From Vulcanimicrobiota bacterium (GTDB taxonomy: Bacteria > Vulcanimicrobiota > Vulcanimicrobiia > Vulcanimicrobiales > Vulcanimicrobiaceae): DNA of 64,000 nucleotides. Positions 1 through 64,000 of this stretch are shown here, piece after piece; positions within the stretch are counted from its first letter, which is position 1, and every line of letters starts with the position of its first letter. The notes beneath the pieces are model-generated. The model did not search any database. It saw nothing but the letters and a program-made list of their open reading frames with translations, and was not told the DNA's origin. The translations under genes were made by a program, and so were the position numbers. The stretch spans positions 124,001 through 188,000 of the forward strand of contig DAHUXH010000013.1 in assembly GCA_027307235.1 (NCBI GenBank), given 5' to 3'.

Positions 1-796
1 AGAGCGTGATCACCGGCGCCGGAACGTTCTCGTCGATCGCCGCCTGCACCGTCCAGCGTCCTTCACCGGTGTCGTCGACGTAGCCGCGAATCTGCGAGAG
101 GTTCTTGTCGTCGGCGAATGCGCGTACCGCAAGTTCCAGCAGCCACGAGCGCACGACGCTGCCGTGACACCACACGCGCGCGAGTTGTTCGAGATCGAAT
201 GCGAACGGCGATTTTTCGAGAATTTCGAAGCCCTCGCCATACGCTTGCAGCAGGCCGTACTCGATGCCGTTATGCACCATTTTCGAGAAATGGCCGGAGC
301 CGGCCGGACCGACGTGAGCATATCCGTCGGGCGGCGCGAGCGCACGAAAGATCGGCTCGCAGAGTTTGACGGCGTCCGTGTCGCCGCCGACCATGAGGCA
401 GTAGCCTTCGGTTAAGCCCCACACGCCGCCGCTCGTGCCCGCGTCGACCAAATGCACGCTTTTGAGTTTGCAGCGGTCGTACGCGCGCAGACCGGCTTGC
501 CAGTTGGTGTTGCCGCCGTCGACGATCACGTCGCCGGGAGAGAGCAGCGTGAGCAGTTCATCGATGGTCTGATCGGTCGGCGCACCCGAGGGCACCATGA
601 TCCAGACGACGCGCGGTGTGTCGTGCAGCCGCTTCACCAGGTCCGCGAGCGAACTCGCGCCGTCCGCGCCGCCCGCTACCGTGCGCGCCACCGCGTCCCC
701 GTCGCGGTCGAAGGCGACAACCGCGTGTTTTTCGCGCAACAGGCGCGTCGTCATGTTGGCGCCCATCTTGCCGAGGCCCACCATCCCCAGGTGCAC
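1..796 (-). CDS. gnd: 6-phosphogluconate dehydrogenase, short (about 300 aa) type; 3' end outside the window
   Basis: Oxidative decarboxylation of 6-phosphogluconate to ribulose-5-phosphate in the pentose phosphate pathway. The start is GTG at 796, preceded by an AAGGGAAGAG-type ribosome site; the protein begins VHLGMVGLGKMGANM, the dinucleotide-binding Rossmann glycine loop. Further along are VDGGNTNW and SGGVWGLTEG, then KMVHNGIEYG with the catalytic lysine region. About 265 codons are visible; the C-terminus is cut by the window edge. The length fits the short Gnd form rather than the 470-aa E. coli form, which is often NAD-dependent (family knowledge). It lies 26 bp after tal-pgi and is probably the last gene of a tkt-tal/pgi-gnd operon. 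Confidence 0.93.
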   Translation of the reverse strand, partial: MHLGMVGLGKMGANMTTRLLREKHAVVAFDRDGDAVARTVAGGADGASSLADLVKRLHDTPRVVWIMVPSGAPTDQTIDELLTLLSPGDVIVDGGNTNWQAGLRAYDRCKLKSVHLVDAGTSGGVWGLTEGYCLMVGGDTDAVKLCEPIFRALAPPDGYAHVGPAGSGHFSKMVHNGIEYGLLQAYGEGFEILEKSPFAFDLEQLARVWCHGSVVRSWLLELAVRAFADDKNLSQIRGYVDDTGEGRWTVQAAIDENVPAPVITL

Positions 797-822
797 GATG
801 TAACTCTTCCCTTCTTACGTTG

Positions 823-3660
823 CTACGTTTTCGCTGTGAGTGCGTCGTCGACGATCGCGCCGAGCCGGCGCAGCCCGGCCTCGAGTGCGCCGGAGATGAC
901 GATGCGAAGGCCGCGCCGTTTGCGGCTATCGAGTGCTTGGAAGTCGCCGATCGACTGTGCGTCGATCAGCGTGCGAAAACCGACGTTCATTCCGGGAATC
1001 ATCGGGTCGCCGGCGGCCTCGTGAACCAGTTGCAGCGTCACGATCGAGTCGGGCCCGCCCTTATGTAACTGTCCGGTGGAGTGTAAGAAGCGCGGTCCGA
1101 AACCGACCGTGGTCGCCACCTTCCGCGCATCGCGAATCTTCACGCGCAGGTCCCGCAGCAAGCGTTCGTGCGCGGCGTTGTGATCGAGGTAGGCGGTGAT
1201 CGCGACGTAGTCGCCGGAGCGAATCTGGGCGAGCACGTCGGCGAGGGCATCGGCCGGTGACGACGTGCGCGCGTTCGCACTTCCGGAGAGCAGCGCTAGC
1301 GCGAACGCGTCGTCGCGGGTGCCGATGCGCGGTTGCGGGAGCGCTCCCGTCGATGCGAACGTCGCCAGCAGCGCCTTCGTATTGTCCTTGGATTCTTGAA
1401 CGTTGGGTTGGTCGAACGGGTCGATGTGCAATAGCGCGCCGGCCGCTGCCGTCGCGATCTCCCAAAGATAGAATTGCTCGCCCAGATCGTAGGCGTCGTT
1501 GAGCGCTAAACGGATCACCGGATGTCCGGCCGCTTCAAGCGCCGCGATCGCGCTGTCGGTGGAAGGATCGCTCGCGGGCAGATGCGCGCCGACATAGACG
1601 AAGACGCGATCACTTCCGTACACGGACGGATCGCCGAGCGGTTCTCCCTCAATCGGAATGACACCGGTGCCGAGCTTTCCGGTTGATTCGGCGATCAGCT
1701 GTTCGCACCATTGACCGAACGCAGCGATGCGGGGATGCGTCACGATCGTGAGCTTGTCGCGGCCGGCCTTCGCGCACGCGCCGATCGCCGCGCCGAAGCG
1801 CGTGCCGGGCGCCGTGCGTACGTCGACGATCTTGTCGTTGGCGTGCATCGCTCCCAGACCGCGGTCGAGCAGCAGATTGACGTCGTACCCGGCGATCGCC
1901 GCCGGCAGCATGCCGAAGAACGAGAGCGCGGAGTAGCGTCCGCCGATGTTGGGGTCGTTCTCGTAGACCGCACGGAATCCGACGCTCTTGGCTTCCACGG
2001 CGAGCGCCGTTCCCGGATCGGTGATTGCGACGAAGTGAGCGGCGGCGTTGTGCGCGCCGATCTTCTTGGCGACCTTGTCGTAGAAGTAACGGTAGAAGGC
2101 ATCCGGTTCGGTGGTCGTGCCGCTCTTGCTCGCGACGATGAACAGGGTGCGCCCGATGTCGATCGACGCTTCGATGCCGGCGATTTGGTCGGGGTCGGTC
2201 GAGTCGAGGACGTGCAGGCGCGGATAGCCCTCGATCGTGCCGAGCGTCGCGCGCAGCACGTCGGGTGCAAGCGAACTGCCGCCCATGCCGAGAACGACCG
2301 CGTGCGTGAATTCAACTGCGGTGTCTTTCGCGAGCGCTTTGAGATTGCTCGACCACTCCAGCAGATGCTGCGCGATGTCGAGCCATCCCAAGGACTGCTT
2401 GATGATCGCCGCGTGCGCCGGGTCGTCGGACCACAAGGTGGTATCCTTTGCGCGCAGACGCTTGAGAAAGTCGGCGTTCGCCAAGGTGTCCAGCGCGCCG
2501 TCGAAAGCCGCTTGCAGGCTCCCGAGCGAAACGCTGACCCGCTCAGCGTTCGAACAAAGCTGCTTCTGTTTGTAGACGATGGCTCCGAGCAGCGCTGCGA
2601 AGGAGTCGTTGAACGATGCGACGCCCTCGACTTGCAGTTGGTGCATCACATCGAAGACTGAAATCTTCGCTTCGGCAAGCGCTTTCATGACGGCGCGCGC
2701 GTTGTCGAGATCGCTTTCGACGGTGTCCGGCACGATGACGCCGTGATCCATCAGCGCGTCGAGCGTCTGCGGAGGCATGGTGTTGACGGTCTCGCGCGCG
2801 ACGACGTTTTCGACGTACATCAACTCGGGATACTTGGGATTTTTCGTTGAGGTCGATGCCCACAGCGGGCGTTGAACGGTCGCTCCGGCCGCTCGCGCGC
2901 GCGCGAAGCGGTCGCCGTGGAAGAGTTCTTTGAATTTCGCGTAGGTCAGCTTGAGGTTCGCGATCCCCGCCTTGCCCAACAGATGATCGAGCCGCTCTCC
3001 TTTGGCGATGCGCTCGTTCACCAGCTTGTCGATCGCGGTGTCGATGCGGCTCACGAAGACGCTGTTGACCGAGCGGATCGCAGCGATCGGCTTGCCCTCG
3101 GCGATGCGGCGCTCGATTCCCTTGATGTAGGCAAGTGCCGTCTTTTCGTACATTTCGATGGAGAAGATCAGCGTGACGTTGATGTTGATGCCCGCATAGA
3201 TCGCTTCCTCGATGGCGGGCACGCCTTCGTTGGTACCGGGAATCTTCACCATGAGGTTGGGGCGGTTGATGCGCTGCCACAGATGTTTGGCTGCGGCGAT
3301 CGTGCCTTGCGTGTCGTGTGCCAGCAGCGGTGAGACCTCGATGCTGACAAACCCGTCGTTGCCGCCCGATGCGTCGAAGACCGGCCGGAACAGATCGCAG
3401 GCGCTCTCGATGTCGGCGATCGCGAGGTCCCAGAAGAGGGCGTCGGCGCTGCTCCCGGTGCCGATGAGCGAGCGCAGTTGCGCGTCGTAGTCGTCGCCCG
3501 TGCCGATCGCCTTCTCGAAAATCGTCGGGTTGCTGGTCATGCCGCGCAAGCCGCTGTCGATCAAGCGTTGCAGTTCGCCCGACGCGAACATGCTGCGGCG
3601 GAGATTGTCGAGCCATACGCTCTGACCGGCGTTGAGAAGGTGTTGCAATTGCTGGTTCAC
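823..3660 (-). CDS. tal-pgi: bifunctional transaldolase / glucose-6-phosphate isomerase
   Basis: A 945-aa fusion of two sugar-phosphate enzymes. Residues about 1-370 are transaldolase: SNPTIFEKAI near the N-terminus and the Schiff-base lysine in NLMVKIPGTNEG. Residues about 400-945 are phosphoglucose isomerase: GMGGSSLAPDVL and the sugar-phosphate loop SKSGTTTEP, with HIDPFDQPNVQESK further on. The fusion links the non-oxidative pentose phosphate branch to glycolysis in one polypeptide. Such Tal-Pgi fusions are known from several bacterial lineages. It sits 24 bp after tkt and 26 bp before gnd on the same strand, so co-transcription is likely. ATG start at 3660; no frameshift is visible at the junction. 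Confidence 0.95.
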   Translation of the reverse strand: MNQQLQHLLNAGQSVWLDNLRRSMFASGELQRLIDSGLRGMTSNPTIFEKAIGTGDDYDAQLRSLIGTGSSADALFWDLAIADIESACDLFRPVFDASGGNDGFVSIEVSPLLAHDTQGTIAAAKHLWQRINRPNLMVKIPGTNEGVPAIEEAIYAGININVTLIFSIEMYEKTALAYIKGIERRIAEGKPIAAIRSVNSVFVSRIDTAIDKLVNERIAKGERLDHLLGKAGIANLKLTYAKFKELFHGDRFARARAAGATVQRPLWASTSTKNPKYPELMYVENVVARETVNTMPPQTLDALMDHGVIVPDTVESDLDNARAVMKALAEAKISVFDVMHQLQVEGVASFNDSFAALLGAIVYKQKQLCSNAERVSVSLGSLQAAFDGALDTLANADFLKRLRAKDTTLWSDDPAHAAIIKQSLGWLDIAQHLLEWSSNLKALAKDTAVEFTHAVVLGMGGSSLAPDVLRATLGTIEGYPRLHVLDSTDPDQIAGIEASIDIGRTLFIVASKSGTTTEPDAFYRYFYDKVAKKIGAHNAAAHFVAITDPGTALAVEAKSVGFRAVYENDPNIGGRYSALSFFGMLPAAIAGYDVNLLLDRGLGAMHANDKIVDVRTAPGTRFGAAIGACAKAGRDKLTIVTHPRIAAFGQWCEQLIAESTGKLGTGVIPIEGEPLGDPSVYGSDRVFVYVGAHLPASDPSTDSAIAALEAAGHPVIRLALNDAYDLGEQFYLWEIATAAAGALLHIDPFDQPNVQESKDNTKALLATFASTGALPQPRIGTRDDAFALALLSGSANARTSSPADALADVLAQIRSGDYVAITAYLDHNAAHERLLRDLRVKIRDARKVATTVGFGPRFLHSTGQLHKGGPDSIVTLQLVHEAAGDPMIPGMNVGFRTLIDAQSIGDFQALDSRKRRGLRIVISGALEAGLRRLGAIVDDALTAKT

Positions 3661-3684
3661 GTCAATCTCCTCTTGATACGGGCG

Positions 3685-5682
3685 TTATCGAGTTGCAATG
3701 GCGAAATGGCCGGCCGCGACGGCGGCGATGTGTTCGGGTGTGAAGCCGAGGGTTCCGGCGATCGCGGCGGCCGGCGCCGAAAGTCCGAACCGGTCGATGC
3801 CGTAGGTCACTCCGCGCGAGCCGACGTAGCGTTCCCAACCCAGCGTCGCCGCAGCCTCGATCGAGATGCGTGCGGTCACGGCTTGCGGCAGCACGCGCTC
3901 GCGGTATTCATCGGGCTGACGGTCGAACAGCTCCCACGACGGCATCGACACGACGCGCGTGGCGATCCCCTGTGCATCGAGCAGGCGCTTTGCGCCGATC
4001 GCAAGCGCGACTTCCGAACCCGTCGCAATCGCAATGAGATCGGGCGTGCCCGCGGTGTCCGCGATGATGTAGGCGCCGCGCCCGACATCGGCGCAGCGCT
4101 CGCCCAAGAACGGCACCGTCTGCCGCGTGAGCACGAGCGCCCACGGGCCGCTCCCCGGCTGCACCATCAGCTTCCACGCTTCGAGGGTCTCGAGCGAGTC
4201 GGCCGGGCGCACGACCGTGATATTCGGCGTCGCGCGCAGCGTCGCGAGTTGTTCGATCGGCTCGTGCGTCGGCCCGTCCTCGCCGAGAAACACCGAGTCG
4301 TGCGTGAAGATAAACGCCACGTGCGCGTTGCTCAACGCCGCTAGGCGCACGGCCGGTTTCATGTAGTCGACGAAGTTGAAGAAGGTCGCGGTGAAGGGGA
4401 GCACGCCGCCGTGCTGCGCCATGCCGTTGGCAGCCGCTGCCATGACATGTTCGCGAACGCCGAAATGCACGTTGCGTCCCGTGTACGCGTAGGCTTGAAA
4501 ATCCCCGTGACCTTTCAGGTAGGTTTTCGTCGACGGATCGAGGTCGGCGGAGCCGCCCACGAGCTCGGGCAACGCGGCGGCAATCGCATTCATCACCGTG
4601 CCGCCAGCATCGCGCGTCGCCATCGCACCGTTCTCGGCCGTGAATGACGGCCACGGAAGATCTGCCGGCAGTTCGCCGGAAAGGATGCGCCGCAGTTGCG
4701 CGGCGGCCGCGCCGTGGCGCGACTCCCAGGCGCTGTAGTTGGCGCCCCACTGCGCTTGCAGGTTCGCGCCCTTCTCGACGAATGCGCGGAAGAACGTCAG
4801 CACGTCGTCGGGGACGTAGAAGTCCGGCTCGAGCGGCCAGCCGAAAAACTCCTTGGTGCGTCTGACGTTGTCGGCTCCCAACGGCTCGCCGTGCGCGAGG
4901 TATTGATCTTGTCGGGGTGAGCCGTATCCGATGTGCGTGCGAACGCGAATGAACGATGGCCGGTCGGTCACGGTCTTCGCGGTGGCGATCGCTTCGTCGA
5001 TGACGTCAACGTCATTGGCATGCGAGATGTCGAGTGACTGCACGTGCCAGCCGCAGGCGTCGAAACGCGCGTCGTGCTCGTCGGTGAAGGTGACGTCGGT
5101 CGGACCTGCGAGCGAGACGCGATTGTCATCGTAGAGCACGATGAGTTTTCCGAGTTTGAGATGACCGGCGAGCGAGATCGTCTCTTGGCTGATGCCTTCC
5201 ATCAAGTCACCGTCACTGCACAGCGCGAAGGTGAAATGATCGAAGAGCACGCCGGTGGGATCATAGGTCGCGGCCACGTGCGCTTGCGCGATCGCCATGC
5301 CGAGCGCGTTTGCGATCCCCTGCCCGAGGGGCCCGGTGGTCGCCTCGACGCCGGGAGTGTGCAGCGACTCTGGATGGCCCGGCGTCTTGCTCCCCAGTTG
5401 GCGGAAGTGCTTGAGGTCGTCGAGCGTGAGGCCGTATCCGGTCAGGTAGAGCATGGCGTAGAGCAGCATCGACGCGTGTCCCGACGAGAGCACGAACCGG
5501 TCCCGATTGAACCATGCCGGATCCTGCGGGTTGAAACGCAGATGCCGGGTCCAGAGCGCATAAATCATCGCCGCCGCTCCCAGCGGCATCCCGGGATGGC
5601 CCGAATTGGCCTTCTGCACGGCATCAACCGCCAAGAAGCGAATGGCATTGATGCGGAGATCGTCGTCGCGCGTGTTCGGCAC
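3685..5682 (-). CDS. tkt: transketolase
   Basis: Thiamine-diphosphate enzyme moving two-carbon units between sugar phosphates. The chosen start is GTG at 5682 ([16 protein letters not shown]), four bases after a perfect AGGAGG; this gives 665 aa, the normal length. An in-frame ATG 66 codons upstream would add an arginine-rich extension overlapping dapD and is rejected. Motifs: [19 protein letters not shown] near the N-terminus, [16 protein letters not shown], the ThDP/Mg site [10 protein letters not shown]...DDNRVSLAG, and the pyrimidine-binding [16 protein letters not shown]. It is the first gene of the pentose phosphate block and diverges from dapD across 131 bp. Confidence 0.96.
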
Positions 5683-5813
5683 GGTACCTCCTATCGATTC
5701 CCGGCGTTCAGAGTGGAAGCTGTACGTGTTCGCGATGCTCCCTCGTATTCTTACCCGGGCCGAAGGGTGGTTCGCCGGGAGGGTGCGAGTCCGGCGACGT
5801 ACTCGCTCCCCCG

Positions 5814-6644
5814 ATGGATGTAGAAACGATGCAAGCCGCGATCGAGTCGCTCGCTCGCGGTGAGGGCGACGTACGTGCAAAAGCCGGGCGTGTGGTCGAC
5901 GACGTCATCGAGGCGCTCGACAAGGGCCTCGTCCGCGTCGCCGAACCGGACGGCGCGGGGGGCTGGACCACGCACGCTTGGATCAAGCAGGCGATCTTGA
6001 TGTACTTCAAACGATGCGACGTCGATTGGATCGGCGATCCCGAGCGCGACGACGTCGTGTACTTCGACAAGATTCCGCTCAAGCGCAATTACAAGAAGCT
6101 CGGCGTCCGCTGCGTTCCGCCGGGCGTTGCGCGCTTTGGAAGTTTTCTCGGGCGCGGTGCGATCTTGATGCCGGGATACGTGAACATCGGTGCCTACGTC
6201 GATGAAGGAACGATGGTCGACACGTGGGCCACCGTCGGATCATGCGCGCAGATCGGTAAGAACGTGCATCTCTCCGGCGGCGTCGGCATCGGCGGCGTAC
6301 TCGAACCACCGCAAGCCAGTCCCGTGATCGTCGAGGACGGCGCGTTCGTCGGCTCGCGCTGCATCGTCGTCGAAGGCGTGCGCGTCGGCCGGCAAGCCGT
6401 CCTCGGCGCCGGCGTCACGCTGACCGCCAGTACGCCGATCGTCGATGCGCGCATCGCCGACGCTCCGGTGACCAAAGGTGCGATTCCCGCGCGCGCCGTG
6501 GTGATTCCGGGCACGATGCCCAAACGGTTCGCAGGCGGTGAGTTCGGGGTGCCGTGTGCGCTAATCATCGGTGAACGCACGGAATCGACCGACTTGAAGA
6601 CGTCGCTCAACGACGCGCTGCGCGAGTTCGAGGTGGCGGTGTGA
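5814..6644 (+). CDS. dapD: 2,3,4,5-tetrahydropyridine-2,6-dicarboxylate N-succinyltransferase
   Basis: Succinyl-CoA-dependent step of the succinylase branch of lysine/diaminopimelate synthesis. It is 276 aa, typical of DapD. An N-terminal helical part is followed by left-handed beta-helix hexapeptide repeats: [20 protein letters not shown], then [18 protein letters not shown] and the conserved substrate region with [17 protein letters not shown]. The start ATG at 5814 has only a weak ribosome site. It overlaps the following aminotransferase start by 4 bp (GTGA), indicating translational coupling. Confidence 0.96.
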
Positions 6645-7768
6645 ACCCACGCGTCGCACAGATTGTGCCGTCGCTCATTCGCGAGATCGCCGCGCTCAAG
6701 CGTCCGACCTCCATCGACTTGGGGCTCGGCGAGCCGTCGCTGATGCCGAACATGGAGCACTTCGAGCACGCCATGACCTTCGTTCGGCGTAACGGCGTGC
6801 ATTACACGCAGAATGCCGGCGACGTCGGCTTGCGCGAGCGAATCGCGGCGCACTATGCCTACCCGCATATGCCGGACGCCGACAACGTCTGCGTGACGAC
6901 CGGCTCGCAAGAGGCGATGTTCGCCGTGCTGATGGCGTTGCTCGACCCCGTCTGTGATGACCTGTTGATCGTGGAGCCTGCGTTTCCGTCGTATGTGAAG
7001 ATGGCGCGCCTCAACGGCATCGCGTGCTCGATTGTTGCGATGCGCGAAGAGGACGATTTTGCCTTTGACGCCGAGCGCATCGCGGCTGCACTCGGTCCGC
7101 GGACGCGCGCCATCGTGCTGTGCTCACCGTGCAACCCGACCGCGCGCGTGATCTCGCGCAGCGAAGTCGACGCGCTCGTCGCCGCCCTGGAGCGGCGCGG
7201 CGGCGAGCCGGTCTGGATCATTCACGACGAGGTCTACCGCGAGCAGACCTTCATCGCCGACGCCGGATATTTCGCGAGCGTCTATCCGCGCACCATCGTC
7301 ACCAACAGCTTGAGCAAAAGCAACGCGCTGACGGGCTTACGCATCGGCTGGATTCTATCGCCGCGTGAGATCGCAAACGAGATGGTCAAGTGTCATGCGT
7401 GGCTGACGTCATGCGCCGATGCGTTCGCGCAACAGGTTGCCGTGCACGTGTTCTCGACGCCGGGTGCCGTGCGCGAGCATGCAGCCTGGTATGAGGAGCA
7501 GGCTGGGCTCGTGCGTGACGTGCTCGCACACAGCGGCCTGCGCTTCATCGCACCCGAAGGAAGCTTCTATGCGTGCGTTCGTTTGCCCGACGGCATCGAT
7601 TCGGTTGCGGCCGCGCGCGTGCTGGCGAGCGAGTACGATGTCATCGCGATCCCGGGCGTGACCTTCGGCGCATCTTTTGCGTCGTGGCTGCGGTTGAGCT
7701 GGGTGGCTCCCATCGATGCGGTGCGCACCGGAGTGGAGCGTATCGCGTCGTTCGCACAGCGAGCATGA
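6641..7768 (+). CDS. class I/II PLP aminotransferase, probable N-succinyldiaminopimelate aminotransferase
   Basis: A fold-type I aminotransferase of 375 aa. Visible features are an N-terminal substrate loop (LGLGEPSLMPN), TTGSQEAMF, the CSPCNPTARV motif, the aspartate of HDEVYRE, and the PLP-lysine motif SLSKSNALTGLRIGW. The GTG start overlaps the dapD stop by 4 bp. That coupling suggests it performs the DapC step next in the same pathway, but the family is broad and substrate specificity cannot be read from sequence alone. Other candidates are aspartate or alanine aminotransferase. Confidence 0.85.
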   Translation: MNPRVAQIVPSLIREIAALKRPTSIDLGLGEPSLMPNMEHFEHAMTFVRRNGVHYTQNAGDVGLRERIAAHYAYPHMPDADNVCVTTGSQEAMFAVLMALLDPVCDDLLIVEPAFPSYVKMARLNGIACSIVAMREEDDFAFDAERIAAALGPRTRAIVLCSPCNPTARVISRSEVDALVAALERRGGEPVWIIHDEVYREQTFIADAGYFASVYPRTIVTNSLSKSNALTGLRIGWILSPREIANEMVKCHAWLTSCADAFAQQVAVHVFSTPGAVREHAAWYEEQAGLVRDVLAHSGLRFIAPEGSFYACVRLPDGIDSVAAARVLASEYDVIAIPGVTFGASFASWLRLSWVAPIDAVRTGVERIASFAQRA

Positions 7769-7778
7769 GGGGCGCCAG

Positions 7779-8414
7779 ATGAAGATCGGTATCTTGGGCA
7801 GCGGAGAGGTCGCGATATCGCTTGCGGCGGGATTTCTCGCGCGCGGCCACGAGGTGATGCTTGGAACGCGTCACGCGAGCAAGCTCGAAAAATGGAAAAA
7901 CGAACGTGGCGAACGCGCGCACACCGGGTCGTTCGCGCAGTGTGTGGCGTTCGGCGAGATCGTCGTGCTCGCCACGCTCGGCTCGGCGACGCTCGACGTG
8001 ATCGCGCACGTCGGTGCGCACGAGTTTGCGGCCAAGACGGTCATCGACGCCACCAATCCGTTGCGGACCGGCGACGGCGGTCCGGAACTCTACGTCGGCT
8101 GGAATGATTCGCTGGGAGAGCAGGTGCAGGCGGCCATTCCCCACGCCAAAGTCGTCAAGGCATTCAACACCGTCGGTCACGCGCACATGGTCGATCCGGC
8201 GTTTCCCGGCGGACCGCCCGACATGTTCATCTGCGGTAACGATGAGACCGCTAAGCACGCCGTCACCGGGATTCTGCATGATTTCGGATGGGGAACCATT
8301 GATCTCGGCGGTATCGAGCGATCGCGTTACCTCGAACCGATGTGTCTCGTGTGGGTCCTCTACGGCATGCGCGGCAACGGCTGGAATCACGCCTTCAAGA
8401 TGCTGCGCGCGTAG
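7779..8414 (+). CDS. NADPH-dependent F420-reductase-like Rossmann oxidoreductase
   Basis: 211 aa. It starts MKIGILGSGEVAISLAAGFLARGHEV, the glycine-rich NADP loop of the F420-dependent NADP oxidoreductase family. Then come LGTRHASKLEKW and VVKAFNTVG, both typical of Fno-like proteins. The ATG at 7779 is preferred because an upstream in-frame start would overlap the preceding aminotransferase. It lies 10 bp after that gene and overlaps convergently by 20 bp with the aldehyde dehydrogenase. The real cofactor and substrate are unknown; many members are not F420 enzymes. Confidence 0.8.
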   Translation: MKIGILGSGEVAISLAAGFLARGHEVMLGTRHASKLEKWKNERGERAHTGSFAQCVAFGEIVVLATLGSATLDVIAHVGAHEFAAKTVIDATNPLRTGDGGPELYVGWNDSLGEQVQAAIPHAKVVKAFNTVGHAHMVDPAFPGGPPDMFICGNDETAKHAVTGILHDFGWGTIDLGGIERSRYLEPMCLVWVLYGMRGNGWNHAFKMLRA

Positions 8415-9774
8415 CGATGCGCACCGTTTGCACATTCGTGAATTCGTGTATGCCGAAGGCCGAGAGTTCGCGGCCGTAGCCGCTCTTCTTGACGCCGCCG
8501 AACGGTAGGCCCGGATCGCTCGCGACGATGCCGTTGACGAACACGCTGCCGGCTTCGATGCCTGCCGCCAAGCGTTCCGCGCGCGCAGTGTCCTCCGTCC
8601 AGATCGCGCACCCGAGCCCGAACTGCGACGCATTCGCAAGCGCCAGCGCGTCGTCGGCATCGCGCGCGCGAACGATCGCCGCCGCCGGTCCGAACGTCTC
8701 CTCGTCGAAGACGCGCATTCCGGGACGCACTTCGCTCAGAACGGTGGGTTCGTAGAAGAAGCCGGGCCGGTCGATGGCATGACCGCCGCAGGCCAGCCGC
8801 GCTCCCGCACGCAGCGATGCCTGCACCTGCTCGTCGAGCGTCGCACGCAAACTTGCCCGCGCCAGCGGTCCGAGCTGCGTCTCGGGCTGCATCGGTTCGC
8901 CGATGCGTAACGCTTGCGTGCCCTGCGCGAACGCATCGACGAATCGATCGTAGTGCGGCTCCGTGACGATGAAGCGCTTGGCGGCGATGCAGCTCTGGCC
9001 GTTGTTTTGAAAGCGCGCGGCGATCGCCGCCGCGACCGCGCCCTCGATGTCAGCATCGTCCAGGACGATAAACGCATCCGATCCGCCCAGTTCCAACACG
9101 CATTTCTTGATCGCTTGCGCCGCCGCTTGCGCGACGGCGACGCCCGCGCGTTCGCTGCCGGTCAGCGTGACGCCGGCGATACGCGGATCGGCGATGAGGC
9201 GGTCTGCGACGTCGTTGTCGATCAGGAGCGTCGTGAATGCGCCGTGCGGCATGCCGGATGCGGTCATCACGCGCTCGCATTCCAGGCCGCAGCGGGTGGT
9301 GTTCTCGGCGTGCTTGAGAACGACCACATTTCCGGCGGCCAGGGCCGGAATGGCGGCACGAACGACTTGCCAAAACGGAAAATTCCACGGCATGATCGCG
9401 AAGATGACGCCGAGCGGGCGAAACGCAATGTAGCCGCCGGTTCCGCAGGGCACAGGAACGGGCGTCAGCATTTGCGCGGCATTGCCGGCGAAGTACTCGC
9501 AACACGCGGCGCACTTGTCGATCTCGGCGCGCGCTTGTTCGATCGGCTTGCCCATCTCGCGCACCGCCGTCGATGCCAGCACCTCGCGCTCGGCGCGCAG
9601 CCGCTCGCCGAGCGCGCGCAAGCGCAGCGCGCGCTCGCTCACGGGAAGCTCGCGCCAGGACGACGCGGTGCGCATCGCGCTATCGAGACGACGGTCGATG
9701 TCAACGGTGGTGTGAACGGCGACTCGTTCGAGCTGCCGGCCGGTGGTAGGATCGAGGGTGGTCAGCATGGTCAT
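8395..9774 (-). CDS. NAD(P)-dependent aldehyde dehydrogenase, succinate-semialdehyde dehydrogenase-like
   Basis: 459 aa. ALDH motifs: FRPLGVIFAIMPWNFPFWQV, the catalytic glutamate in LELGGSDAFIV, the catalytic cysteine in NNGQSCIAAKRF, and the C-terminal GGVKKSGYGRELSAFG. These match the short succinate-semialdehyde dehydrogenase group (Sad/YneI-like). The start ATG at 9774 overlaps the stop of the upstream formimidoyltransferase (ATGA), so the two are translationally coupled. A second ATG two codons later is also possible. Substrate assignment is by family resemblance only. Confidence 0.88.
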   Translation of the reverse strand: MTMLTTLDPTTGRQLERVAVHTTVDIDRRLDSAMRTASSWRELPVSERALRLRALGERLRAEREVLASTAVREMGKPIEQARAEIDKCAACCEYFAGNAAQMLTPVPVPCGTGGYIAFRPLGVIFAIMPWNFPFWQVVRAAIPALAAGNVVVLKHAENTTRCGLECERVMTASGMPHGAFTTLLIDNDVADRLIADPRIAGVTLTGSERAGVAVAQAAAQAIKKCVLELGGSDAFIVLDDADIEGAVAAAIAARFQNNGQSCIAAKRFIVTEPHYDRFVDAFAQGTQALRIGEPMQPETQLGPLARASLRATLDEQVQASLRAGARLACGGHAIDRPGFFYEPTVLSEVRPGMRVFDEETFGPAAAIVRARDADDALALANASQFGLGCAIWTEDTARAERLAAGIEAGSVFVNGIVASDPGLPFGGVKKSGYGRELSAFGIHEFTNVQTVRIATRAAS

Positions 9775-10634
9775 GGTGGCGGCGGCGCATCGGCCGCTCC
9801 CAGATAATACCGCGCGGCGGCCGCGACGGCTTCGAGCGGCACGCATCCGATGAGCTCACCGCGCGCCACCTCGACGCCACGCTCGCGCGCGAGGGCGCGC
9901 ACGAGTTCGAAGACGCGGTGCAGCGGCGTCGCGCGAACCTCGGTGATGTTGAGTGAAACCTGAACCGCATCGGAGCGTAGAGAGATGGGGATCGCGCGGA
10001 GCGACCGCAATCCGCCGTTGCGCTCGCGGATCATACGCGCGATCTCCTTTGCCACCGTGATGTCGCCGCTCGCCAGCTCGACGTTGAAGGCGATGAGGAT
10101 CGGGCGCGCGCCGATGGCGATTGCACCGGCGCTCTCGTGCTTGGCTCGATCGCCGACGTCGGGATGCCAGCGTTCGTCGGCAAAGCGCGCGTCGAGCCCC
10201 TCGAACTCCCCACGGCGCACGTCCGCCAACAGACGCCGGTGCGGCGCGCTCGCTGCGTCGCCGTAGAAGAACGACGGCACGGCAAAGCGCTGCCAGATCG
10301 CCCGTGCCGCCTCGTGCGCCAAGCTCACCGCCTGTTGCATGGTCGCGTCGCGCAGCGGAACGAAGGGCAGCACGTCGAGCGCACCGATACGCGGATGCGC
10401 GCCGCGATGCGCGCGCAGATCGATGCGCTGCGCGGCGACACCGGCGATCCCGATCGCCGCGCCGAGCACTTCCTTGGCATCGCCGAGGATCGTCAGGACG
10501 CTGCGATGATGCACCGCGTCGCTCGTGCGATTGACGACGCGCGCGCCGGCGCATCCCGCGGCGGCCACGGCGTCGTCGATGATCCGCGCGTCGCGGCCCT
10601 CCGAAAGGTTCGGGACGATCTCAAAGAGCGCCAT
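9771..10634 (-). CDS. glutamate formimidoyltransferase (FtcD N-terminal type)
   Basis: 287 aa, matching the stand-alone formiminotransferase domain of FtcD without the cyclodeaminase half. It begins MALFEIVPNLSEGRD, the family's N-terminal signature. RIDLRAHRGAHPRIGALDVLPFVPL follows, with the conserved histidines that bind folate and substrate. The family transfers the formimino group of N-formimino-glutamate to tetrahydrofolate in histidine breakdown. No other hut gene is near. It begins one base after the radA stop and overlaps the aldehyde dehydrogenase start by 4 bp. Confidence 0.88.
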   Translation of the reverse strand: MALFEIVPNLSEGRDARIIDDAVAAAGCAGARVVNRTSDAVHHRSVLTILGDAKEVLGAAIGIAGVAAQRIDLRAHRGAHPRIGALDVLPFVPLRDATMQQAVSLAHEAARAIWQRFAVPSFFYGDAASAPHRRLLADVRRGEFEGLDARFADERWHPDVGDRAKHESAGAIAIGARPILIAFNVELASGDITVAKEIARMIRERNGGLRSLRAIPISLRSDAVQVSLNITEVRATPLHRVFELVRALARERGVEVARGELIGCVPLEAVAAAARYYLGAADAPPPP

Positions 10635-10635
10635 G

Positions 10636-11958
10636 TCAGAGCGCGGCGCGAATCACGTCGGCGACGTCGCGATAGTGGCCGGGGTCGAAGAGGGTGCGAT
10701 AACCGAGCTTCTGCGCTTCGGCGATGCGGCGCGACGCCGCGCTGACCGCGCGCACTTCGCCCGAGAGGCCGAGTTCTCCGAAGGCGACCGCATCGGGGGC
10801 GAGCGCGACGTTGCGAAATGACGACGCGATCGCAAGCGCAATGCCCAGATCGACCGCCGGTTCGGTCATGCGCAGCCCGCCCGCGACCGATGCGTAGACG
10901 TCGTGCGTGCCCAGATGCAAACCGGCACGCCGTTCGAGCACGGCGAGAATCATCGCCAGGCGCGCTTGATCCAGATTGTTGGCAAGGCGGCGCGGCGTGC
11001 CGTAACTGGTCTCGCCGACCAGCGCCTGCACTTCGACCAGCAGCGGGCGCGACCCGACGATCGAGGCGACCACGCAGCTTCCGCTGGGCCGCTGTTCGCG
11101 TCCAGCGAGAAAGAGTTCGGAGGGATTCTCGATCTCGTGCAAACCGTCATCGCGCATCGCAAAGACGCAAATCTCGTCGATCGAGCCGAAACGATTCTTG
11201 TATGCGCGCAGGATGCGATACTCACCCGACGCTTCGCCTTCGAAATACAGCACGGTGTCGACGAGGTGTTCAAGCAGGCGCGGGCCGGCGATGGTGCCGT
11301 CCTTGGTGACGTGTCCGACCACGAAGGTGGCGCAGCCGGTTCGTTTTGAAAATTCGACCAGCGCCTGCGTGCAATCACGAATCTGCGCGACGCTTCCGGC
11401 GTAGCTCTCGGCCTCGGGCAGCCACACAGTCTGGATCGAATCGACGATCAGCACGCCGGGAACGTCGCGATCGAGCACGGTGAGAATCTCGCGCAGATTC
11501 GTCTCGGCGAAGACCAGCACGCCGGCGTGCGCGTGCAGACGATCGGCGCGCAGCTTGACTTGCGCCGCCGACTCCTCGCCGCATACGTAGACGATGCGCG
11601 CGTTTGCGCTTGCCAGACGCGCCGCGATCTGCAGCAGCAGCGTCGATTTTCCCGCGCCGGGTGGACCGCCGACCAAGGTCAGGCTTCCGGGCACGACCCC
11701 GCCTCCGAGGACGGCGTCGAACTCGCTCATGCCGGTGCGCATGCGCGACACGTGCGCCGAGTCGACGGCGGCGAGCGGAATCGGTCCGCGCGCGTCGCGC
11801 GGCGCCGGGCGCGGCCGTGCGGCCGAAGCGCCGCCGCCGAGCGTGAACGGCCGCTCGTCGAAGGTGTTCCACGCTTCGCACTGCGGGCAGCGGCCGAGCC
11901 AGCGCGCTGATTCGAAACCGCATGCACTACAGAAGAAGACGGAACGCGTCTTTGCCAC
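10636..11958 (-). CDS. radA: DNA repair protein RadA (branch-migration ATPase)
   Basis: RecA-like ATPase promoting branch migration during recombination. Domains in order: a four-cysteine zinc finger (CSACGFESARWLGRCPQC), a RecA core with Walker A GGPPGAGKST, the RadA-specific YKNRFGSIDEI motif, and a Lon-protease-like C-terminal fold. The chosen GTG at 11958 gives 440 aa starting VAKTRSVFFCSACG. An upstream ATG at 12042 would run into cmk. It diverges from cmk across 55 bp and leads a three-gene minus-strand operon. Confidence 0.95.
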   Translation of the reverse strand: MAKTRSVFFCSACGFESARWLGRCPQCEAWNTFDERPFTLGGGASAARPRPAPRDARGPIPLAAVDSAHVSRMRTGMSEFDAVLGGGVVPGSLTLVGGPPGAGKSTLLLQIAARLASANARIVYVCGEESAAQVKLRADRLHAHAGVLVFAETNLREILTVLDRDVPGVLIVDSIQTVWLPEAESYAGSVAQIRDCTQALVEFSKRTGCATFVVGHVTKDGTIAGPRLLEHLVDTVLYFEGEASGEYRILRAYKNRFGSIDEICVFAMRDDGLHEIENPSELFLAGREQRPSGSCVVASIVGSRPLLVEVQALVGETSYGTPRRLANNLDQARLAMILAVLERRAGLHLGTHDVYASVAGGLRMTEPAVDLGIALAIASSFRNVALAPDAVAFGELGLSGEVRAVSAASRRIAEAQKLGYRTLFDPGHYRDVADVIRAAL

Positions 11959-12013
11959 GGATGGTGGGTTGGCCGAAGGCACGGCACAACCATGCGCGAA
12001 AAGCGCCGCCGCA

Positions 12014-12712
12014 GTGAATCCACCGCATCTCGCCATCGCCATCGACGGTCCTGTCGCCTCCGGAAAGACGACGGTTGCGCGCCGTTTGGCCGACCGTCTG
12101 AACCTGCTCTACCTTGACACCGGCGCCATGTATCGCGCGCTCGCCAACGTGGCGCTGCATACCGGCACCGACGTCGACAACGAACCGGCCATCGCCCGGC
12201 TCTTGGAGACACATCGCATCGAGGTCGGTCTGGACCGCACCGCGCCGCTCGGCTTTCGCATCAGCGTCGACGGCGTCGAACTGGCCGAACGCACCTTGCA
12301 GTCCAGCGAAGTCACCGCGATCGTTTCGACGATCGCCGCGCATCCGCGCGTGCGCGAAGCGATGGTGCACGAGCAGCGCCGCATCGCCGCCGCCGGAGAC
12401 GTGGTCATGGCCGGGCGCGACATCGGCACGGTGGTGTTGCCCGGCGCGCCGGTGAAGATCTTTCTCACGGCGTCGGTGCGCTCGCGCGTCGCGCGCCGCC
12501 GCACGCAACTGGCCGCCGCCGGCGTGGACGTCGATGAGCACCGCCTCTTCGAAGAGATCGAAGAGCGCGATCGCCTCGACCGCAGCCGCGCGGTCTCACC
12601 GCTCGTCACCGCTCCGGACGCGCACATCGTCGATTCGAGCGATCAATCGGTCGATCAAACCGTCGATGAGCTAGTGACGATCGTCGAGCGCCAGCGAGCC
12701 GGCGGAGTGTGA
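12014..12712 (+). CDS. cmk: (d)CMP kinase
   Basis: Phosphorylates CMP/dCMP. It is 232 aa with the P-loop AIDGPVASGKTT at the N-terminus, LDTGAMYRALA, and the Cmk insert region ending in VMAGRDIGTVVLPGA. RSRVARRRTQL is the lid region. GTG start at 12014 puts the P-loop near residue 8 as in the family; a longer in-frame extension would overlap radA antisense. Two bases separate it from plsC, the cmk-plsC-ispH order found in many Gram-positives. Confidence 0.95.
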   Translation: MNPPHLAIAIDGPVASGKTTVARRLADRLNLLYLDTGAMYRALANVALHTGTDVDNEPAIARLLETHRIEVGLDRTAPLGFRISVDGVELAERTLQSSEVTAIVSTIAAHPRVREAMVHEQRRIAAAGDVVMAGRDIGTVVLPGAPVKIFLTASVRSRVARRRTQLAAAGVDVDEHRLFEEIEERDRLDRSRAVSPLVTAPDAHIVDSSDQSVDQTVDELVTIVERQRAGGV

Positions 12713-12713
12713 C

Positions 12714-13310
12714 GTGACCTCGTACGACATTGCCAAAGCGATCCTCACGCACGTCGCTTTTCCCATGTTTCGCGTGCGCGTCACCGGCGCGCAGCACGTT
12801 CCGCTCCACGGACCGCTCATCATCGCCGCCAACCATCAGTCCTATTTCGACCCGTTGATGCTCGGCGCGGCATCGCCGCGTACCATCGCGTACATGGCCA
12901 AGGCGGAGCTGTTTCGCATTCCGGTGCTGGGGCCGATGATCACCTCGTTCGGCGCCTATCCGGTCGATCGCGCAGGCAGCGCGAAGGCCGCGATCAAGCA
13001 ATCCCTTGACGTGATCGCGCGCGGCGGCTGCATCGGCATCTTCCCCGAGGGGACACGCAACAAGACCGGCGAGGTGCAGGCGCGAACGGGGGTAGCGCTG
13101 TTGTCGGCCCTGTCCAAGGCTCCGGTGGTTCCGGCAGCGCTGGTCGGCACCGATCGGGCGCACCGGCTCGCGCAGATAAAAGTCGCTTTCGGCCCTGCGA
13201 TGGCGCTACCGGCCGACAGAAAAGCATCGCGCGAAGATTTGGAGAACTTCACCGACGAGATCATGCGCGCGATACGCGCGCTGGCGGAGAGCGTTCGTGG
13301 AAATTCGTAA
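12714..13310 (+). CDS. plsC: 1-acyl-sn-glycerol-3-phosphate acyltransferase
   Basis: 198 aa membrane-associated acyltransferase that makes phosphatidic acid. Visible blocks are the catalytic H-X4-D motif (NHQSYFDP), the glycerol-phosphate block GAYPVDRAGS and the FPEGTRNKTG motif. GTG start at 12714, two bases after the cmk stop; its end overlaps ispH by 14 bp. It complements the FakA/PlsX/FakB genes about 10 kb downstream, which supply acyl-phosphate for the first acylation. Confidence 0.93.
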   Translation: MTSYDIAKAILTHVAFPMFRVRVTGAQHVPLHGPLIIAANHQSYFDPLMLGAASPRTIAYMAKAELFRIPVLGPMITSFGAYPVDRAGSAKAAIKQSLDVIARGGCIGIFPEGTRNKTGEVQARTGVALLSALSKAPVVPAALVGTDRAHRLAQIKVAFGPAMALPADRKASREDLENFTDEIMRAIRALAESVRGNS

Positions 13311-14139
13311 GGCTAAAGTTCAGGGGTTTTGCTTCGGTGTGGCGATCACCGTGAAAAAAGCCGAGGAGGCGATCGCCCAGCGCGACGACGTGACCACGCT
13401 CGGCCATGTCGTTCACAACCCGCAGATGGTCGCGTCGCTGGCTGATCGCGGCTTGAGGAACGCAAGCTCGATCGACGACGTCGAAGGCGGAGCCTTGTTC
13501 GTCCGCGCGCACGGTTTGCCGATCGAAGTTTTCGAAAAAGCCAAGGAGAAGGGGCTCGAGATCATCGATGCCACCTGCCCGATGGTGACGAAAATTCACG
13601 TGCAAGCCGAGAAGCTGCGTGCGGATGGTTACAAGATCGTCGTGGTCGGCGATCCGAATCACCCCGAGGTCAAAGGCACACTCAGTCACGTGCCCGGCGC
13701 GTGGTGCATCGAGACCGTCGAAGATGTCGCGAAGCTTCCTCGCGCGAGCCGCATGGGCGTCGTCGTGCAGTCGACCTACTCGCGGGATCGCTTCGTCGAC
13801 ATCGTGCGCGCGCTCTCGGAACGGTACTACGACGTTCGCGCCGTCAACACGATCTGCACCGACACGAACAATCGTCAAAACGAAGCGATGCGTCTGGCGA
13901 AGGAAGTTGACGTGATGATCGTCGTCGGCGGCAAGAATTCGGCGAACACCAAGCATTTGGCTGAACTTGCCGAGACGCACGGTGCGCGCGCCTATCACAT
14001 CGAGAATCCGGCTGAACTGCGCGAAGCGTGGTTCGATGGCGTGAAGGTCGCGGGCTTGATGTCCGGGGCCTCGACGCCGGGCTGGCTGCTCGATGAGACG
14101 GAGCGCCGGATGGAGGAGCTCTCCCGTCAGCCCGCTTGA
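13297..14139 (+). CDS. ispH: 4-hydroxy-3-methylbut-2-enyl diphosphate reductase
   Basis: Last step of the MEP isoprenoid pathway, a [4Fe-4S] enzyme. 280 aa; the three cluster cysteines lie in GFCFGV, TCPMVTKIH and ICTDTNNRQNEAM. The HVVHNP and GGKNSANT substrate motifs are present. GTG start overlaps plsC by 14 bp. IspD and IspF of the same pathway are in this window at 28.9-30.1 kb, and a prenyl synthase that uses the product follows directly. Confidence 0.96.
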   Translation: MEIRKAKVQGFCFGVAITVKKAEEAIAQRDDVTTLGHVVHNPQMVASLADRGLRNASSIDDVEGGALFVRAHGLPIEVFEKAKEKGLEIIDATCPMVTKIHVQAEKLRADGYKIVVVGDPNHPEVKGTLSHVPGAWCIETVEDVAKLPRASRMGVVVQSTYSRDRFVDIVRALSERYYDVRAVNTICTDTNNRQNEAMRLAKEVDVMIVVGGKNSANTKHLAELAETHGARAYHIENPAELREAWFDGVKVAGLMSGASTPGWLLDETERRMEELSRQPA

Positions 14140-15106
14140 GCGGTTCGAGCGTACCCTCGAAGAACGAATCACCGCATATCGGAGCGATACCCTCGTCTCC
14201 GATATGCTTTTCTATCACTTCGGCTACGGGCCGCACGGCCCGTCGCGTCGCGGAAAGCGCTTGCGTCCGCGTCTGCTGATGATCGTGGCCCAAGCGCTCG
14301 GCGCATCGATCGAGGAAGCGCTCGATGCGGCCGCGGCACTCGAGATGCTGCACAACTACTCGCTCGTCCACGACGACATCGAAGATCGCGACGAGTTGCG
14401 TCACGGCCGGCGGACGCTGTGGTCGGTCTACGGCGTCGCGCAAGCGATCAACGCGGGTGATGCCTTGTGCGCGGTGAGCTTCTTGACGTTGGCGTGTGCG
14501 GTGCGGCATCATCCGGCGGATCGCGTGCTCGCGATGGTCGATGCGCTGCACGCGGCGCATCGCATCATGTGCGACGGGCAATCGCTCGATATCGCGTTTG
14601 AAACCGCGGCGCAGGTCGATCTGGACACGTATGAACGCATGATCGCCTGCAAGACGGCGGCGCTCTTCGAAGCGGCGTGCGCGCTCGGAGCGTACTGCGG
14701 CGGCGCCGATGCCGCTGCGATCGCCGCGTATCGCAGCCTTGGCCGCGCCTTCGGCATGGCCTTTCAGATTCGCGACGACGTGCTCGGCATCTGGGCGGAT
14801 CAAGATGCGACCGGGAAGATCGCCGGCAACGACATTGCGCGGCGCAAGTGGACGTTCCCGGTCGTCTGGGCGCTCGCGCAGCCGCAGTCGCGGCCGCATG
14901 ACGTGGTTCGCGAGGCATACGCGGGCGGAGCGCCCTTGCAACCCGGCGAGGTTGCACGTGTTGTCGCTGCGCTCGATCAACTCGGTGCGCGAGAGGCCGC
15001 CGGCCGCGCCATAGCCGAACATGTCGGCGTTCTGGAAGCGCATTCCGGCGCGCAGGTGCGCGAATTTTTGCTTGGATCGCTCGACCTCGTCCCGCGAATC
15101 CCCTAG
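14093..15106 (+). CDS. polyprenyl synthetase family protein (trans-isoprenyl diphosphate synthase)
   Basis: Chain-elongating prenyltransferase of about 337 aa. The first aspartate-rich motif is DDIED in HNYSLVHDDIEDRDELRHGR; the second is FQIRDDVLGIWAD. The GKRLRPRL block is also present. The start is uncertain: ATG at 14093 overlaps ispH by 47 bp and no better in-frame start with a ribosome site was found. Product length (C15, C20 or longer) cannot be fixed; residues before the first motif (LEMLHNYS) suggest a short or medium chain product, which is inference. Confidence 0.9.
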   Translation: MRRSAGWRSSPVSPLERFERTLEERITAYRSDTLVSDMLFYHFGYGPHGPSRRGKRLRPRLLMIVAQALGASIEEALDAAAALEMLHNYSLVHDDIEDRDELRHGRRTLWSVYGVAQAINAGDALCAVSFLTLACAVRHHPADRVLAMVDALHAAHRIMCDGQSLDIAFETAAQVDLDTYERMIACKTAALFEAACALGAYCGGADAAAIAAYRSLGRAFGMAFQIRDDVLGIWADQDATGKIAGNDIARRKWTFPVVWALAQPQSRPHDVVREAYAGGAPLQPGEVARVVAALDQLGAREAAGRAIAEHVGVLEAHSGAQVREFLLGSLDLVPRIP

Positions 15107-15118
15107 GAGGCTCCCCGC

Positions 15119-18100
15119 GTGAAGGCTTACCGCGCTCAACTCGTTCTGATCGTCCTTGGCGGCTTGTTGCTTCGGCTGCTCTTCGTTACCAGCAACGGCT
15201 ACGCGAACGACGTGTCGTCATTCGAAAGTTGGGCGCTGACGTTTGTCGCGCACCCCTTCGCTCAGTTCTACTCGCACGTGTCGTTCGCGGACTATCCGCC
15301 CGGGTATTTCTACATACTCGGCGCGATCGGCGCGCTCTACACGCCGCTGCACGGCATCGACCCCGGCTACGGTCTGTTGAAAGTGCTCATCAAGATTCCG
15401 GCGATCGCAGCGGATTTAGGTGTCGGCGTGCTGCTGGCAACGATCGCGCGCCGCTTCACGAGCGAGCGCGGAGCGCTCGGCGTCGCGGCGTTGTATCTGT
15501 GGAATCCCGCGATCGTGCTGATCTCGGCGATGTGGGGACAGGTCGACTCGGTCTCGAGCGGTCTCGCGCTGTTGGGAGCCTGGTTGTTGCTGCACTCGCG
15601 CGGCCGCGGCGGCCGGGGGCTCGTGCTGCTCACGGTCGGCGCGTGGGTGGCACTGGCGTTTTCGCTGCTGATCAAGCCGCAGGCCGCAGTCCTGATTCCG
15701 CTCTTTGCGGCAGCGATTCTGCTCGATCCCGAACGCCGCAAAGAGCGCGTGCTCGCGACTGTGGCCGGTATCGCCGGCGCGCTCGTCTTCGCGCTGCTGG
15801 TCGTGCTGCCGTTCCACCCCACCGGCAATCCGCTCGACGCGTTCGCGTGGTTGTTCGACCGCTACACGATCGGCAAGAATGTCTATCCCTACAGTTCGGT
15901 CAATGCGTTCAACCTGTGGGCCGTCAAGGGCTCGATGTGGGTGCAGGATTCGCAAGAACTGGGGTTTTGGTTCTTGCGGTTCCCGATGTACGTGTGGGGC
16001 GTCGTCTTGGTGCTCGGCGCGACCATCCTGACACTGTGGCGATTCGTGCAGGTGCGAACCGAGCGCGCGTTCTTGGAAAGCGCGGCGCTGCTCTCGCTGG
16101 GGTTCTTCATGCTGGCGACTCGCATGCACGAGCGCTACGTCTTCGACGGGGTCCTGTTCGCGATCGCCGCCGTGCCTGCGGCGCGCCGGTATCTGTGGGC
16201 ATCGGTTGCGCTGTCATTCACGTTGTTCTGTAATCTGCTGTACGCGCTGCAATACCTGAACGCAGCGCAAGCGCAGACGCCCGGCGTCGATGCAGCCAAC
16301 TTGTGGGGCTTAGGCAACCATCTGCTCGCGCTGCTAAACGTCGGCGTGTTCTTTGTCCTCGGATATCTGTTCTTGGGCGATGACGCGGCGGCGCAGAGCG
16401 CGGTCAAGCCGCCGCCGTCCGACGAGCCGCTCATCGCGGCGGCGCGGCCGTGGTTCGATCCGCGCGAGGGGCTCGCGAGGATGCGCTGGCCGCTGGATTA
16501 TCTGGTGGCCGGCGCCATCGGCATCGTGTCGTTCCTGCTCTCGTTCGTCAACTATTGGAACCCAGGCAAAGAGATTTTTGACGAGGTGTACTTCGCGCGC
16601 GCGGGCGAGGAGTACCTGAGAAACCAATACATCTATGAATCGACGCATCCGCCGCTCACCAAGTTGATCATCACGCTCTCGATGATGCTCTTCGGCGGAA
16701 TCAAGCCCGGCACGCTCGGCGACACCGCGTATGGATGGCGATTTCTCGACGTGCTCTTCGGCGCGCTGGTGGTGGTGCTGCTCTATGCGTTCGCCAAACG
16801 GCTGACTCGCTCGACGCTCTTCTCTGCCATCGCCGCGTTGATGTTCACCTTCGACGGTATGCACTTCGTCCAGTCGCGCATCGCCACACCCGAGGGCATC
16901 GTCGTATTCTTCTCGGTAGCCGCCGTGTACGCGTTCTACCGCTTCTGGATCGCCTCGCAGGTAAACGTGCGCGCCAAGCTGCGCGACGGCGAGACCGTCG
17001 CGGCGCTATGCGCGGCGCTGGGCGCTATCGTGCTCGGTTTCGCCGTAAGCTGGTTCTTCGTGAGCGCGCTCGCCCATCAGTCGACCGCGGCGACCGTCGT
17101 GTGCGGCGTCTACTTCACGCTCGGGTTCTATCTCGCGGCGCGCTTGTGGGTGCTGCCGCGTGCGCTCGCGACCGCGACGCAGAGGGTTTCGTATCCGGAC
17201 GGATCGTTTGCCGACTGCACGGACGGCACGATCGCGATACAGACGCCCGACGGCGGGCGTCTGGATAGCTCCTCCAAGACGCCGGTGCGCGGCTCGCACA
17301 GCACCGGCAAGAACGGCATGCTCGTCTACGCCGACGACGATCTGACGATCGCGTATCGCCGCGACGCGACCGTGACCTACGAAACACCAGCCGCAAGCGC
17401 CGCCTTCACGCCGGGACGGATCGAAGCCGGCGGCTACGCGCAAGAGGGCAAACACGCGACGCTGTGGCTTGTCGTCTTCACCATCGCGCTCGGCGCGCTG
17501 GTCGCGAGTAAGTGGTACGGCGTCATGGGCTTCGGCGTGAGTTTCTTGGTGTTGAGCCTCGTGTGGCTGCAGCGCTGGTGGGCGAACGGGCGCGCGATGC
17601 TCTGGGGGAATCCGCGCGGCTTCCGGCTCGACGTGGCGCTGCCCGCGATCCTGTTCATCGCCGCCACCGTCTATGGGCTCGTCTACGTTCCCGATCTGGC
17701 ACGCGCGTCGTCGTGCCGGGACTGTGACATCCATAGCGTGAGCGATGCCGTGTATCACCAGTACGCGATGTTCGAATATCACGACACGCTCAAAGCCACG
17801 CATCCGTACGCGTCGCAGTGGTGGGAGTGGCCGATCGACACCAATCCCGTCGCTTACTTCTACGAAGATCATCGCGTCAATCCACGAGACGGAACGCAAT
17901 GCTGCGTCAACGAGATCACCTCGCTTCCAAATCCGGCCATCCTCTGGTTCGGCTTGTTCTGCGTGCCATTCGTCGGCGTTCTCGCTTGGCGGGAACGAAA
18001 CAAAGGCTATGCGCTGCTGGTGATCACGTATCTCTTGCAGTGGCTGCCGTGGATGCGCTCGCCCCGCATCACCTTCGCCTACCATTTCTACGTGAACGTT

Positions 18101-18334
18101 CCGCTGATCGTGCTCTGCAATGCCATTGTGCTGCAGCGTATCTGGCGCTGGGGAACGGCGGCCGATGCCCCCGCCGATCGGCTGTGGATGGCGCGGGCCG
18201 CCGTCGGCGGATACATGCTGCTCGTCGCCGGCCTCTTCGTCTATTTCTATCCGGTCCTGGCCGCGGTGCCGATGACCGGCGACGCCTGGAGCCATCGCAT
18301 GTGGTTCACATCGTGGATCAAAGGCCCGGGATAG
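15119..18334 (+). CDS. double GT-C membrane glycosyltransferase: N-terminal mannosyltransferase-like half fused to a PMT/GT39 half
   Basis: 1071 aa, GTG start eight bases after a perfect AGGAGG. Residues about 1-430 form one multi-pass GT-C unit with NDVSSFESW in the first loop and ADYPPGYFYILG, resembling bacterial polyprenyl-phosphate-sugar mannosyltransferases. A short proline-rich linker leads to a second unit from about 455. This has the protein O-mannosyltransferase signatures FDEVYFARAG and STHPPLTKL, and a C-terminal PMT-4TMC-like region ending SPRITFAYHFYVNVP. Residues about 690-770 form a soluble, probably beta-rich insert between membrane segments. Likely role: lipid-linked sugar transfer to extracytoplasmic proteins or glycans. 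Two complete GT-C modules in one chain are unusual. Confidence 0.85.
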   Translation: MKAYRAQLVLIVLGGLLLRLLFVTSNGYANDVSSFESWALTFVAHPFAQFYSHVSFADYPPGYFYILGAIGALYTPLHGIDPGYGLLKVLIKIPAIAADLGVGVLLATIARRFTSERGALGVAALYLWNPAIVLISAMWGQVDSVSSGLALLGAWLLLHSRGRGGRGLVLLTVGAWVALAFSLLIKPQAAVLIPLFAAAILLDPERRKERVLATVAGIAGALVFALLVVLPFHPTGNPLDAFAWLFDRYTIGKNVYPYSSVNAFNLWAVKGSMWVQDSQELGFWFLRFPMYVWGVVLVLGATILTLWRFVQVRTERAFLESAALLSLGFFMLATRMHERYVFDGVLFAIAAVPAARRYLWASVALSFTLFCNLLYALQYLNAAQAQTPGVDAANLWGLGNHLLALLNVGVFFVLGYLFLGDDAAAQSAVKPPPSDEPLIAAARPWFDPREGLARMRWPLDYLVAGAIGIVSFLLSFVNYWNPGKEIFDEVYFARAGEEYLRNQYIYESTHPPLTKLIITLSMMLFGGIKPGTLGDTAYGWRFLDVLFGALVVVLLYAFAKRLTRSTLFSAIAALMFTFDGMHFVQSRIATPEGIVVFFSVAAVYAFYRFWIASQVNVRAKLRDGETVAALCAALGAIVLGFAVSWFFVSALAHQSTAATVVCGVYFTLGFYLAARLWVLPRALATATQRVSYPDGSFADCTDGTIAIQTPDGGRLDSSSKTPVRGSHSTGKNGMLVYADDDLTIAYRRDATVTYETPAASAAFTPGRIEAGGYAQEGKHATLWLVVFTIALGALVASKWYGVMGFGVSFLVLSLVWLQRWWANGRAMLWGNPRGFRLDVALPAILFIAATVYGLVYVPDLARASSCRDCDIHSVSDAVYHQYAMFEYHDTLKATHPYASQWWEWPIDTNPVAYFYEDHRVNPRDGTQCCVNEITSLPNPAILWFGLFCVPFVGVLAWRERNKGYALLVITYLLQWLPWMRSPRITFAYHFYVNVPLIVLCNAIVLQRIWRWGTAADAPADRLWMARAAVGGYMLLVAGLFVYFYPVLAAVPMTGDAWSHRMWFTSWIKGPG

Positions 18335-18381
18335 GAGCCTGTCGGGGAGCGTCATGGCTCGTGGGCGAAGGCTAGGCAACC

Positions 18382-19125
18382 ATGTCCGGACATTCCAAAT
18401 GGCACAACATCAAGCTGCGCAAGGGGAAGGTCGACGCGCAGCGCGGCGCGCTCTTCACGAAGCTCAGCAAGGAGATCATCCTTGCGGCGAAATCAGGGTC
18501 GCCCGATCCGGAGGCCAACTACCGGCTGAAGATGGCGGTCGAGAAGGCGCGCGCCAACAACATGCCCCAGGACAACATCAAGCGGGCGATCACGCGCGCG
18601 ACCGGCGCCGGCGAAAAAGAGATCGAGGAGCTGCGTTACGAGGGTTACGGCCCGCACGGCATGGCGGTGGTCGTCGATGCGGCGACCGACAACCGCAATC
18701 GCACCGCCGGTGAGCTGCGCTTTCTCTTCAGCAAACACGGGGGCACCCTCGGCGAGACGGGGAGCGTCGGCTGGATGTTCGACGCCGTTGGGATCATCGA
18801 GGCCGGCATGGACGGAAAAACCGAAGAGCAGGCGATGGAGCAGGCTTTGGTCGATGGCGTCATCGACGTCGAAGTCGAGGACGGGACGATGACCGTCTTC
18901 ACCGAGACCGGGCAACTGATCGCCGCACGCGACGCACTGCGTGCGCAGGGCGTCAAGATTCTCGACGCCTATCTCGGCATGCGGCCCAAGACGAAGACGG
19001 CACTCGAGGGTTCGGAGTTGCACGCCGCGCTCGCATTTCTGGATGCGCTTGAAGAACATGAAGACGCGCAGCGTGTCTTCAGCAATCTTGACGTCTCCGA
19101 CGTCGCGCTCGAGGCGCTCGCATAA
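18382..19125 (+). CDS. yebC: YebC/PmpR family DNA-binding regulator or translation factor
   Basis: 247 aa, full length for the family. It opens MSGHSKWHNIKLRKGKVDAQ, the invariant YebC N-terminus; GYGPHGMAVVVDAATDNRNR is the second hallmark. Family members act as transcriptional regulators and, in some bacteria, as factors easing translation at difficult motifs. In many genomes it neighbours ruv genes; here it lies between the large GT-C protein and a PASTA protein. Confidence 0.94.
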   Translation: MSGHSKWHNIKLRKGKVDAQRGALFTKLSKEIILAAKSGSPDPEANYRLKMAVEKARANNMPQDNIKRAITRATGAGEKEIEELRYEGYGPHGMAVVVDAATDNRNRTAGELRFLFSKHGGTLGETGSVGWMFDAVGIIEAGMDGKTEEQAMEQALVDGVIDVEVEDGTMTVFTETGQLIAARDALRAQGVKILDAYLGMRPKTKTALEGSELHAALAFLDALEEHEDAQRVFSNLDVSDVALEALA

Positions 19126-19133
19126 TTCACGAG

Positions 19134-20207
19134 ATGGAGGGTGACGCGGAGAAGCGCCCGGAGGACTGGCGCGAACGGCTGCACGCGTACGTGCCGCGCG
19201 ACTGGGTATTTCCGATCGTGCTTGCCGCGTTCGTCGCCGTTGTGGTGTGGTTCGCTCGCGACGTTCACGATTTTTTGGCACCGGCCGACGTCACGGTGGA
19301 AGTCCCGTCGTTCGTCGGTGAGACGATCGACGACGCCCAGGCGGAAGTCACGCGCCTGCACTTGGCCGCAAGCGTGGTCGAGCGGGCGATGAGCGATCGT
19401 TTTCCGCGCGACGTGGTGATGCTTCAGCGGCCCGAAGCCGGCACGCACGTGCGCCAGGGGCGGGTCGTGTCCTTTGTCGTCAGCAACGGTGCGGTGCCGA
19501 CGCTGATGCCTGACGTGCGCTACGAGTCGATTCGCGAAGCGCAGCTCGATCTGGCGCGCGCCAAGGTTGCACTCGGGAAGATCACCTATCAGCGCAGCGA
19601 CACCGTCCCCGAGGGTTCGGTCATCGGGCAGAACCCGCCCCCGCTCATCAACGTCACGCAAGGCGGCTCGGCCGATCTCGTGGTCAGCCGCGGCGCGCCG
19701 CGCCAGCTCATGGTCCCGAATTTCACCGGCATGACCATCGACGCGGCGCGCGATCTAGCCGCGCGCGGCGCGATCAAGCTTGGACAGATCGTGTGGACGC
19801 CGCTTGGCCGCAGCGGTCCGGCGCACGGTCAAGTCGTGCGCCAAACACCCAAAGCCGGGACGCGCATCGGAGCGTTCGATCCGGTCTCGCTGCAAGTGAG
19901 CGCCGGTCCCAACGAATCGGGATATATCTTGCGTCAAGTGCATCTACTGGTCTCGGTGCCGGAGCCTCAAGGCGCGGCGCCGTCGACGCAAGTGCATCTG
20001 CGCGTGACGGTGACCGATGCGACCGGCCGATACAATCTGTTCGTCGGTTTCGCGCTGGTCGGACAGAAGCTCGACTTCACGGTGAGCGCGCTCGGCACGT
20101 CGGTGGTCGATCTGTACGTCAACGACGTGCTCGCCGGCGAGCGGCGTCTTGGCGAGGAGCCACCCCGGGTGTACAACGAGAAACCCAAACCATTGGAGAC
20201 GCCGTGA
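19134..20207 (+). CDS. membrane-anchored PASTA-repeat protein without kinase domain
   Basis: 357 aa. A short cytoplasmic N-terminus is followed by one transmembrane segment (about residues 24-41, WVFPIVLAAFVAVVVWF). Then come three PASTA repeats at about 55-120, 121-190 and 191-260, each with the VP..G...A pattern (VEVPSFVGETIDDAQAEV; MVPNFTGMTIDAARDLA). A C-terminal domain of about 90 aa looks beta-rich. PASTA domains usually bind peptidoglycan or beta-lactams and follow a Ser/Thr kinase; no kinase is present here. It overlaps rpe by 4 bp. Confidence 0.85.
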   Translation: MEGDAEKRPEDWRERLHAYVPRDWVFPIVLAAFVAVVVWFARDVHDFLAPADVTVEVPSFVGETIDDAQAEVTRLHLAASVVERAMSDRFPRDVVMLQRPEAGTHVRQGRVVSFVVSNGAVPTLMPDVRYESIREAQLDLARAKVALGKITYQRSDTVPEGSVIGQNPPPLINVTQGGSADLVVSRGAPRQLMVPNFTGMTIDAARDLAARGAIKLGQIVWTPLGRSGPAHGQVVRQTPKAGTRIGAFDPVSLQVSAGPNESGYILRQVHLLVSVPEPQGAAPSTQVHLRVTVTDATGRYNLFVGFALVGQKLDFTVSALGTSVVDLYVNDVLAGERRLGEEPPRVYNEKPKPLETP

Positions 20208-20857
20208 CGAAACTCGCACCATCGATTCTCTCCGCCGATTTCGCGCGCATCGCCGAACAGATCGCCGCCGTCGATGCCGCCGGCGCCGACTACCTGCACA
20301 TCGACGTGATGGACGGCCGCTTCGTTCCGAACTTGACGTGGGGGCCGAAGGTGGTCGCTGATCTTCGCAAACTGTCGCCAAAGCCGTTCGATTGCCACTT
20401 GATGATCGTCGAGCCGGAGAAGTTCGTGGACGCATTCCGTGAAGCGGGCGCCGACATCATCACCTTTCATCTCGAAGCGACGGTGCATGCGCAGCGATTG
20501 CTCGCGCACATCAAGTCGCTCGGCGCGAAGGCCGGTATCTCGATCAATCCGCAGACGCCGGTCGAATTGCTCAAGGACGTGATCGATGACGCCGATCTCG
20601 TGCTCGTGATGAGTGTAAACCCGGGCTTCGGCGGGCAGTCGTTCATTCCGCGTGCGCTCGACAAAGTGCGCGAGGCGCGCGCGCTGATCGACGCCGCGTA
20701 CGCCGACTGCGAACTGGAGGTTGACGGTGGCATCGGTGAGCGGAACCTGCGCCAGGTGGTCGCGGCGGGCGCGGACGTGGTCGTGATGGGATCGGCGATC
20801 TTCGGCACGCCGGATCCGGCAGCGGCGATCGCTGCCATTCGTTCGATGCTCGCGTGA
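20204..20857 (+). CDS. rpe: ribulose-phosphate 3-epimerase
   Basis: 217 aa TIM-barrel enzyme interconverting ribulose-5-P and xylulose-5-P. Signatures: APSILSADFA, the metal site HIDVMDGRFVPN, FDCHLMI, VNPGFGGQSF and EVDGGIG. The GTG start at 20204 sits after GGAG and overlaps the PASTA gene stop (GTGA). It serves the same pathway as the tkt/tal-pgi/gnd block but is in a separate operon. Confidence 0.96.
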   Translation: MTKLAPSILSADFARIAEQIAAVDAAGADYLHIDVMDGRFVPNLTWGPKVVADLRKLSPKPFDCHLMIVEPEKFVDAFREAGADIITFHLEATVHAQRLLAHIKSLGAKAGISINPQTPVELLKDVIDDADLVLVMSVNPGFGGQSFIPRALDKVREARALIDAAYADCELEVDGGIGERNLRQVVAAGADVVVMGSAIFGTPDPAAAIAAIRSMLA

Positions 20858-21855
20858 GCGTTCGCATGCGCATGCGCGAGGAAGACGTCATCGCCGCGAT
20901 CCGTGCGATCGTCGAGGATCGGAAGCACGCGCGCATCGTGCTGGGCATCGGCGACGATGCCGCCGCCTGGCAGCCGTCGCGCTCGCATCGCAGCGTCATC
21001 ACCACCGACGCGCTGGTCGACGGCGTGCATTTTCGTCGCGGCGTGACACCGCCGTTCGACATCGGCTGGCGCGCGATGGCGAGCAACGTCAGCGACATCG
21101 CGGCGATGGGCGCGCGTCCCGTGCTCGCGACGGTGGCGCTCAGTCTTCCGCCCGACGCCCGGATCGACGACGTGAGCGAGTTGTATCGCGGGATGCAGGC
21201 GGTCGCGCTCGACGCGAACCTCGCGATCGCCGGCGGGGATCTCACGCGAGCCGATGTGCTGTCGCTGACGATCGCGGCCGTCGGTGAAGTGCGCGCCACG
21301 CGCATGAAGACACGCAGCGCCGCCAAACGCGGTGATGTGGTCGCGATCAGCGGACCGCTCGGCGCGGCGCGTGCGGGCGTCGCGGCGGAAGCCGATGAGC
21401 AGCTTCTGGGCGGAGAACTGCGCGACGAGGCCTTGCGCGCGTATCGCCGCCCGGTCCCGCGCTGGCGCGAAGGCGCGTGGCTTGCTGCAAGCGCTCACGT
21501 GCACGCCATGATGGACATCTCCGACGGTCTCTCGACCGACCTCGCGCGGCTGTGCGAAGCCTCGGGCGTTGGGGCGCTGATCGACGAGGTGCCGGTGGCG
21601 CGCTGCGCACAGGCGCTTGCCCAGCAGATCGGCGTGGACGCGCGCGAATTTGCGTTGGCCGGAGGCGAGGAGTTCGAACTGCTGGTTACGGTGACGGGCC
21701 GCGCGTTCACGCACTTGGCGATGCGCTTTCGCGCGCACTTCGGCCGCGAGTTGCTGCGGGTCGGGATCATCCGCGCGGGAGAAGGCGTGGCGCTGCGGCG
21801 AACCGATGGCGAGACAGCGCTCTCGCGTACGGGATGGGATCACTTCGCACGATGA
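20854..21855 (+). CDS. thiL: thiamine-monophosphate kinase
   Basis: Makes thiamine diphosphate from the monophosphate. 333 aa; GIGDDAAAW near the N-terminus is the metal/ATP-binding motif, followed by TTDALVDGVHF, SNVSDIAAMGARP and DISDGLSTDLARLC. GTG start overlaps rpe by 4 bp and its stop overlaps the next gene as ATGA. ThDP is the cofactor of transketolase in this window. Confidence 0.95.
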   Translation: MSVRMRMREEDVIAAIRAIVEDRKHARIVLGIGDDAAAWQPSRSHRSVITTDALVDGVHFRRGVTPPFDIGWRAMASNVSDIAAMGARPVLATVALSLPPDARIDDVSELYRGMQAVALDANLAIAGGDLTRADVLSLTIAAVGEVRATRMKTRSAAKRGDVVAISGPLGAARAGVAAEADEQLLGGELRDEALRAYRRPVPRWREGAWLAASAHVHAMMDISDGLSTDLARLCEASGVGALIDEVPVARCAQALAQQIGVDAREFALAGGEEFELLVTVTGRAFTHLAMRFRAHFGRELLRVGIIRAGEGVALRRTDGETALSRTGWDHFAR

Positions 21856-22805
21856 ATTCCGAAGACGTCGCCCAACTGCCGCTCATCGGGAGCATTCAGA
21901 ACAGCGTCGCCATGGGGTTTCTCGGAAACCAAGCCGTGTGTGCGATCGCCCAGGCGCTCGGCGTGCGCGTCGTTCACGTGCAAACGATGTTTGCCGGCGG
22001 ACATGGCGGCGTCACCGGGCGTTCCAGTTGGCTGGCCGATCCGCAGTCCTTCCGGCGCGACGTGGCATTCACCATCGCCCAGCGGCCGGGCGTGCTGATC
22101 ATCGGCTATCTGCCCAAGCCGCAGTATGTCGAGATTGTTGCTTCGCAGTTGGCCGAGTACAAAGGCGTCGTCTTGCTCGATCCGGTCATGGGCGATCACG
22201 AGAAGGGCATGTACGTCAGCGTGGAGACCGCGCGCGCGATCGTCGAACTGCTCGTTCCGCTGGCGCAGATCATCACGCCCAACAAGTTTGAAGCCGACGT
22301 GATCATCGGCCGGCCGAGCGACGATATGACCGAATACGGCTACTTGAATGCGCTCTACGATCTCGGGCCTGAATCGGTGGTGGTGACGTCCTTTCAAACC
22401 GAGCCGACGCGCCACCGCACCACCATGCTGTTTTCCAACGGCTACGGCTACGTGCGTATTCACGCACCGTACTATCCGGCGTTTCCGGCGCACGGCGCGG
22501 GTGATGTGTTCGCCGCGTCGATCGGCACGTTCGTCGGACTGGGTGCCTCACCGCTCTCCGCCACCCTTCTGAGCGCGGCGCTCACTGCGCGCGCGACCGC
22601 GAATACGACGAAGTACGGCGGCGCGACGATCGATCCGGTCGCCGCGCTCGCGACGTGGCACCCGCTCGGCTATCAGGTTGAGGAGGTGCGTTCGGTGCGC
22701 TTCGCCGAGAAGTCGAATGTCGAGATGGAGAAGATTCCGGCCAAACCCGGCGACGTGCCGCGCCTGCGCTTCGCTCCGCCGCGTCACCAGGTCATGTATG
22801 GATGA
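21852..22805 (+). CDS. pyridoxal/hydroxymethylpyrimidine kinase-like (ribokinase superfamily) protein
   Basis: 317 aa. SIQNSVAMGFLGNQA at the N-terminus resembles PdxY/PdxK (the usual S-x-V-xxGhVGN pattern). LLDPVMGDHEKGMYV and ITPNKFEADVI follow, and PAHGAGDVFAASIG carries the catalytic GAGD aspartate. It most resembles pyridoxal kinase and would salvage vitamin B6, the cofactor of the aminotransferase in this window. A ThiD-like role cannot be excluded because it is translationally coupled to thiL. The C-terminal about 35 residues are an unassigned extension. Confidence 0.8.
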   Translation: MNSEDVAQLPLIGSIQNSVAMGFLGNQAVCAIAQALGVRVVHVQTMFAGGHGGVTGRSSWLADPQSFRRDVAFTIAQRPGVLIIGYLPKPQYVEIVASQLAEYKGVVLLDPVMGDHEKGMYVSVETARAIVELLVPLAQIITPNKFEADVIIGRPSDDMTEYGYLNALYDLGPESVVVTSFQTEPTRHRTTMLFSNGYGYVRIHAPYYPAFPAHGAGDVFAASIGTFVGLGASPLSATLLSAALTARATANTTKYGGATIDPVAALATWHPLGYQVEEVRSVRFAEKSNVEMEKIPAKPGDVPRLRFAPPRHQVMYG

Positions 22806-22834
22806 AAAAACGACGACGGATACATCCGTCGTCG
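22805..22834 (-). terminator. rho-independent terminator of rpmB
   Basis: On the minus strand a near-perfect 10-bp GC-rich stem (CGACGACGGA with its complement, tiny loop) is followed by six T. It begins 27 bp past the rpmB stop. On the plus strand there is no T-run, so it acts for rpmB only. Confidence 0.85.
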
Positions 22835-22861
22835 CATGCCGGTGTGGGCGGTGCCGCGAGC

Positions 22862-23053
22862 CTAGGCGACGCGCGTGACCTTTTTCGAGCGCAAGCAGGA
22901 CGTGCAGACTTTGGCCGTCCGGTGCGTACCGTGATCGTCGACCTTAATCGCCTGCAAGTTCGGCAGCCAGCGGCGCCGGGTCTTGTTCATGGCGTGGCTG
23001 ACGTTGTTCCCCGTCGCCGGGCCCTTGCCGCACACTTCGCAGCGCTTTGCCAT
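22862..23053 (-). CDS. rpmB: 50S ribosomal protein L28
   Basis: 63 aa, starting [21 protein letters not shown]. It keeps two zinc-binding CxxC pairs (CEVC and CTSC), the C+ form of L28. The ATG at 23053 is preceded by AGGGGA. It is monocistronic on the minus strand and divergent from fakA, the same neighbourhood as in Firmicutes. Confidence 0.96.
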
Positions 23054-23105
23054 CGCAGTTTCCCCTAGGACACAAAAGTAGAAGCCGCTTCGCGGCAACC
23101 CAGGG

Positions 23106-23135
23106 ATACTACCACGCCGGAGCCGCGCCTTGCAA
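23106..23135 (-). promoter_or_regulatory. probable sigma-70-type promoter of rpmB
   Basis: Read on the minus strand: TTGCAA, 18-bp spacer, TAGTAT. It ends about 50 bp upstream of the rpmB start. The leader also contains a small hairpin (GCCGC-GAA-GCGGC). Confidence 0.45.
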
Positions 23136-23170
23136 GGATTCCGGGAGTCCTGGCAAAACTCGGGGGCGCG

Positions 23171-24760
23171 ATGGATGTTGTGGCCTTTGACGGCCGCGGG
23201 TTTGCAAAGTTTCTCGCGGCCGGTACGTACTTTCTGAAGAAGTATCGCCAGGTCCTCAACGACCTCAACGTCTTCCCCGTCCCCGACGGCGACACCGGGA
23301 CCAATATGTTCTTGACCATCCGCTCGGCCATGGTCGAGGCCGGCAAGGTCCACGACGCGCCGCTCCACGAGGTCGCCGCAGCCGCGGCTGCGGGAAGCCT
23401 GATGGGGGCGCGCGGGAATTCAGGCGTCATTATTTCGCAGATGCTGCGCGGGTTCGCGCACCACGTCCGGCACCGCGCCGAGATTGACACCTTCATGTTG
23501 GCGACCGCGCTGCGCGATGCGGTCGCGGCCGCCAAGCAAGCACTCCTCAAACCGGTCGAGGGGACGATCATCTCCGTGGCCGAGGCGGCGGTCGAAGCTG
23601 CCTACAAGCAAGCCCTGCACGAGCCCGACTTTTACCGGTTGGGGACGGGCCTGGTGCGCGCGGCAAACGAAGCGCTCGACCGGACGCCCGATCAATTGCC
23701 GGTGCTCAAAGAAGCCGGGGTGGTCGATGCCGGAGGTGCGGGCTTCGTCTATTTCATCGAGGGCATCTTACGCTTTCTGCCTGACGCCAAGGTCCGGCAG
23801 ACCGCCTTTCCGCGCAGGCCGCTGCGCCGCGAAGTCTTCACCGCGCAACAGGCCGTCGGCGAGAACAAATACTGCACCGAGTTCATCGTGGACGGCGCCA
23901 CGTGCAGCGCGCACGAACTTCGGGAGCTGCTCGCGCCGCGAGGCGAGTCGATGCTCGTGATCGGCGAGTCGCCGACGATCAAGGTCCACATCCATACGGA
24001 CGATCCCGAGCGGGTCAAGGCGATCGCCGGCAAACACGGCACGTTGCTGCGCGTCAAAGTCGACAACATGGAGCAGCAGCACAACCTGCTCGTCGTCGAG
24101 AAGCCGCCGGCGGAACATGCGATCGTCGCGGTCGTTCCCGGTCCCGGTTTCGAACGCATCGTGCGCGAGCTTGGCGCCGACGTCACCGTGACGGGCGCGA
24201 AGAATCCGAGCGTTCGCGATCTGGTGCTGTCGATCAACAAGACGCTTGCGGACACCGTCTATCTCTTTGCCAACGACGCCAACGTCGTGCTCGCGGCGCG
24301 CGAGGCGGCGGCGCTTGCGGAGAAGACCGTGCACGTGATCGCGACGCGCGACATCGTCGGGGGGATCGCGGGGCTGTTTGCGTTCAATATGCTCGGCGAC
24401 GCTGCGCCGGAACCCGCTGCGCTGCTCGATGCGGCCGCCCGCGTGAAATCGGCGCAGCTCTTCTTCGCTGGGAAAGACGCGACCATCGGCGCAGCGACGG
24501 TCGCGCGCGGCACGCCGGCCGCGCTGTTCGCGGGCGAGTTGCATGCGGGCGAGTCGATGACGGCCGCGGCGCGCGGAGTGCTCGACGCCATGGGCGCCGC
24601 CTCGGGCGGTCTCGTGACGCTCTACTACGGCGGCTCGCAGAAAGAGCGCGACGCGCAACGGCTGGCCGACGAGTTGCGCGAAACGTTTCCGCGGACCGGC
24701 GTCGAATACTACTACGGCGGGATGAAGAACGCGGAGTATTGGGTATCACTCGATGAGTAA
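23171..24760 (+). CDS. fakA: fatty acid kinase catalytic subunit FakA (DAK2 domain, YloV family)
   Basis: 529 aa. The N-terminal DAK2/DhaL-like domain has the nucleotide/metal signatures [14 protein letters not shown] and [13 protein letters not shown] middle domain of about 150 residues follows, and a C-terminal DegV-like part ends in [14 protein letters not shown]. FakA phosphorylates fatty acids bound by FakB; the product enters phospholipid synthesis via PlsX/PlsY (known in Staphylococcus). It overlaps plsX by 8 bp and a FakB/DegV protein follows, giving a compact fakA-plsX-fakB set. Confidence 0.93.
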
Positions 24761-25769
24761 GCCGAGAATTGCGGTGGACGCCATGGGCGGCGACCACGCC
24801 CCCGACGAGGTCGTGGCTGGGGCGTTGCTTGCCGCGCAACAATTTGAGTGCGACATCGTGCTCGTCGGTGACGAACCGCGCGTGCGCGCGCTGCTCAAAG
24901 GTCCGGGAGCCGAGCGTATCACCGTCAATCACGCGCCCGAGGCGGTGCCGATGGAGATGCATGCCTCGCAGGCGCTGCGCACGGCCGACAAGACATCGCT
25001 CGGCATCGCGGTGCAGATGGTCAAAGAAGGCATCGCCGATGCGGTGGTCTCGGCCGGAAACAGCGGCGCGTTTCTTGCGATTGCCTTGATCAAGCTGCGC
25101 ACCATCGAAGGTATCTCGCGGCCGGCGATCGCGACCGTCTGGCCCGCGCTCTACGGACCGACCGTGCTGCTCGACTCCGGCGCCAACGTCGACTGCCGTC
25201 CAGAGTGGCTCGCACAGTTCGGCACCATGGGGTCGGCATACGCCAAAGCCGTGCTCCACATCGACACGCCACGCGTCGCGATTCTCTCGGTCGGTGAAGA
25301 AGAGACCAAGGGCAACGAGCAAGTGCTCGCTGCGTCGCAGTTGCTCAAAGCGGCCCCGATCGACTTCATAGGCAACGTCGAAGGCAAAGACATGTTCCAT
25401 AATATCGCCGACGTGATCGTTGCTGACGGCTTCGTCGGAAACGTCGTCTTGAAGACCGGCGAAGGCATGGTCGCGGACATGGGACGATTGCTGAAAGACA
25501 CCCTGATGAGCGGCGGGTTCATGACGAAGCTTGGCGCGCTGCTGCTGGCTCCGGCGCTGCGCGGTCTGCGCACGAAGTTCGACTACGAGACCTATGGCGG
25601 CGCGCCGCTGCTCGGGTTGAAGGGCAACTGCATCGTGACCCACGGGCGTGCGTCGAGAAACGCGATCCGCCACGCGATTCGGGTCGCGATCGAAGAAGTC
25701 AAAGCCGACGTCGTCGGCAAAATCGGCGATCTCGTCACGCCGCACCTGCTCAAAGAAGAAGCGTTGTGA
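24753..25769 (+). CDS. plsX: phosphate acyltransferase PlsX
   Basis: 338 aa. Begins [17 protein letters not shown], the PlsX signature, with SAGNSGAFLAIA and NVEGKDMF. It interconverts acyl-ACP and acyl-phosphate, the donor for PlsY. Placement between fakA and fakB directly connects exogenous fatty acid phosphorylation to the acyl-phosphate pool. The usual fabD/fabG partners are not downstream here. Confidence 0.95.
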   Translation: MSKPRIAVDAMGGDHAPDEVVAGALLAAQQFECDIVLVGDEPRVRALLKGPGAERITVNHAPEAVPMEMHASQALRTADKTSLGIAVQMVKEGIADAVVSAGNSGAFLAIALIKLRTIEGISRPAIATVWPALYGPTVLLDSGANVDCRPEWLAQFGTMGSAYAKAVLHIDTPRVAILSVGEEETKGNEQVLAASQLLKAAPIDFIGNVEGKDMFHNIADVIVADGFVGNVVLKTGEGMVADMGRLLKDTLMSGGFMTKLGALLLAPALRGLRTKFDYETYGGAPLLGLKGNCIVTHGRASRNAIRHAIRVAIEEVKADVVGKIGDLVTPHLLKEEAL

Positions 25770-25788
25770 TCCATCGCACGGTGCTGAC

Positions 25789-26640
25789 ATGGCGATAGCC
25801 ATCGTCACCGATAGCACGTCGGATATCGATCCCGAGCGGGCGGCAGACTACGGCGTGACCGTCGTGCCGCTCTTCGTCGTCTTCGGAGATCGCAGCTATC
25901 GCGATTACGTCGAACTCTCTCGCGCGCAGTTCTATGAGAAGCTGCGCACGCAGCCGGTCTTGCCGATCACCTCGCAGCCGACCGCCGCAATGTTCGAGGA
26001 AGCCTTCGCGCCGCTGGTAGCGCGCGGCGACGAGATTTTGTGTATCACGGTCTCGTCCGCGCTCTCGGGAACGATCAACGCGGCGGTGGCCGGTGCGGCG
26101 CCGTTTGCGGATGCGACGATACGCATCTTCGATTCCCTGAGCGTCGCCGGCGGACTCGGGATGATGGTCGAACGCGCGCTGACGTTGGCACGCGAGGGTG
26201 CCGCGATCGACCAGATCATCGCCGCGCTCGAACGCGAACGCGATCGCGCGCACCTCTATGCTTGTCTGGCGGATCTGTCGCACATCGCGCGCACCGGTCG
26301 CATCAGCAAGGCGAAAGCCGCGTTCGGCGGCCTGTTGAAGATCGTGCCGGTGCTGACGCTCGACGCGGGACTGGTCGTTCCAAAGATGCAGGTGCGTACG
26401 CTTTCGCGCGCACAGGAGAGCATGATCGACGCTATCGCTGAAGAGACCCCCGATATCGCCGCTACGCGGGTGCGCGTGGTGCACACCAACGCACCGGAAC
26501 TGGGCGCGAACATGGTCGAGCGGCTGCGCGCACGATTTGCCGGCGCGATGCCCGAGATGCTTGACGTGCAAGAAGCGGGACCGGCGATCGCAACGCACGC
26601 CGGCGCGGGTGCGGTGGGGATCTTCACCGCGCGGCGCTAG
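25789..26640 (+). CDS. DegV family fatty-acid-binding protein (FakB-type)
   Basis: 283 aa. Starts MAIAIVTDSTSDIDPERA, the DegV N-terminus. TSQPTAAMFEEAF and ITVSSALSGTINAA line the lipid head-group pocket, and RTGRISKAKAAFGGLLKIVPVL is the second-domain motif. In the Fak system such proteins present the fatty acid to FakA. Being 19 bp behind plsX and in the same operon as fakA makes this role likely; chain preference is unknown. Confidence 0.9.
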   Translation: MAIAIVTDSTSDIDPERAADYGVTVVPLFVVFGDRSYRDYVELSRAQFYEKLRTQPVLPITSQPTAAMFEEAFAPLVARGDEILCITVSSALSGTINAAVAGAAPFADATIRIFDSLSVAGGLGMMVERALTLAREGAAIDQIIAALERERDRAHLYACLADLSHIARTGRISKAKAAFGGLLKIVPVLTLDAGLVVPKMQVRTLSRAQESMIDAIAEETPDIAATRVRVVHTNAPELGANMVERLRARFAGAMPEMLDVQEAGPAIATHAGAGAVGIFTARR

Positions 26641-26656
26641 ACGCTTTCTCGGCATC

Positions 26657-27787
26657 ATGCACGGCATCTACGTCCACCTTCCGTTCTGCCCGTACGTCTG
26701 TCCCTATTGCGATTTCGCGAAGTGGCCGCTGCGTCCGAGTGCGGCATCCGCCTATTTGGACGCACTTGTCCGCGAGATAACGCAGACGCCCGGTGTCAAC
26801 GCACAGACGATCTTCTTCGGAGGCGGCACACCCAACGCATACGCAGCGACGACGATCGCGTCGCTCGTGACGACGCTGCGCGCCCGCTTTCCGCATCCGC
26901 AGGGACGCGCGCATGAAATCTCGGTGGAGGTCAATCCGGAACTGGTCGAGGCGGGTGATTTCGACGTGTACGCGGCAGCCGGCGTCACCCGCATCTCCAT
27001 CGGGGTGCAATCGTTCGTCGACGACGAGATTGCCGTGCTCGGCCGCAAGCACACGTCCGAGCAGGTCGAGCAGGTGGTGAAGATGGCGCGCGCGGCGGGC
27101 ATCGCCTCGGTCTCGATCGACTTGATCTTCGCGGTGCCGGGACAGACCCGCGCAACGTGGGGGCAATCGCTTGCTCGCGCCATCGAACTCAACGTCGATC
27201 ATATCTCCACCTACGGGTTGACGGTGGAGGAAGGAACGCCGTTTTGGGAGTGGCACCGGCGCGAACCCGCGCGCTTTCTCGATCAAGACCGGGAAGCCGA
27301 ACTCTATGCCGAGGCGATCGAGCGGCTCGGCGGCGCCGGTTTCGAGCAGTACGAGATATCGAATTTCGCACGGTCCGGGCATGAGTGCGCGCACAACCGG
27401 AATTATTGGGAAAACGGCGAGTATCTCGGCTTCGGGGTCGGGGCGGCGTCGTATCGCGAAGGCGAACGGTCGGTGCACACGCGCTCGCTCGCCGACTACA
27501 TCGAGGCGGTGTCGTCCGGACGGCCTATTCCCGGTGATTCGGAGCGGCTCTCAGGGATACGCAAGGCGGGTGAGGCCATAATGTTGGCGCTGCGCACCAC
27601 GTCCGGGGTAAATCTGACCGGCTTTCGGGAACGGTACGGCGTGGATGTAACCAGCCGCTATCGTTCGGTAATCGAAGAGTTCGTCGATGCCGGATTGCTG
27701 GAATGCGAGGGAGACCGCATGCGTTTATCGATCAAAGGGCGTTTCGTGGCCAATGACGTCTGCGAAGCGTTCATCGCGTGCGAGTAG
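26657..27787 (+). CDS. hemW: radical SAM heme chaperone HemW
   Basis: 376 aa. The iron-sulfur cysteines lie in HLPFCPYVCPYCDF, with the extra cysteine pattern of HemW rather than the HemN oxidase. FFGGGTPNA and EVNPELVE follow, with GVQSFVDDEIAVLGRKH and NYWENGEYLGFGVGA later. HemW proteins bind and deliver heme and are often mis-annotated as coproporphyrinogen oxidase. Start ATG at 26657 is set by the domain start; it overlaps the next gene by 10 bp. Confidence 0.92.
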   Translation: MHGIYVHLPFCPYVCPYCDFAKWPLRPSAASAYLDALVREITQTPGVNAQTIFFGGGTPNAYAATTIASLVTTLRARFPHPQGRAHEISVEVNPELVEAGDFDVYAAAGVTRISIGVQSFVDDEIAVLGRKHTSEQVEQVVKMARAAGIASVSIDLIFAVPGQTRATWGQSLARAIELNVDHISTYGLTVEEGTPFWEWHRREPARFLDQDREAELYAEAIERLGGAGFEQYEISNFARSGHECAHNRNYWENGEYLGFGVGAASYREGERSVHTRSLADYIEAVSSGRPIPGDSERLSGIRKAGEAIMLALRTTSGVNLTGFRERYGVDVTSRYRSVIEEFVDAGLLECEGDRMRLSIKGRFVANDVCEAFIACE

Positions 27788-28899
27788 GTAGGCCGCACCT
27801 CGCGGGCACGCTGCTGCGCGCCGCGTTCGCGGTGATCTTCGCGGTGACCGGCTTCTTGCTGGGCCGCGAGGCATACAACAACTTGCTCTCGCTGCACGCT
27901 GCCAATGAGACGACGCAGCTTGCGTTTCTCATTCTCTCGCCGGTGGTCGGTGCGATTGTCGGCGTGTTGCTCGCGCCGCTCGCGCAGTCGGTATTCGAAA
28001 AGGAACTCGACGTCGTCGAAGGCGCGATGGAACGTTTGCAGCCCAGTGAACTTGCGGGCGGTGCGGCCGGCCTCACCGCGGGGCTCGTGATCGCATTCCT
28101 GATCAAGAGCATCGTTTTTGAGTCGATCTCGCTTGCGGGACGGACCGGAACCTACGTCGCGATCGTGCTCTACATCATCGTGAGCATCTTCGCTGCGTAT
28201 CTGGGAGCACGCGTCGGGGCCAAGATGCGTCTCGTCCCGGTGCCGCCCGGAAAAACCGTGTCGGCGATCGGCGTTCCGAAAATCATCGACACGTCGGTCA
28301 TCGTCGACGGCCGCGTCACCGAGATCGTGCAGAGCGGCTTTCTGGAAGGCCCGTTCGTCGTGCCGCGCTTCGTGCTGCGCGAACTGCAGGCGATCGCCGA
28401 TTCCTCCGACGCCGGCAAACGCCAACGCGGCCGGCGCGGGCTCGACGTGCTCGCGCGTCTGCAAGAGATCGTTCCGCTCGACATCGAGGAACGCGATTAC
28501 GAAGATCTCCCGCACGGAAGCGTCGATGCAAAACTCGTGCGTCTGACGCTCGACCTCGGCGGCAAGCTCGTCACCAACGACTACAACTTGAGCCGTGTCG
28601 CGCACGTGGAAGGCGTGGAAGTGCTAAGCGTTCACGAACTCGCCTCCGCGCTGCGGCCGATCGTGCTTCCCGGCGAAGAGTTGCGCGTGCAGTTGCTGCG
28701 CGAGGGAAAGGAACCGCATCAAGCGGTCGGCTATCTGGAAGACGGCACGATGGTCGTCGTTGAGCATTCGCGGCGCAGCATCGGTGAAACGATGGACGTC
28801 GTCGTCACGAGCGTGTTGCAGACGGTCGCCGGTCGCATGATCTTCGCGCGTCCGCGCAGCGTGTTGCACGAGCCGCAGCGATGGTCTGGGGCGCCGTAA
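27778..28899 (+). CDS. PIN/TRAM domain membrane protein (YacL family)
   Basis: 373 aa, GTG start. Four hydrophobic segments in residues about 8-150 are followed by a PIN nuclease-like domain starting PKIIDTSVIVDGRVTEIV, with acidic residues in DARLVRLTLDL-type positions (here DAKLVRLTLDLGG) and VTNDYNL. The C-terminal TRAM domain (EELRVQLLREGKEPHQAVGY) probably binds RNA. It is the first gene of the Firmicutes-like yacL-ispD-ispF block and overlaps ispD by 19 bp. Function in the cell is unproven. Confidence 0.92.
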   Translation: MRVGRPHLAGTLLRAAFAVIFAVTGFLLGREAYNNLLSLHAANETTQLAFLILSPVVGAIVGVLLAPLAQSVFEKELDVVEGAMERLQPSELAGGAAGLTAGLVIAFLIKSIVFESISLAGRTGTYVAIVLYIIVSIFAAYLGARVGAKMRLVPVPPGKTVSAIGVPKIIDTSVIVDGRVTEIVQSGFLEGPFVVPRFVLRELQAIADSSDAGKRQRGRRGLDVLARLQEIVPLDIEERDYEDLPHGSVDAKLVRLTLDLGGKLVTNDYNLSRVAHVEGVEVLSVHELASALRPIVLPGEELRVQLLREGKEPHQAVGYLEDGTMVVVEHSRRSIGETMDVVVTSVLQTVAGRMIFARPRSVLHEPQRWSGAP

Positions 28900-29585
28900 T
28901 CGTCGCCGCCGGGCGCGGCACGCGGTTCGGGCGGCCCAAGCAACTGGTGGAGATCGCCGGCGTGCCGATGCTCGCGTGGTCGGTGCGCGCCTTCGCCCGG
29001 ATGCCGGAGATCGCGGAGATCGTGGTCGTGACCGAGCGGGAGTGGATGCGGAGCGTCCTCGACGTCGCAACACCTGCAGCTGCGGGAAAGCCGTTGCAGG
29101 TCGTGCCCGGTGGAGCGAGCCGGCAGGAAAGCGTTCGTGCCGGATTGCACGCGCTCTCGCCGGCGTGTACCGCTGTGCTCGTTCACGACGGCGCCCGCCC
29201 GCTGGTGCGCGCTGATCATGTCCGAGCAGCGCTCTCTCGCGTCGGTCCGGGCCAGGCGACGCTGCTCGCCGTCCCTGTGGTCGACACCGTGAAGATCGTC
29301 GATCGGCAGACGCTTGCCGTCCACGTGACGCCCGACCGGGATGCGCTGTGGTCGGCGCAGACGCCGCAGTGCGCGATGCGCGCCGATCTGGAGCGCGCGC
29401 ATGAATCGGCGCTGCGGGATGGAATGACCGCGACCGACGATGCCGCGCTGCTGGAACGCATCGGCGTCACCGTGTCGGTGGTGATGAGTTCACCGGAGAA
29501 TTTCAAAGTGACGTTGCCCGAAGATCTCGAGCGAGCGCAGACGCTGATGCAGGCGCGTCTCTGTGCCGCCGGAGACGATCGCTGA
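28881..29585 (+). CDS. ispD: 2-C-methyl-D-erythritol 4-phosphate cytidylyltransferase
   Basis: 234 aa MEP-pathway enzyme. N-terminal nucleotide-binding [22 protein letters not shown], and [14 protein letters not shown] near the substrate site. It overlaps the PIN/TRAM gene by 19 bp and shares one base with ispF (TGATG), so it should be made together with IspF. The product is CDP-methylerythritol. Confidence 0.95.
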
Positions 29586-30058
29586 TGCGCGTCGGTCACG
29601 GGTTCGACGCGCATCGTCTCGTTGAAGGACGCCCGCTGATCATCGGCGGCGTGCATGTTCCAGCGCCGTTCGGTGCGCTCGGTCACTCTGATGCCGACGT
29701 GCTGGCGCATGCGATCGCCGACGCGTTGCTCGGCGCGGCCGCGCTCGGCGACCTCGGCGGGCATTTCCCCGACACCGACGAGCGTTGGAAGGGTGCGGAC
29801 TCGCTGTTCTTGCTTGAACTGTGCGCGGCCGAAGTGCGCCGTGCCCGTTTTCGCATCGAGAATGTCGATGCAACGATCGTCCTGCAAGCGCCCAAACTTG
29901 CGCCGCATATCACGGCGATGCGCGAACGCATCGCGAGCGTGCTCAGCGTGTCGCTGCCGATGGTCAGCGTCAAAGCCAAGACCAGCGAAGGCATGGGCTA
30001 CACGGGCGATGGAACGGGTGTCGCCGCATTCGCCGTCGCGCTCATCGAGGTGCAGTGA
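29585..30058 (+). CDS. ispF: 2-C-methyl-D-erythritol 2,4-cyclodiphosphate synthase
   Basis: 157 aa, normal length. The zinc site is GHGFDAHRL plus [54 protein letters not shown] is the C-terminal signature. ATG at 29585 overlaps the ispD stop by one base, and its own stop overlaps the next ATG by one base. There is therefore no space for the missing gltX catalytic half between ispF and the following gene. Confidence 0.96.
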
Positions 30059-30627
30059 TGACGTCTTCAGATCGCACCGCCGACGAACGCGTCGCGCAAC
30101 TCGCAGCGCTGATGCAGGGCTGGGGCTTTCTCGAACGTCCGGCGCCCGGCGCGGCGCTGCGCTGGATCGCGACGTTCTTGGAAGCGTACGGTGCGCGTCT
30201 GGCGTCGCTCGACGATGCGCGACCGGTTATTGCGGCGTTGCGAGCGGAGTCGTGCATCGTTCCCGCGCTCGAGCTGGAACGTTTGCGCTCGCGACAGGTG
30301 CTGTTCTTTCTCGACGCGGTCGGGCAGTACGTCGATGACCAACCCGAATTGCGAGGGTTGCCGCTCGCCCACGATGTCGCCGAGATCGCACGCGAATTCG
30401 GCATCGCACCGGAAGCGGCACGTGATGCGTTACGTATGGCGCTGACCGGGGAGAAGGACGGGCCGCCGCTGGAGTTGCTCTTTCCGCTGCTCGGGCACGA
30501 TCGGATGCTCATGCGCATCGGCGCCGTCAGCTCACGGCTCTTGCACGGCCGCGGGCTCGAACCGATCGCGTTTGGGCCAAACGGTGAACCGTTCAAGACC
30601 ATTCCGGCCCAGAAGCCCGACGCGTAG
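30058..30627 (+). CDS. stand-alone glutamyl-tRNA synthetase C-terminal (anticodon-binding) domain protein
   Basis: 189 aa. Residues 124-145 (ALRMALTGEKDG then PPLELLFPLLG) match the end of class Ib GluRS, and residues about 30-95 look like the helical stretch preceding it. The catalytic Rossmann domain with HIGH and KMSKS is absent. The gene sits where Bacillus has full-length gltX (ispF-gltX-cysE-cysS) and its ATG overlaps the ispF stop, so truncation by assembly is unlikely. It may be a relic retained as a separate tRNA-binding protein, or a subunit acting with a catalytic half elsewhere. The reading frame is intact with normal codon use. Confidence 0.75.
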   Translation: MTSSDRTADERVAQLAALMQGWGFLERPAPGAALRWIATFLEAYGARLASLDDARPVIAALRAESCIVPALELERLRSRQVLFFLDAVGQYVDDQPELRGLPLAHDVAEIAREFGIAPEAARDALRMALTGEKDGPPLELLFPLLGHDRMLMRIGAVSSRLLHGRGLEPIAFGPNGEPFKTIPAQKPDA

Positions 30628-30628
30628 C

Positions 30629-30651
30629 AACCGTGCGTTGACGGCACGGTT
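30629..30651 (+). terminator. inverted repeat, possible weak terminator before cysE
   Basis: AACCGTGC, 7-nt loop, GCACGGTT, followed by TATACTTCT. The stem is 8 bp and the following T content is modest. It lies directly before cysE (ATG 30668) and could be a weak terminator or a leader hairpin. Confidence 0.35.
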
Positions 30652-30667
30652 TATACTTCTACGAGCT

Positions 30668-31329
30668 ATGGCCAACCCTGTGCGAACTCTTCTGGCCGAC
30701 CTGCGGGCACCGCTGGAACGCGATCCGGCGTCGCGGGGGATGCTCGACGTCGCGCTCTCGTATCCGGGCGTCCATGCCATCGGCGCATATCGTATCTATC
30801 ACGCACTGCATCGCATGGGCATTCCGCTGCTGCCGCGTTTTCTTTCGAACGTCGCACGGTTTTTTACCGGCATCGAGATTCATCCGGGCGCAACCATCGG
30901 CGAGGGCGTGTTCATCGATCACGGGATGGGAGTCGTGATCGGCGAGACCGCGGAAGTCGGCGACGGCTGCACGATTTATCAGGGGGTGACGCTCGGCGGC
31001 ACCAGTCTTTCGCATGGGAAGCGTCATCCGACGCTCGGCAAAAATGTGACCGTGGGCGTCAATGCGTCAGTACTCGGCGCGATTACGCTCGGTGACAACG
31101 CGAAGGTCGGCGGCGGATCGGTCGTCGTTCGCGACGTGCCCGCCAATGCGACGGTGGTCGGTATTCCCGCTCACGTCGTCGCACAGGACGGGAAGCCGGT
31201 GCGCGCGGTGCCGGATCGCCCGCAAGTGGAGATGCCCGACCCCAACGCCGACGCGATCGATCGGCTCGAACGGCGCATCGCGCACCTGGAAGCACGCATC
31301 GGTGAGATGGAGACCGGCACGGAAGAGAC

Positions 31330-31348
<19 letters not shown>
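30668..31348 (+). CDS. cysE: serine O-acetyltransferase
   Basis: 226 aa; acetylates serine for cysteine synthesis. Left-handed beta-helix with GIEIHPGATIGEGVFIDHG, then GVVIGETAEVGDG and YQGVTLGGTS; the catalytic His/Asp pair is in FIDHG. The C-terminus carries a charged helical tail ending SWVI rather than a plain short tail. ATG at 30668. It overlaps cysS by 19 bp; cysteine synthesis and cysteine-tRNA charging are thus coupled, as in Bacillus. Confidence 0.94.
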
Positions 31349-32753
<1,405 letters not shown>

Positions 32754-32775
<22 letters not shown>

Positions 32776-33494
32776 TCTTCGGCATTCACGCCGTCGACGA
32801 GGCCGTCAACGCCGGGGAGAGACTCCGGCGTCTTCATGTCGCGAGCGATCGCGCGCGCGATCCGGTGATCGCACGCATCGCGAAGACGGCACGCGAAGCC
32901 GGGATCGAGGTCGTCCACGAAGGGCGCGAGTACTTCGCGCGCCTGCCGTTCAAAGCGCATCAAGGCATCGTGGCGGAGGTTCCGCCCTTTGCCTATGCGT
33001 CGCTCCACACGCTCATCGCGAGCGCGCCGCGCGGCACGCGCAAACTCATCGTGGTGATGGACCACGTCACCGACCCGCACAATCTGGGAGCGATCGTGCG
33101 AACGGCGGAAGCCGTTGGCGCCGACGGCGTCGTGATCGCGGAGCGCCGCGCCGCCGGCATCACGGCGAGCGCGCGCAAGGCCGCCGCAGGTGCGACCGCG
33201 CACCTCCCGATCGCGCAGGTCGCCAATATCAGCGATGCGATCCGCACGCTGAAAAAGGCGGGCATTTGGGTCTACGGCGCTGACGCGGGCGCGACATCGT
33301 CCGACATGAGCGATGCCGACTTCGATCGCGACCTGGCGCTCGTTATCGGAGCGGAGGACGGGCTCTCGCAACTGGTCGCGCGCGAGTGCGACGTACTGGT
33401 GCGCATCCCCATCCTCGGCCGCGTCGAGTCGCTCAACGCTTCGGTGGCTGCGGCGGTCTTGCTCTACGAAGCAATCAGGCAACGCCGCAACTAA
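32754..33494 (+). CDS. rlmB: 23S rRNA 2'-O-methyltransferase, TrmH/RlmB family
   Basis: 246 aa SpoU-type knotted methyltransferase. N-terminal L30e-like part (LIFGIHAVDEAVNAG), then MDHVTDPHNLGAIVRTAEA, GAEDGLSQLV and IPILGRVESLNASVAAAVLLYE, the three SPOUT motifs. GTG at 32754 has AAGGA upstream and overlaps cysS by 22 bp. The neighbourhood equals the Bacillus cysS-(mrnC)-rlmB order; mrnC and yacP are missing. Confidence 0.92.
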
Positions 33495-33498
33495 GTCC

Positions 33499-33527
33499 TT
33501 GACGGTGGAGGGGCGCCCTCCTATACT
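33499..33527 (+). promoter_or_regulatory. sigma-70-type promoter of sigH
   Basis: TTGACG at 33499-33504, a 17-bp spacer, TATACT at 33522-33527. It is the best match to the sigma-70 consensus noticed in the window and lies 79 bp before the sigH start. Confidence 0.75.
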
Positions 33528-33605
33528 TGGCTAGATGCGCCGCGCCAGACGGGTCCAGGCCCGCGGTAGGCGGCGTGTCGCGTCCCGGGAAGGTAACCAA
33601 AACAG

Positions 33606-34253
33606 ATGGCAATGACCCAGCCGGCCTCGGATGGACTCGATTACCACGATCGCGCCGACGAGGACCTGGTAGCAATCGCGAAGTCGGGCGACTATCTCGC
33701 GATGGAATATCTGCTCAATAAGTACAAAAACTTCGTTCGAATCAAAGCGAAGAGTTACTTCTTGATTGGAGCGGATCGTGAAGACATCATTCAAGAAGGC
33801 ATGATCGGCCTGTACAAGGCCGTGCGCGATTTCAAAGCCGATAAACTTTCCAGTTTTCGCGCGTTCGCGGAGCTGTGCATCACGCGTCAAATCATTACGG
33901 CGATCAAGACCGCCACGCGGCAGAAGCATATTCCGCTGAACCAGTACATTTCGCTCAACAAACCGATCTACGACGAAGACAGCGAACGCACGCTGCTCGA
34001 CGTGATGGCGTCACAGAAGACGTCGGACCCGGAAGAACTGGTCGTTACGCAGGAAGTCTCCGATGACATCCGTCAGCGCATTCGGCAGAATCTTTCGGAA
34101 CTCGAGTCGCAGGTGCTCGAATCGTACCTCGAAGGCAAGAGCTATCAAGAGATGGCACGCGACCTCGGCCGCCACGTGAAATCGATCGACAATGCGCTTC
34201 AGCGCGTGAAGCGGAAGATCGAAAAGAACCTGGCCGAATTCGAGTTCAAATAA
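33606..34253 (+). CDS. sigH: RNA polymerase sigma factor, SigH type
   Basis: 215 aa with sigma regions 2 and 4: EYLLNKYKNFVRIKAKSYFL, then GADREDIIQEGMIGLYKAVRDF and TRQIITAIKTATRQKHIPLNQYISLN. The C-terminal HTH is SYQEMARDLGRHVKSIDNALQR. It closely follows the Bacillus sigma-H pattern and occupies the same map position. No spo genes are visible, so a sporulation role is not implied. It has its own strong promoter and terminator. GGGAAGG lies 12 bases before the ATG; a second ATG follows two codons later. Confidence 0.93.
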   Translation: MAMTQPASDGLDYHDRADEDLVAIAKSGDYLAMEYLLNKYKNFVRIKAKSYFLIGADREDIIQEGMIGLYKAVRDFKADKLSSFRAFAELCITRQIITAIKTATRQKHIPLNQYISLNKPIYDEDSERTLLDVMASQKTSDPEELVVTQEVSDDIRQRIRQNLSELESQVLESYLEGKSYQEMARDLGRHVKSIDNALQRVKRKIEKNLAEFEFK

Positions 34254-34276
34254 CCGCATCCCATTCACGAGGCAAC

Positions 34277-34310
34277 AATAGCCCGGCAGTATTGCCGGGC
34301 TATTTCTTTT
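34277..34310 (+). terminator. rho-independent terminator of sigH
   Basis: A 12-bp perfect stem (AATAGCCCGGCA and its complement) around a GTAT loop ends in TTTCTTTT. It lies 23 bp after the sigH stop. Confidence 0.93.
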
Positions 34311-34324
34311 CGATCGCGTGCGCG

Positions 34325-34657
34325 TTACGAAAGATTCTTGACGATGCGGTCGTAGAGTGCGTCCCGGTCGCCGATGGGATCGACCACCATCGGTTGCGGC
34401 GTGTCGCCGCCGGTCATCGGGTCGATGCAGACGGTGACGCGGCCTTTCGCGCAGACGTCCATGCACGAGGTCGAGATCGCGCGGATCTTGCCCCAGTGAC
34501 CGTCTTCCTTGAGTTTTGTCTTGAGCCAGTCGCGCAGCTGGAAGTCGCCGATTTTTTCAGCGATCTCGGGCGTTTCCTCGGGGATGCGTTCGCGGGAGCA
34601 CCGCTCGCACACGAGCACGAGTCCCGAGCCGAGCCATTTCGGTTTGACGTCTTGCAT
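34325..34657 (-). CDS. thioredoxin-like [2Fe-2S] ferredoxin-type protein
   Basis: 110 aa from the ATG at 34657 (MQDVKPKWLGSGLVLVCERC). Cysteines fall in VCERCS, STSCMDVCAKG and VTVCIDP, resembling the cluster ligands of thioredoxin-like [2Fe-2S] proteins (NuoE/Shethna type, SCLGVCPxG). It would carry electrons or act as a small redox protein; partner unknown. Longer in-frame starts up to 34744 exist but lack supporting features. It is convergent with sigH. Confidence 0.75.
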   Translation of the reverse strand: MQDVKPKWLGSGLVLVCERCSRERIPEETPEIAEKIGDFQLRDWLKTKLKEDGHWGKIRAISTSCMDVCAKGRVTVCIDPMTGGDTPQPMVVDPIGDRDALYDRIVKNLS

Positions 34658-34758
34658 GATTGAGCGCCATGCTTGTTCGCGGACGCCCTTTTCCCCTCGT
34701 ACCGCGACCATGCTATGATGCTGTTCAGCTCGCTCTTGTCGCATTGGAGTTGGGGGAC

Positions 34759-35229
34759 TTGCAAAACCGGAAGACCTTCATCGGACTGCTTGCGAGCGGT
34801 CCCGTGTTGGCTGGAACAACGGCGTTTGCCGAGACGCCGGCGTCGCCGCGGGTTACGCGTGTCATGACGATGCTCGCCGTGCGCGATCTCAAACGATCAA
34901 TTGCGTTCTACCGTGACACACTCGGGTTTGTCATCGAGCAGGAGCAGCCATGGATCGCGCTGCTTCGTTTGGGGACGTTTCTGCTCTATGTGTACACGGA
35001 AGGGCCGCCGACTCCCGACAAGCCCGGCATCTCGCTGGTCGCGCCGCGCGATCGGCAACACACGTCGACGATCATCTGCTTCGAGGTTGACGACGTGGCA
35101 GCGATGTACGAACGTCTGCGCGGGAAAGGGGTTCGGTTTCTCACGCCGCCGACCAAGCCGCCATGGGGCGGGCTGCGCTGCTTTGCCTTCGATCCGGACG
35201 GCTATTTGCTCGAGATCGAGAGCCCGTGA
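34759..35229 (+). CDS. VOC/glyoxalase-superfamily protein with signal peptide
   Basis: 156 aa from a TTG start at 34759, behind a G-rich ribosome site. The N-terminus MQNRKTFIGLLASGPVLAGTTAFA looks like a cleavable signal peptide, so the protein is probably exported. The mature part has one glyoxalase-type half: VTRVMTMLAVRDLKRSIAFYRDTLGF, FEVDDVAAMYERLRGKG and CFAFDPDGYLLEIE, where the last glutamate is a metal ligand. Substrate unknown. Exported VOC proteins are less common than cytoplasmic ones. Confidence 0.75.
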   Translation: MQNRKTFIGLLASGPVLAGTTAFAETPASPRVTRVMTMLAVRDLKRSIAFYRDTLGFVIEQEQPWIALLRLGTFLLYVYTEGPPTPDKPGISLVAPRDRQHTSTIICFEVDDVAAMYERLRGKGVRFLTPPTKPPWGGLRCFAFDPDGYLLEIESP

Positions 35230-35235
35230 AGCGCC

Positions 35236-35320
35236 TGGAGCCGACGGCCGGATTCGAACCGGCGGCGTCTTTCGAGCCAGATTACAAATCTGGTGCCTTC
35301 AACCACTCAGCCACGTCGGC
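35236..35320 (-). tRNA. tRNA-Thr (anticodon TGT) with an enlarged variable arm
   Basis: 85 nt including encoded CCA. Acceptor GCCGACG/CGTCGGC pairs over 7 bp, the T-arm is GCCGG-TTCGAAT-CCGGC, and the anticodon stem-loop CCAGA-TTTGTAA-TCTGG gives anticodon TGT. The D-arm (GCTGAGTGGTTGAAGGC) and a 13-nt variable region are of the class II kind normally seen in Ser, Leu and Tyr tRNAs. The discriminator base is T, the same as in the neighbouring tRNA-Thr(GGT). Confidence 0.9.
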
Positions 35321-35443
35321 GCACGATGTGCGGTCGGCGGTTTTTACCGCGAACATGCCTCTTCCCCTCCGACGGCCGCCACGAACTTCCTCGGTTGCCG
35401 AGGACTGTGGCCGCGTGGTATCGTACCCTTCGCAGCCGAACGT

Positions 35444-35531
35444 GGGTAGGTGGCCGAGTGGTTAATGGCGCCAGACTGTAAATTTGGTGCGCGAAAGCGC
35501 TACGCTGGTTCGAATCCAGCCCTGCCCACCA
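35444..35531 (+). tRNA. tRNA-Tyr (anticodon GTA)
   Basis: 88 nt with encoded CCA. Acceptor GGGTAGG/CCTGCCC, anticodon loop CTGTAAA, long variable arm with a GCGC-GAAA-GCGC stem as expected for tyrosine tRNA, T-arm GCTGG-TTCGAAT-CCAGC. First of three plus-strand tRNAs separated by 8-11 bp. Confidence 0.97.
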
Positions 35532-35539
35532 TCTGTCTC

Positions 35540-35613
35540 GCGGGCGTTGCATAATGGTAATGCCCTTGCCTTCCAAGCAAGAGTCGCGGGTTCGATTCCC
35601 GCCGCCCGCTCCA
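35540..35613 (+). tRNA. tRNA-Gly (anticodon TCC)
   Basis: 74 nt with encoded CCA. Acceptor GCGGGCG/CGCCCGC, anticodon stem-loop CTTGC-CTTCCAA-GCAAG, T-arm GCGGG-TTCGATT-CCCGC. Confidence 0.97.
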
Positions 35614-35624
35614 ACAATCGACGT

Positions 35625-35699
35625 GCCGTTGTAGCTCAGTGGTAGAGCACGTCCTTGGTAAGGACGAGGCCACGGGTTCAATCCCCGTCAACGGCTCCA
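35625..35699 (+). tRNA. tRNA-Thr (anticodon GGT)
   Basis: 75 nt with encoded CCA. Acceptor GCCGTTG/CAACGGC, ordinary class I D-arm, anticodon stem-loop CGTCC-TTGGTAA-GGACG. Tyr-Gly-Thr is a common bacterial cluster order. Confidence 0.97.
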
Positions 35700-35705
35700 G
35701 ATTCC

Positions 35706-35727
35706 GCCCCGAGCAATCGGGGCTTTT
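35706..35727 (+). terminator. rho-independent terminator of the Tyr-Gly-Thr tRNA cluster
   Basis: GCCCCGA, GCAA loop, TCGGGGC, then TTTTC, starting 6 bp after the last tRNA. Confidence 0.85.
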
Positions 35728-35741
35728 CTGTAGGCGAGGAA

Positions 35742-35757
35742 TCGAACACATGTTCGA
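35742..35757. promoter_or_regulatory. perfect LexA/DinR (Cheo-box-like) palindrome
   Basis: TCGAACACATGTTCGA: a symmetric TCGAAC-N4-GTTCGA, identical in form to the SOS box of Actinobacteria and to the Bacillus CGAAC-N4-GTTCG consensus. No recognised SOS gene starts next to it. The nearest plus-strand frame is a doubtful one antisense to the Xre gene; on the minus strand the tRNA-Thr(TGT) lies about 420 bp away. It may be fortuitous or mark an unrecognised small gene. Confidence 0.45.
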
Positions 35758-35862
35758 TGAAATACACCGCGCAGTCTCGGGCCCGGGCTGCCGCCGGTGT
35801 GGATCGCCGCACCGATCAGGGCCGACGAGGCCGGATGGAACCGACGCCCCTTTTTGATCCGC

Positions 35863-36276
35863 TTACCGCTTACGCGATTGTTTGCCGCCAGGTCGAGGCC
35901 GAGTTGCGGCGGGTTTTTGGACCGCCCCCTCCGCAGCGCCCGCTCCCGCTCCAGCGAGAAGCTGAACCTGAGCTGCCAGGTTCACGACCTGCGCTTCGAG
36001 TGATTCCAGGCGGCCGGCGATCGCCTCCGGACGAGCATCCTGCAGCAGGCTGAAGGTTCGCTCGCCGAGCGCCAGATACGCGGCGTCGACGCCCAAGACG
36101 GACGCTAGGCGAACGCCGACGGGAAAACTCGCGCTCTTGGTTTGGCCGCTCTCCATTTGACGGATCGCACCCTCGGTGATGCCGACTTTGTACGCGAGCT
36201 CTCCGGGGGCGAAGCCGCGCTCGGTGCGCAGGCGGCGCAGGCGCTCGCCGAACGTCTCGTCCATCAGCGCGATCAT
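35863..36276 (-). CDS. XRE-family helix-turn-helix transcriptional regulator
   Basis: 137 aa. An N-terminal Cro/C1-type HTH (FGERLRRLRTERGFAPGEL, recognition helix around VGITEGAIRQMESGQ) extends to about residue 75. A heptad-like helix (EAIAGRLESLEAQVVNLAAQVQLLAG), likely for dimerization, follows, then a basic Ala/Pro-rich tail. Two starts are close: 36276 (MIALMDETF) and 36264 (MDETF); neither has a clear ribosome site. Targets unknown; no partner toxin gene is adjacent. Confidence 0.8.
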   Translation of the reverse strand: MIALMDETFGERLRRLRTERGFAPGELAYKVGITEGAIRQMESGQTKSASFPVGVRLASVLGVDAAYLALGERTFSLLQDARPEAIAGRLESLEAQVVNLAAQVQLLAGAGAGAAEGAVQKPAATRPRPGGKQSRKR

Positions 36277-36489
36277 ACGCGCAATAAATCACAGCATGGT
36301 ATTGCGAAATGCGCGTCAGTAAGCTACTATCGTGCGCATTGAGGTTCCGCGCGGCATCTCCGGTTTGCCGATGCCCCACCCCCGCATGTGCGCCGTTTTC
36401 GTCGCGCGTGCCATCGGCAAAGCGCGTCAGGGGCTCGTCTGGCAACTATGCGAGCCCCTGGACGCGATACCGAAAGCGCGCCCAGGCTC

Positions 36490-37797
36490 CTAGCTGCCGA
36501 TTTGCGGAAAGATGATCTGCGCGGTCGAGATGATGGTGAGCCCGGCGACGATCACGACCGTTGCCCAGGCGATCGTGTTGAAGACGCGGCCGTTGGTTGA
36601 GCTGCCCATCAGACGCGGGTTGTTGATCAGCAACAGTATCAGGAACAGCACGATGGGCAAGAGCACACCGTTGAGCACCTGCGAGTAGAAGATGATCGAG
36701 AGCAGCGGTGCGCCCGGTATGATCACGACCCCTGCGCCGATGACGATAAGCGATAGGTACAACGAGTAGAAGATCGGCGCATCTTTAAAGTGGTGATCGA
36801 TGCCGCGCTCGAACCCAAATGCCTCGCAGACATAATAGGCGGTGGAGAGCGGAAGAATCGATGCGGTGAAGATCGCCGCATTGAGTAAGCCAATCGCGAA
36901 GAGCAGTGACGCGAACGGACCGGCGAGCGGCGCCAATGCGACCGCAACGTCGCCGGCGTCGTTGACCACGATCTGCCCGCTTGCCGGAGCATGCACGTTG
37001 TGGATGAAGATCGTCGCGGCCGTCGCGATGATGATAAAATACGCGATGATGTCGGTGATGAGCGCGCCCGAAATGACGTCGATGCGGGAGAAGGCGTACT
37101 TGTCCTGGGTAATGCCCTTGTCGACCACGGCCGCCTGAATGTAGAACTGCATCCACGGTGAGATGGTCGTGCCGATGATCGCGATGATCATGAGCAAGTA
37201 TGCCTTGCTCGAGGAAAAATGCGGAAACAACGTCTGCCGGGCGACCTCATGCCAATCGGGATGCACGAGGATGCCGCTGACGACGTAAGCGAGATAGACG
37301 AAACAGAACACGAAAAAGACGCGCTCGACGATCTTGTAGTTCCCGCGCGTCACCATGAGATAGACAAACACCGCCGCTGCCATCACCAGCAGCACTTTGA
37401 ACAGGGAGGGATTGATGTGCGCGTGCGCGCCGAAGATCGGGGCCGTCGAGGCGACACCGGCGAACTCGGCGGCCGTGTTGCCGAGATCGCCGATGACGAA
37501 GAGCACCAGCACCCAGAACGTCACCTTGACGCCGAAGTTCTCGCGGATCAGGTCGGCGAGCCCCTTGCCGGTAACCATGCCCATGCGCGCGCACATCTCT
37601 TGCGTCACGACCAGCGCCAGCGTGACGGGAATCAGCAGCCACAGCAACGAGTAGCCGAACTGGGCTCCGGCTTGCGAGTAGGTGAGAATACCGCCGACGT
37701 CGTTGTCGGCGTTGGCGGTGATGATGCCGGGTCCGACGATCGAGAAGAACATCACGATCGATCGCAAGAGATTGCGCGGCTGCGCCAGCGATTTCAT
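36490..37797 (-). CDS. Nramp-related magnesium transporter (NRMT type)
   Basis: 435 aa, about 11 membrane segments. The Nramp fold is clear (SIVGPGIITANADNDVGGILTYSQ-type first helix), but the canonical DPGN is replaced by DND around residues 31-34, and the MPH methionine motif of helix 6 by TTISPWMQFY (SPW at 213-215). Loss of the metal-selective methionine is the hallmark of Nramp-related Mg2+ transporters described from Clostridium. The M-box riboswitch directly upstream supports Mg2+ rather than Mn2+ as substrate. ATG at 37797 follows GGGGAAGAGA. Confidence 0.88.
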   Translation of the reverse strand: MKSLAQPRNLLRSIVMFFSIVGPGIITANADNDVGGILTYSQAGAQFGYSLLWLLIPVTLALVVTQEMCARMGMVTGKGLADLIRENFGVKVTFWVLVLFVIGDLGNTAAEFAGVASTAPIFGAHAHINPSLFKVLLVMAAAVFVYLMVTRGNYKIVERVFFVFCFVYLAYVVSGILVHPDWHEVARQTLFPHFSSSKAYLLMIIAIIGTTISPWMQFYIQAAVVDKGITQDKYAFSRIDVISGALITDIIAYFIIIATAATIFIHNVHAPASGQIVVNDAGDVAVALAPLAGPFASLLFAIGLLNAAIFTASILPLSTAYYVCEAFGFERGIDHHFKDAPIFYSLYLSLIVIGAGVVIIPGAPLLSIIFYSQVLNGVLLPIVLFLILLLINNPRLMGSSTNGRVFNTIAWATVVIVAGLTIISTAQIIFPQIGS

Positions 37798-37819
37798 CGA
37801 TTCTCTTCCCCAGCCTTGC

Positions 37820-37857
37820 AAAAAAAAAGCCGTCGTAACTCCTCGCGGACGACAGCT
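37820..37857 (-). terminator. riboswitch-controlled intrinsic terminator (expression platform)
   Basis: On the minus strand AGCTGTCGT pairs with ACGACGGCT over 9 bp (one G-T), followed by nine T. It lies between the M-box aptamer and the transporter ribosome site. High Mg2+ should favour this hairpin and stop transcription (family knowledge). Confidence 0.88.
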
Positions 37858-37889
37858 CGGGAAAGGTCCGAAACGCTTCCGGTTCTCCC

Positions 37890-38055
37890 TCAACGTCGAG
37901 TTTTAGCACTGCACGATATAGAGCCGGGTTCTAGGAGCCTAGGCTCAGCCGCGTTAGGTGCCGCCTTGATTCGGCGGTGCCTGGTCTACCCGTTGGGGTC
38001 TCTCGACCTTTCCGGGCAGCGGCCTGTCTTCGTGCAGACGCCTCACCGAACGAGG
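37890..38055 (-). promoter_or_regulatory. M-box (ykoK leader) Mg2+ riboswitch aptamer
   Basis: Minus-strand RNA of about 166 nt carrying the conserved M-box blocks in order: CTCGTTCGGTGAGGC, GGCCGCTGCCCGGAAA, GGTCGAGAGACCCCAACGGG, CACCGCCGAATCAAGG, and CAGTGCTAAAACTCGACG at the 3' end. Base pairing of the outer stem (CCTC with GAGG) and the internal hairpins fits. It is followed by an intrinsic terminator and then the Nramp-like transporter, so it controls that gene in cis. Confidence 0.95.
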
Positions 38056-38140
38056 AATCCACTTCGATCATACGCTAGGTGTCAACCCGAGCGCGATGCT
38101 CGCTTGGAAACGTCCCCGCGATCGTGCGGTTGTAGCAACC

Positions 38141-39085
38141 ATGACTGCACATCCGCAATTTCCCGGCGAACAATCGACCGACGGGCGTTTCATTCGGCAA
38201 CACGACGCCTTCCGCGAGATGATCACTGCTGACGGCCGCTCGGGATTTCCCGTGCAAGCGGGGCGGTATCACCTCTACGTTTCGCTTGCGTGCCCGTGGG
38301 CTCACCGAACGATCATCGTGCGTGCGCTCAAACATCTGGAGGATGCGATCGGCATGACCGTCGTGGATCCCGTTCGGGACGAGCGCGGCTGGGCATTTCG
38401 CGACGGCGACTGTTTCTCGCCCGATCCGATCAACGGTTTTGCATTCCTGAGCGAAGCCTACCGCGCTACCGATCCGCGCTTCCGGGGGCGTGTCACCGTT
38501 CCGGTGCTCTGGGACAAGCAGACCAAACGCATCGTCAGCAATTCCGACGACGACATCATGCGCATGTTCGAGACGGAGTTTGAAGCCCTGAGCGACCGGC
38601 GGCTGGACCTGTATCCGCCCGAGCATCGCACCGCGATCGACGAACTCAATGAACGCATCTACGAAACGCTCAACGACGGCGTCTACAAGGCCGGTTTCGC
38701 GAGCACGCAGCGCGCGTACGAAGAAGCGGCCTATCGCGTCTTCGAGACACTCGACGATCTCGAACGGCGTTTAGCACACACGCGCTATCTCTTCGGCACT
38801 GTCCCGCTAGAGACCGATTGGCGTGTCTTCGTGACGCTCGTGCGCTTCGACGCGGTCTATCACGGGCATTTCAAGTGTAACGTTCGCAAGATTTCCGAGT
38901 ACCCGAATCTCTTCGGCTATCTCAAGGACCTCTACCAGATCGACGGGATCGCGCAGACGGTGAACTTCGATCACATCAAACGGCACTACTACTACACGCA
39001 CGCCGAGATCAACCCGACGCGCATCGTCCCGATCGGTCCGGCGCAGGACCTCTCAACGCCTCACGGCCGCGAACGCTTAGGTTGA
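38141..39085 (+). CDS. glutathionyl-hydroquinone reductase-like protein (Xi-class GST, YqjG/ECM4)
   Basis: 314 aa from ATG 38141 (MTAHPQFPGEQSTDGRFIRQ). The catalytic cysteine is in SLACPWAHRTIIVRALK. Other family blocks are GWAFRDGDCFSPDPING, VPVLWDKQTKRIVSNSDDDIM, and LDDLERRLAHTRYLFG in the all-helical domain. The family reduces glutathionyl-hydroquinones; whether this organism makes glutathione is unknown, so another thiol may be used. An in-frame ATG at 38096 would add 15 residues. It runs divergently from the M-box leader and overlaps the next convergent gene by 9 bp. Confidence 0.9.
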   Translation: MTAHPQFPGEQSTDGRFIRQHDAFREMITADGRSGFPVQAGRYHLYVSLACPWAHRTIIVRALKHLEDAIGMTVVDPVRDERGWAFRDGDCFSPDPINGFAFLSEAYRATDPRFRGRVTVPVLWDKQTKRIVSNSDDDIMRMFETEFEALSDRRLDLYPPEHRTAIDELNERIYETLNDGVYKAGFASTQRAYEEAAYRVFETLDDLERRLAHTRYLFGTVPLETDWRVFVTLVRFDAVYHGHFKCNVRKISEYPNLFGYLKDLYQIDGIAQTVNFDHIKRHYYYTHAEINPTRIVPIGPAQDLSTPHGRERLG

Positions 39086-39691
39086 GCCGTCGACTGCCGC
39101 AAGCTTCTTGAGCATCGTTGCATAGAGTATGTCGAGTTCGTGCTCATTGATGATGAGATCGCCGGCATCTTCGCTGAGGTCCAGGGTCACCGAGTAAAAG
39201 TTCGGACTGAGATCGGTGACGCCGATGTGAAAATCGTCGCCGAGGCGACGCGCTATATCTTCACACCAGCGCTGCTGATCGTACACGCGCTCCAGGCTGA
39301 CGCGGAGGTCGTACGGAATCGCGTTGACCGACGGCTGCGAGGTCGCAACATTCCACGCAAAGGCTTCCGGTGAGAACACACCGATGCCGCGCCGTTCGAG
39401 GATTGGACCTATTTTTGAAAAAAACGCGGAGGCGCTGACGGGAGCGGCCGAGGAAAAGTCCCTCGTCAAACCGGCAAGGATGTGCTGGTGATGCGGCATC
39501 AGCTCTTCGAGCATTCGGCGATTGGAGCGCATCTCGTTTGCGATATTCGAAAGGGACTGCCGTACCTCTGCCTGCGTCTTGCGCTGGTCTTGCCACTGAT
39601 TCACCGCGAGCGCGAGCAAGATGGCAAGCACGATCGAGAACACCTCGACCACCAGATCCGCCGGATCAACCCGCCGCAGCAACTCTTTCAT
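39077..39691 (-). CDS. hypothetical single-pass membrane protein
   Basis: 204 aa. One transmembrane segment near the N-terminus (VVEVFSIVLAILLALAVNQW), then a charged helical region (QDQRKTQAEVRQSLSNIANE) and a soluble domain without recognised motifs. The N-terminal layout resembles a widespread family of uncharacterised anchored proteins. It is convergent with the GST-like gene. No function is proposed. Confidence 0.65.
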   Translation of the reverse strand: MKELLRRVDPADLVVEVFSIVLAILLALAVNQWQDQRKTQAEVRQSLSNIANEMRSNRRMLEELMPHHQHILAGLTRDFSSAAPVSASAFFSKIGPILERRGIGVFSPEAFAWNVATSQPSVNAIPYDLRVSLERVYDQQRWCEDIARRLGDDFHIGVTDLSPNFYSVTLDLSEDAGDLIINEHELDILYATMLKKLAAVDGST

Positions 39692-39793
39692 AGCCTAAAA
39701 AATCGGCAACAAGAAACCTCGAACCTTCTGACCCCAAGAAAAGAGCCCCGCCCCAGCGAGGCCCCACTACCTCATGGATCCCAAGTGATTGGC

Positions 39794-39899
39794 GAGAAAC
39801 GCTTTGCTGAGCGTCAGGCCGAGGCGAGGGGAGGCGAAGTGTACTGAGGTACACGAGCCTCCCCTCAACGATGGCCTGGCGTTCAGCAAAGTGTTTCTC
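39794..39899 (-). repeat. hairpin repeat element, copy A (3' of the lipoprotein gene)
   Basis: A 106-bp near-palindrome. Sense (minus) strand: outer stem GAGAAACACTTTGCTGAACG, then CCAGGCCATCGTTG, inner stem AGGGGAGGC, CTCGTGTAC, loop CTCA, GTACACTTCG, then GCCTCCCCT, CGCCTCGGCCTGACG and the closing outer stem. The outer stem ends exactly at the stop codon of the lipoprotein gene. The unpaired blocks (ATCGTTG versus GCCTCGG) are the same in all copies while the stems differ but stay paired. Confidence 0.9.
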
Positions 39900-41074
39900 T
39901 AGCCTTTGGTGACGTGCCAGTCGTTCATGACGAACTGCTTACCGTTACTCGTCATCGTGAGGGTCCCGTCGCCGAAGGTGTTGACGTCGAAGGTCGCGAT
40001 CTGCGTTCCGCCGTTGCTGACGATGCCGTTGATGAAGTTGCTGTCGGTCGGCTGCAATTGTGTGTTGGTCGTGACGTTGAGCGTGTTGCCGCTCGCGAGT
40101 TGGGCGTTGGTCACGGTGAGGTCGATCAGTTCACCGTGCAGGTACTGCGTGGTCGCTGGGATCGAGTACTGACCGCCTTGGGTGCCGCCGGCGAGTGTGA
40201 ACATCGGCGTGGCGATCGGGCAGCTCGTGTTCTGCGTTCCGATCGCGATCGAGAGCGAGCCGATCGCACCTTTGAACGACGATCCCGTGTGGGTCGCGGT
40301 CCAGGTCACGCTCCCGTCGGCATTAACGACGCGCGTGCCCGTGCCGCTGGTTCCGCCCGACCAGCCAAAGGTCTCGCCGAGCGACTGGATGCCGGTCGCG
40401 TTGAAGCCTGCCGAATCACCGCAGAAATTGTTGGTGTTTCCGCCGGTCTGCGGCGACATGACGAACTCGAAGTCGGATGCGATCGTCTTCGATCCCGCGA
40501 GATCGAGTTCACCCGTGCTGGTGCGATCGAAGCCCGCGGCGATCGACGGGTAGCCGTTTTGATCGTAGGTCGAGTTGCTGAGGTTCACCGTATCGGTGCG
40601 CACCGAGATCGGCGTCGCGTTGCCGTTGGCGTAGCCGGTGACGGTGCGAAACACGGTCTCGTTGCCGCTGCCGTTGGGATTGTTGAATTTGCGCACGGCA
40701 TCGCGGGCAATCTTCGTGCAGGCCGCATCGTAGAAGAAGATGGCTTCCGTGGAGTTCGGGTCGCCGTTCTTGTCGGGTGAGAAGAACTCAAACCCGTTGT
40801 TGCACGTACCGCTTGCCGACTGCACCTGGCGGGCGAGCGCGAACGGCGACAGGGTGTTATTGAACTCTTGAACGTTCTTCATCGGGTTGCCGAGCGAGTT
40901 GGCCGCATTGATCGCGTCTTCTTGGGACGACTGTTGGCCGACGGGATTGCCGCCCGGAACGGTGCTGCCGCCGGTCGCGCCCGGGACGGCCGGAGTCGAT
41001 GATGCGCCGCCACCACCGCAGGCAGCGAGCAGAAGTGCTGCGGCACATGCCGCGAGGGTGACTTGGATTCGCAC
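39899..41074 (-). CDS. secreted lipoprotein of unknown function
   Basis: 391 aa from GTG 41074, placed behind AAGGGGAA. The N-terminus VRIQVTLAACAAALLLAACGGGG is a lipoprotein signal with lipobox LAAC, followed by a flexible Gly/Ser/Pro/Thr linker. The rest is rich in Thr, Asn, Gly and Ser, suggesting a beta-structured extracytoplasmic domain; four further cysteines could form disulfides. Upstream in-frame starts give an implausible N-terminus. No family recognised. Confidence 0.8.
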   Translation of the reverse strand: MRIQVTLAACAAALLLAACGGGGASSTPAVPGATGGSTVPGGNPVGQQSSQEDAINAANSLGNPMKNVQEFNNTLSPFALARQVQSASGTCNNGFEFFSPDKNGDPNSTEAIFFYDAACTKIARDAVRKFNNPNGSGNETVFRTVTGYANGNATPISVRTDTVNLSNSTYDQNGYPSIAAGFDRTSTGELDLAGSKTIASDFEFVMSPQTGGNTNNFCGDSAGFNATGIQSLGETFGWSGGTSGTGTRVVNADGSVTWTATHTGSSFKGAIGSLSIAIGTQNTSCPIATPMFTLAGGTQGGQYSIPATTQYLHGELIDLTVTNAQLASGNTLNVTTNTQLQPTDSNFINGIVSNGGTQIATFDVNTFGDGTLTMTSNGKQFVMNDWHVTKG

Positions 41075-41176
41075 GATGTTCCCCTTTTCGAAATGCCGGT
41101 GTGATCTGGTGAGTCCAGCGGAACTCTCCATGATCATGCACTGCGAGCCGGGGTACGTTCATTAGTGAAAACTGAG

Positions 41177-41200
41177 AAAACGACGCATGAACGCGCGTCG
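41177..41200 (-). terminator. probable intrinsic terminator of the MsrC-hemerythrin gene
   Basis: Minus strand: CGACGC, 8-nt loop, GCGTCG, then TTTTCTC. It starts 22 bp after the stop codon at 41222. Confidence 0.6.
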
Positions 41201-41221
41201 CCGTCACGTTCTCATGTTTTC

Positions 41222-42145
41222 CTAATGTTGAATGAGCGGTTCGGCGGCGACGAAGAGGTCGTCGCGCTCTGCTGCAAGACAGCCGTCGATGGCGCGCGCG
41301 ATCGCATTCCACTCGCGCCGAAACCCGGCGGTGTCTGCGGCGATCGTCGACGCATCGCGCCATGTCTCGCGAAAGGTGTCCCACTGTTCGGCGAGATCGG
41401 CGACGTCGCCGTTCAAACGTTCGACGCGCTTACGCAACAGAGCGTTCTCGCCGCGCGCGAGTCGCGGAAACAGCCATTCGTGTTCGAAGGTTAGGTGCGC
41501 GCGAAGCAACGTATCAAGGTGCGACAACGTTACCGCGATCGCCGTCGCGTCCAGCAGGGAGTCGATGTCCGAGGCCAGATCGCCGATGAGCGCGGCGTGG
41601 GCGCGGCCCAAGGCCAGCACCCGAGCGAGGTCGCCGCTCTCGTGGCGCGCACCCGCATTGCCTGAGACGATCTCCACGAAGACGCCCACCAGCCGCTCGA
41701 CGCCGGCGGCGTCGTCGCGCGTAAAACGCGCCGGCGACGGGCTGTCGATGTCGAAGACGCCGAAGCACACGCCTTTGTCCATGAGGGGGACGACGATCTC
41801 CGAACGCGAGGCGGCATCGCATTCGATGTGATCGGCAACGGCGTGAACGTCCTCGACGATCTGCGTGCTGCGCGATACGAATGCCGAACCGCAGACACCG
41901 CGTCCGGGCGGAAGCGGCGAGCACGCGGGGCGCCCGACGAACGGACCGAGCACGAGGCCGCGCTCGTCAGGAAAATAGAAACCGGCCCAATTCAGGTCGG
42001 GTAACGTTTCGTAGACGAAGGCGGCGAAGTTGGCGGCACGCGCGATGAAGTTCGGTTCGCCGTCGAGCAGTGCGCGCACTTGGCGCTCCAGCAGCGTATA
42101 GTCAACGCTGGCGCTGTCTGCGGCCAGGGTTCCGTGTCCGTTCAT
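41222..42145 (-). CDS. free methionine-(R)-sulfoxide reductase (GAF) fused to a hemerythrin-like domain
   Basis: 307 aa. Residues 1-160 are an fRMsr-type GAF domain: NWAGFYF, then cysteines 75, 85 and 109 in ACSPLPPGRGVCG and HIECDAASRSEIVVP. Their spacing (10 and 24) equals that of the E. coli enzyme's Cys84/94/118. Residues about 170-307 form a four-helix hemerythrin-like bundle with His183, His209 and the HLTFE motif (His217, Glu221). The second half lacks the usual HxxxE (AAERDD there), so a full di-iron site may be missing. The fusion suggests oxidant sensing or methionine-sulfoxide repair tied to iron or oxygen. The C-terminal domain assignment is less sure. Confidence 0.85.
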   Translation of the reverse strand: MNGHGTLAADSASVDYTLLERQVRALLDGEPNFIARAANFAAFVYETLPDLNWAGFYFPDERGLVLGPFVGRPACSPLPPGRGVCGSAFVSRSTQIVEDVHAVADHIECDAASRSEIVVPLMDKGVCFGVFDIDSPSPARFTRDDAAGVERLVGVFVEIVSGNAGARHESGDLARVLALGRAHAALIGDLASDIDSLLDATAIAVTLSHLDTLLRAHLTFEHEWLFPRLARGENALLRKRVERLNGDVADLAEQWDTFRETWRDASTIAADTAGFRREWNAIARAIDGCLAAERDDLFVAAEPLIQH

Positions 42146-42251
42146 GCAGTCTATAACTCACCGTAGCGCCGCGGGGATTCCGCGGCGGCCGGCCGCCGGG
42201 AAGTGCGCTCAGCCGCCTCCGGCGAAAATCCGCAGCGGGGACGCCGATTCC

Positions 42252-42326
42252 GCGCCCGTAGCTCAATCTGGATAGAGCAGGGGACTCCTAAGCCCAAGGT
42301 TGCCAGTTCGATTCTGGCCGGGCGCA
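42252..42326 (+). tRNA. tRNA-Arg (anticodon CCT)
   Basis: 75 nt; acceptor GCGCCCG/CGGGCGC, D-arm GCTC/GAGC, T-arm GCCAG-TTCGATT-CTGGC, anticodon loop CTCCTAA. The anticodon stem GGGGA/GCCCA has only three canonical pairs with G-A at both ends. CCA is not encoded, unlike the other tRNAs of the window. Confidence 0.88.
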
Positions 42327-42348
42327 CGTTTTCCGGCGACCCCCTCCC

Positions 42349-42377
42349 TTGCCGGCCTTGCGGCCGTGTGGTACAGT
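42349..42377 (+). promoter_or_regulatory. candidate promoter upstream of rpmG
   Basis: TTGCCG at 42349-42354, 17-bp spacer, TACAGT at 42372-42377. Transcription would start about 42384, directly at the hairpin described next. Confidence 0.45.
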
Positions 42378-42386
42378 AGGTTCGCA

Positions 42387-42411
42387 AAACGGACCCCCGG
42401 TCCGTTTCTTT
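42387..42411 (+). terminator. hairpin with short T-run in the rpmG leader
   Basis: AAACGGACC, CCC loop, GGTCCGTTT, then CTTT. It may terminate the tRNA-Arg transcript or cap the 5' end of the rpmG mRNA. Confidence 0.55.
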
Positions 42412-42438
42412 CATGTCTTGTGGTAGGCTGGAACAACA

Positions 42439-42603
42439 GTGGCCAAAAAAGAAAATCGCGTGATGGTCGTCATGGCGTGCACCGAGTGCAAGCGCCGTAA
42501 CTACAACACGCAGAAAAACAAGCAGAAGACGACGGACCGGCTCGAGCTGAGCAAGTATTGCCGCTATTGCCGTTCGCATCGCGCACATAAAGAGACGAAG
42601 TAA
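42439..42603 (+). CDS. rpmG: 50S ribosomal protein L33
   Basis: 54 aa from GTG 42439: [27 protein letters not shown] and ending [17 protein letters not shown] (stretches separated here). Two CxxC pairs (CTEC, CRYC) mark the zinc-containing form. The gene precedes tRNA-Trp, secE and nusG, the standard order. Confidence 0.95.
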
Positions 42604-42609
42604 CGCGAA

Positions 42610-42633
42610 GCTGCCGCCCTCGTGGGCGGCAGC
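42610..42633 (+). other. strong hairpin after rpmG without T-run
   Basis: GCTGCCGCCC, TCGT loop, GGGCGGCAGC: a perfect 10-bp stem 7 bp past the rpmG stop. Without a T-run it is more likely an mRNA 3'-end stabiliser or processing signal before tRNA-Trp than a terminator. Confidence 0.6.
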
Positions 42634-42658
42634 TAGGCCCGGCACGACGCGGCCATAG

Positions 42659-42734
42659 AGGGCGGTAGCTCAATTGGTAGAGTAGCGGTCTCCAAAATCG
42701 CCGGTTGCAGGTTCGAGTCCTGTCCGCCCTGCCA
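42659..42734 (+). tRNA. tRNA-Trp (anticodon CCA)
   Basis: 76 nt with encoded CCA. Acceptor AGGGCGG/CCGCCCT, anticodon loop CTCCAAA on stem GCGGT/ATCGC, T-arm GCAGG-TTCGAGT-CCTGT, discriminator G. Located between rpmG and secE as in many bacteria. Confidence 0.97.
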
Positions 42735-42761
42735 GAATTCACAGTATCGGAGACGAGGTTG

Positions 42762-43010
42762 GTGAACGACCGTAACAAGACCGCGGCCGGCCGCAACGCG
42801 GGCACCGCGCAACGCCAAGCATCCGCGATGCAGACTCAGGATTTCTTTCGCGGCGTGATCGCCGAGATGCGCCGCGTCACGTGGCCGACACGCGACGAAT
42901 GGGTGTCGGCGACCATTCTGACGGTACTGCTCGTGGTCGGCATCGGATTGTTCACCTTTTGCGCCGACTGGGTATTCAGTCAGCTCTTCTCGCTGATCCA
43001 CCCGACGTAA
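42762..43010 (+). CDS. secE: preprotein translocase subunit SecE
   Basis: 82 aa from GTG 42762. A polar N-terminus leads to the conserved amphipathic helix FFRGVIAEMRRVTWPTRDEW and one transmembrane segment (TILTVLLVVGIGLFTF). This is the short, single-span SecE. GGAG lies 9 bases before the start. It is followed by nusG after 9 bp. Confidence 0.93.
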   Translation: MNDRNKTAAGRNAGTAQRQASAMQTQDFFRGVIAEMRRVTWPTRDEWVSATILTVLLVVGIGLFTFCADWVFSQLFSLIHPT

Positions 43011-43019
43011 GGTTGTCCC

Positions 43020-43712
43020 ATGAGTGAAACCACCCACGATTTTTCGGACCACGGCTTCGACGTCGGTGCGCCGGACGCGCCGCCGGATCCGGTCGTGCGC
43101 GAGGAGAAGGCGCATCTCGATTTCGCGCCGCCCGAAGAGCATGACGAGGACGAATTCAAGCCGCGTAGCGGCAAAGACGACCCGAAGAAGTGGTTTGTCG
43201 TTCACACCTACTCCGGGTACGAGAACAAGGTCAAGGCGAACCTCGAGCGCCGCATTCATTCGATGGGCATGCAGGACAAGATTTTCCGCGTGCTCGTTCC
43301 GATGGAAGACGAAGTCGAATTCAAGGACGGCAAGCGCAAGGTCACGCCTAAGAAGGTATTCCCGGGATACGTTCTGGTCGAGATGATCATGGACGACCAA
43401 TCGTGGTACGTGGTGCGCAACACGCAGGGCGTCACCGGCTTCGTCGGCAGTCCCGGACCGGGCGAGAAACCACTCCCGCTGCAAGAAAAAGAAGTCAAGA
43501 CCATCCTCAAGCAGATGGGCATCGAGACTCCCAAACTCAAGATCGACTTCAAGAAGGGCGACCGCATCAAGGTCACGTCGGGCCCGTTCTTCGACTTCAC
43601 CGGCGTCGTCGACGAGATCACGCCCGAGAAGGAGAAACTGCGCGCTCTCATCTCCATCTTCGGCCGCGAAACCCCTGTTGAACTCGAGTTCTTCCAGGTC
43701 GAGAAGGTTTAA
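43020..43712 (+). CDS. nusG: transcription termination/antitermination protein NusG
   Basis: 230 aa. An acidic, proline-containing extension of about 55 residues precedes the NGN domain (KKWFVVHTYSGYENKVKANL; PGYVLVEMIMDDQSWYVVR). The KOW domain follows (KGDRIKVTSGPFFDFTGVVDEI). The extension is longer than in E. coli NusG. Its stop codon is immediately followed by hairpin element copy B. Confidence 0.96.
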   Translation: MSETTHDFSDHGFDVGAPDAPPDPVVREEKAHLDFAPPEEHDEDEFKPRSGKDDPKKWFVVHTYSGYENKVKANLERRIHSMGMQDKIFRVLVPMEDEVEFKDGKRKVTPKKVFPGYVLVEMIMDDQSWYVVRNTQGVTGFVGSPGPGEKPLPLQEKEVKTILKQMGIETPKLKIDFKKGDRIKVTSGPFFDFTGVVDEITPEKEKLRALISIFGRETPVELEFFQVEKV

Positions 43713-43813
43713 GGGAAGGCTCTTTTCCGCCAGGCCGTCGTTGCGGAGAACCTCGTGTACCAAAGTACACTTCGGCTCTCCGCGCCTCGGCCTGACGAAA
43801 AATAGCGCTTCCC
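43713..43813 (+). repeat. hairpin repeat element, copy B (3' of nusG)
   Basis: 101 bp, starting with the first base after the nusG stop. Outer stem GGGAAG...CTTCCC, then CCGCCAGGCCGTCGTTG, inner arm CGGAGAACC, CTCGTGTAC, loop CAAA, GTACACTTCGG, CTCTCCG, CGCCTCGGCCTGACG. Same polarity relative to its upstream gene as the other copies. Confidence 0.9.
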
Positions 43814-43841
43814 GGGCCGGAGGACCGATGGGGGTGTGCGT

Positions 43842-43859
43842 TTCCGCCAGGCCTTCGTT
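43842..43859 (+). repeat. fragment of the hairpin element (left arm only)
   Basis: 18 bp identical to the left-arm core TTCCGCCAGGCCTTCGTT of copies C and E, with no matching right arm. It lies between copy B and the toxin-antitoxin promoter. Confidence 0.75.
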
Positions 43860-43879
43860 CATCGTTGTCGCGAGGGTCC

Positions 43880-43908
43880 TTGTGAAATGTAGCAATTGCT
43901 GCCATAAT
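43880..43908 (+). promoter_or_regulatory. toxin-antitoxin promoter with internal palindromic operator
   Basis: TTGTGA, 17-bp spacer, CATAAT. The palindrome AGCAATTGCT (43891-43900) lies in the spacer and TAGCAA recurs just before the start codon, a layout typical of antitoxin autorepression. The predicted transcript start (about 43915) is within a few bases of the ATG at 43918, so the mRNA is nearly leaderless. Confidence 0.6.
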
Positions 43909-43917
43909 AAGTAGCAA

Positions 43918-44352
43918 ATGACACAGGCAGCAATGATCGCCGGGATCATGGGCGGACCCCAGATCCTGGAATCCGACATCCAGGGCGAGTTCGACCTTGA
44001 AGAGGCAGTGCGTCAGGGAATCCCAGCGCAGGCGGTCCGCAATGTCGCAACATCAACTGGGGCGACCCTTCAAGTGCTCCAAGACGTCATGGGCATTGAC
44101 CGAAGCACGTTTGCGCGACGCATTCGAACTCATGCGCGTCTCAAAGCGGCTGAATCCGATCGTCTGGTTCGCGTTGCGAGAATCGCGGCATTGGCAATTG
44201 AGGCCCTTGGCGCAGCCGATGCCATTGCGTGGCTGAATGAGCCGAATTACGCGCTTGGTGAGCGTGTGCCGTTGAACTTACTGGAAACAGAAGTTGGCGC
44301 GCGCCAAGTTGAGCAAGTCATTGGCCGTATTGAGCACGGGGTCTTTAGCTAG
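43918..44352 (+). CDS. Xre/MbcA/ParS-type antitoxin (DUF2384)
   Basis: 144 aa. An N-terminal HTH-like part (GATLQVLQDVMGIDRSTFARRI) is followed by the ParS toxin-binding region (AIEALGAADAIAWLNEPNYALGERVPLNLLETEVGARQVEQVI; described in parts). It is the usual partner of RES-domain toxins and is directly followed by one: its TAG is adjacent to the toxin TTG. Base composition is lower in GC than the flanking ribosomal genes, pointing to acquisition. Confidence 0.9.
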   Translation: MTQAAMIAGIMGGPQILESDIQGEFDLEEAVRQGIPAQAVRNVATSTGATLQVLQDVMGIDRSTFARRIRTHARLKAAESDRLVRVARIAALAIEALGAADAIAWLNEPNYALGERVPLNLLETEVGARQVEQVIGRIEHGVFS

Positions 44353-44862
44353 TTGCGCGTTTACCGCGCATTTATGCCAAAGTATGCAGCCACAGCGTTT
44401 TCTGGTGAAGGTGCGCGCCTCTATGGCGGGCGGTGGAATTCACCGGGAATCCCCATGGTGTACACGGCAAGTTCTTATGCGCTCGTGTTGCTTGAGGTCA
44501 TGGGAAACGCGCGTCGTGTGCGCGTTCCACGAGGTCTAATGTATTGCGTTGTTGATGTGCCCGATGGGGTGCTACTCGAAGAAATTGACGCTGCGGCACT
44601 CCCCGCGAATTGGCATGCCTCGCCGGCACCACCAGAATTGCAGGCGCGTGGGGACGATTGGATCCGACGGGGGGAGACGGTGGGCCTCTACGTGCCGAGC
44701 GCGATCGCTCGTATCGAAAAGAACCTTTTGTTGAATCCAATGCATCCAGGCTTCAAGAAACTCGTGATTGGGATTCCCGAAGATGCCCCGGCTGATGGCA
44801 GAATCTTGGAACCGCCACCAACCTCGAAACGCACCCGCCACAAAGGAGCATCTAGCAAATGA
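44353..44862 (+). CDS. RES-domain toxin (NAD+ phosphorylase family)
   Basis: 169 aa from a TTG start directly after the antitoxin stop. RES-fold signatures: MRVYRA near the N-terminus, GEGARLYGGRWNSPGIPMVY, and SYALVLLEVMGN carrying the catalytic-type arginine, glutamate and serine set. The C-terminus NPMHPGFKKLVIG is typical. RES toxins degrade NAD+ and arrest growth; the Xre-type partner neutralises them (family knowledge). TTG may keep toxin translation below that of the antitoxin. Confidence 0.9.
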   Translation: MRVYRAFMPKYAATAFSGEGARLYGGRWNSPGIPMVYTASSYALVLLEVMGNARRVRVPRGLMYCVVDVPDGVLLEEIDAAALPANWHASPAPPELQARGDDWIRRGETVGLYVPSAIARIEKNLLLNPMHPGFKKLVIGIPEDAPADGRILEPPPTSKRTRHKGASSK

Positions 44863-44924
44863 CCAATTCACCAGAAACTGCTCGTCGCCTTAAGCTCGGC
44901 TGCGGGTTGCAATGGGAGGCTTGA
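44859..44924 (+). CDS. 21-codon remnant reading frame coupled to the toxin gene
   Basis: MTNSPETARRLKLGCGLQWEA, with its ATG overlapping the toxin stop (ATGA). The N-terminus resembles the start of a real third gene cut off at the insertion boundary; the rplK promoter begins inside it. No function is assigned. Confidence 0.35.
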   Translation: MTNSPETARRLKLGCGLQWEA

Positions 44925-44935
44925 GCAGGTAGAAT
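44907..44935 (+). promoter_or_regulatory. probable promoter of rplK-rplA
   Basis: TTGCAA, 17-bp spacer, TAGAAT, about 90 bp before rplK. It lies just inside the downstream border of the toxin-antitoxin insert and would restore expression cut off from nusG. Confidence 0.6.
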
Positions 44936-45024
44936 CGGATTTTGGTTGGACGGCGACCCCGACGTTCGGCCGGCATATGTAGACGGGGGAGAGGCGGCGA
45001 GACCGCTTCGATAAGGAGACACCT

Positions 45025-45450
45025 ATGGCAAAGAAAGCGATCGCCAAGATCGGCCTGCAGATTCCGGCCGGTAAGGCGACCCCAGCGCCGCCGATCGGCC
45101 CGGCGCTTGGACCCTACAGCCTCAACATCATGGATTTCTGCAAGCAGTACAACGAACGTACTGCCTCGCAGGCGGGCATGATCATTCCCGTCGAGATCAC
45201 GGTGTTCGATGACCGGACCTTCACGTTCGTCACCAAGACGCCGCCCGCGTCGTTCTTGATCAAACAGGCGCTCAAGATCGAGTCAGGCTCCAAAGAACCC
45301 AACCGCAACAAGGTCGGCAGACTCACCGACAGCCAGCTCGAAGAGATCGCGAAGGTCAAGATGCCCGACATCAACGCCAACGACATCGTTGCGGCCAAGA
45401 AGATCGTGGCCGGCACCGCACGCTCGATGGGCGTGGAGACGGAGGCGTAA
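45025..45450 (+). CDS. rplK: 50S ribosomal protein L11
   Basis: 141 aa, [20 protein letters not shown] at the N-terminus with [20 protein letters not shown], and [21 protein letters not shown] as the RNA-contact region. ATAAGGAGA precedes the ATG. Followed by rplA after 2 bp. Confidence 0.97.
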
Positions 45451-45452
45451 CG

Positions 45453-46151
45453 ATGCGTGTACACGGCAAACGCTTCCGCAACGTCAGCCAGGCGTACGAT
45501 AAGAAGACCGAGTTGTCGACGCCCGAAGCGATCGCGCTCGTGAAAAAGAACGCCACAGCGAAATTCAACGAGACGATCGAAGTGCATATCCGCCTGGGCG
45601 TCGATCCGAAGAAGAGCGACCAGAACGTTCGCGGAACGGTGAACCTTCCGCACGGTACCGGCCGTGTCGTTCGCGTCATCGCGTTCGCTAAAGGCGATGC
45701 GGCGAAGGCCGCGCAGGAAGCCGGCGCGGACCTCGTCGGAGATCAGGATCTCATCGACAAACTCAAAGCCGGTTTCACCGAGTTCGACGTCGCCGTCGCG
45801 ACGCCGGACATGATGGCGCAAGTCGGTAAGGAACTCGGGCGTATCCTCGCGCAGAAGATGCCCAATCCCAAGGCCGGCACGGTCACGCCGAACATCGCCG
45901 CAGCGATACGCGACATCAAGGCCGGTAAGGTGGAGTTCCGCCTCGACAAGGCGGGCATCATCCACACCATCGTCGGTAAGGCCAGCTTCGAGGAACAGCA
46001 CCTCGTCGAGAACGTCGCGACGCTGCTCGACGCGATCGTCCGCGCGAAACCGGCCGCCTCGAAAGGCACCTACCTCAAGAGCATCACCCTGACGTCGACG
46101 ATGGGCCCCGGCGTGCGGGTCGATCCCAACCGCGTCAAAGCCACCGCCTAG
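45453..46151 (+). CDS. rplA: 50S ribosomal protein L1
   Basis: 232 aa. MRVHGKRFRNVSQAYDKKTE, then FNETIEVHIRLGVDPKKSDQ, GTVNLPHGTGR and MGPGVRVDPNRVKATA. L1 also acts as a translational repressor of its operon in other bacteria. The stop is immediately followed by hairpin element copy C. Confidence 0.97.
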   Translation: MRVHGKRFRNVSQAYDKKTELSTPEAIALVKKNATAKFNETIEVHIRLGVDPKKSDQNVRGTVNLPHGTGRVVRVIAFAKGDAAKAAQEAGADLVGDQDLIDKLKAGFTEFDVAVATPDMMAQVGKELGRILAQKMPNPKAGTVTPNIAAAIRDIKAGKVEFRLDKAGIIHTIVGKASFEEQHLVENVATLLDAIVRAKPAASKGTYLKSITLTSTMGPGVRVDPNRVKATA

Positions 46152-46203
46152 GCAAGGAAGCGTTGATTTCCGCCAGGCCTTCGTTGCGGAGAGCCTCGTG
46201 TAC
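46152..46203 (+). repeat. extra tandem copy of the left arm of hairpin element C
   Basis: 52 bp exactly identical to the next 52 bp (46204-46255). It contains the outer stem, the CCGCCAGGCC block and the inner arm to GTGTAC, but no matching right arm. It starts with the first base after the rplA stop. Confidence 0.9.
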
Positions 46204-46310
46204 GCAAGGAAGCGTTGATTTCCGCCAGGCCTTCGTTGCGGAGAGCCTCGTGTACCGTAGTACACTTCGGCTCTCCGCGCCTCGGCCTGACGAAAATCAG
46301 CGCTTCCTTG
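46204..46310 (+). repeat. hairpin repeat element, copy C (3' of rplA)
   Basis: Complete element: outer stem CAAGGAAGCG...CGCTTCCTTG, ATTTCCGCCAGGCCTTCGTTG, inner arm CGGAGAGCC, CTCGTGTAC, loop CGTA, GTACACTTCGG, CTCTCCG, CGCCTCGGCCTGACG. Lies between rplA and the L10 leader. Confidence 0.9.
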
Positions 46311-46345
46311 GGGTGGCTGCCAATTACGAGGTGCGAGGACTAGGG

Positions 46346-46374
46346 TTGCGTTGAGGGGCGCGCTTTGTTATTAT
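46346..46374 (+). promoter_or_regulatory. candidate promoter of rplJ-rplL
   Basis: TTGCGT, 17-bp spacer, TATTAT. It overlaps the left half of an 11-bp inverted repeat whose right half is at 46471-46481. If that pairing forms in RNA, transcription must begin further upstream, so this call is tentative. Confidence 0.4.
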
Positions 46375-46481
46375 CGCTTCTGGCTCCGAAGACCGTAGGT
46401 ACCCTTTGGGTGTAATGCGCAAGCGCCTACCGAGGACGCGATACGTGCCCTGATTTTCATTTGGCATCGACGCGCCCCTCA
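46352..46481 (+). promoter_or_regulatory. ribosomal L10 leader (autoregulatory mRNA structure)
   Basis: The conserved L10-leader core is present: CCGAAGACCGTAGGTACC, a variable arm GGGTGTAATGCGCAAGCG, and CCTACCGAGGACGCG. It is enclosed by TGAGGGGCGCG (46352-46362) and its complement (46471-46481). In many bacteria the L10-L12 complex binds this structure to repress rplJL. Confidence 0.88.
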
Positions 46482-46533
46482 CAACGGATGGAGGAGCGCT
46501 TTCTTCTTTCTAGACACACGAAAGATCAGCGTC

Positions 46534-47064
46534 ATGCCAACCGCACGAAAAGAATCCGCGGTACAAGAACTGCGCGACCGGCTCGCCGGATCGCAGAGTT
46601 TGTTTTTGACGGATTACGCCGGTTTGACCGTCGAGGAGATCACGAAACTCCGCGGTGAACTGCGTAAAGACGGCAACACGTACGCCGTCGTCAAGAATAC
46701 GCTGTTCAAGATCGCAGCCGGTGACGAACTGGCCTCACATCTCGAGCAGTTTCTCGCCGGTCCGACCGGCGTCGTGTTCGCCGGCAGCGACCCCGTCGCT
46801 CCGGCCAAAGCACTCAAGCAGTTCTCCGACGACGTTAAACCGCTCTCAGTGAAAGCCGCGTGGATCGACGGCAAGCTTGTCGACACATCGCAAGTTGCCG
46901 TGCTCGCCGCGCTGCCTCCGAGAACGGAATTGCTCGCAAAACTCGTCGGCTCGCTCGCCAGCCCGCTGCGCGGTCTCGTTACCGTGCTCTCGGGCAATCA
47001 GAGCGGTCTTGTCCGCGTCCTCAATGCCGTCCGCGAGAAAAAACTCGCCGAACAAGGTTCCTAA
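46534..47064 (+). CDS. rplJ: 50S ribosomal protein L10
   Basis: 176 aa: LFLTDYAGLTVEEITKLR, AVVKNTLFKIAAG and the C-terminal helix that binds L7/L12 dimers (VRVLNAVREKKLAEQ). The best GGAGGAG lies about 38 bases upstream inside the leader, so initiation may depend on leader folding. Followed by rplL after 18 bp. Confidence 0.96.
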   Translation: MPTARKESAVQELRDRLAGSQSLFLTDYAGLTVEEITKLRGELRKDGNTYAVVKNTLFKIAAGDELASHLEQFLAGPTGVVFAGSDPVAPAKALKQFSDDVKPLSVKAAWIDGKLVDTSQVAVLAALPPRTELLAKLVGSLASPLRGLVTVLSGNQSGLVRVLNAVREKKLAEQGS

Positions 47065-47082
47065 AGGAGATCAACACGTATC

Positions 47083-47451
47083 ATGGCAGTTGCCGAACTC
47101 ATCGACCAAATCGATAAACTCACGGTGCTCGAGCTGGCGGATCTCGTCAAGCAGCTCGAAGAGAAGTATGGCGTCTCGGCCGCAGCGCCGGTCGCAATGA
47201 TGGCCCAGAGCGGCCCCGCGGCTGCTCCGGCCGCGGAGAAGACCGAATTCGACGTGATCCTCGCAGATGCGGGCGCGGAGAAGATCAAGGTCATCAAGGC
47301 GGTTCGCGAACTTACGAGCCTCGGCTTGACCGAAGCCAAAGCCTTCGTCGAGAGCGCGCCCAAGGCCGTCAAGGAAGGCGTCGCCAAAGACGAAGCCGAG
47401 TCGATCAAAAAGAAACTCGAAGAAGCCGGCGCGAAAGTCGAGATCAAGTAG
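47083..47451 (+). CDS. rplL: 50S ribosomal protein L7/L12
   Basis: 122 aa. N-terminal dimerization helices ([20 protein letters not shown]), an Ala-rich hinge, and the factor-binding domain [20 protein letters not shown] with [26 protein letters not shown] is well placed before the ATG. Confidence 0.97.
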
Positions 47452-47481
47452 TCTCGCGACCACGTTCGCTTCAAAGAAAAG

Positions 47482-47518
47482 ACGAGGCCCGCTGCACGGC
47501 AGCGAGCCTCGTTTTTTC
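47482..47518. terminator. bidirectional intrinsic terminator after rplL
   Basis: ACGAGGC and GCCTCGT close an inner GCTGC/GCAGC stem; T6 follows on the plus strand and CTTTTC on the minus strand. It serves rplL and the convergent M13 peptidase gene. Confidence 0.92.
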
Positions 47519-47531
47519 TGGCGACCGGGTG

Positions 47532-49574
47532 TTACCAGATTTGGCAGCGTTCTGCCGGAGGACGAACCATCGCGTCGTTGAGTTTGCAGAAGTATGCCGT
47601 CGCGAATTGCGGCATGTCTGCCAGCGTCGCGTTGACGCGGAACTTGTCATAGGCGTGCACGTCGGTGTTCGCACGGAGCTTGGTGGCTTCGGGGCGCTGG
47701 AGCGATGCCCAGACGTTGGCCCATCCGAGGAAGAAGCGCTGCTCCGGAGTGAAGCCGTCGAGAACGCGGCGCGGATGCGTGGATTGCCACTTCTCAAACG
47801 CCTTGTACGCGATCGTCAGTCCGCCGAGATCGGCGGTTGCTTCGCCCACGACTAGCGCGCCGTTTTCGTTGACGCCCGGCAGCGGGGAAAGCTCGTTGTA
47901 CTGTTTGACGATGCACTGCGTGCGCTGTTTGAACCTGGCGGAATCAGCCGCTGACCACCAGTTCTTGAGATTTCCGTCCTTGTCGAACTGGCTGCCTTCG
48001 TCGTCGAAACCGTGCGTCGACTCGTGACCGATGACGGCACCGATGCCGCCATAGTTCACGGCCATGTCCGCGCTTGCGTCGAAGAACGGCGGCTGCAAGA
48101 TGCCGGCCGGGAAGACGATCTCGTTGATCGACGGGTTATAGTACGCGTTGACGGTCGGCGGCGTCATGCCCCACTCGGTGCGATCGACCGGCTTTCCGAT
48201 CATCGCGTAGTTGCGCAGGGTTTCGAAGCGTGCCGATGCCAGCGTGTTGGCGACGAATGGACCTTTGACGATCGGGAGGTTGCCGTAGTCGCGCCACTTG
48301 TCGGGGTATCCGATCTTCAGGATGAAGGCGTCGAGTTTCCCGACCGCACGCTTGCGCGTCGCGTCGCTCATCCAGTTCAGCGACGAGAGATCGTCGCGGA
48401 AGGTCTCTTTGATGTTCTGCACCATCGCAAGCGCGTTGGTTTTGGCTTGCGGCGAAAAGGTTTTCGTGACGTAGATCTGTCCGAGCGCCTCGCCGAGCGT
48501 CGCATCCGTGGCGCTTGCGCAGCGCTTCCAGCGTTCGCTCTGCGCCGTGGTGCCGTTGAGCGTCTTGGAGTAGAAGTCGAAGTCCGCGTCATCGAACGCT
48601 TTGGGGAGCGATGTCGCGAAGGCGTGCACGAGGTGCCAACGCAGGTAGGTCTTGATCTGATCGGTGTTCCAGGTTCCGAGTTGGGTCGAGAAGGCTTTCG
48701 CGAAGTCGGTCGACGCTACGTTGATGGCGCCCGGCTTCACGTGCGACGCTGCGAAGAACGCGGCCCAGTTGAAATTGGGGGCAAGCGACGTGAGTTTGGC
48801 TTCGTCCATCTTGTGGTAGACGGCCTCGGGATCGCGGCGCGCCACGCGCGTCATCGAGTTTTGCGCGAGCGTGGTCTCCATCGCCATCACGGTTGCGGCA
48901 TCGGCCGAGGCTCGATCCGCACTCTCGCCGAGCAGCGTGAACATCTTTGCGACATGAGCCGTGTACTCGTCGCGTAGCGTTTGGCTCTTAGCGTCGGCTT
49001 TGGTGTAGTAGTCGCGGTCGGGAAGTCCGAGTCCGGATTGATCGACCTGCGCGATGTTCATTCGGCTGTCTTTGTCGTCCGCGCCCGCATTGAAGCGGAA
49101 GAACGCGGTGACGCCGTCGAGTTGCAGGCGTGCGACCAGCGGAGCCAACCCTTGCACGGACGTGAGCCCGTCGATCGCCTTGAAATCCGCGTCGAGCGGC
49201 TTGATGCCGCCCGCTTCGATCGCGGCGGTGTTCATGCAACTGCCGTAAAAATCGGCGAGCTTTTGATCGTTGCTTCCCGGCGCGGCTTTGGTCTTGGCCA
49301 GGGAATCGAGAATCGAATGGATGACGTTGCGATTGCGATCGCTCAGTTCATTGAACGTTCCGAAGCGGGAGTAGGCTGCGGGGATCGTGTGGCTCTTCAG
49401 CCAGCCGCCGTCGGCGAATTGGTAGAAGTCGGCGCACGGTTTGCACGTGCGATCGAGGTTGGCGAGGTTGACGCCGCTCGACAAGGTGCGCATCGCCGCC
49501 TGTGCGCCGCCGTCAACGGCGAGCGCGCAAATGGCGATGATTGCGCCGAAACGCAATACTCGCGAGAGATTCAT
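47532..49574 (-). CDS. M13 family zinc metallopeptidase (neprilysin/PepO-like), secreted
   Basis: 680 aa with a signal peptide (about residues 1-27). Zinc motif HESTH in VIGHESTHGFDDEG, third ligand in GEATADLGGL, substrate-binding NAYYNPSINEIVFPAG, and the family C-terminal CQIW. M13 enzymes cut short peptides outside the cytoplasm. GGAGCAAGAG precedes the ATG. An M48 peptidase lies upstream on the same strand, 92 bp apart. Confidence 0.95.
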   Translation of the reverse strand: MNLSRVLRFGAIIAICALAVDGGAQAAMRTLSSGVNLANLDRTCKPCADFYQFADGGWLKSHTIPAAYSRFGTFNELSDRNRNVIHSILDSLAKTKAAPGSNDQKLADFYGSCMNTAAIEAGGIKPLDADFKAIDGLTSVQGLAPLVARLQLDGVTAFFRFNAGADDKDSRMNIAQVDQSGLGLPDRDYYTKADAKSQTLRDEYTAHVAKMFTLLGESADRASADAATVMAMETTLAQNSMTRVARRDPEAVYHKMDEAKLTSLAPNFNWAAFFAASHVKPGAINVASTDFAKAFSTQLGTWNTDQIKTYLRWHLVHAFATSLPKAFDDADFDFYSKTLNGTTAQSERWKRCASATDATLGEALGQIYVTKTFSPQAKTNALAMVQNIKETFRDDLSSLNWMSDATRKRAVGKLDAFILKIGYPDKWRDYGNLPIVKGPFVANTLASARFETLRNYAMIGKPVDRTEWGMTPPTVNAYYNPSINEIVFPAGILQPPFFDASADMAVNYGGIGAVIGHESTHGFDDEGSQFDKDGNLKNWWSAADSARFKQRTQCIVKQYNELSPLPGVNENGALVVGEATADLGGLTIAYKAFEKWQSTHPRRVLDGFTPEQRFFLGWANVWASLQRPEATKLRANTDVHAYDKFRVNATLADMPQFATAYFCKLNDAMVRPPAERCQIW

Positions 49575-49666
49575 TCACTCTTGCTCCATGGACGCGAGGT
49601 GTATCCGAGGGACCTACCCGACTGCCCTCGCGAAGTCCTAGGAGCAGCCTCCAAAACCGCCGGGGA

Positions 49667-50455
49667 TCACGGCAGCGGATGGGCGCTCTGGAGGCTGGAG
49701 CTGAAGTGACCGAACGCGGCGGGATCGCTTGCGAACAGGCTCTCGAGATCGGTGATGCGGTGATCGTCGCGCGGATGGTCGGAGAGCGCCTCGAACGTGC
49801 CTGACTGGCCGCTGTTGAGGAAGCGTTTGAAGGTCCAGACCATTCCCCACGGATTGGAATTTGCCTGAGCGCAGATGTAGGCGCCGGTCACGTCGGCATT
49901 GTGCTCGACGTCGCGCGAGAAGGCGTCGCTCTGCATGATCGCGCCCAGGTTGACCGCGATCTGACCGACGTTCGACCTACCGATGAGCAGGCCCGCGATC
50001 CCGGCGAGCAGGCTCAAGTTCTGGTTCTTGCGCGCGAGGTTGTAGACGTCATGGTGGATGTCGTGCGCGCTCTCGTGGCAGAGGACGCCTGCGAGTTCTT
50101 CACGGTTTTGCACGAACTTCATCATCCCCGTCGTCACGTAGACGTTCCCGCCGGGGACGGAAAACGCGTTCGGCGTCGCGTCATTGACCAGCAAGAACGT
50201 GAACGGATGCCAGTACATCGTGTCGGCGACGCGCGCGACCTGACTTCCTACCGGGGAGAGCATCGCATAGTACGGCGAGGAGTGCACGATCTTTCCTTGC
50301 CGCGAGAGCAGCGCGTATTCTTGCTCCCCGACCTGCGTCTCCCACTGCTGCACCGCCGGCGAGACCGATGCCGTCGCAGCGTTCCCCGCGGCGCTCAACA
50401 AGCACCCTACCGCCAGCAGCGCACCCAGTCTGCGCACCATCCACCGGCCCGTCAT
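49667..50455 (-). CDS. M48 family metallopeptidase with signal peptide
   Basis: 262 aa. Signal peptide (RRLGALLAVGCLLSAAGNAA region), then VNDATPNAFSVPGGNVYVTTG, the zinc motif HESAH in LAGVLCHESAHDIHHD, and the third-ligand region RDVEHNADVTGAY. It resembles the periplasmic BepA/YfgC and LoiP type that lacks transmembrane helices. No TPR domain follows, unlike BepA. Probably envelope protein quality control. Confidence 0.9.
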   Translation of the reverse strand: MTGRWMVRRLGALLAVGCLLSAAGNAATASVSPAVQQWETQVGEQEYALLSRQGKIVHSSPYYAMLSPVGSQVARVADTMYWHPFTFLLVNDATPNAFSVPGGNVYVTTGMMKFVQNREELAGVLCHESAHDIHHDVYNLARKNQNLSLLAGIAGLLIGRSNVGQIAVNLGAIMQSDAFSRDVEHNADVTGAYICAQANSNPWGMVWTFKRFLNSGQSGTFEALSDHPRDDHRITDLESLFASDPAAFGHFSSSLQSAHPLP

Positions 50456-50542
50456 ATCCCAGACAACGCGCCCCCCGCAACCTTTCGTTGCACCCCAAAC
50501 AAAGAAAAGAGCCCCATATAAGGAGCCCTTTCACACGAGTTG

Positions 50543-50647
50543 GCGATCTGGCGTGATTTCCGTCAGGCCGAGGCGCTGAGAGCCGAAGTGTACTCTGGTA
50601 CACGAGGCTCTCAGCAACGACGGCCTGGCGAAAATCAGACCCAATCG

Positions 50648-50648
<1 letters not shown>
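50543..50648 (-). repeat. hairpin repeat element, copy D (3' of hppA)
   Basis: Sense (minus) strand: outer stem GCGAT...ATCGC, GATTTTCGCCAGGCCGTCG, TTG, inner arm CTGAGAGCC, CTCGTGTAC, loop CAGA, GTACACTTCGG, CTCTCAG, CGCCTCGGCCTGACG. The outer stem reaches the hppA stop codon. Confidence 0.9.
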
Positions 50649-52756
<2,108 letters not shown>

Positions 52757-52865
52757 GTCGTTTCCTTAATATAGAAGCAATACAATGCCGCCGCCGCACA
52801 CCAGAGGCGGGGCTTGACCGGGGCAGATTGCTCAGGCTCCCCGGCGAGTCCTTCGATTCAGGCGG

Positions 52866-55031
52866 TTACGGAAGCGTGGCTAGACGTTCCAGCTCGTGCG
52901 AGGGCGCGGTGCCGAGCTCGACCTGCAACGTATGGCGGCACTCGCGCATCAGCCGGGCGATGGCGACGCGGTCTCCGCGCAGCCGGTTGGCGCGGATTGC
53001 AATCGCGTAGCCGGCCTCGTCGGTGCCGTCGAGCCGGATCAGTTCCGCGCTGATCGCCAGGGCTTGGTCCGGGTCGTGCCGTTCGACGTACCAGAGGCCG
53101 AGGCGCTCCAGGAATGCACGCCGCAACTGCTCCAGGGTGCGTGCGTGCGGCATGAACCACTCGTGCGCGAGCAACGATTGCGCAAGCGGATGGGCCAGTT
53201 CCGATCGGAGTTCGGTGATCGCCTCGGGGGCCGCGGTCGCGAAGCCGCTCGCGCTCGCGAGACGCTGGAGGTCGCGAACGTCGACGCCGACGGCGGGGTT
53301 CAGGCGGTAACCGCCGCGGATCGATTCGATCGCCTCGGCGCCCAGCTTCCGCCGCAAGCGTGAAAGGTTTGCGTAGAGCGAATTGGCACCGTGTGTTTCG
53401 TCGACATCCGGCCAGATCGTCGCGATAATCGAGGATGCCGGCAGTGTCTTCTCATATAGCGCCAGCAGCGCGACGAGCTCAAATTCTCGCTTGGTCAGTC
53501 CGATCGGGCGGCCGTTCTTGGTACACGTCGCGGCGAAAACCGACAGCCGCATCGGCGGCAGTGTTGCCGGTGATTCCGGACGTTCGTACAGCACGATCGA
53601 GAAGCCATGCACGCGATGCGTGCGTTCGGAGCGCACCAGCGAAACGCGCGCGCCAGCCGCGAACGTCGATCCGTCGGCTCGATACAGGCGCAGGTTCAGC
53701 GGACACGGCTGCTGCGCTGATTTTAGGATTGATCGAAGGAAACGTTGCGTCGAGGAGCCGCGTTCGGCCAGGAGATCGGCGAAGGTCAGCCCGACGACCG
53801 TGTTTCCCGGGCCGCATCCGAACAAACAATTTGCAAGAGGGGTCGCGAACACAATGACGCCGGTGCGATCGACGTGCACGATGCTCTCCGGCAGACGCTC
53901 GACGATCCGGCTCAAGCTCCGTTCGATGCGCAGCCGGTCGCCGACCGCGAGCGAGAGCAATAGCGCTTCGGAAGCCGTTCCAAGCTCGACAGCATGTTCG
54001 AACAACGGCTGCGCGATCCCGAATATCCATTGCAGCATCGATAAGGTCGCGAAGATGATGAGCACCGGAAAACTGACGAGATAAAAACGCGCAGGACGCA
54101 AACCCGCGCGTGCGCGCAGGATCGCTGCCGACAACACGAGTACGGCTTGCGCGAAAAAGAACGTGATATCCGCGACGTGGTGGGGATCGATGTCAATGTG
54201 GGCTGTCGCACCGGCTGCCAGTGCGAGAAGCGGATACGCCACGATGCCGGCGGCCGCGACGACGATGCCCAGGTCATGTTTGGGAAGAAAACGCCGCGTT
54301 CCCAGAAACGACCGGCAAAAAAATCCGTGGAGGCCGACCGTGACGACGAAAAACCAGTATTCGCTCTGCGCATCGTTCCATGCCGCCCTCGGCCACGCGA
54401 TCTCCCAGGCGAAGTTCGTTCGAATCAGCTGATAGCACAGCAGTCCGGCGAGATGCGCGACATACCACGCGACGTGTCTCTCGCGCGTGACCGCGACGAT
54501 CAGTGCGTTGGAGAGCAAGAGCGCCAAGATCAAACCGAAATAGAGCGGAAGAAGGATGTGCCCGAATCCCTGCGTTGCGAGCTTCGAGCCGGTTTGCACG
54601 ATGAAACAGCCGTCACCGGCGGCGCCGGGCGTCATCTCGATCGAGACCACGAGCGTGCGACCATCGAGTGGATTGGCGAGCGCGAGCGCCGGCGGACCGA
54701 AGTAGGTCGAAGCTCCGTGCATCGGGATACGGCGTTCGAACGCGATCGGAGTGCGGGCGCCGCGCTCGTAAAGAGCGGCACGTGCAGCCGTTTGCGGTGC
54801 GATGACGTACAGGGGATCGCCGGTCACCGGATGGACCGTGAGAGCGAACCATCGCAAAGCACCGGCGGATGTTCCCGGAGGCGGCGTCGCCATGCGCGTG
54901 ACGACCGAGCCGGCTCCCATCGTGTGCGTCGTGCAGCCCGCCGGTGAACGCACCAGCGTTTGCGCGTACGCTCGTCCGCAGAGGAGCACCGCGATCGTGA
55001 GCACCCCTCCGACGATCGATGCGCGTGGCAT
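52866..55031 (-). CDS. membrane-anchored one-component regulator: 7TM sensor, PAS, OmpR-type winged helix and BTAD (SARP-like)
   Basis: 721 aa from ATG 55031. Residues 1-24 are a signal peptide and 25-155 an extracytoplasmic domain. Six to seven membrane helices span about 156-364, the layout of 7TM-DISM sensors. A PAS-like domain covers about 370-485 (RIVERLPESIVHVDRTGVIV). Residues 493-580 are a winged helix (LTKREFELVALLALYEK; NSLYANLSRLRRKLGAE; IRGGYRLNP). Residues about 600-721 form a BTAD-like helical domain (ALAISAELIRLDGTDEAGY; MRECRHTLQVELGTAPSHEL). The DNA-binding part thus belongs to the SARP group but is tethered to the membrane. Signal and targets are unknown. Confidence 0.82.
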   Translation of the reverse strand: MPRASIVGGVLTIAVLLCGRAYAQTLVRSPAGCTTHTMGAGSVVTRMATPPPGTSAGALRWFALTVHPVTGDPLYVIAPQTAARAALYERGARTPIAFERRIPMHGASTYFGPPALALANPLDGRTLVVSIEMTPGAAGDGCFIVQTGSKLATQGFGHILLPLYFGLILALLLSNALIVAVTRERHVAWYVAHLAGLLCYQLIRTNFAWEIAWPRAAWNDAQSEYWFFVVTVGLHGFFCRSFLGTRRFLPKHDLGIVVAAAGIVAYPLLALAAGATAHIDIDPHHVADITFFFAQAVLVLSAAILRARAGLRPARFYLVSFPVLIIFATLSMLQWIFGIAQPLFEHAVELGTASEALLLSLAVGDRLRIERSLSRIVERLPESIVHVDRTGVIVFATPLANCLFGCGPGNTVVGLTFADLLAERGSSTQRFLRSILKSAQQPCPLNLRLYRADGSTFAAGARVSLVRSERTHRVHGFSIVLYERPESPATLPPMRLSVFAATCTKNGRPIGLTKREFELVALLALYEKTLPASSIIATIWPDVDETHGANSLYANLSRLRRKLGAEAIESIRGGYRLNPAVGVDVRDLQRLASASGFATAAPEAITELRSELAHPLAQSLLAHEWFMPHARTLEQLRRAFLERLGLWYVERHDPDQALAISAELIRLDGTDEAGYAIAIRANRLRGDRVAIARLMRECRHTLQVELGTAPSHELERLATLP

Positions 55032-55114
55032 GACTGCCCGTTCTACGGCGGAGCGGGCAAGGCCCACACTCCAGAGAGGCGCCGGGTGCGTTCGTGGGCG
55101 AACCTTCACCATCC

Positions 55115-56317
55115 ATGCTCGAACGAACCGACTTACTGGTCGTCGGAGCCGGTCCCGCGGGCGGTGTTGCTGCTCGCGAGGCGGCTCGCAACGGCGTCGC
55201 CGTTGTCGTCCTTGAAAAGGACGCCGTCGTCGGACGTCAGCGCGTCTGCGCTGCCGGCTTGCGGCCGGGCTTCTGTGAGACGTTTGACCTACCGCGTTCG
55301 GTCGTGCAGTGCGACACGCCGCGCCTCGCGCTCTTCGATACCGGCGGGCGCGAGTATGAGGTGATGTTCGGTCCCGGCCACACCTCGACGCGCGAGGAAC
55401 TCGACGGAACGATCGCCGGGCTCGCGGTGCGTGAAGGTGCCGATATTCGCACCGGTGCACTGTTTCGCTCGTGCGTGCGCGAAGGCGACGGCCACGCCGT
55501 CGAATACGCGGATGCGCGCGAGGGGGTGCGCAAGCGGATTGTCGCCAAGCACGTGCTCATCGCGACCGGCGCCACCGCCAAGCTCGAAAGCGATGAGCGC
55601 TTCGCGTTTCACGGCTGGCGCGACGGATTGATGACGACGCTGCAGTACCGCGTCTATCCCGACCGGCCGGCAAGCGAAATTGCGTATCGTACACTCGAAC
55701 TGCATTACTATCCGTCGCGCGATGGCCGAACGATAATCGGCTGGATGTTTCCCAAACGCGACCATCTCGCCGTCGGCATCGGTGTGCTCGGAAAGATGCC
55801 CGGCACGCAACTGCGCGAGGAACTCGCGGTATTCGCCGCTGGCGTCCAATCACGGCTCTATCCCGACGCATCGGTGACGATCAAAGAAGAAGGGCATCTG
55901 CTCTACGGGGGACGTCCGCGCCCTGCGCTCGCATGCGACGGAATAGCCGTCGCCGGCACGGCGGCGGGGCTGGTCGATGCGACCAACGGTGAGGGAATCT
56001 TTGAAGCCGCGATGACGGGCCGGCTCTACGCCGAGCACGTTACCGCGCATCGCAACGATCCGGTGCGCGCCGCGGCGCTCTACGCGCAATCCGCGACAAA
56101 ACGCTTTGCGCGGCGGTTGCGCCGGCGGGTGAGCCTCATGCGGTTTCTCGAACGCCGGCCTGAGCGTTTTGCGTTGCTCTTCGAACAACTCGCCGGTGTG
56201 GATGGATTTGCCGAGGCGCTCGCCCGCGAACGCCACGAGCGCTCGCGTGCGCAGACGTGCGTGCTGTACACGCAGGCGATTCGCTTTGGTCTTCGCGCGT
56301 TGATCGCCGCGGCATGA
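55115..56317 (+). CDS. FAD-dependent geranylgeranyl-reductase-family oxidoreductase
   Basis: About 400 aa. N-terminal FAD loop LLVVGAGPAGGVAAREAARNG and VVLEKDAVVGRQRVCAAGL, then GATAKLESDERFAF and the second FAD contact VAGTAAGLVDATNGEGIFEA. YYPSRDGRTIIGWMFPKRDH matches the substrate-side pattern of geranylgeranyl reductases. It may reduce isoprenoid chains from the prenyl synthase in this window; that is inference. Start is ATG 55115; GTG 55094 is an alternative. Divergent from the SARP-like regulator, which could control it. Confidence 0.87.
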   Translation: MLERTDLLVVGAGPAGGVAAREAARNGVAVVVLEKDAVVGRQRVCAAGLRPGFCETFDLPRSVVQCDTPRLALFDTGGREYEVMFGPGHTSTREELDGTIAGLAVREGADIRTGALFRSCVREGDGHAVEYADAREGVRKRIVAKHVLIATGATAKLESDERFAFHGWRDGLMTTLQYRVYPDRPASEIAYRTLELHYYPSRDGRTIIGWMFPKRDHLAVGIGVLGKMPGTQLREELAVFAAGVQSRLYPDASVTIKEEGHLLYGGRPRPALACDGIAVAGTAAGLVDATNGEGIFEAAMTGRLYAEHVTAHRNDPVRAAALYAQSATKRFARRLRRRVSLMRFLERRPERFALLFEQLAGVDGFAEALARERHERSRAQTCVLYTQAIRFGLRALIAAA

Positions 56318-56364
56318 TCGCGAGCGTCACCATACAGCGGATTCGAAACGGGCGGCCATAGCTC

Positions 56365-57204
56365 GTGTCGGCTGTACCCATCTCCGAAACGGAGTTCGCG
56401 CAACTGCGCGATCTCATCCGCGAACGCTTCGGCATTTATTACGACGACACCAAGCAGTTCTTGCTGCAGAGCCGCTTGCAGACGCGTTTGCTCAAATGCG
56501 GCATCGACTCATTTGCGGCATACTGCCGCTTTCTCGTCGTCGATCCGCGGCGCGAGAACGAATGGAGTGAACTCGCGTCGGTCCTCTCCAATAATGAAAC
56601 GTATTTTTTCCGTGAGCGCTCGCAACTCGATATCCTAGCCAACGAGGTGGTGGGCGATGCGCTCAAGAGCGGCGGGCGGCTGCGCGTGTGGTCGGCCGCC
56701 TGCTCTACGGGCGAGGAGCCGCTGTCGCTCGCCATGACGTTGCTTGAGAGCCGGCGCATCGGTCCGGCGGCCATCACGATCAAAGCCGGAGATCTGTCAC
56801 CGCGTGCCTTGGAAAAGGCGGGTGCCGGCTTCTATCGCGAGCTGTCGTTTCGCGCGACGCCCGTCAACATGGTTCAGAAGTATTTCCGGCCGTTTGACAA
56901 CGGGTTTTCGATCAAGGAAGAGGTGAAGCGAATGGTGGAGTTCTTTCGCATCAACCTGATCGACCCGGAGGCCGTCGCGGCGGTCGGCGTGATGGATGCC
57001 ATCTTCTGCCGCAACGTCCTGATCTATTTCGATAAGCCGACGCAGAAAACGGTGGTTCAAAATTTCGCACGCGTTCTGCGCCCCGGGGGCTATCTGTTCT
57101 TGGGACATGCGGAGTCGATCATGCGCCTGACCGATCTCTACGAACCCGTGGTGACCGATAGCGCCATCTACTACCGATTGAAAATGAATCATGCAGCAGA
57201 TTAG
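56365..57204 (+). CDS. cheR: chemotaxis protein methyltransferase CheR
   Basis: 279 aa. N-terminal helical domain (FAQLRDLIRERFGIYYDDTK), then NNETYFFRE, the SAM motif VWSAACSTGEEPLSLAM and FCRNVLIYFD, followed by GGYLFLGHAESI. Methylates glutamates of chemoreceptors. GTG start; overlaps cheB by 14 bp. No CheA/CheW is visible in the window. Confidence 0.95.
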   Translation: MSAVPISETEFAQLRDLIRERFGIYYDDTKQFLLQSRLQTRLLKCGIDSFAAYCRFLVVDPRRENEWSELASVLSNNETYFFRERSQLDILANEVVGDALKSGGRLRVWSAACSTGEEPLSLAMTLLESRRIGPAAITIKAGDLSPRALEKAGAGFYRELSFRATPVNMVQKYFRPFDNGFSIKEEVKRMVEFFRINLIDPEAVAAVGVMDAIFCRNVLIYFDKPTQKTVVQNFARVLRPGGYLFLGHAESIMRLTDLYEPVVTDSAIYYRLKMNHAAD

Positions 57205-58282
57205 AGTTCTCGTCGTCGACGACTCCGCGTTCATGCGGCGCGCCATCACCAAAATGCTCGAGAGCGAACCCGAGATCACGGTGTGCGCCACGGCGCGCAA
57301 CGGTGAAGATGCGGTGAACAAGGCGCTCGCGGAGCGTCCCGACATCATTACGATGGACGTAGAGATGCCCGGCATCGGGGGACTCGAGGCGGTGCGCGAG
57401 ATCGTCGCGCAACACAAGGTGCCGATCATCATGGTCAGCGCATTGACGCGTGAGGGCGCGGACACGACCTTCCGCGCGCTTGAAGCCGGCGCCGTCGACT
57501 TCATTCCGAAACCCGACTCCGCTTACGTGAATATCGGCGACGTTGCGCGCGATCTGATCGCGAAGGTCCGCACGTTCGCGCGGCGCGGTGCGCAACCGCT
57601 CGCCGGGCACCGGACCGACGTTTCCGCGCTCCGGCCGGAACCTCAGCGCCGCGTCGACGTCGTCGTCGAGCCGGTTCGCGAGCGCGGCGCGCGCTCGCGG
57701 TATGACGTGGTCGCCATCGGAACCTCGACCGGCGGTCCGGTAGCGCTCTCACGTTTGGTTCCGGCGTTGCCGGAGCATTTCGCGACCCCGATGATCATCG
57801 TGCAGCATATGCCGCTCGGGTTCACGCGACCACTGGCCGAACGCTTGAATTCGCTGAGCAAAGTGCACGTGCGCGAGGCCGAGGAGGGCATGACCGTGCA
57901 AGCGGGTGTCGCGTTGATCATTCCGTCGGGAAAGCAGGTGCGTTTGCAGCGCACGAGCGGCGAGGTCACGGTGCATCTGCGTGACGACGACGGCAAGGCG
58001 CTCCACGTGCCGAGTGTCGACGTGATGACCGAGACGGTCTCCGACATGTATGGCTCCGCCGCCATCGGCGTCATCATGACCGGGATGGGACAAGACGGCG
58101 TGACGGGATTGCGGCGCCTCAAAGAGCGCGGCGGCTACGTGATCGGTCAAGATGAAGCGACATGCGTCGTGTACGGTATGCCGCGCGCGGCAGCACGGGC
58201 CGGTTTGGTGGACCGTGTCGCGCCGCTCGATCATATTCCGGGAATTCTGTGCGACTTGACCGGATCGATCGCCCCGCGCTAG
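57191..58282 (+). CDS. cheB: protein-glutamate methylesterase/glutaminase CheB
   Basis: 363 aa. Response-regulator receiver (VLVVDDSAFMRR; phospho-acceptor in IITMDVEMPGIGG; lysine in DFIPKPD), a linker rich in Arg/Val/Pro, then the esterase domain with GTSTGGP (catalytic Ser), QHMPLGFT (His) and MTGMGQDG (Asp). Removes methyl groups added by CheR; coupled translationally to it. Confidence 0.96.
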   Translation: MQQIRVLVVDDSAFMRRAITKMLESEPEITVCATARNGEDAVNKALAERPDIITMDVEMPGIGGLEAVREIVAQHKVPIIMVSALTREGADTTFRALEAGAVDFIPKPDSAYVNIGDVARDLIAKVRTFARRGAQPLAGHRTDVSALRPEPQRRVDVVVEPVRERGARSRYDVVAIGTSTGGPVALSRLVPALPEHFATPMIIVQHMPLGFTRPLAERLNSLSKVHVREAEEGMTVQAGVALIIPSGKQVRLQRTSGEVTVHLRDDDGKALHVPSVDVMTETVSDMYGSAAIGVIMTGMGQDGVTGLRRLKERGGYVIGQDEATCVVYGMPRAAARAGLVDRVAPLDHIPGILCDLTGSIAPR

Positions 58283-58337
58283 GAGGCTCCCAGGCTCCTA
58301 GGAGGCGATGATCCATGTGTGACATAATCTCGGCGGA

Positions 58338-59198
58338 GTGTCAGATGAGGAACCGCATCCGCATCACGTGACGACTGCGACAAGCCGCCAGCCGCGCCCA
58401 TACGTGATCGGCGGGGTGGAGTATTCACGCGAGGAGATCGTCCACAAGTTCCTGCATTTGGTCAAGTACGTCGCGGGACGAATTTCGGTCAACCTCCCGT
58501 CGAATGTCGAGATCAACGATCTCATCAATGACGGCATTCTCGGCCTGATCGATGCCATCGAAAAGTACGACGACGCGCGCGGCGTCAAGTTTGAGACCTA
58601 CGCGATCACCCGCATCAACGGTGCGATTCTCGACGCGCTGCGCTCGCTGGACTGGGTTCCGCGCGCGGTGCGCCAGCGCGCGCGCGAACTCGAACGAGCG
58701 TTTCAGGACCTCGAAAGCAGCCTCGGACGTATGCCGACGGAAAGTGAACTCGCGCAACGCTTGGGCATCAGTCAAAAGGAACTCGATCAGTTGCTGCAGC
58801 GCGTTCGCGGAACGTCGGTGCTCTCGCTCGAGGAGTTTCTTCCCAACGAAAAAGGCTACGAGATCCCATTGGTCGACACACTCAAAGACAGCGACAACGA
58901 CGTCACGTCGGAGGTTGAAGCCAACGAGATTCGCGATGCGCTGATGCGTGCGGTTGCGGATCTGCCGCCGCAAGAGCGGACAGTCATCACCCTCTATTAT
59001 TTCGAGGGCCAAACGCTCAAAGAGATCAAGGGCACGCTCGGCGTCTCCGAATCGCGCGTCTCTCAGGTGCACACGCAGGCGGTGAGCCGGTTGCGTGCGC
59101 GCCTGCGAGAACTGCGCGGCGACCTCGGTTATCGCGAGGCCGACGTGTTCGAGCGCAAATACCTGCGAAAAGCCGTCCGGACCGAGGGCAAAGAATGA
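58338..59198 (+). CDS. flagellar-type sigma factor (FliA/WhiG family)
   Basis: 286 aa, GTG start. Region 2 contains INDLINDGILGLIDAIEKYDDARGVKFETYA, followed by RINGAILDALRSLDWVPRAVR, a FliA/WhiG signature, region 3 GRMPTESELAQRLGIS, and region 4 LPPQERTVITLYYFEGQTLKEI. It lies directly behind cheB and ahead of a flagellar hook-length gene, so it probably drives late motility genes. The preceding 55 bp hold a GC-rich near-palindrome (CTAGGAG...CTCCTAG). Confidence 0.92.
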   Translation: MSDEEPHPHHVTTATSRQPRPYVIGGVEYSREEIVHKFLHLVKYVAGRISVNLPSNVEINDLINDGILGLIDAIEKYDDARGVKFETYAITRINGAILDALRSLDWVPRAVRQRARELERAFQDLESSLGRMPTESELAQRLGISQKELDQLLQRVRGTSVLSLEEFLPNEKGYEIPLVDTLKDSDNDVTSEVEANEIRDALMRAVADLPPQERTVITLYYFEGQTLKEIKGTLGVSESRVSQVHTQAVSRLRARLRELRGDLGYREADVFERKYLRKAVRTEGKE

Positions 59199-59228
59199 GG
59201 TAGACCGCGAGGAGGGGAACCCCTGCGC

Positions 59229-59555
59229 ATGGCAATCCGGCCTGCCGACCTTCAGCTTGCGTATCTCGCCGCCCCGCAGAATGCGGCGGTGGCCAACCGC
59301 GCTCAGGAAGCCCCCGGGGTCGCTCAGGCGGCCAATGCCGCCGCCTTCGCCGAGCAGGTCAAACAACGCGAAGAGTCGATTGAGCAGACCGCTCACGCCG
59401 AGGGCACCAAGATTCGTCCCGATCAGGACAACCGCGACGCGCACGAACACCAGAAGCGCAGGCGCGGCCGGCGACCGCAGCCGTTCCAAGCCGCTACACC
59501 GGAGCCCGTTGACGGGCTCCCCGGCGAGCAGCACACCATCGATTTCATCGCGTAG
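59229..59555 (+). CDS. small hypothetical protein of the flagellar cluster
   Basis: 108 aa. Ala/Gln-rich N-terminus (LQLAYLAAPQNAAVANRAQ), a charged helix (AAFAEQVKQREESIEQTAHA), and a basic C-terminus (HEHQKRRRGRRPQPF) ending DFIA. It lies 30 bp after the sigma gene and 6 bp before fliK. Small proteins at this position occur in other flagellar operons, but no family is recognised. Confidence 0.7.
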   Translation: MAIRPADLQLAYLAAPQNAAVANRAQEAPGVAQAANAAAFAEQVKQREESIEQTAHAEGTKIRPDQDNRDAHEHQKRRRGRRPQPFQAATPEPVDGLPGEQHTIDFIA

Positions 59556-59561
59556 GGCATC

Positions 59562-61406
59562 GTGTCAGGGTTCGATCCGCTGGCAGCCCTGAGCCAACAG
59601 ATCGTTGCCGCGGCCCAGTCCGCCATCGCCGACGCGACGCTCGATCTCGGTATTGCTGCCGAGGTGCTTCAATCTCGGATCGCCGTTGGAGACGTGCTGA
59701 TGGCGACGGTCTTGCCGCCACAAAACGGCGCCGATCAACTCCAAATCCTGGGCCAGAGCGTCATCGCGCAACTGCCTCCCGGCATCCATCCCGGCGAGAC
59801 CATCGCGCTGCAAGTGACCGGCTTTTCCGGCAACAGCATCCTCGTTCACAACCTCGGGACGGTCGATCCCAACAATCCGCCGCCTGCCCTTGTGACCGAA
59901 CTCCCGTCGAAGGCCCCGCAGACGGCGACCCTGACGACGATCGTGCCGCGCGAGCCGGCGCCTCCCGTTCCCGCGTCGCCGAGCGGATCGTCTGCCGCGC
60001 CTGCGGCACAGGCTCCGCCCGCGACACCACCGGTCGCGCCTCCGCGCGCCGTCTTCGTGGCGGCATCGGTTCAGCCCACCGCGACGCCGCCGGCGGCTGC
60101 GCCGAACGCTCCGAGCGCGCCGCCGCTTCAGTCTCCGGTTTCGCAGACCCCGCCGATCGCGCCGGCGCCGGTGGTCGGCGACCTGGAAGCGCGCATCGTC
60201 GCGTCGCGCGCCGCCGAACTGCGCGCCGTCGTCTCAGAAGCCAAGGACGCCCGCGACGCGATCCCGCCCTCGGCATTTCGTTCCGCCCCGCCGACGATCA
60301 CGCAGCGCGAGGCCGCTCCGGTTCAGGGCAACGCACCGAACGACGCCGCCGGGGTGTTGCTCGCGCGACTGCGGTTGCCGCGAACGCAGGTGCTTATCGC
60401 GGCCACGCGACTGGTTGAGAGCGCGCCGCGCGCCGTGAGCGCTGCATTCGCGAAGCTCGATCAACTGCTTGCCGCGCACGGCAGCGAGCAGCGCACGATC
60501 ACGTTGCGCAATCTCCTCGGATTCTTGCGCAACATCGATCCGGGAAACGAACGCGCGCTGCCCGAGCGCATCGCGGCGTACGTTTCCAACGTCATTCAAG
60601 GCACGGAGGCCAAACTCGCGGATCTGCTGCGCGCCATACGCGATGGCGCCGCACCGGCGATGACCGCAGCGAACGATGAGGAGACCGCGCCGCCGGCGGT
60701 ACGGACCGCAACGGCGGCGCCGCAAACACAACAGCAGTCACAAACACAACAGCAGTCGCCGGCGCAACCGCAGTCACAACCGCAGGTTCTAGGCTTTCAC
60801 GACGCGCGCGATCTACCGAACACGGCTGCACTTGCGCGCGCGGCCGAACGCTCGGCGGCGGTGGACGGAGACCTCAAAACGCTGCTGCTCTCGTTGACAC
60901 GCACCCCGCCGCAAAACGCGTCGCCGCAACTCGTGCAGGCGCTGGGTGAAGCGCTGACGGCCGTGAGCGCTGCGCAGATGCAGGCGCTTGCCACCGCGAG
61001 CGATCCGCGCGGCATCATGCTCTCGCTGCCGGTCTTCTTTCACGACGGCGGGCAGGCGACGCACGTGCGCATCTCGCGGGACGCACACCAGACCGGCAAG
61101 ACGCTGGATGCGGCGAATTTTCACATCGCGTTCGTGCTGGACACCAAAACGCTTGGAACGGTCGCGATTGAACTCGAGACCGTCGGGCGCGCGGTCAAGG
61201 TCGACGTCAAGACCGAGCGCGCGAGTGCGTCGCAGCGCTTTGCCTCCTCGCTCGACGAGTTGCGCGGCCGGCTGGAAAAATTGAGCTACCGCGTGGCGTC
61301 GATGCGAACCGCCGAGGTCGCGCGATCGCGGCCCGAACCGCCGCCGTCGACGGGCGGCGCGCCGAGCGTGCGGCGCGCCGACCCGCATGTGGATCTGCAA
61401 GCATGA
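59562..61406 (+). CDS. fliK: flagellar hook-length control protein FliK-like
   Basis: 614 aa, GTG start. A long Pro/Ala/Gln-rich, presumably disordered middle (about residues 110-250 and a second Gln/Thr-rich tract near 380-410) separates an N-terminal domain with an SH3-like stretch from the C-terminal FliK_C domain. The latter has FHIAFVLDTKTLGTVAIELE, VKVDVKTERASASQRF and LDELRGRLEKLSYRVASMR. FliK measures hook length and triggers the export switch through FlhB. The next gene encodes an FlhB C-terminal homologue, overlapping by 4 bp. Confidence 0.85.
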   Translation: MSGFDPLAALSQQIVAAAQSAIADATLDLGIAAEVLQSRIAVGDVLMATVLPPQNGADQLQILGQSVIAQLPPGIHPGETIALQVTGFSGNSILVHNLGTVDPNNPPPALVTELPSKAPQTATLTTIVPREPAPPVPASPSGSSAAPAAQAPPATPPVAPPRAVFVAASVQPTATPPAAAPNAPSAPPLQSPVSQTPPIAPAPVVGDLEARIVASRAAELRAVVSEAKDARDAIPPSAFRSAPPTITQREAAPVQGNAPNDAAGVLLARLRLPRTQVLIAATRLVESAPRAVSAAFAKLDQLLAAHGSEQRTITLRNLLGFLRNIDPGNERALPERIAAYVSNVIQGTEAKLADLLRAIRDGAAPAMTAANDEETAPPAVRTATAAPQTQQQSQTQQQSPAQPQSQPQVLGFHDARDLPNTAALARAAERSAAVDGDLKTLLLSLTRTPPQNASPQLVQALGEALTAVSAAQMQALATASDPRGIMLSLPVFFHDGGQATHVRISRDAHQTGKTLDAANFHIAFVLDTKTLGTVAIELETVGRAVKVDVKTERASASQRFASSLDELRGRLEKLSYRVASMRTAEVARSRPEPPPSTGGAPSVRRADPHVDLQA

Positions 61407-61699
61407 ACCGCCGCTTCTTGGACTTCCGGAAAAACCAGAATCCCCGGCCGGCGGCCGCGGCGTTGGAGTACGACATTCTCAAGCCGGACCCGCCGCGCAT
61501 ACTTGCGACGGGCCGCGGGTTGATGGCCGACGAGATCGTGCGGCTGGCCAAGGAGCACAACATTCCGTTGCACGAGGATGCGATGCTCGTCGAAGCCCTG
61601 TCGCGTCTGGACGTGACCGATTACGTCCCGCGCGAACTTTACGCCGTGGTTGCTGAAGTGCTCGCCTTCGTCTACCGATTGGATGCGGGGAAGCTTTGA
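61403..61699 (+). CDS. FlhB C-terminal-domain homologue (EscU/YscU family, YlqH-like)
   Basis: 98 aa. AAALEYDILKPDPPRILATGRG corresponds to the start of the FlhB cytoplasmic domain and ADEIVRLAKEHNIPLHEDAMLVEAL to its conserved core. VPRELYAVVAEVLAFVYRL ends the domain. The membrane part is absent and the self-cleaving NPTH sequence is replaced. Similar free-standing paralogues (FlhX/YlqH) are known beside flagellar genes. Its last codons form part of the outer stem of element E. Confidence 0.87.
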   Translation: MNRRFLDFRKNQNPRPAAAALEYDILKPDPPRILATGRGLMADEIVRLAKEHNIPLHEDAMLVEALSRLDVTDYVPRELYAVVAEVLAFVYRLDAGKL

Positions 61700-61789
61700 T
61701 TTCCGCCAGGCCTTCGTTGCGGCGAGCCTCGTGTACCGTAGTCACACTTCGGCTCGTCGCGCCTCGGCCTGACGAAAATCGAAGCTTCC
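61689..61789 (+). repeat. hairpin repeat element, copy E (overlapping the flhB-like stop codon)
   Basis: Outer stem GGAAGCTT...AAGCTTCC (starting 8 nt before the stop codon), ATTTCCGCCAGGCCTTCGTTG, inner arm CGGCGAGCC, CTCGTGTAC, loop CGTA, then GTCACACTTCGG (one inserted C), CTCGTCG, CGCCTCGGCCTGACG. The rest of the gap to ftsY (to 61867) has an AT-rich stretch that may hold the ftsY promoter. Confidence 0.9.
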
Positions 61790-61867
61790 TAATAGATTAT
61801 CTTTAGCTGGGGAGTTTTCTTATTTTATCGAACAGGAGTTCGATGGCGGGTGGGGTAAGAGGCTGGG

Positions 61868-62782
61868 GTGAGTTGGCTTGCACGGCTGAAGGCCTCGTTT
61901 GGGCGCGCTCGGGAGACTATGGCGGCGGTGCAGCGCCTGGGCCGTGCGCGGGTACCGATCACTCCTGAGTTTTGGGATGATTTCGAGGAGGCGTTGATCC
62001 TCGCGGATTTCGGCGTTCCCACGACGGAGAAGATCGTCGGCGGTCTCAAGACCGTCGCCAAGCAAGAAGCATGGAAGACGAGCGATCAGGTCGTGGATCG
62101 CTTCCAGCGTGACGTGGAGCGGTTTCTCACACTGCCCGGCGGTGAACTGCACGTCAACGGCAAGCGGCCGATGGTGATCTTCGTTGTCGGCGTCAACGGC
62201 AGCGGCAAGACGACGACCATCGGCAAACTTGCGACGCGCTTGCAACGCGAGGGCAAACGCGTGCTCCTCGTCGCCGCCGACACCTTCCGCGCGGCGGCCG
62301 CCGAGCAGCTCACGATCTGGGCGCAGCGCAGCGGTGCGGAAATCGTGCGCGGCACGGAAGGCGCCGACCCCGCGTCGGTCGTCTTCGATGGTATGCAGGC
62401 CGCGAAAGCGCGCAATGTCGACGTCGCGATCGTCGATACCGCCGGACGCCTGCAAACGAAGACCAATCTCATGGAAGAATTGAAGAAGATGCGGCGCGTG
62501 GTCGAACGCGAGACCGGCGGCGCACCGGGCGAAACGCTGCTCGTCGTCGACGGCACGACCGGCCAGAACGCGATTTCGCAAGCGCGGCTCTTTCACGAGG
62601 CCACCCAGCTCACCGGCATCGTCATCACCAAACTCGACTCCACCGCCAAAGGCGGTGTCGTCGTCGCGATCGTCGATGCGCTGGAGATTCCCGTGAAGTT
62701 CGTTGGTTTGGGCGAACAGCCCGACGACCTCCGGCCCTTCACGCCGTCGGAATTCGTCGGCGCAATCTTTGAAGGCGAGTGA
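61868..62782 (+). CDS. ftsY: signal recognition particle receptor FtsY
   Basis: 304 aa, GTG start after AAGAGG. SRP GTPase NG domain: [17 protein letters not shown] (P-loop), [45 protein letters not shown] and [12 protein letters not shown]. The acidic membrane-binding A domain of E. coli is missing; only the short amphipathic N-terminus ([18 protein letters not shown]) remains, as in Gram-positives. Upstream is motility, but the sequence is FtsY rather than FlhF. Confidence 0.95.
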
Positions 62783-62789
62783 CCGGCAC

Positions 62790-62817
62790 TTGGCACACCG
62801 CCCTGCTAGTGTGATAG
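62790..62817 (+). promoter_or_regulatory. candidate recA promoter with overlapping inverted repeat
   Basis: TTGGCA, 16-bp spacer, TGATAG. GTGTG and CACAC flank the -10 region (62809-62827). No GAAC-N4-GTTC box is present here. Confidence 0.4.
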
Positions 62818-62855
62818 TAGAGCACACCGACACAAGAAAGAGAGAACGACAGCAG

Positions 62856-63899
62856 ATGGCAGCGCAAGACGAACGACAGGCGGCTCTCGGAAATGCCCTT
62901 GCACAGATCGAGCGGCAATTCGGTAAGGGCGCGATCATGCGGATGGGCGAGTATCAGGAGCGCATGGCCTTCGAAGTCGTGCCGACCGGATCGATCGCTC
63001 TCGATCTCGCGCTCGGCGTCGGCGGGCTTCCGCGCGGTCGCATCATCGAAATCTACGGACCCGAGTCGGGCGGTAAGACGACGCTCGCGCTGCACGCGAT
63101 CGCCGAAGCGCAGAAGGGCGGCGGCACCGCGGCCTTCGTCGACGTCGAGCACGCGCTCGACCCGAATTACGCGGCCGCGATCGGCGTCGATCTCGACAAC
63201 CTGCTGGTCTCGCAGCCTGACACCGGCGAGCAGGCGCTCGAGATCGCCGAGATGCTCGTACGCAGCAACGCGGTTGACGTGATCGTCGTCGACTCGGTCG
63301 CGGCACTCGTGACCAAGGCGGAGCTTGAAGGCGACATGGGCGACGCACACGTCGGCCTGCAAGCGCGTTTGATGTCTCAGGCGCTGCGCAAACTCACCGC
63401 CGCGATCTCGCGCAGCAAGTCGGTGATGATCTTCATCAACCAATTGCGCGAGAAAGTCGGTGTGATGTTCGGCAATCCCGAGACGACCTCGGGCGGACGC
63501 GCGCTGAAGTTCTACGCCTCGATACGCCTTGACGTGCGCAAGCTCGAACAGATCAAGGTCGGCCAGGACGTCGTCGGCTCGCGCACGCGCGTCAAGATCG
63601 TCAAGAACAAAGTCGCGCCGCCGTTCCGTCAGGCCGAGTTCGATATGACATACGGTCGCGGCATCTCCAAGATGGGCTCGATTCTCGACGTCGCGCTCGA
63701 GCAGAATATCGTCGGCAAGAGCGGTTCGTGGTACACCTACGGCGAGCAGCGCATCGGGCAAGGCCGGGAGAACGCGAAGTCGTTTCTCGAAGAGCATACC
63801 GACGTCGCAAGCGAGATCGAAACGAAGATTCGCGAACACCTCGGGACCACGATGTCCCGGAACGGTCATGCGACCGCGGTTGCCGCCACTGAAGAATGA
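62856..63899 (+). CDS. recA: recombinase RecA
   Basis: 347 aa from ATG 62856 ([19 protein letters not shown]). Walker [52 protein letters not shown], the L2 region [18 protein letters not shown] and [12 protein letters not shown]. Central to homologous recombination and SOS signalling. Its stop overlaps the recX start (ATGA). Confidence 0.98.
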
Positions 63900-64000
63900 G
63901 CACGTCGGCGCGGGTCACCGCGCTACGGATGCTCGCACAGCGTCGTCTGACGCAAGCGCAGCTTTGGCAGAAACTCGAACGCCGCGGATTTCCCGATGAG
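63896..64000 (+). CDS. recX: regulatory protein RecX, N-terminal part (cut by the window edge)
   Basis: 35 codons visible: [20 protein letters not shown] followed by [15 protein letters not shown]. The pattern of repeated helices ([23 protein letters not shown]) is that of RecX, a modulator of RecA filaments. Translational coupling to recA through ATGA supports it. Confidence 0.88.

Follow-up and report, generated by a model that had tools for sequence, protein, structure and literature searches.

A conserved, narrowly distributed regulator of Vulcanimicrobiota that combines a 7TMR-DISM receptor with a SARP-type winged helix-BTAD module

Results

Gene and domain architecture

The DNA analysed here (the window) is a stretch of 64,000 nucleotides from a Vulcanimicrobiota bacterium. 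An open frame of 721 codons with an ATG start occupies window positions 52866-55031 on the minus strand. ORF reading, Pfam searches, alignment and modelling describe its product as a 721-aa regulator in which an outer domain, a seven-helix membrane (7TM) domain, a PAS domain, a winged helix and a BTAD (activation domain) follow one another. An intergenic gap (55032-55114) precedes a divergent gene. The preliminary description of the region had this divergent gene as an isoprenoid reductase and named a pyrophosphatase as the other neighbour; the latter assignment stands (an H+-pyrophosphatase), the former is corrected to an FAD oxidoreductase, and neither gene adjoins the orthologs described below. 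Downstream of the oxidoreductase gene, positions 56365-58282 (plus strand) hold two adjoining CheR-like and CheB-like frames. Elsewhere in the window, a 945-aa frame at 823-3660 (minus strand) resembles a transaldolase joined to a glucose-6-phosphate isomerase, and a 1071-aa frame at 15119-18334 (plus strand) has two membrane glycosyltransferase-like halves. These frames were read from their translations alone.

The modules of the regulator, all on the minus strand, succeed each other as follows. Residues 1-23 (54963-55031) form a predicted signal peptide, on the basis of the sequence, of hydropathy and of a modelled helix at residues 2-17; to the eye, the N-terminal MPRASIVGGVLTIAVLLCGRAYA-QT resembles a Sec signal peptide. 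Residues 24-155 (54567-54962) constitute an extracytoplasmic domain with a beta fold in the model of an ortholog. The 7TMR-DISM_7TM domain (residues 156-368; 53928-54566) was matched by Pfam PF07695 at residues 161-366 (E 5e-25, 89 bits against a cut-off of 29). A linker and the PAS domain (residues 369-485; 53577-53927) come next, with PF00989 matched at residues 373-472 (E 9e-6), then an OmpR/PhoB-type winged helix (residues 494-577; 53301-53552), with Trans_reg_C (PF00486) at residues 507-577 (E 1e-7), and directly after it the BTAD (residues 584-719; 52875-53282), with PF03704 at residues 589-718 (E 8e-5). Thus, all four families, 7TMR-DISM_7TM, PAS, Trans_reg_C and BTAD in that order, exceeded their Pfam gathering cut-offs.

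Structure models and membrane orientation

The AlphaFold2 model of the window protein showed seven long helices across residues 156-378 (156-182, 185-204, 221-243, 249-277, 283-308, 315-337 and 347-378), a PAS domain at 383-483, the winged helix at 494-577 and an all-helical BTAD at 584-719. Confidence was modest for the model as a whole (mean pLDDT 66.7), but the winged helix and BTAD were modelled with high confidence. Clusters of Arg and Lys residues follow helices 1, 3, 5 and 7 in the hydropathy analysis. These clusters and the seven-helix model both fit an orientation with the N-terminus outside and the C-terminus inside, and with PAS, winged helix and BTAD as cytoplasmic modules after the last membrane helix. 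The seventh helix extends to residue 378, and this extension would be a signalling helix.

In fold comparisons, residues 488-721 of the model matched AfsR (Z 18.8, rmsd 3.3, 231 residues) and EmbR (Z 17.4), and residues 381-486 matched known PAS folds. The outer domain was examined in the model of an ortholog from the related genus g24 (pLDDT 70.6). Its best match was the periplasmic domain of RetS, with a Foldseek probability of 0.99 but an E value of 0.035, and a Z score of 6.3 that is level with those of other beta sandwiches. No Pfam family, DISMED1 and DISMED2 included, matched the outer domain of the window protein or of the aligned orthologs. The modelled domain is best called weakly RetS-like; this is compatible with a DISMED2 domain, short of proof.

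Conservation and distribution

Within the phylum (Ca. Eremiobacterota/Vulcanimicrobiota), 149 genomes were searched with a full-length profile, and 11 of them, all from one family, have full-length orthologs with the identical domain order: one in the genus of the window, nine in g24 and one in g27. Ten sequences align from end to end, and all ten match 7TMR-DISM_7TM, Trans_reg_C and BTAD, nine of them also matching PAS models. With the other orthologs, the window protein shares no more than about 32% identity. Across five ortholog pairs, dN/dS ranged from 0.08 to 0.38 in each domain; the 7TM part is the best conserved (0.08-0.14), and the PAS and outer parts gave the highest ratios. These values indicate that the architecture evolves under purifying selection. 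Conservation is weakest in the PAS region and in the linkers that join it to the 7TM domain and the winged helix. The alignment places one invariant Cys (position 142) in the outer domain and no conserved Cys or His in the PAS domain.

A scan of genome contigs with the single window protein returned no relatives, and the same scan with the alignment as query returned five. Beyond the phylum the search covered peptide patterns and plasmids; tblastn matches on plasmids were confined to the BTAD region. Ten of the order's 30 best 7TMR-DISM loci bear the winged helix signature. Because the remaining twenty all carry GGDEF, the architecture represents a swap of the output module. In a tree, the winged helix-BTADs of the membrane type group in one clade (SH-aLRT 97).

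The preliminary description had claimed a 7TM sensor, PAS and winged helix-BTAD in one chain, and had proposed structure prediction and a search for the same architecture in other genomes as ways to check it. The model does show PAS and BTAD folds, the search found the architecture in three genera (11 of 149 genomes), and Pfam agrees with both. Thus, the architecture is real, conserved and narrowly distributed.

Positions equivalent to the DNA contacts of AfsR

AfsR contacts DNA through W74, S91, R92, R94 and K95, as well as through T88, which contacts a base (PMC10936776). Transfer of these positions to the window protein by HMMER alignment equated W74, S91, R92 and R94 with the invariant W540, S557, R558 and R560, and K95 with R/K561. 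The position of T88 is occupied by Ala554 in the window protein and by Thr in the nine other aligned sequences. The recognition helix (residues 549-563; 53343-53387, minus strand), delimited by alignment with AfsR and the orthologs, reads LYANLSRLRRKL in the window protein and LQTTISRLRKKL in the orthologs. By this alignment, the recognition helix of the window protein departs from that of its orthologs.

A candidate operator in two related genera

Binding at 55032-55114, the gap upstream of the window gene, had been proposed earlier. This proposal found no support: no SARP-type 11-bp direct repeat was found in the gap, and the candidate operator described here is absent from the genome of the window.

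The g24 regulator gene is transcribed away from a gene for a lipoprotein, and this lipoprotein matches beta-propeller repeats. Alignment of the intergenic region from eight g24 genomes revealed a conserved block: 27 of its 34 columns are invariant, whereas the flank toward the regulator has 13-18 such columns. The candidate operator in g24 and g27 is a direct repeat with 11-bp spacing, STAAGGnnnATGTAAGRT, whose halves recur at 11 bp; the g27 form is GTAAG-N6-GTAAG. We searched 103 genomes of the order for STAAGGnnnATGTAAGATC with at most one mismatch and found 13 sites: nine g24 genomes have one apiece, and g27 has four. The site was absent from the other 93 genomes, that of the window included, and is thus confined to regulator-bearing genomes among the 103; a search with the reversed pattern gave no match in the same set. 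Two additional, weaker sites with two mismatches, in G080 and G083, have unrelated reading frames around them and were discounted.

The site lies 47 bp (g24) and 49 bp (g27) upstream of the regulator. In g27, where the regulator and lipoprotein genes are unlinked, a second copy lies before the gene for the lipoprotein ortholog, which is 56% identical to the g24 lipoprotein over 295 residues, and a third precedes a gene run that includes an exported beta-propeller protein. A TAnnnT motif (background 0.5%) starts exactly 8 bp past the repeat at the g24 lipoprotein gene, at the g27 lipoprotein gene and at the third g27 site. In published SARP promoters, direct repeats are spaced at 11 or 22 bp and the 3' repeat lies 8 bp from the -10 element (PMC10936776); the TAnnnT spacing at these three promoters, whose sites are non-orthologous, matches this geometry. 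The g24 copies are orthologous and were therefore counted as one case. The lipoprotein genes of g24 and g27 are themselves orthologs, although their flanks and TAnnnT letters differ, so the promoters amount to at least two and at most three independent cases. In g27, TAnnnT is missing at +8 from half of the four sites: that of the regulator itself and a fourth site (L158:997-1015, G026:C11), which also has no clear target gene. Scans of the upstream regions for sigma-70 promoters gave no matches. Judged by where these sites lie, the regulator of g24 and g27 is likely to target its own operon as well as exported beta-propeller proteins.

A short SARP encoded downstream

Outside the window, nine loci have sequence that extends past the regulator gene, and each of the nine has a gene for a winged helix-BTAD protein of 240-250 aa just downstream of it, in some cases within 36 bp. 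The short SARPs form a clade of their own, apart from the membrane-type proteins. When one of the short SARPs served as query against the window's genome, no such gene was found beside the regulator; the search returned larger SARP-type proteins, the regulator itself and a weak match in a 280-aa frame. Two large SARP-type proteins of this genome (L036:1021-3873 and L037:1455-4223) have a C-terminal winged helix-BTAD after an N-terminal AAA-type region, the reverse of the domain order of AfsR.

The short soluble SARP is a probable co-regulator in g24 and g27, and it, instead of the membrane protein, may be what binds the site. Taken further, the short SARP would be the true DNA binder in these genera, and the membrane protein would merely switch it, through heterodimerisation or sequestration. 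The constancy of the partner gene, its separate clade and the joint lack of partner and site in the window's genome speak for this explanation. Against it, the membrane protein keeps the DNA-contact residues of AfsR, and the window's regulator persists with no partner beside its gene. On balance, we regard it as rather unlikely.

Discussion

The protein is probably a transmembrane one-component regulator that senses through its 7TM unit and activates transcription by the SARP route through its winged helix-BTAD. The one-component reading had been put forward in the preliminary description and is now backed by the Pfam matches, the model, the occurrence of the architecture across three genera and the retained DNA-contact residues. 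From the computed domain order, fold matches, conservation, contact residues and site-gene association we infer how it would work, including sensing, direction of control, dimerisation, action within the membrane and which SARP binds the site. An extracytoplasmic cue would be sensed by the RetS-like outer domain together with the 7TM unit, and the signal would travel along the long helix that follows TM7 and on through the PAS domain. The C-terminal winged helix-BTAD, as a side-by-side pair, would then bind direct repeats spaced at 11 bp and recruit RNA polymerase in the manner of AfsR. In g24 and g27, control would extend to the regulator's own operon and to exported beta-propeller genes, with the short SARP encoded downstream as co-regulator. 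This fuller scheme, in which a membrane-held 7TM receptor binds 11-bp direct repeats, recruits RNA polymerase SARP-style and, with a soluble SARP of the same operon, controls surface beta-propeller proteins, is offered tentatively, as a possibility that falls short of being probable.

Bacteria commonly resort to regulated proteolysis, and the DNA-binding half might become active only once a protease cuts between TM7 and the PAS domain or winged helix. The poor conservation of the linkers and the poor modelling of residues 485-490 would suit such a cut. However, the modelled chain runs as a continuous helix and fold through the linker and PAS domain, like 7TMR-DISM proteins that signal while intact, and the orthologs have no dedicated protease gene as a recurrent neighbour, although Lon adjoins the g24 operon; cleavage thus seems improbable. 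That the chain is an assembly artefact or a decayed, functionless fusion is scarcely conceivable: the genomes named in sequence records are metagenome assemblies, but the order is identical in 11 genomes of three genera and dN/dS is well below 1 in all domains.

The protein brings together parts of 7TMR-DISM receptors and of SARP activators, both well-studied families, so that a single chain could both sense outside the cell and turn on genes. If the fuller scheme is true, it would be a pathway from receptor to promoter that uses no kinase or second messenger. A concrete candidate operator and likely targets are available from g24 and g27; therefore, how a membrane-held activator reaches its promoter can be tested with a short defined site.

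RgsP of Sinorhizobium is a 7TMR-DISM receptor in which an outer DISMED2 domain is followed by 7TM, PAS, GGDEF and EAL (PMC6107284). As in RgsP and RetS, the protein described here has a 7TM domain above the Pfam cut-off and a cytoplasmic PAS domain; its outer N-terminal domain has RetS as the best though weak fold match. Where these receptors signal through a kinase or a c-di-GMP enzyme, the protein described here carries a DNA-binding activator module, and its outer domain has no Pfam DISMED match. A precedent for a 7TMR-DISM receptor joined to a DNA-binding domain is the ChiS family (PMC8092284), which likewise carries the latter at the C-terminus of the same chain; that family, described in proteobacteria, differs in having an unrelated DNA-binding domain and no BTAD.

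With the SARPs AfsR (8hvr, 8k60) and EmbR (2fez) the protein shares a winged helix followed by a BTAD, the fold (Z 17-19) and the DNA-contact residues, and candidate sites at three promoters of g24 and g27 show the SARP promoter geometry. The SARP part is C-terminal and membrane-linked here, whereas that of AfsR is N-terminal in a protein that also has NOD and TPR parts. The groups of SARPs listed in a review include no membrane class (PMC10972967), and a literature search covering few subscription journals found no paper on a membrane SARP. An OmpR-type winged helix within a membrane one-component protein is also a feature of ToxR and CadC. These, however, have an N-terminal winged helix, one membrane helix, a C-terminal outer sensor and no BTAD, in contrast to the seven helices and C-terminal winged helix of the window protein. 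The combination is best described as a variant of two known kinds, the 7TMR-DISM receptor and the SARP activator.
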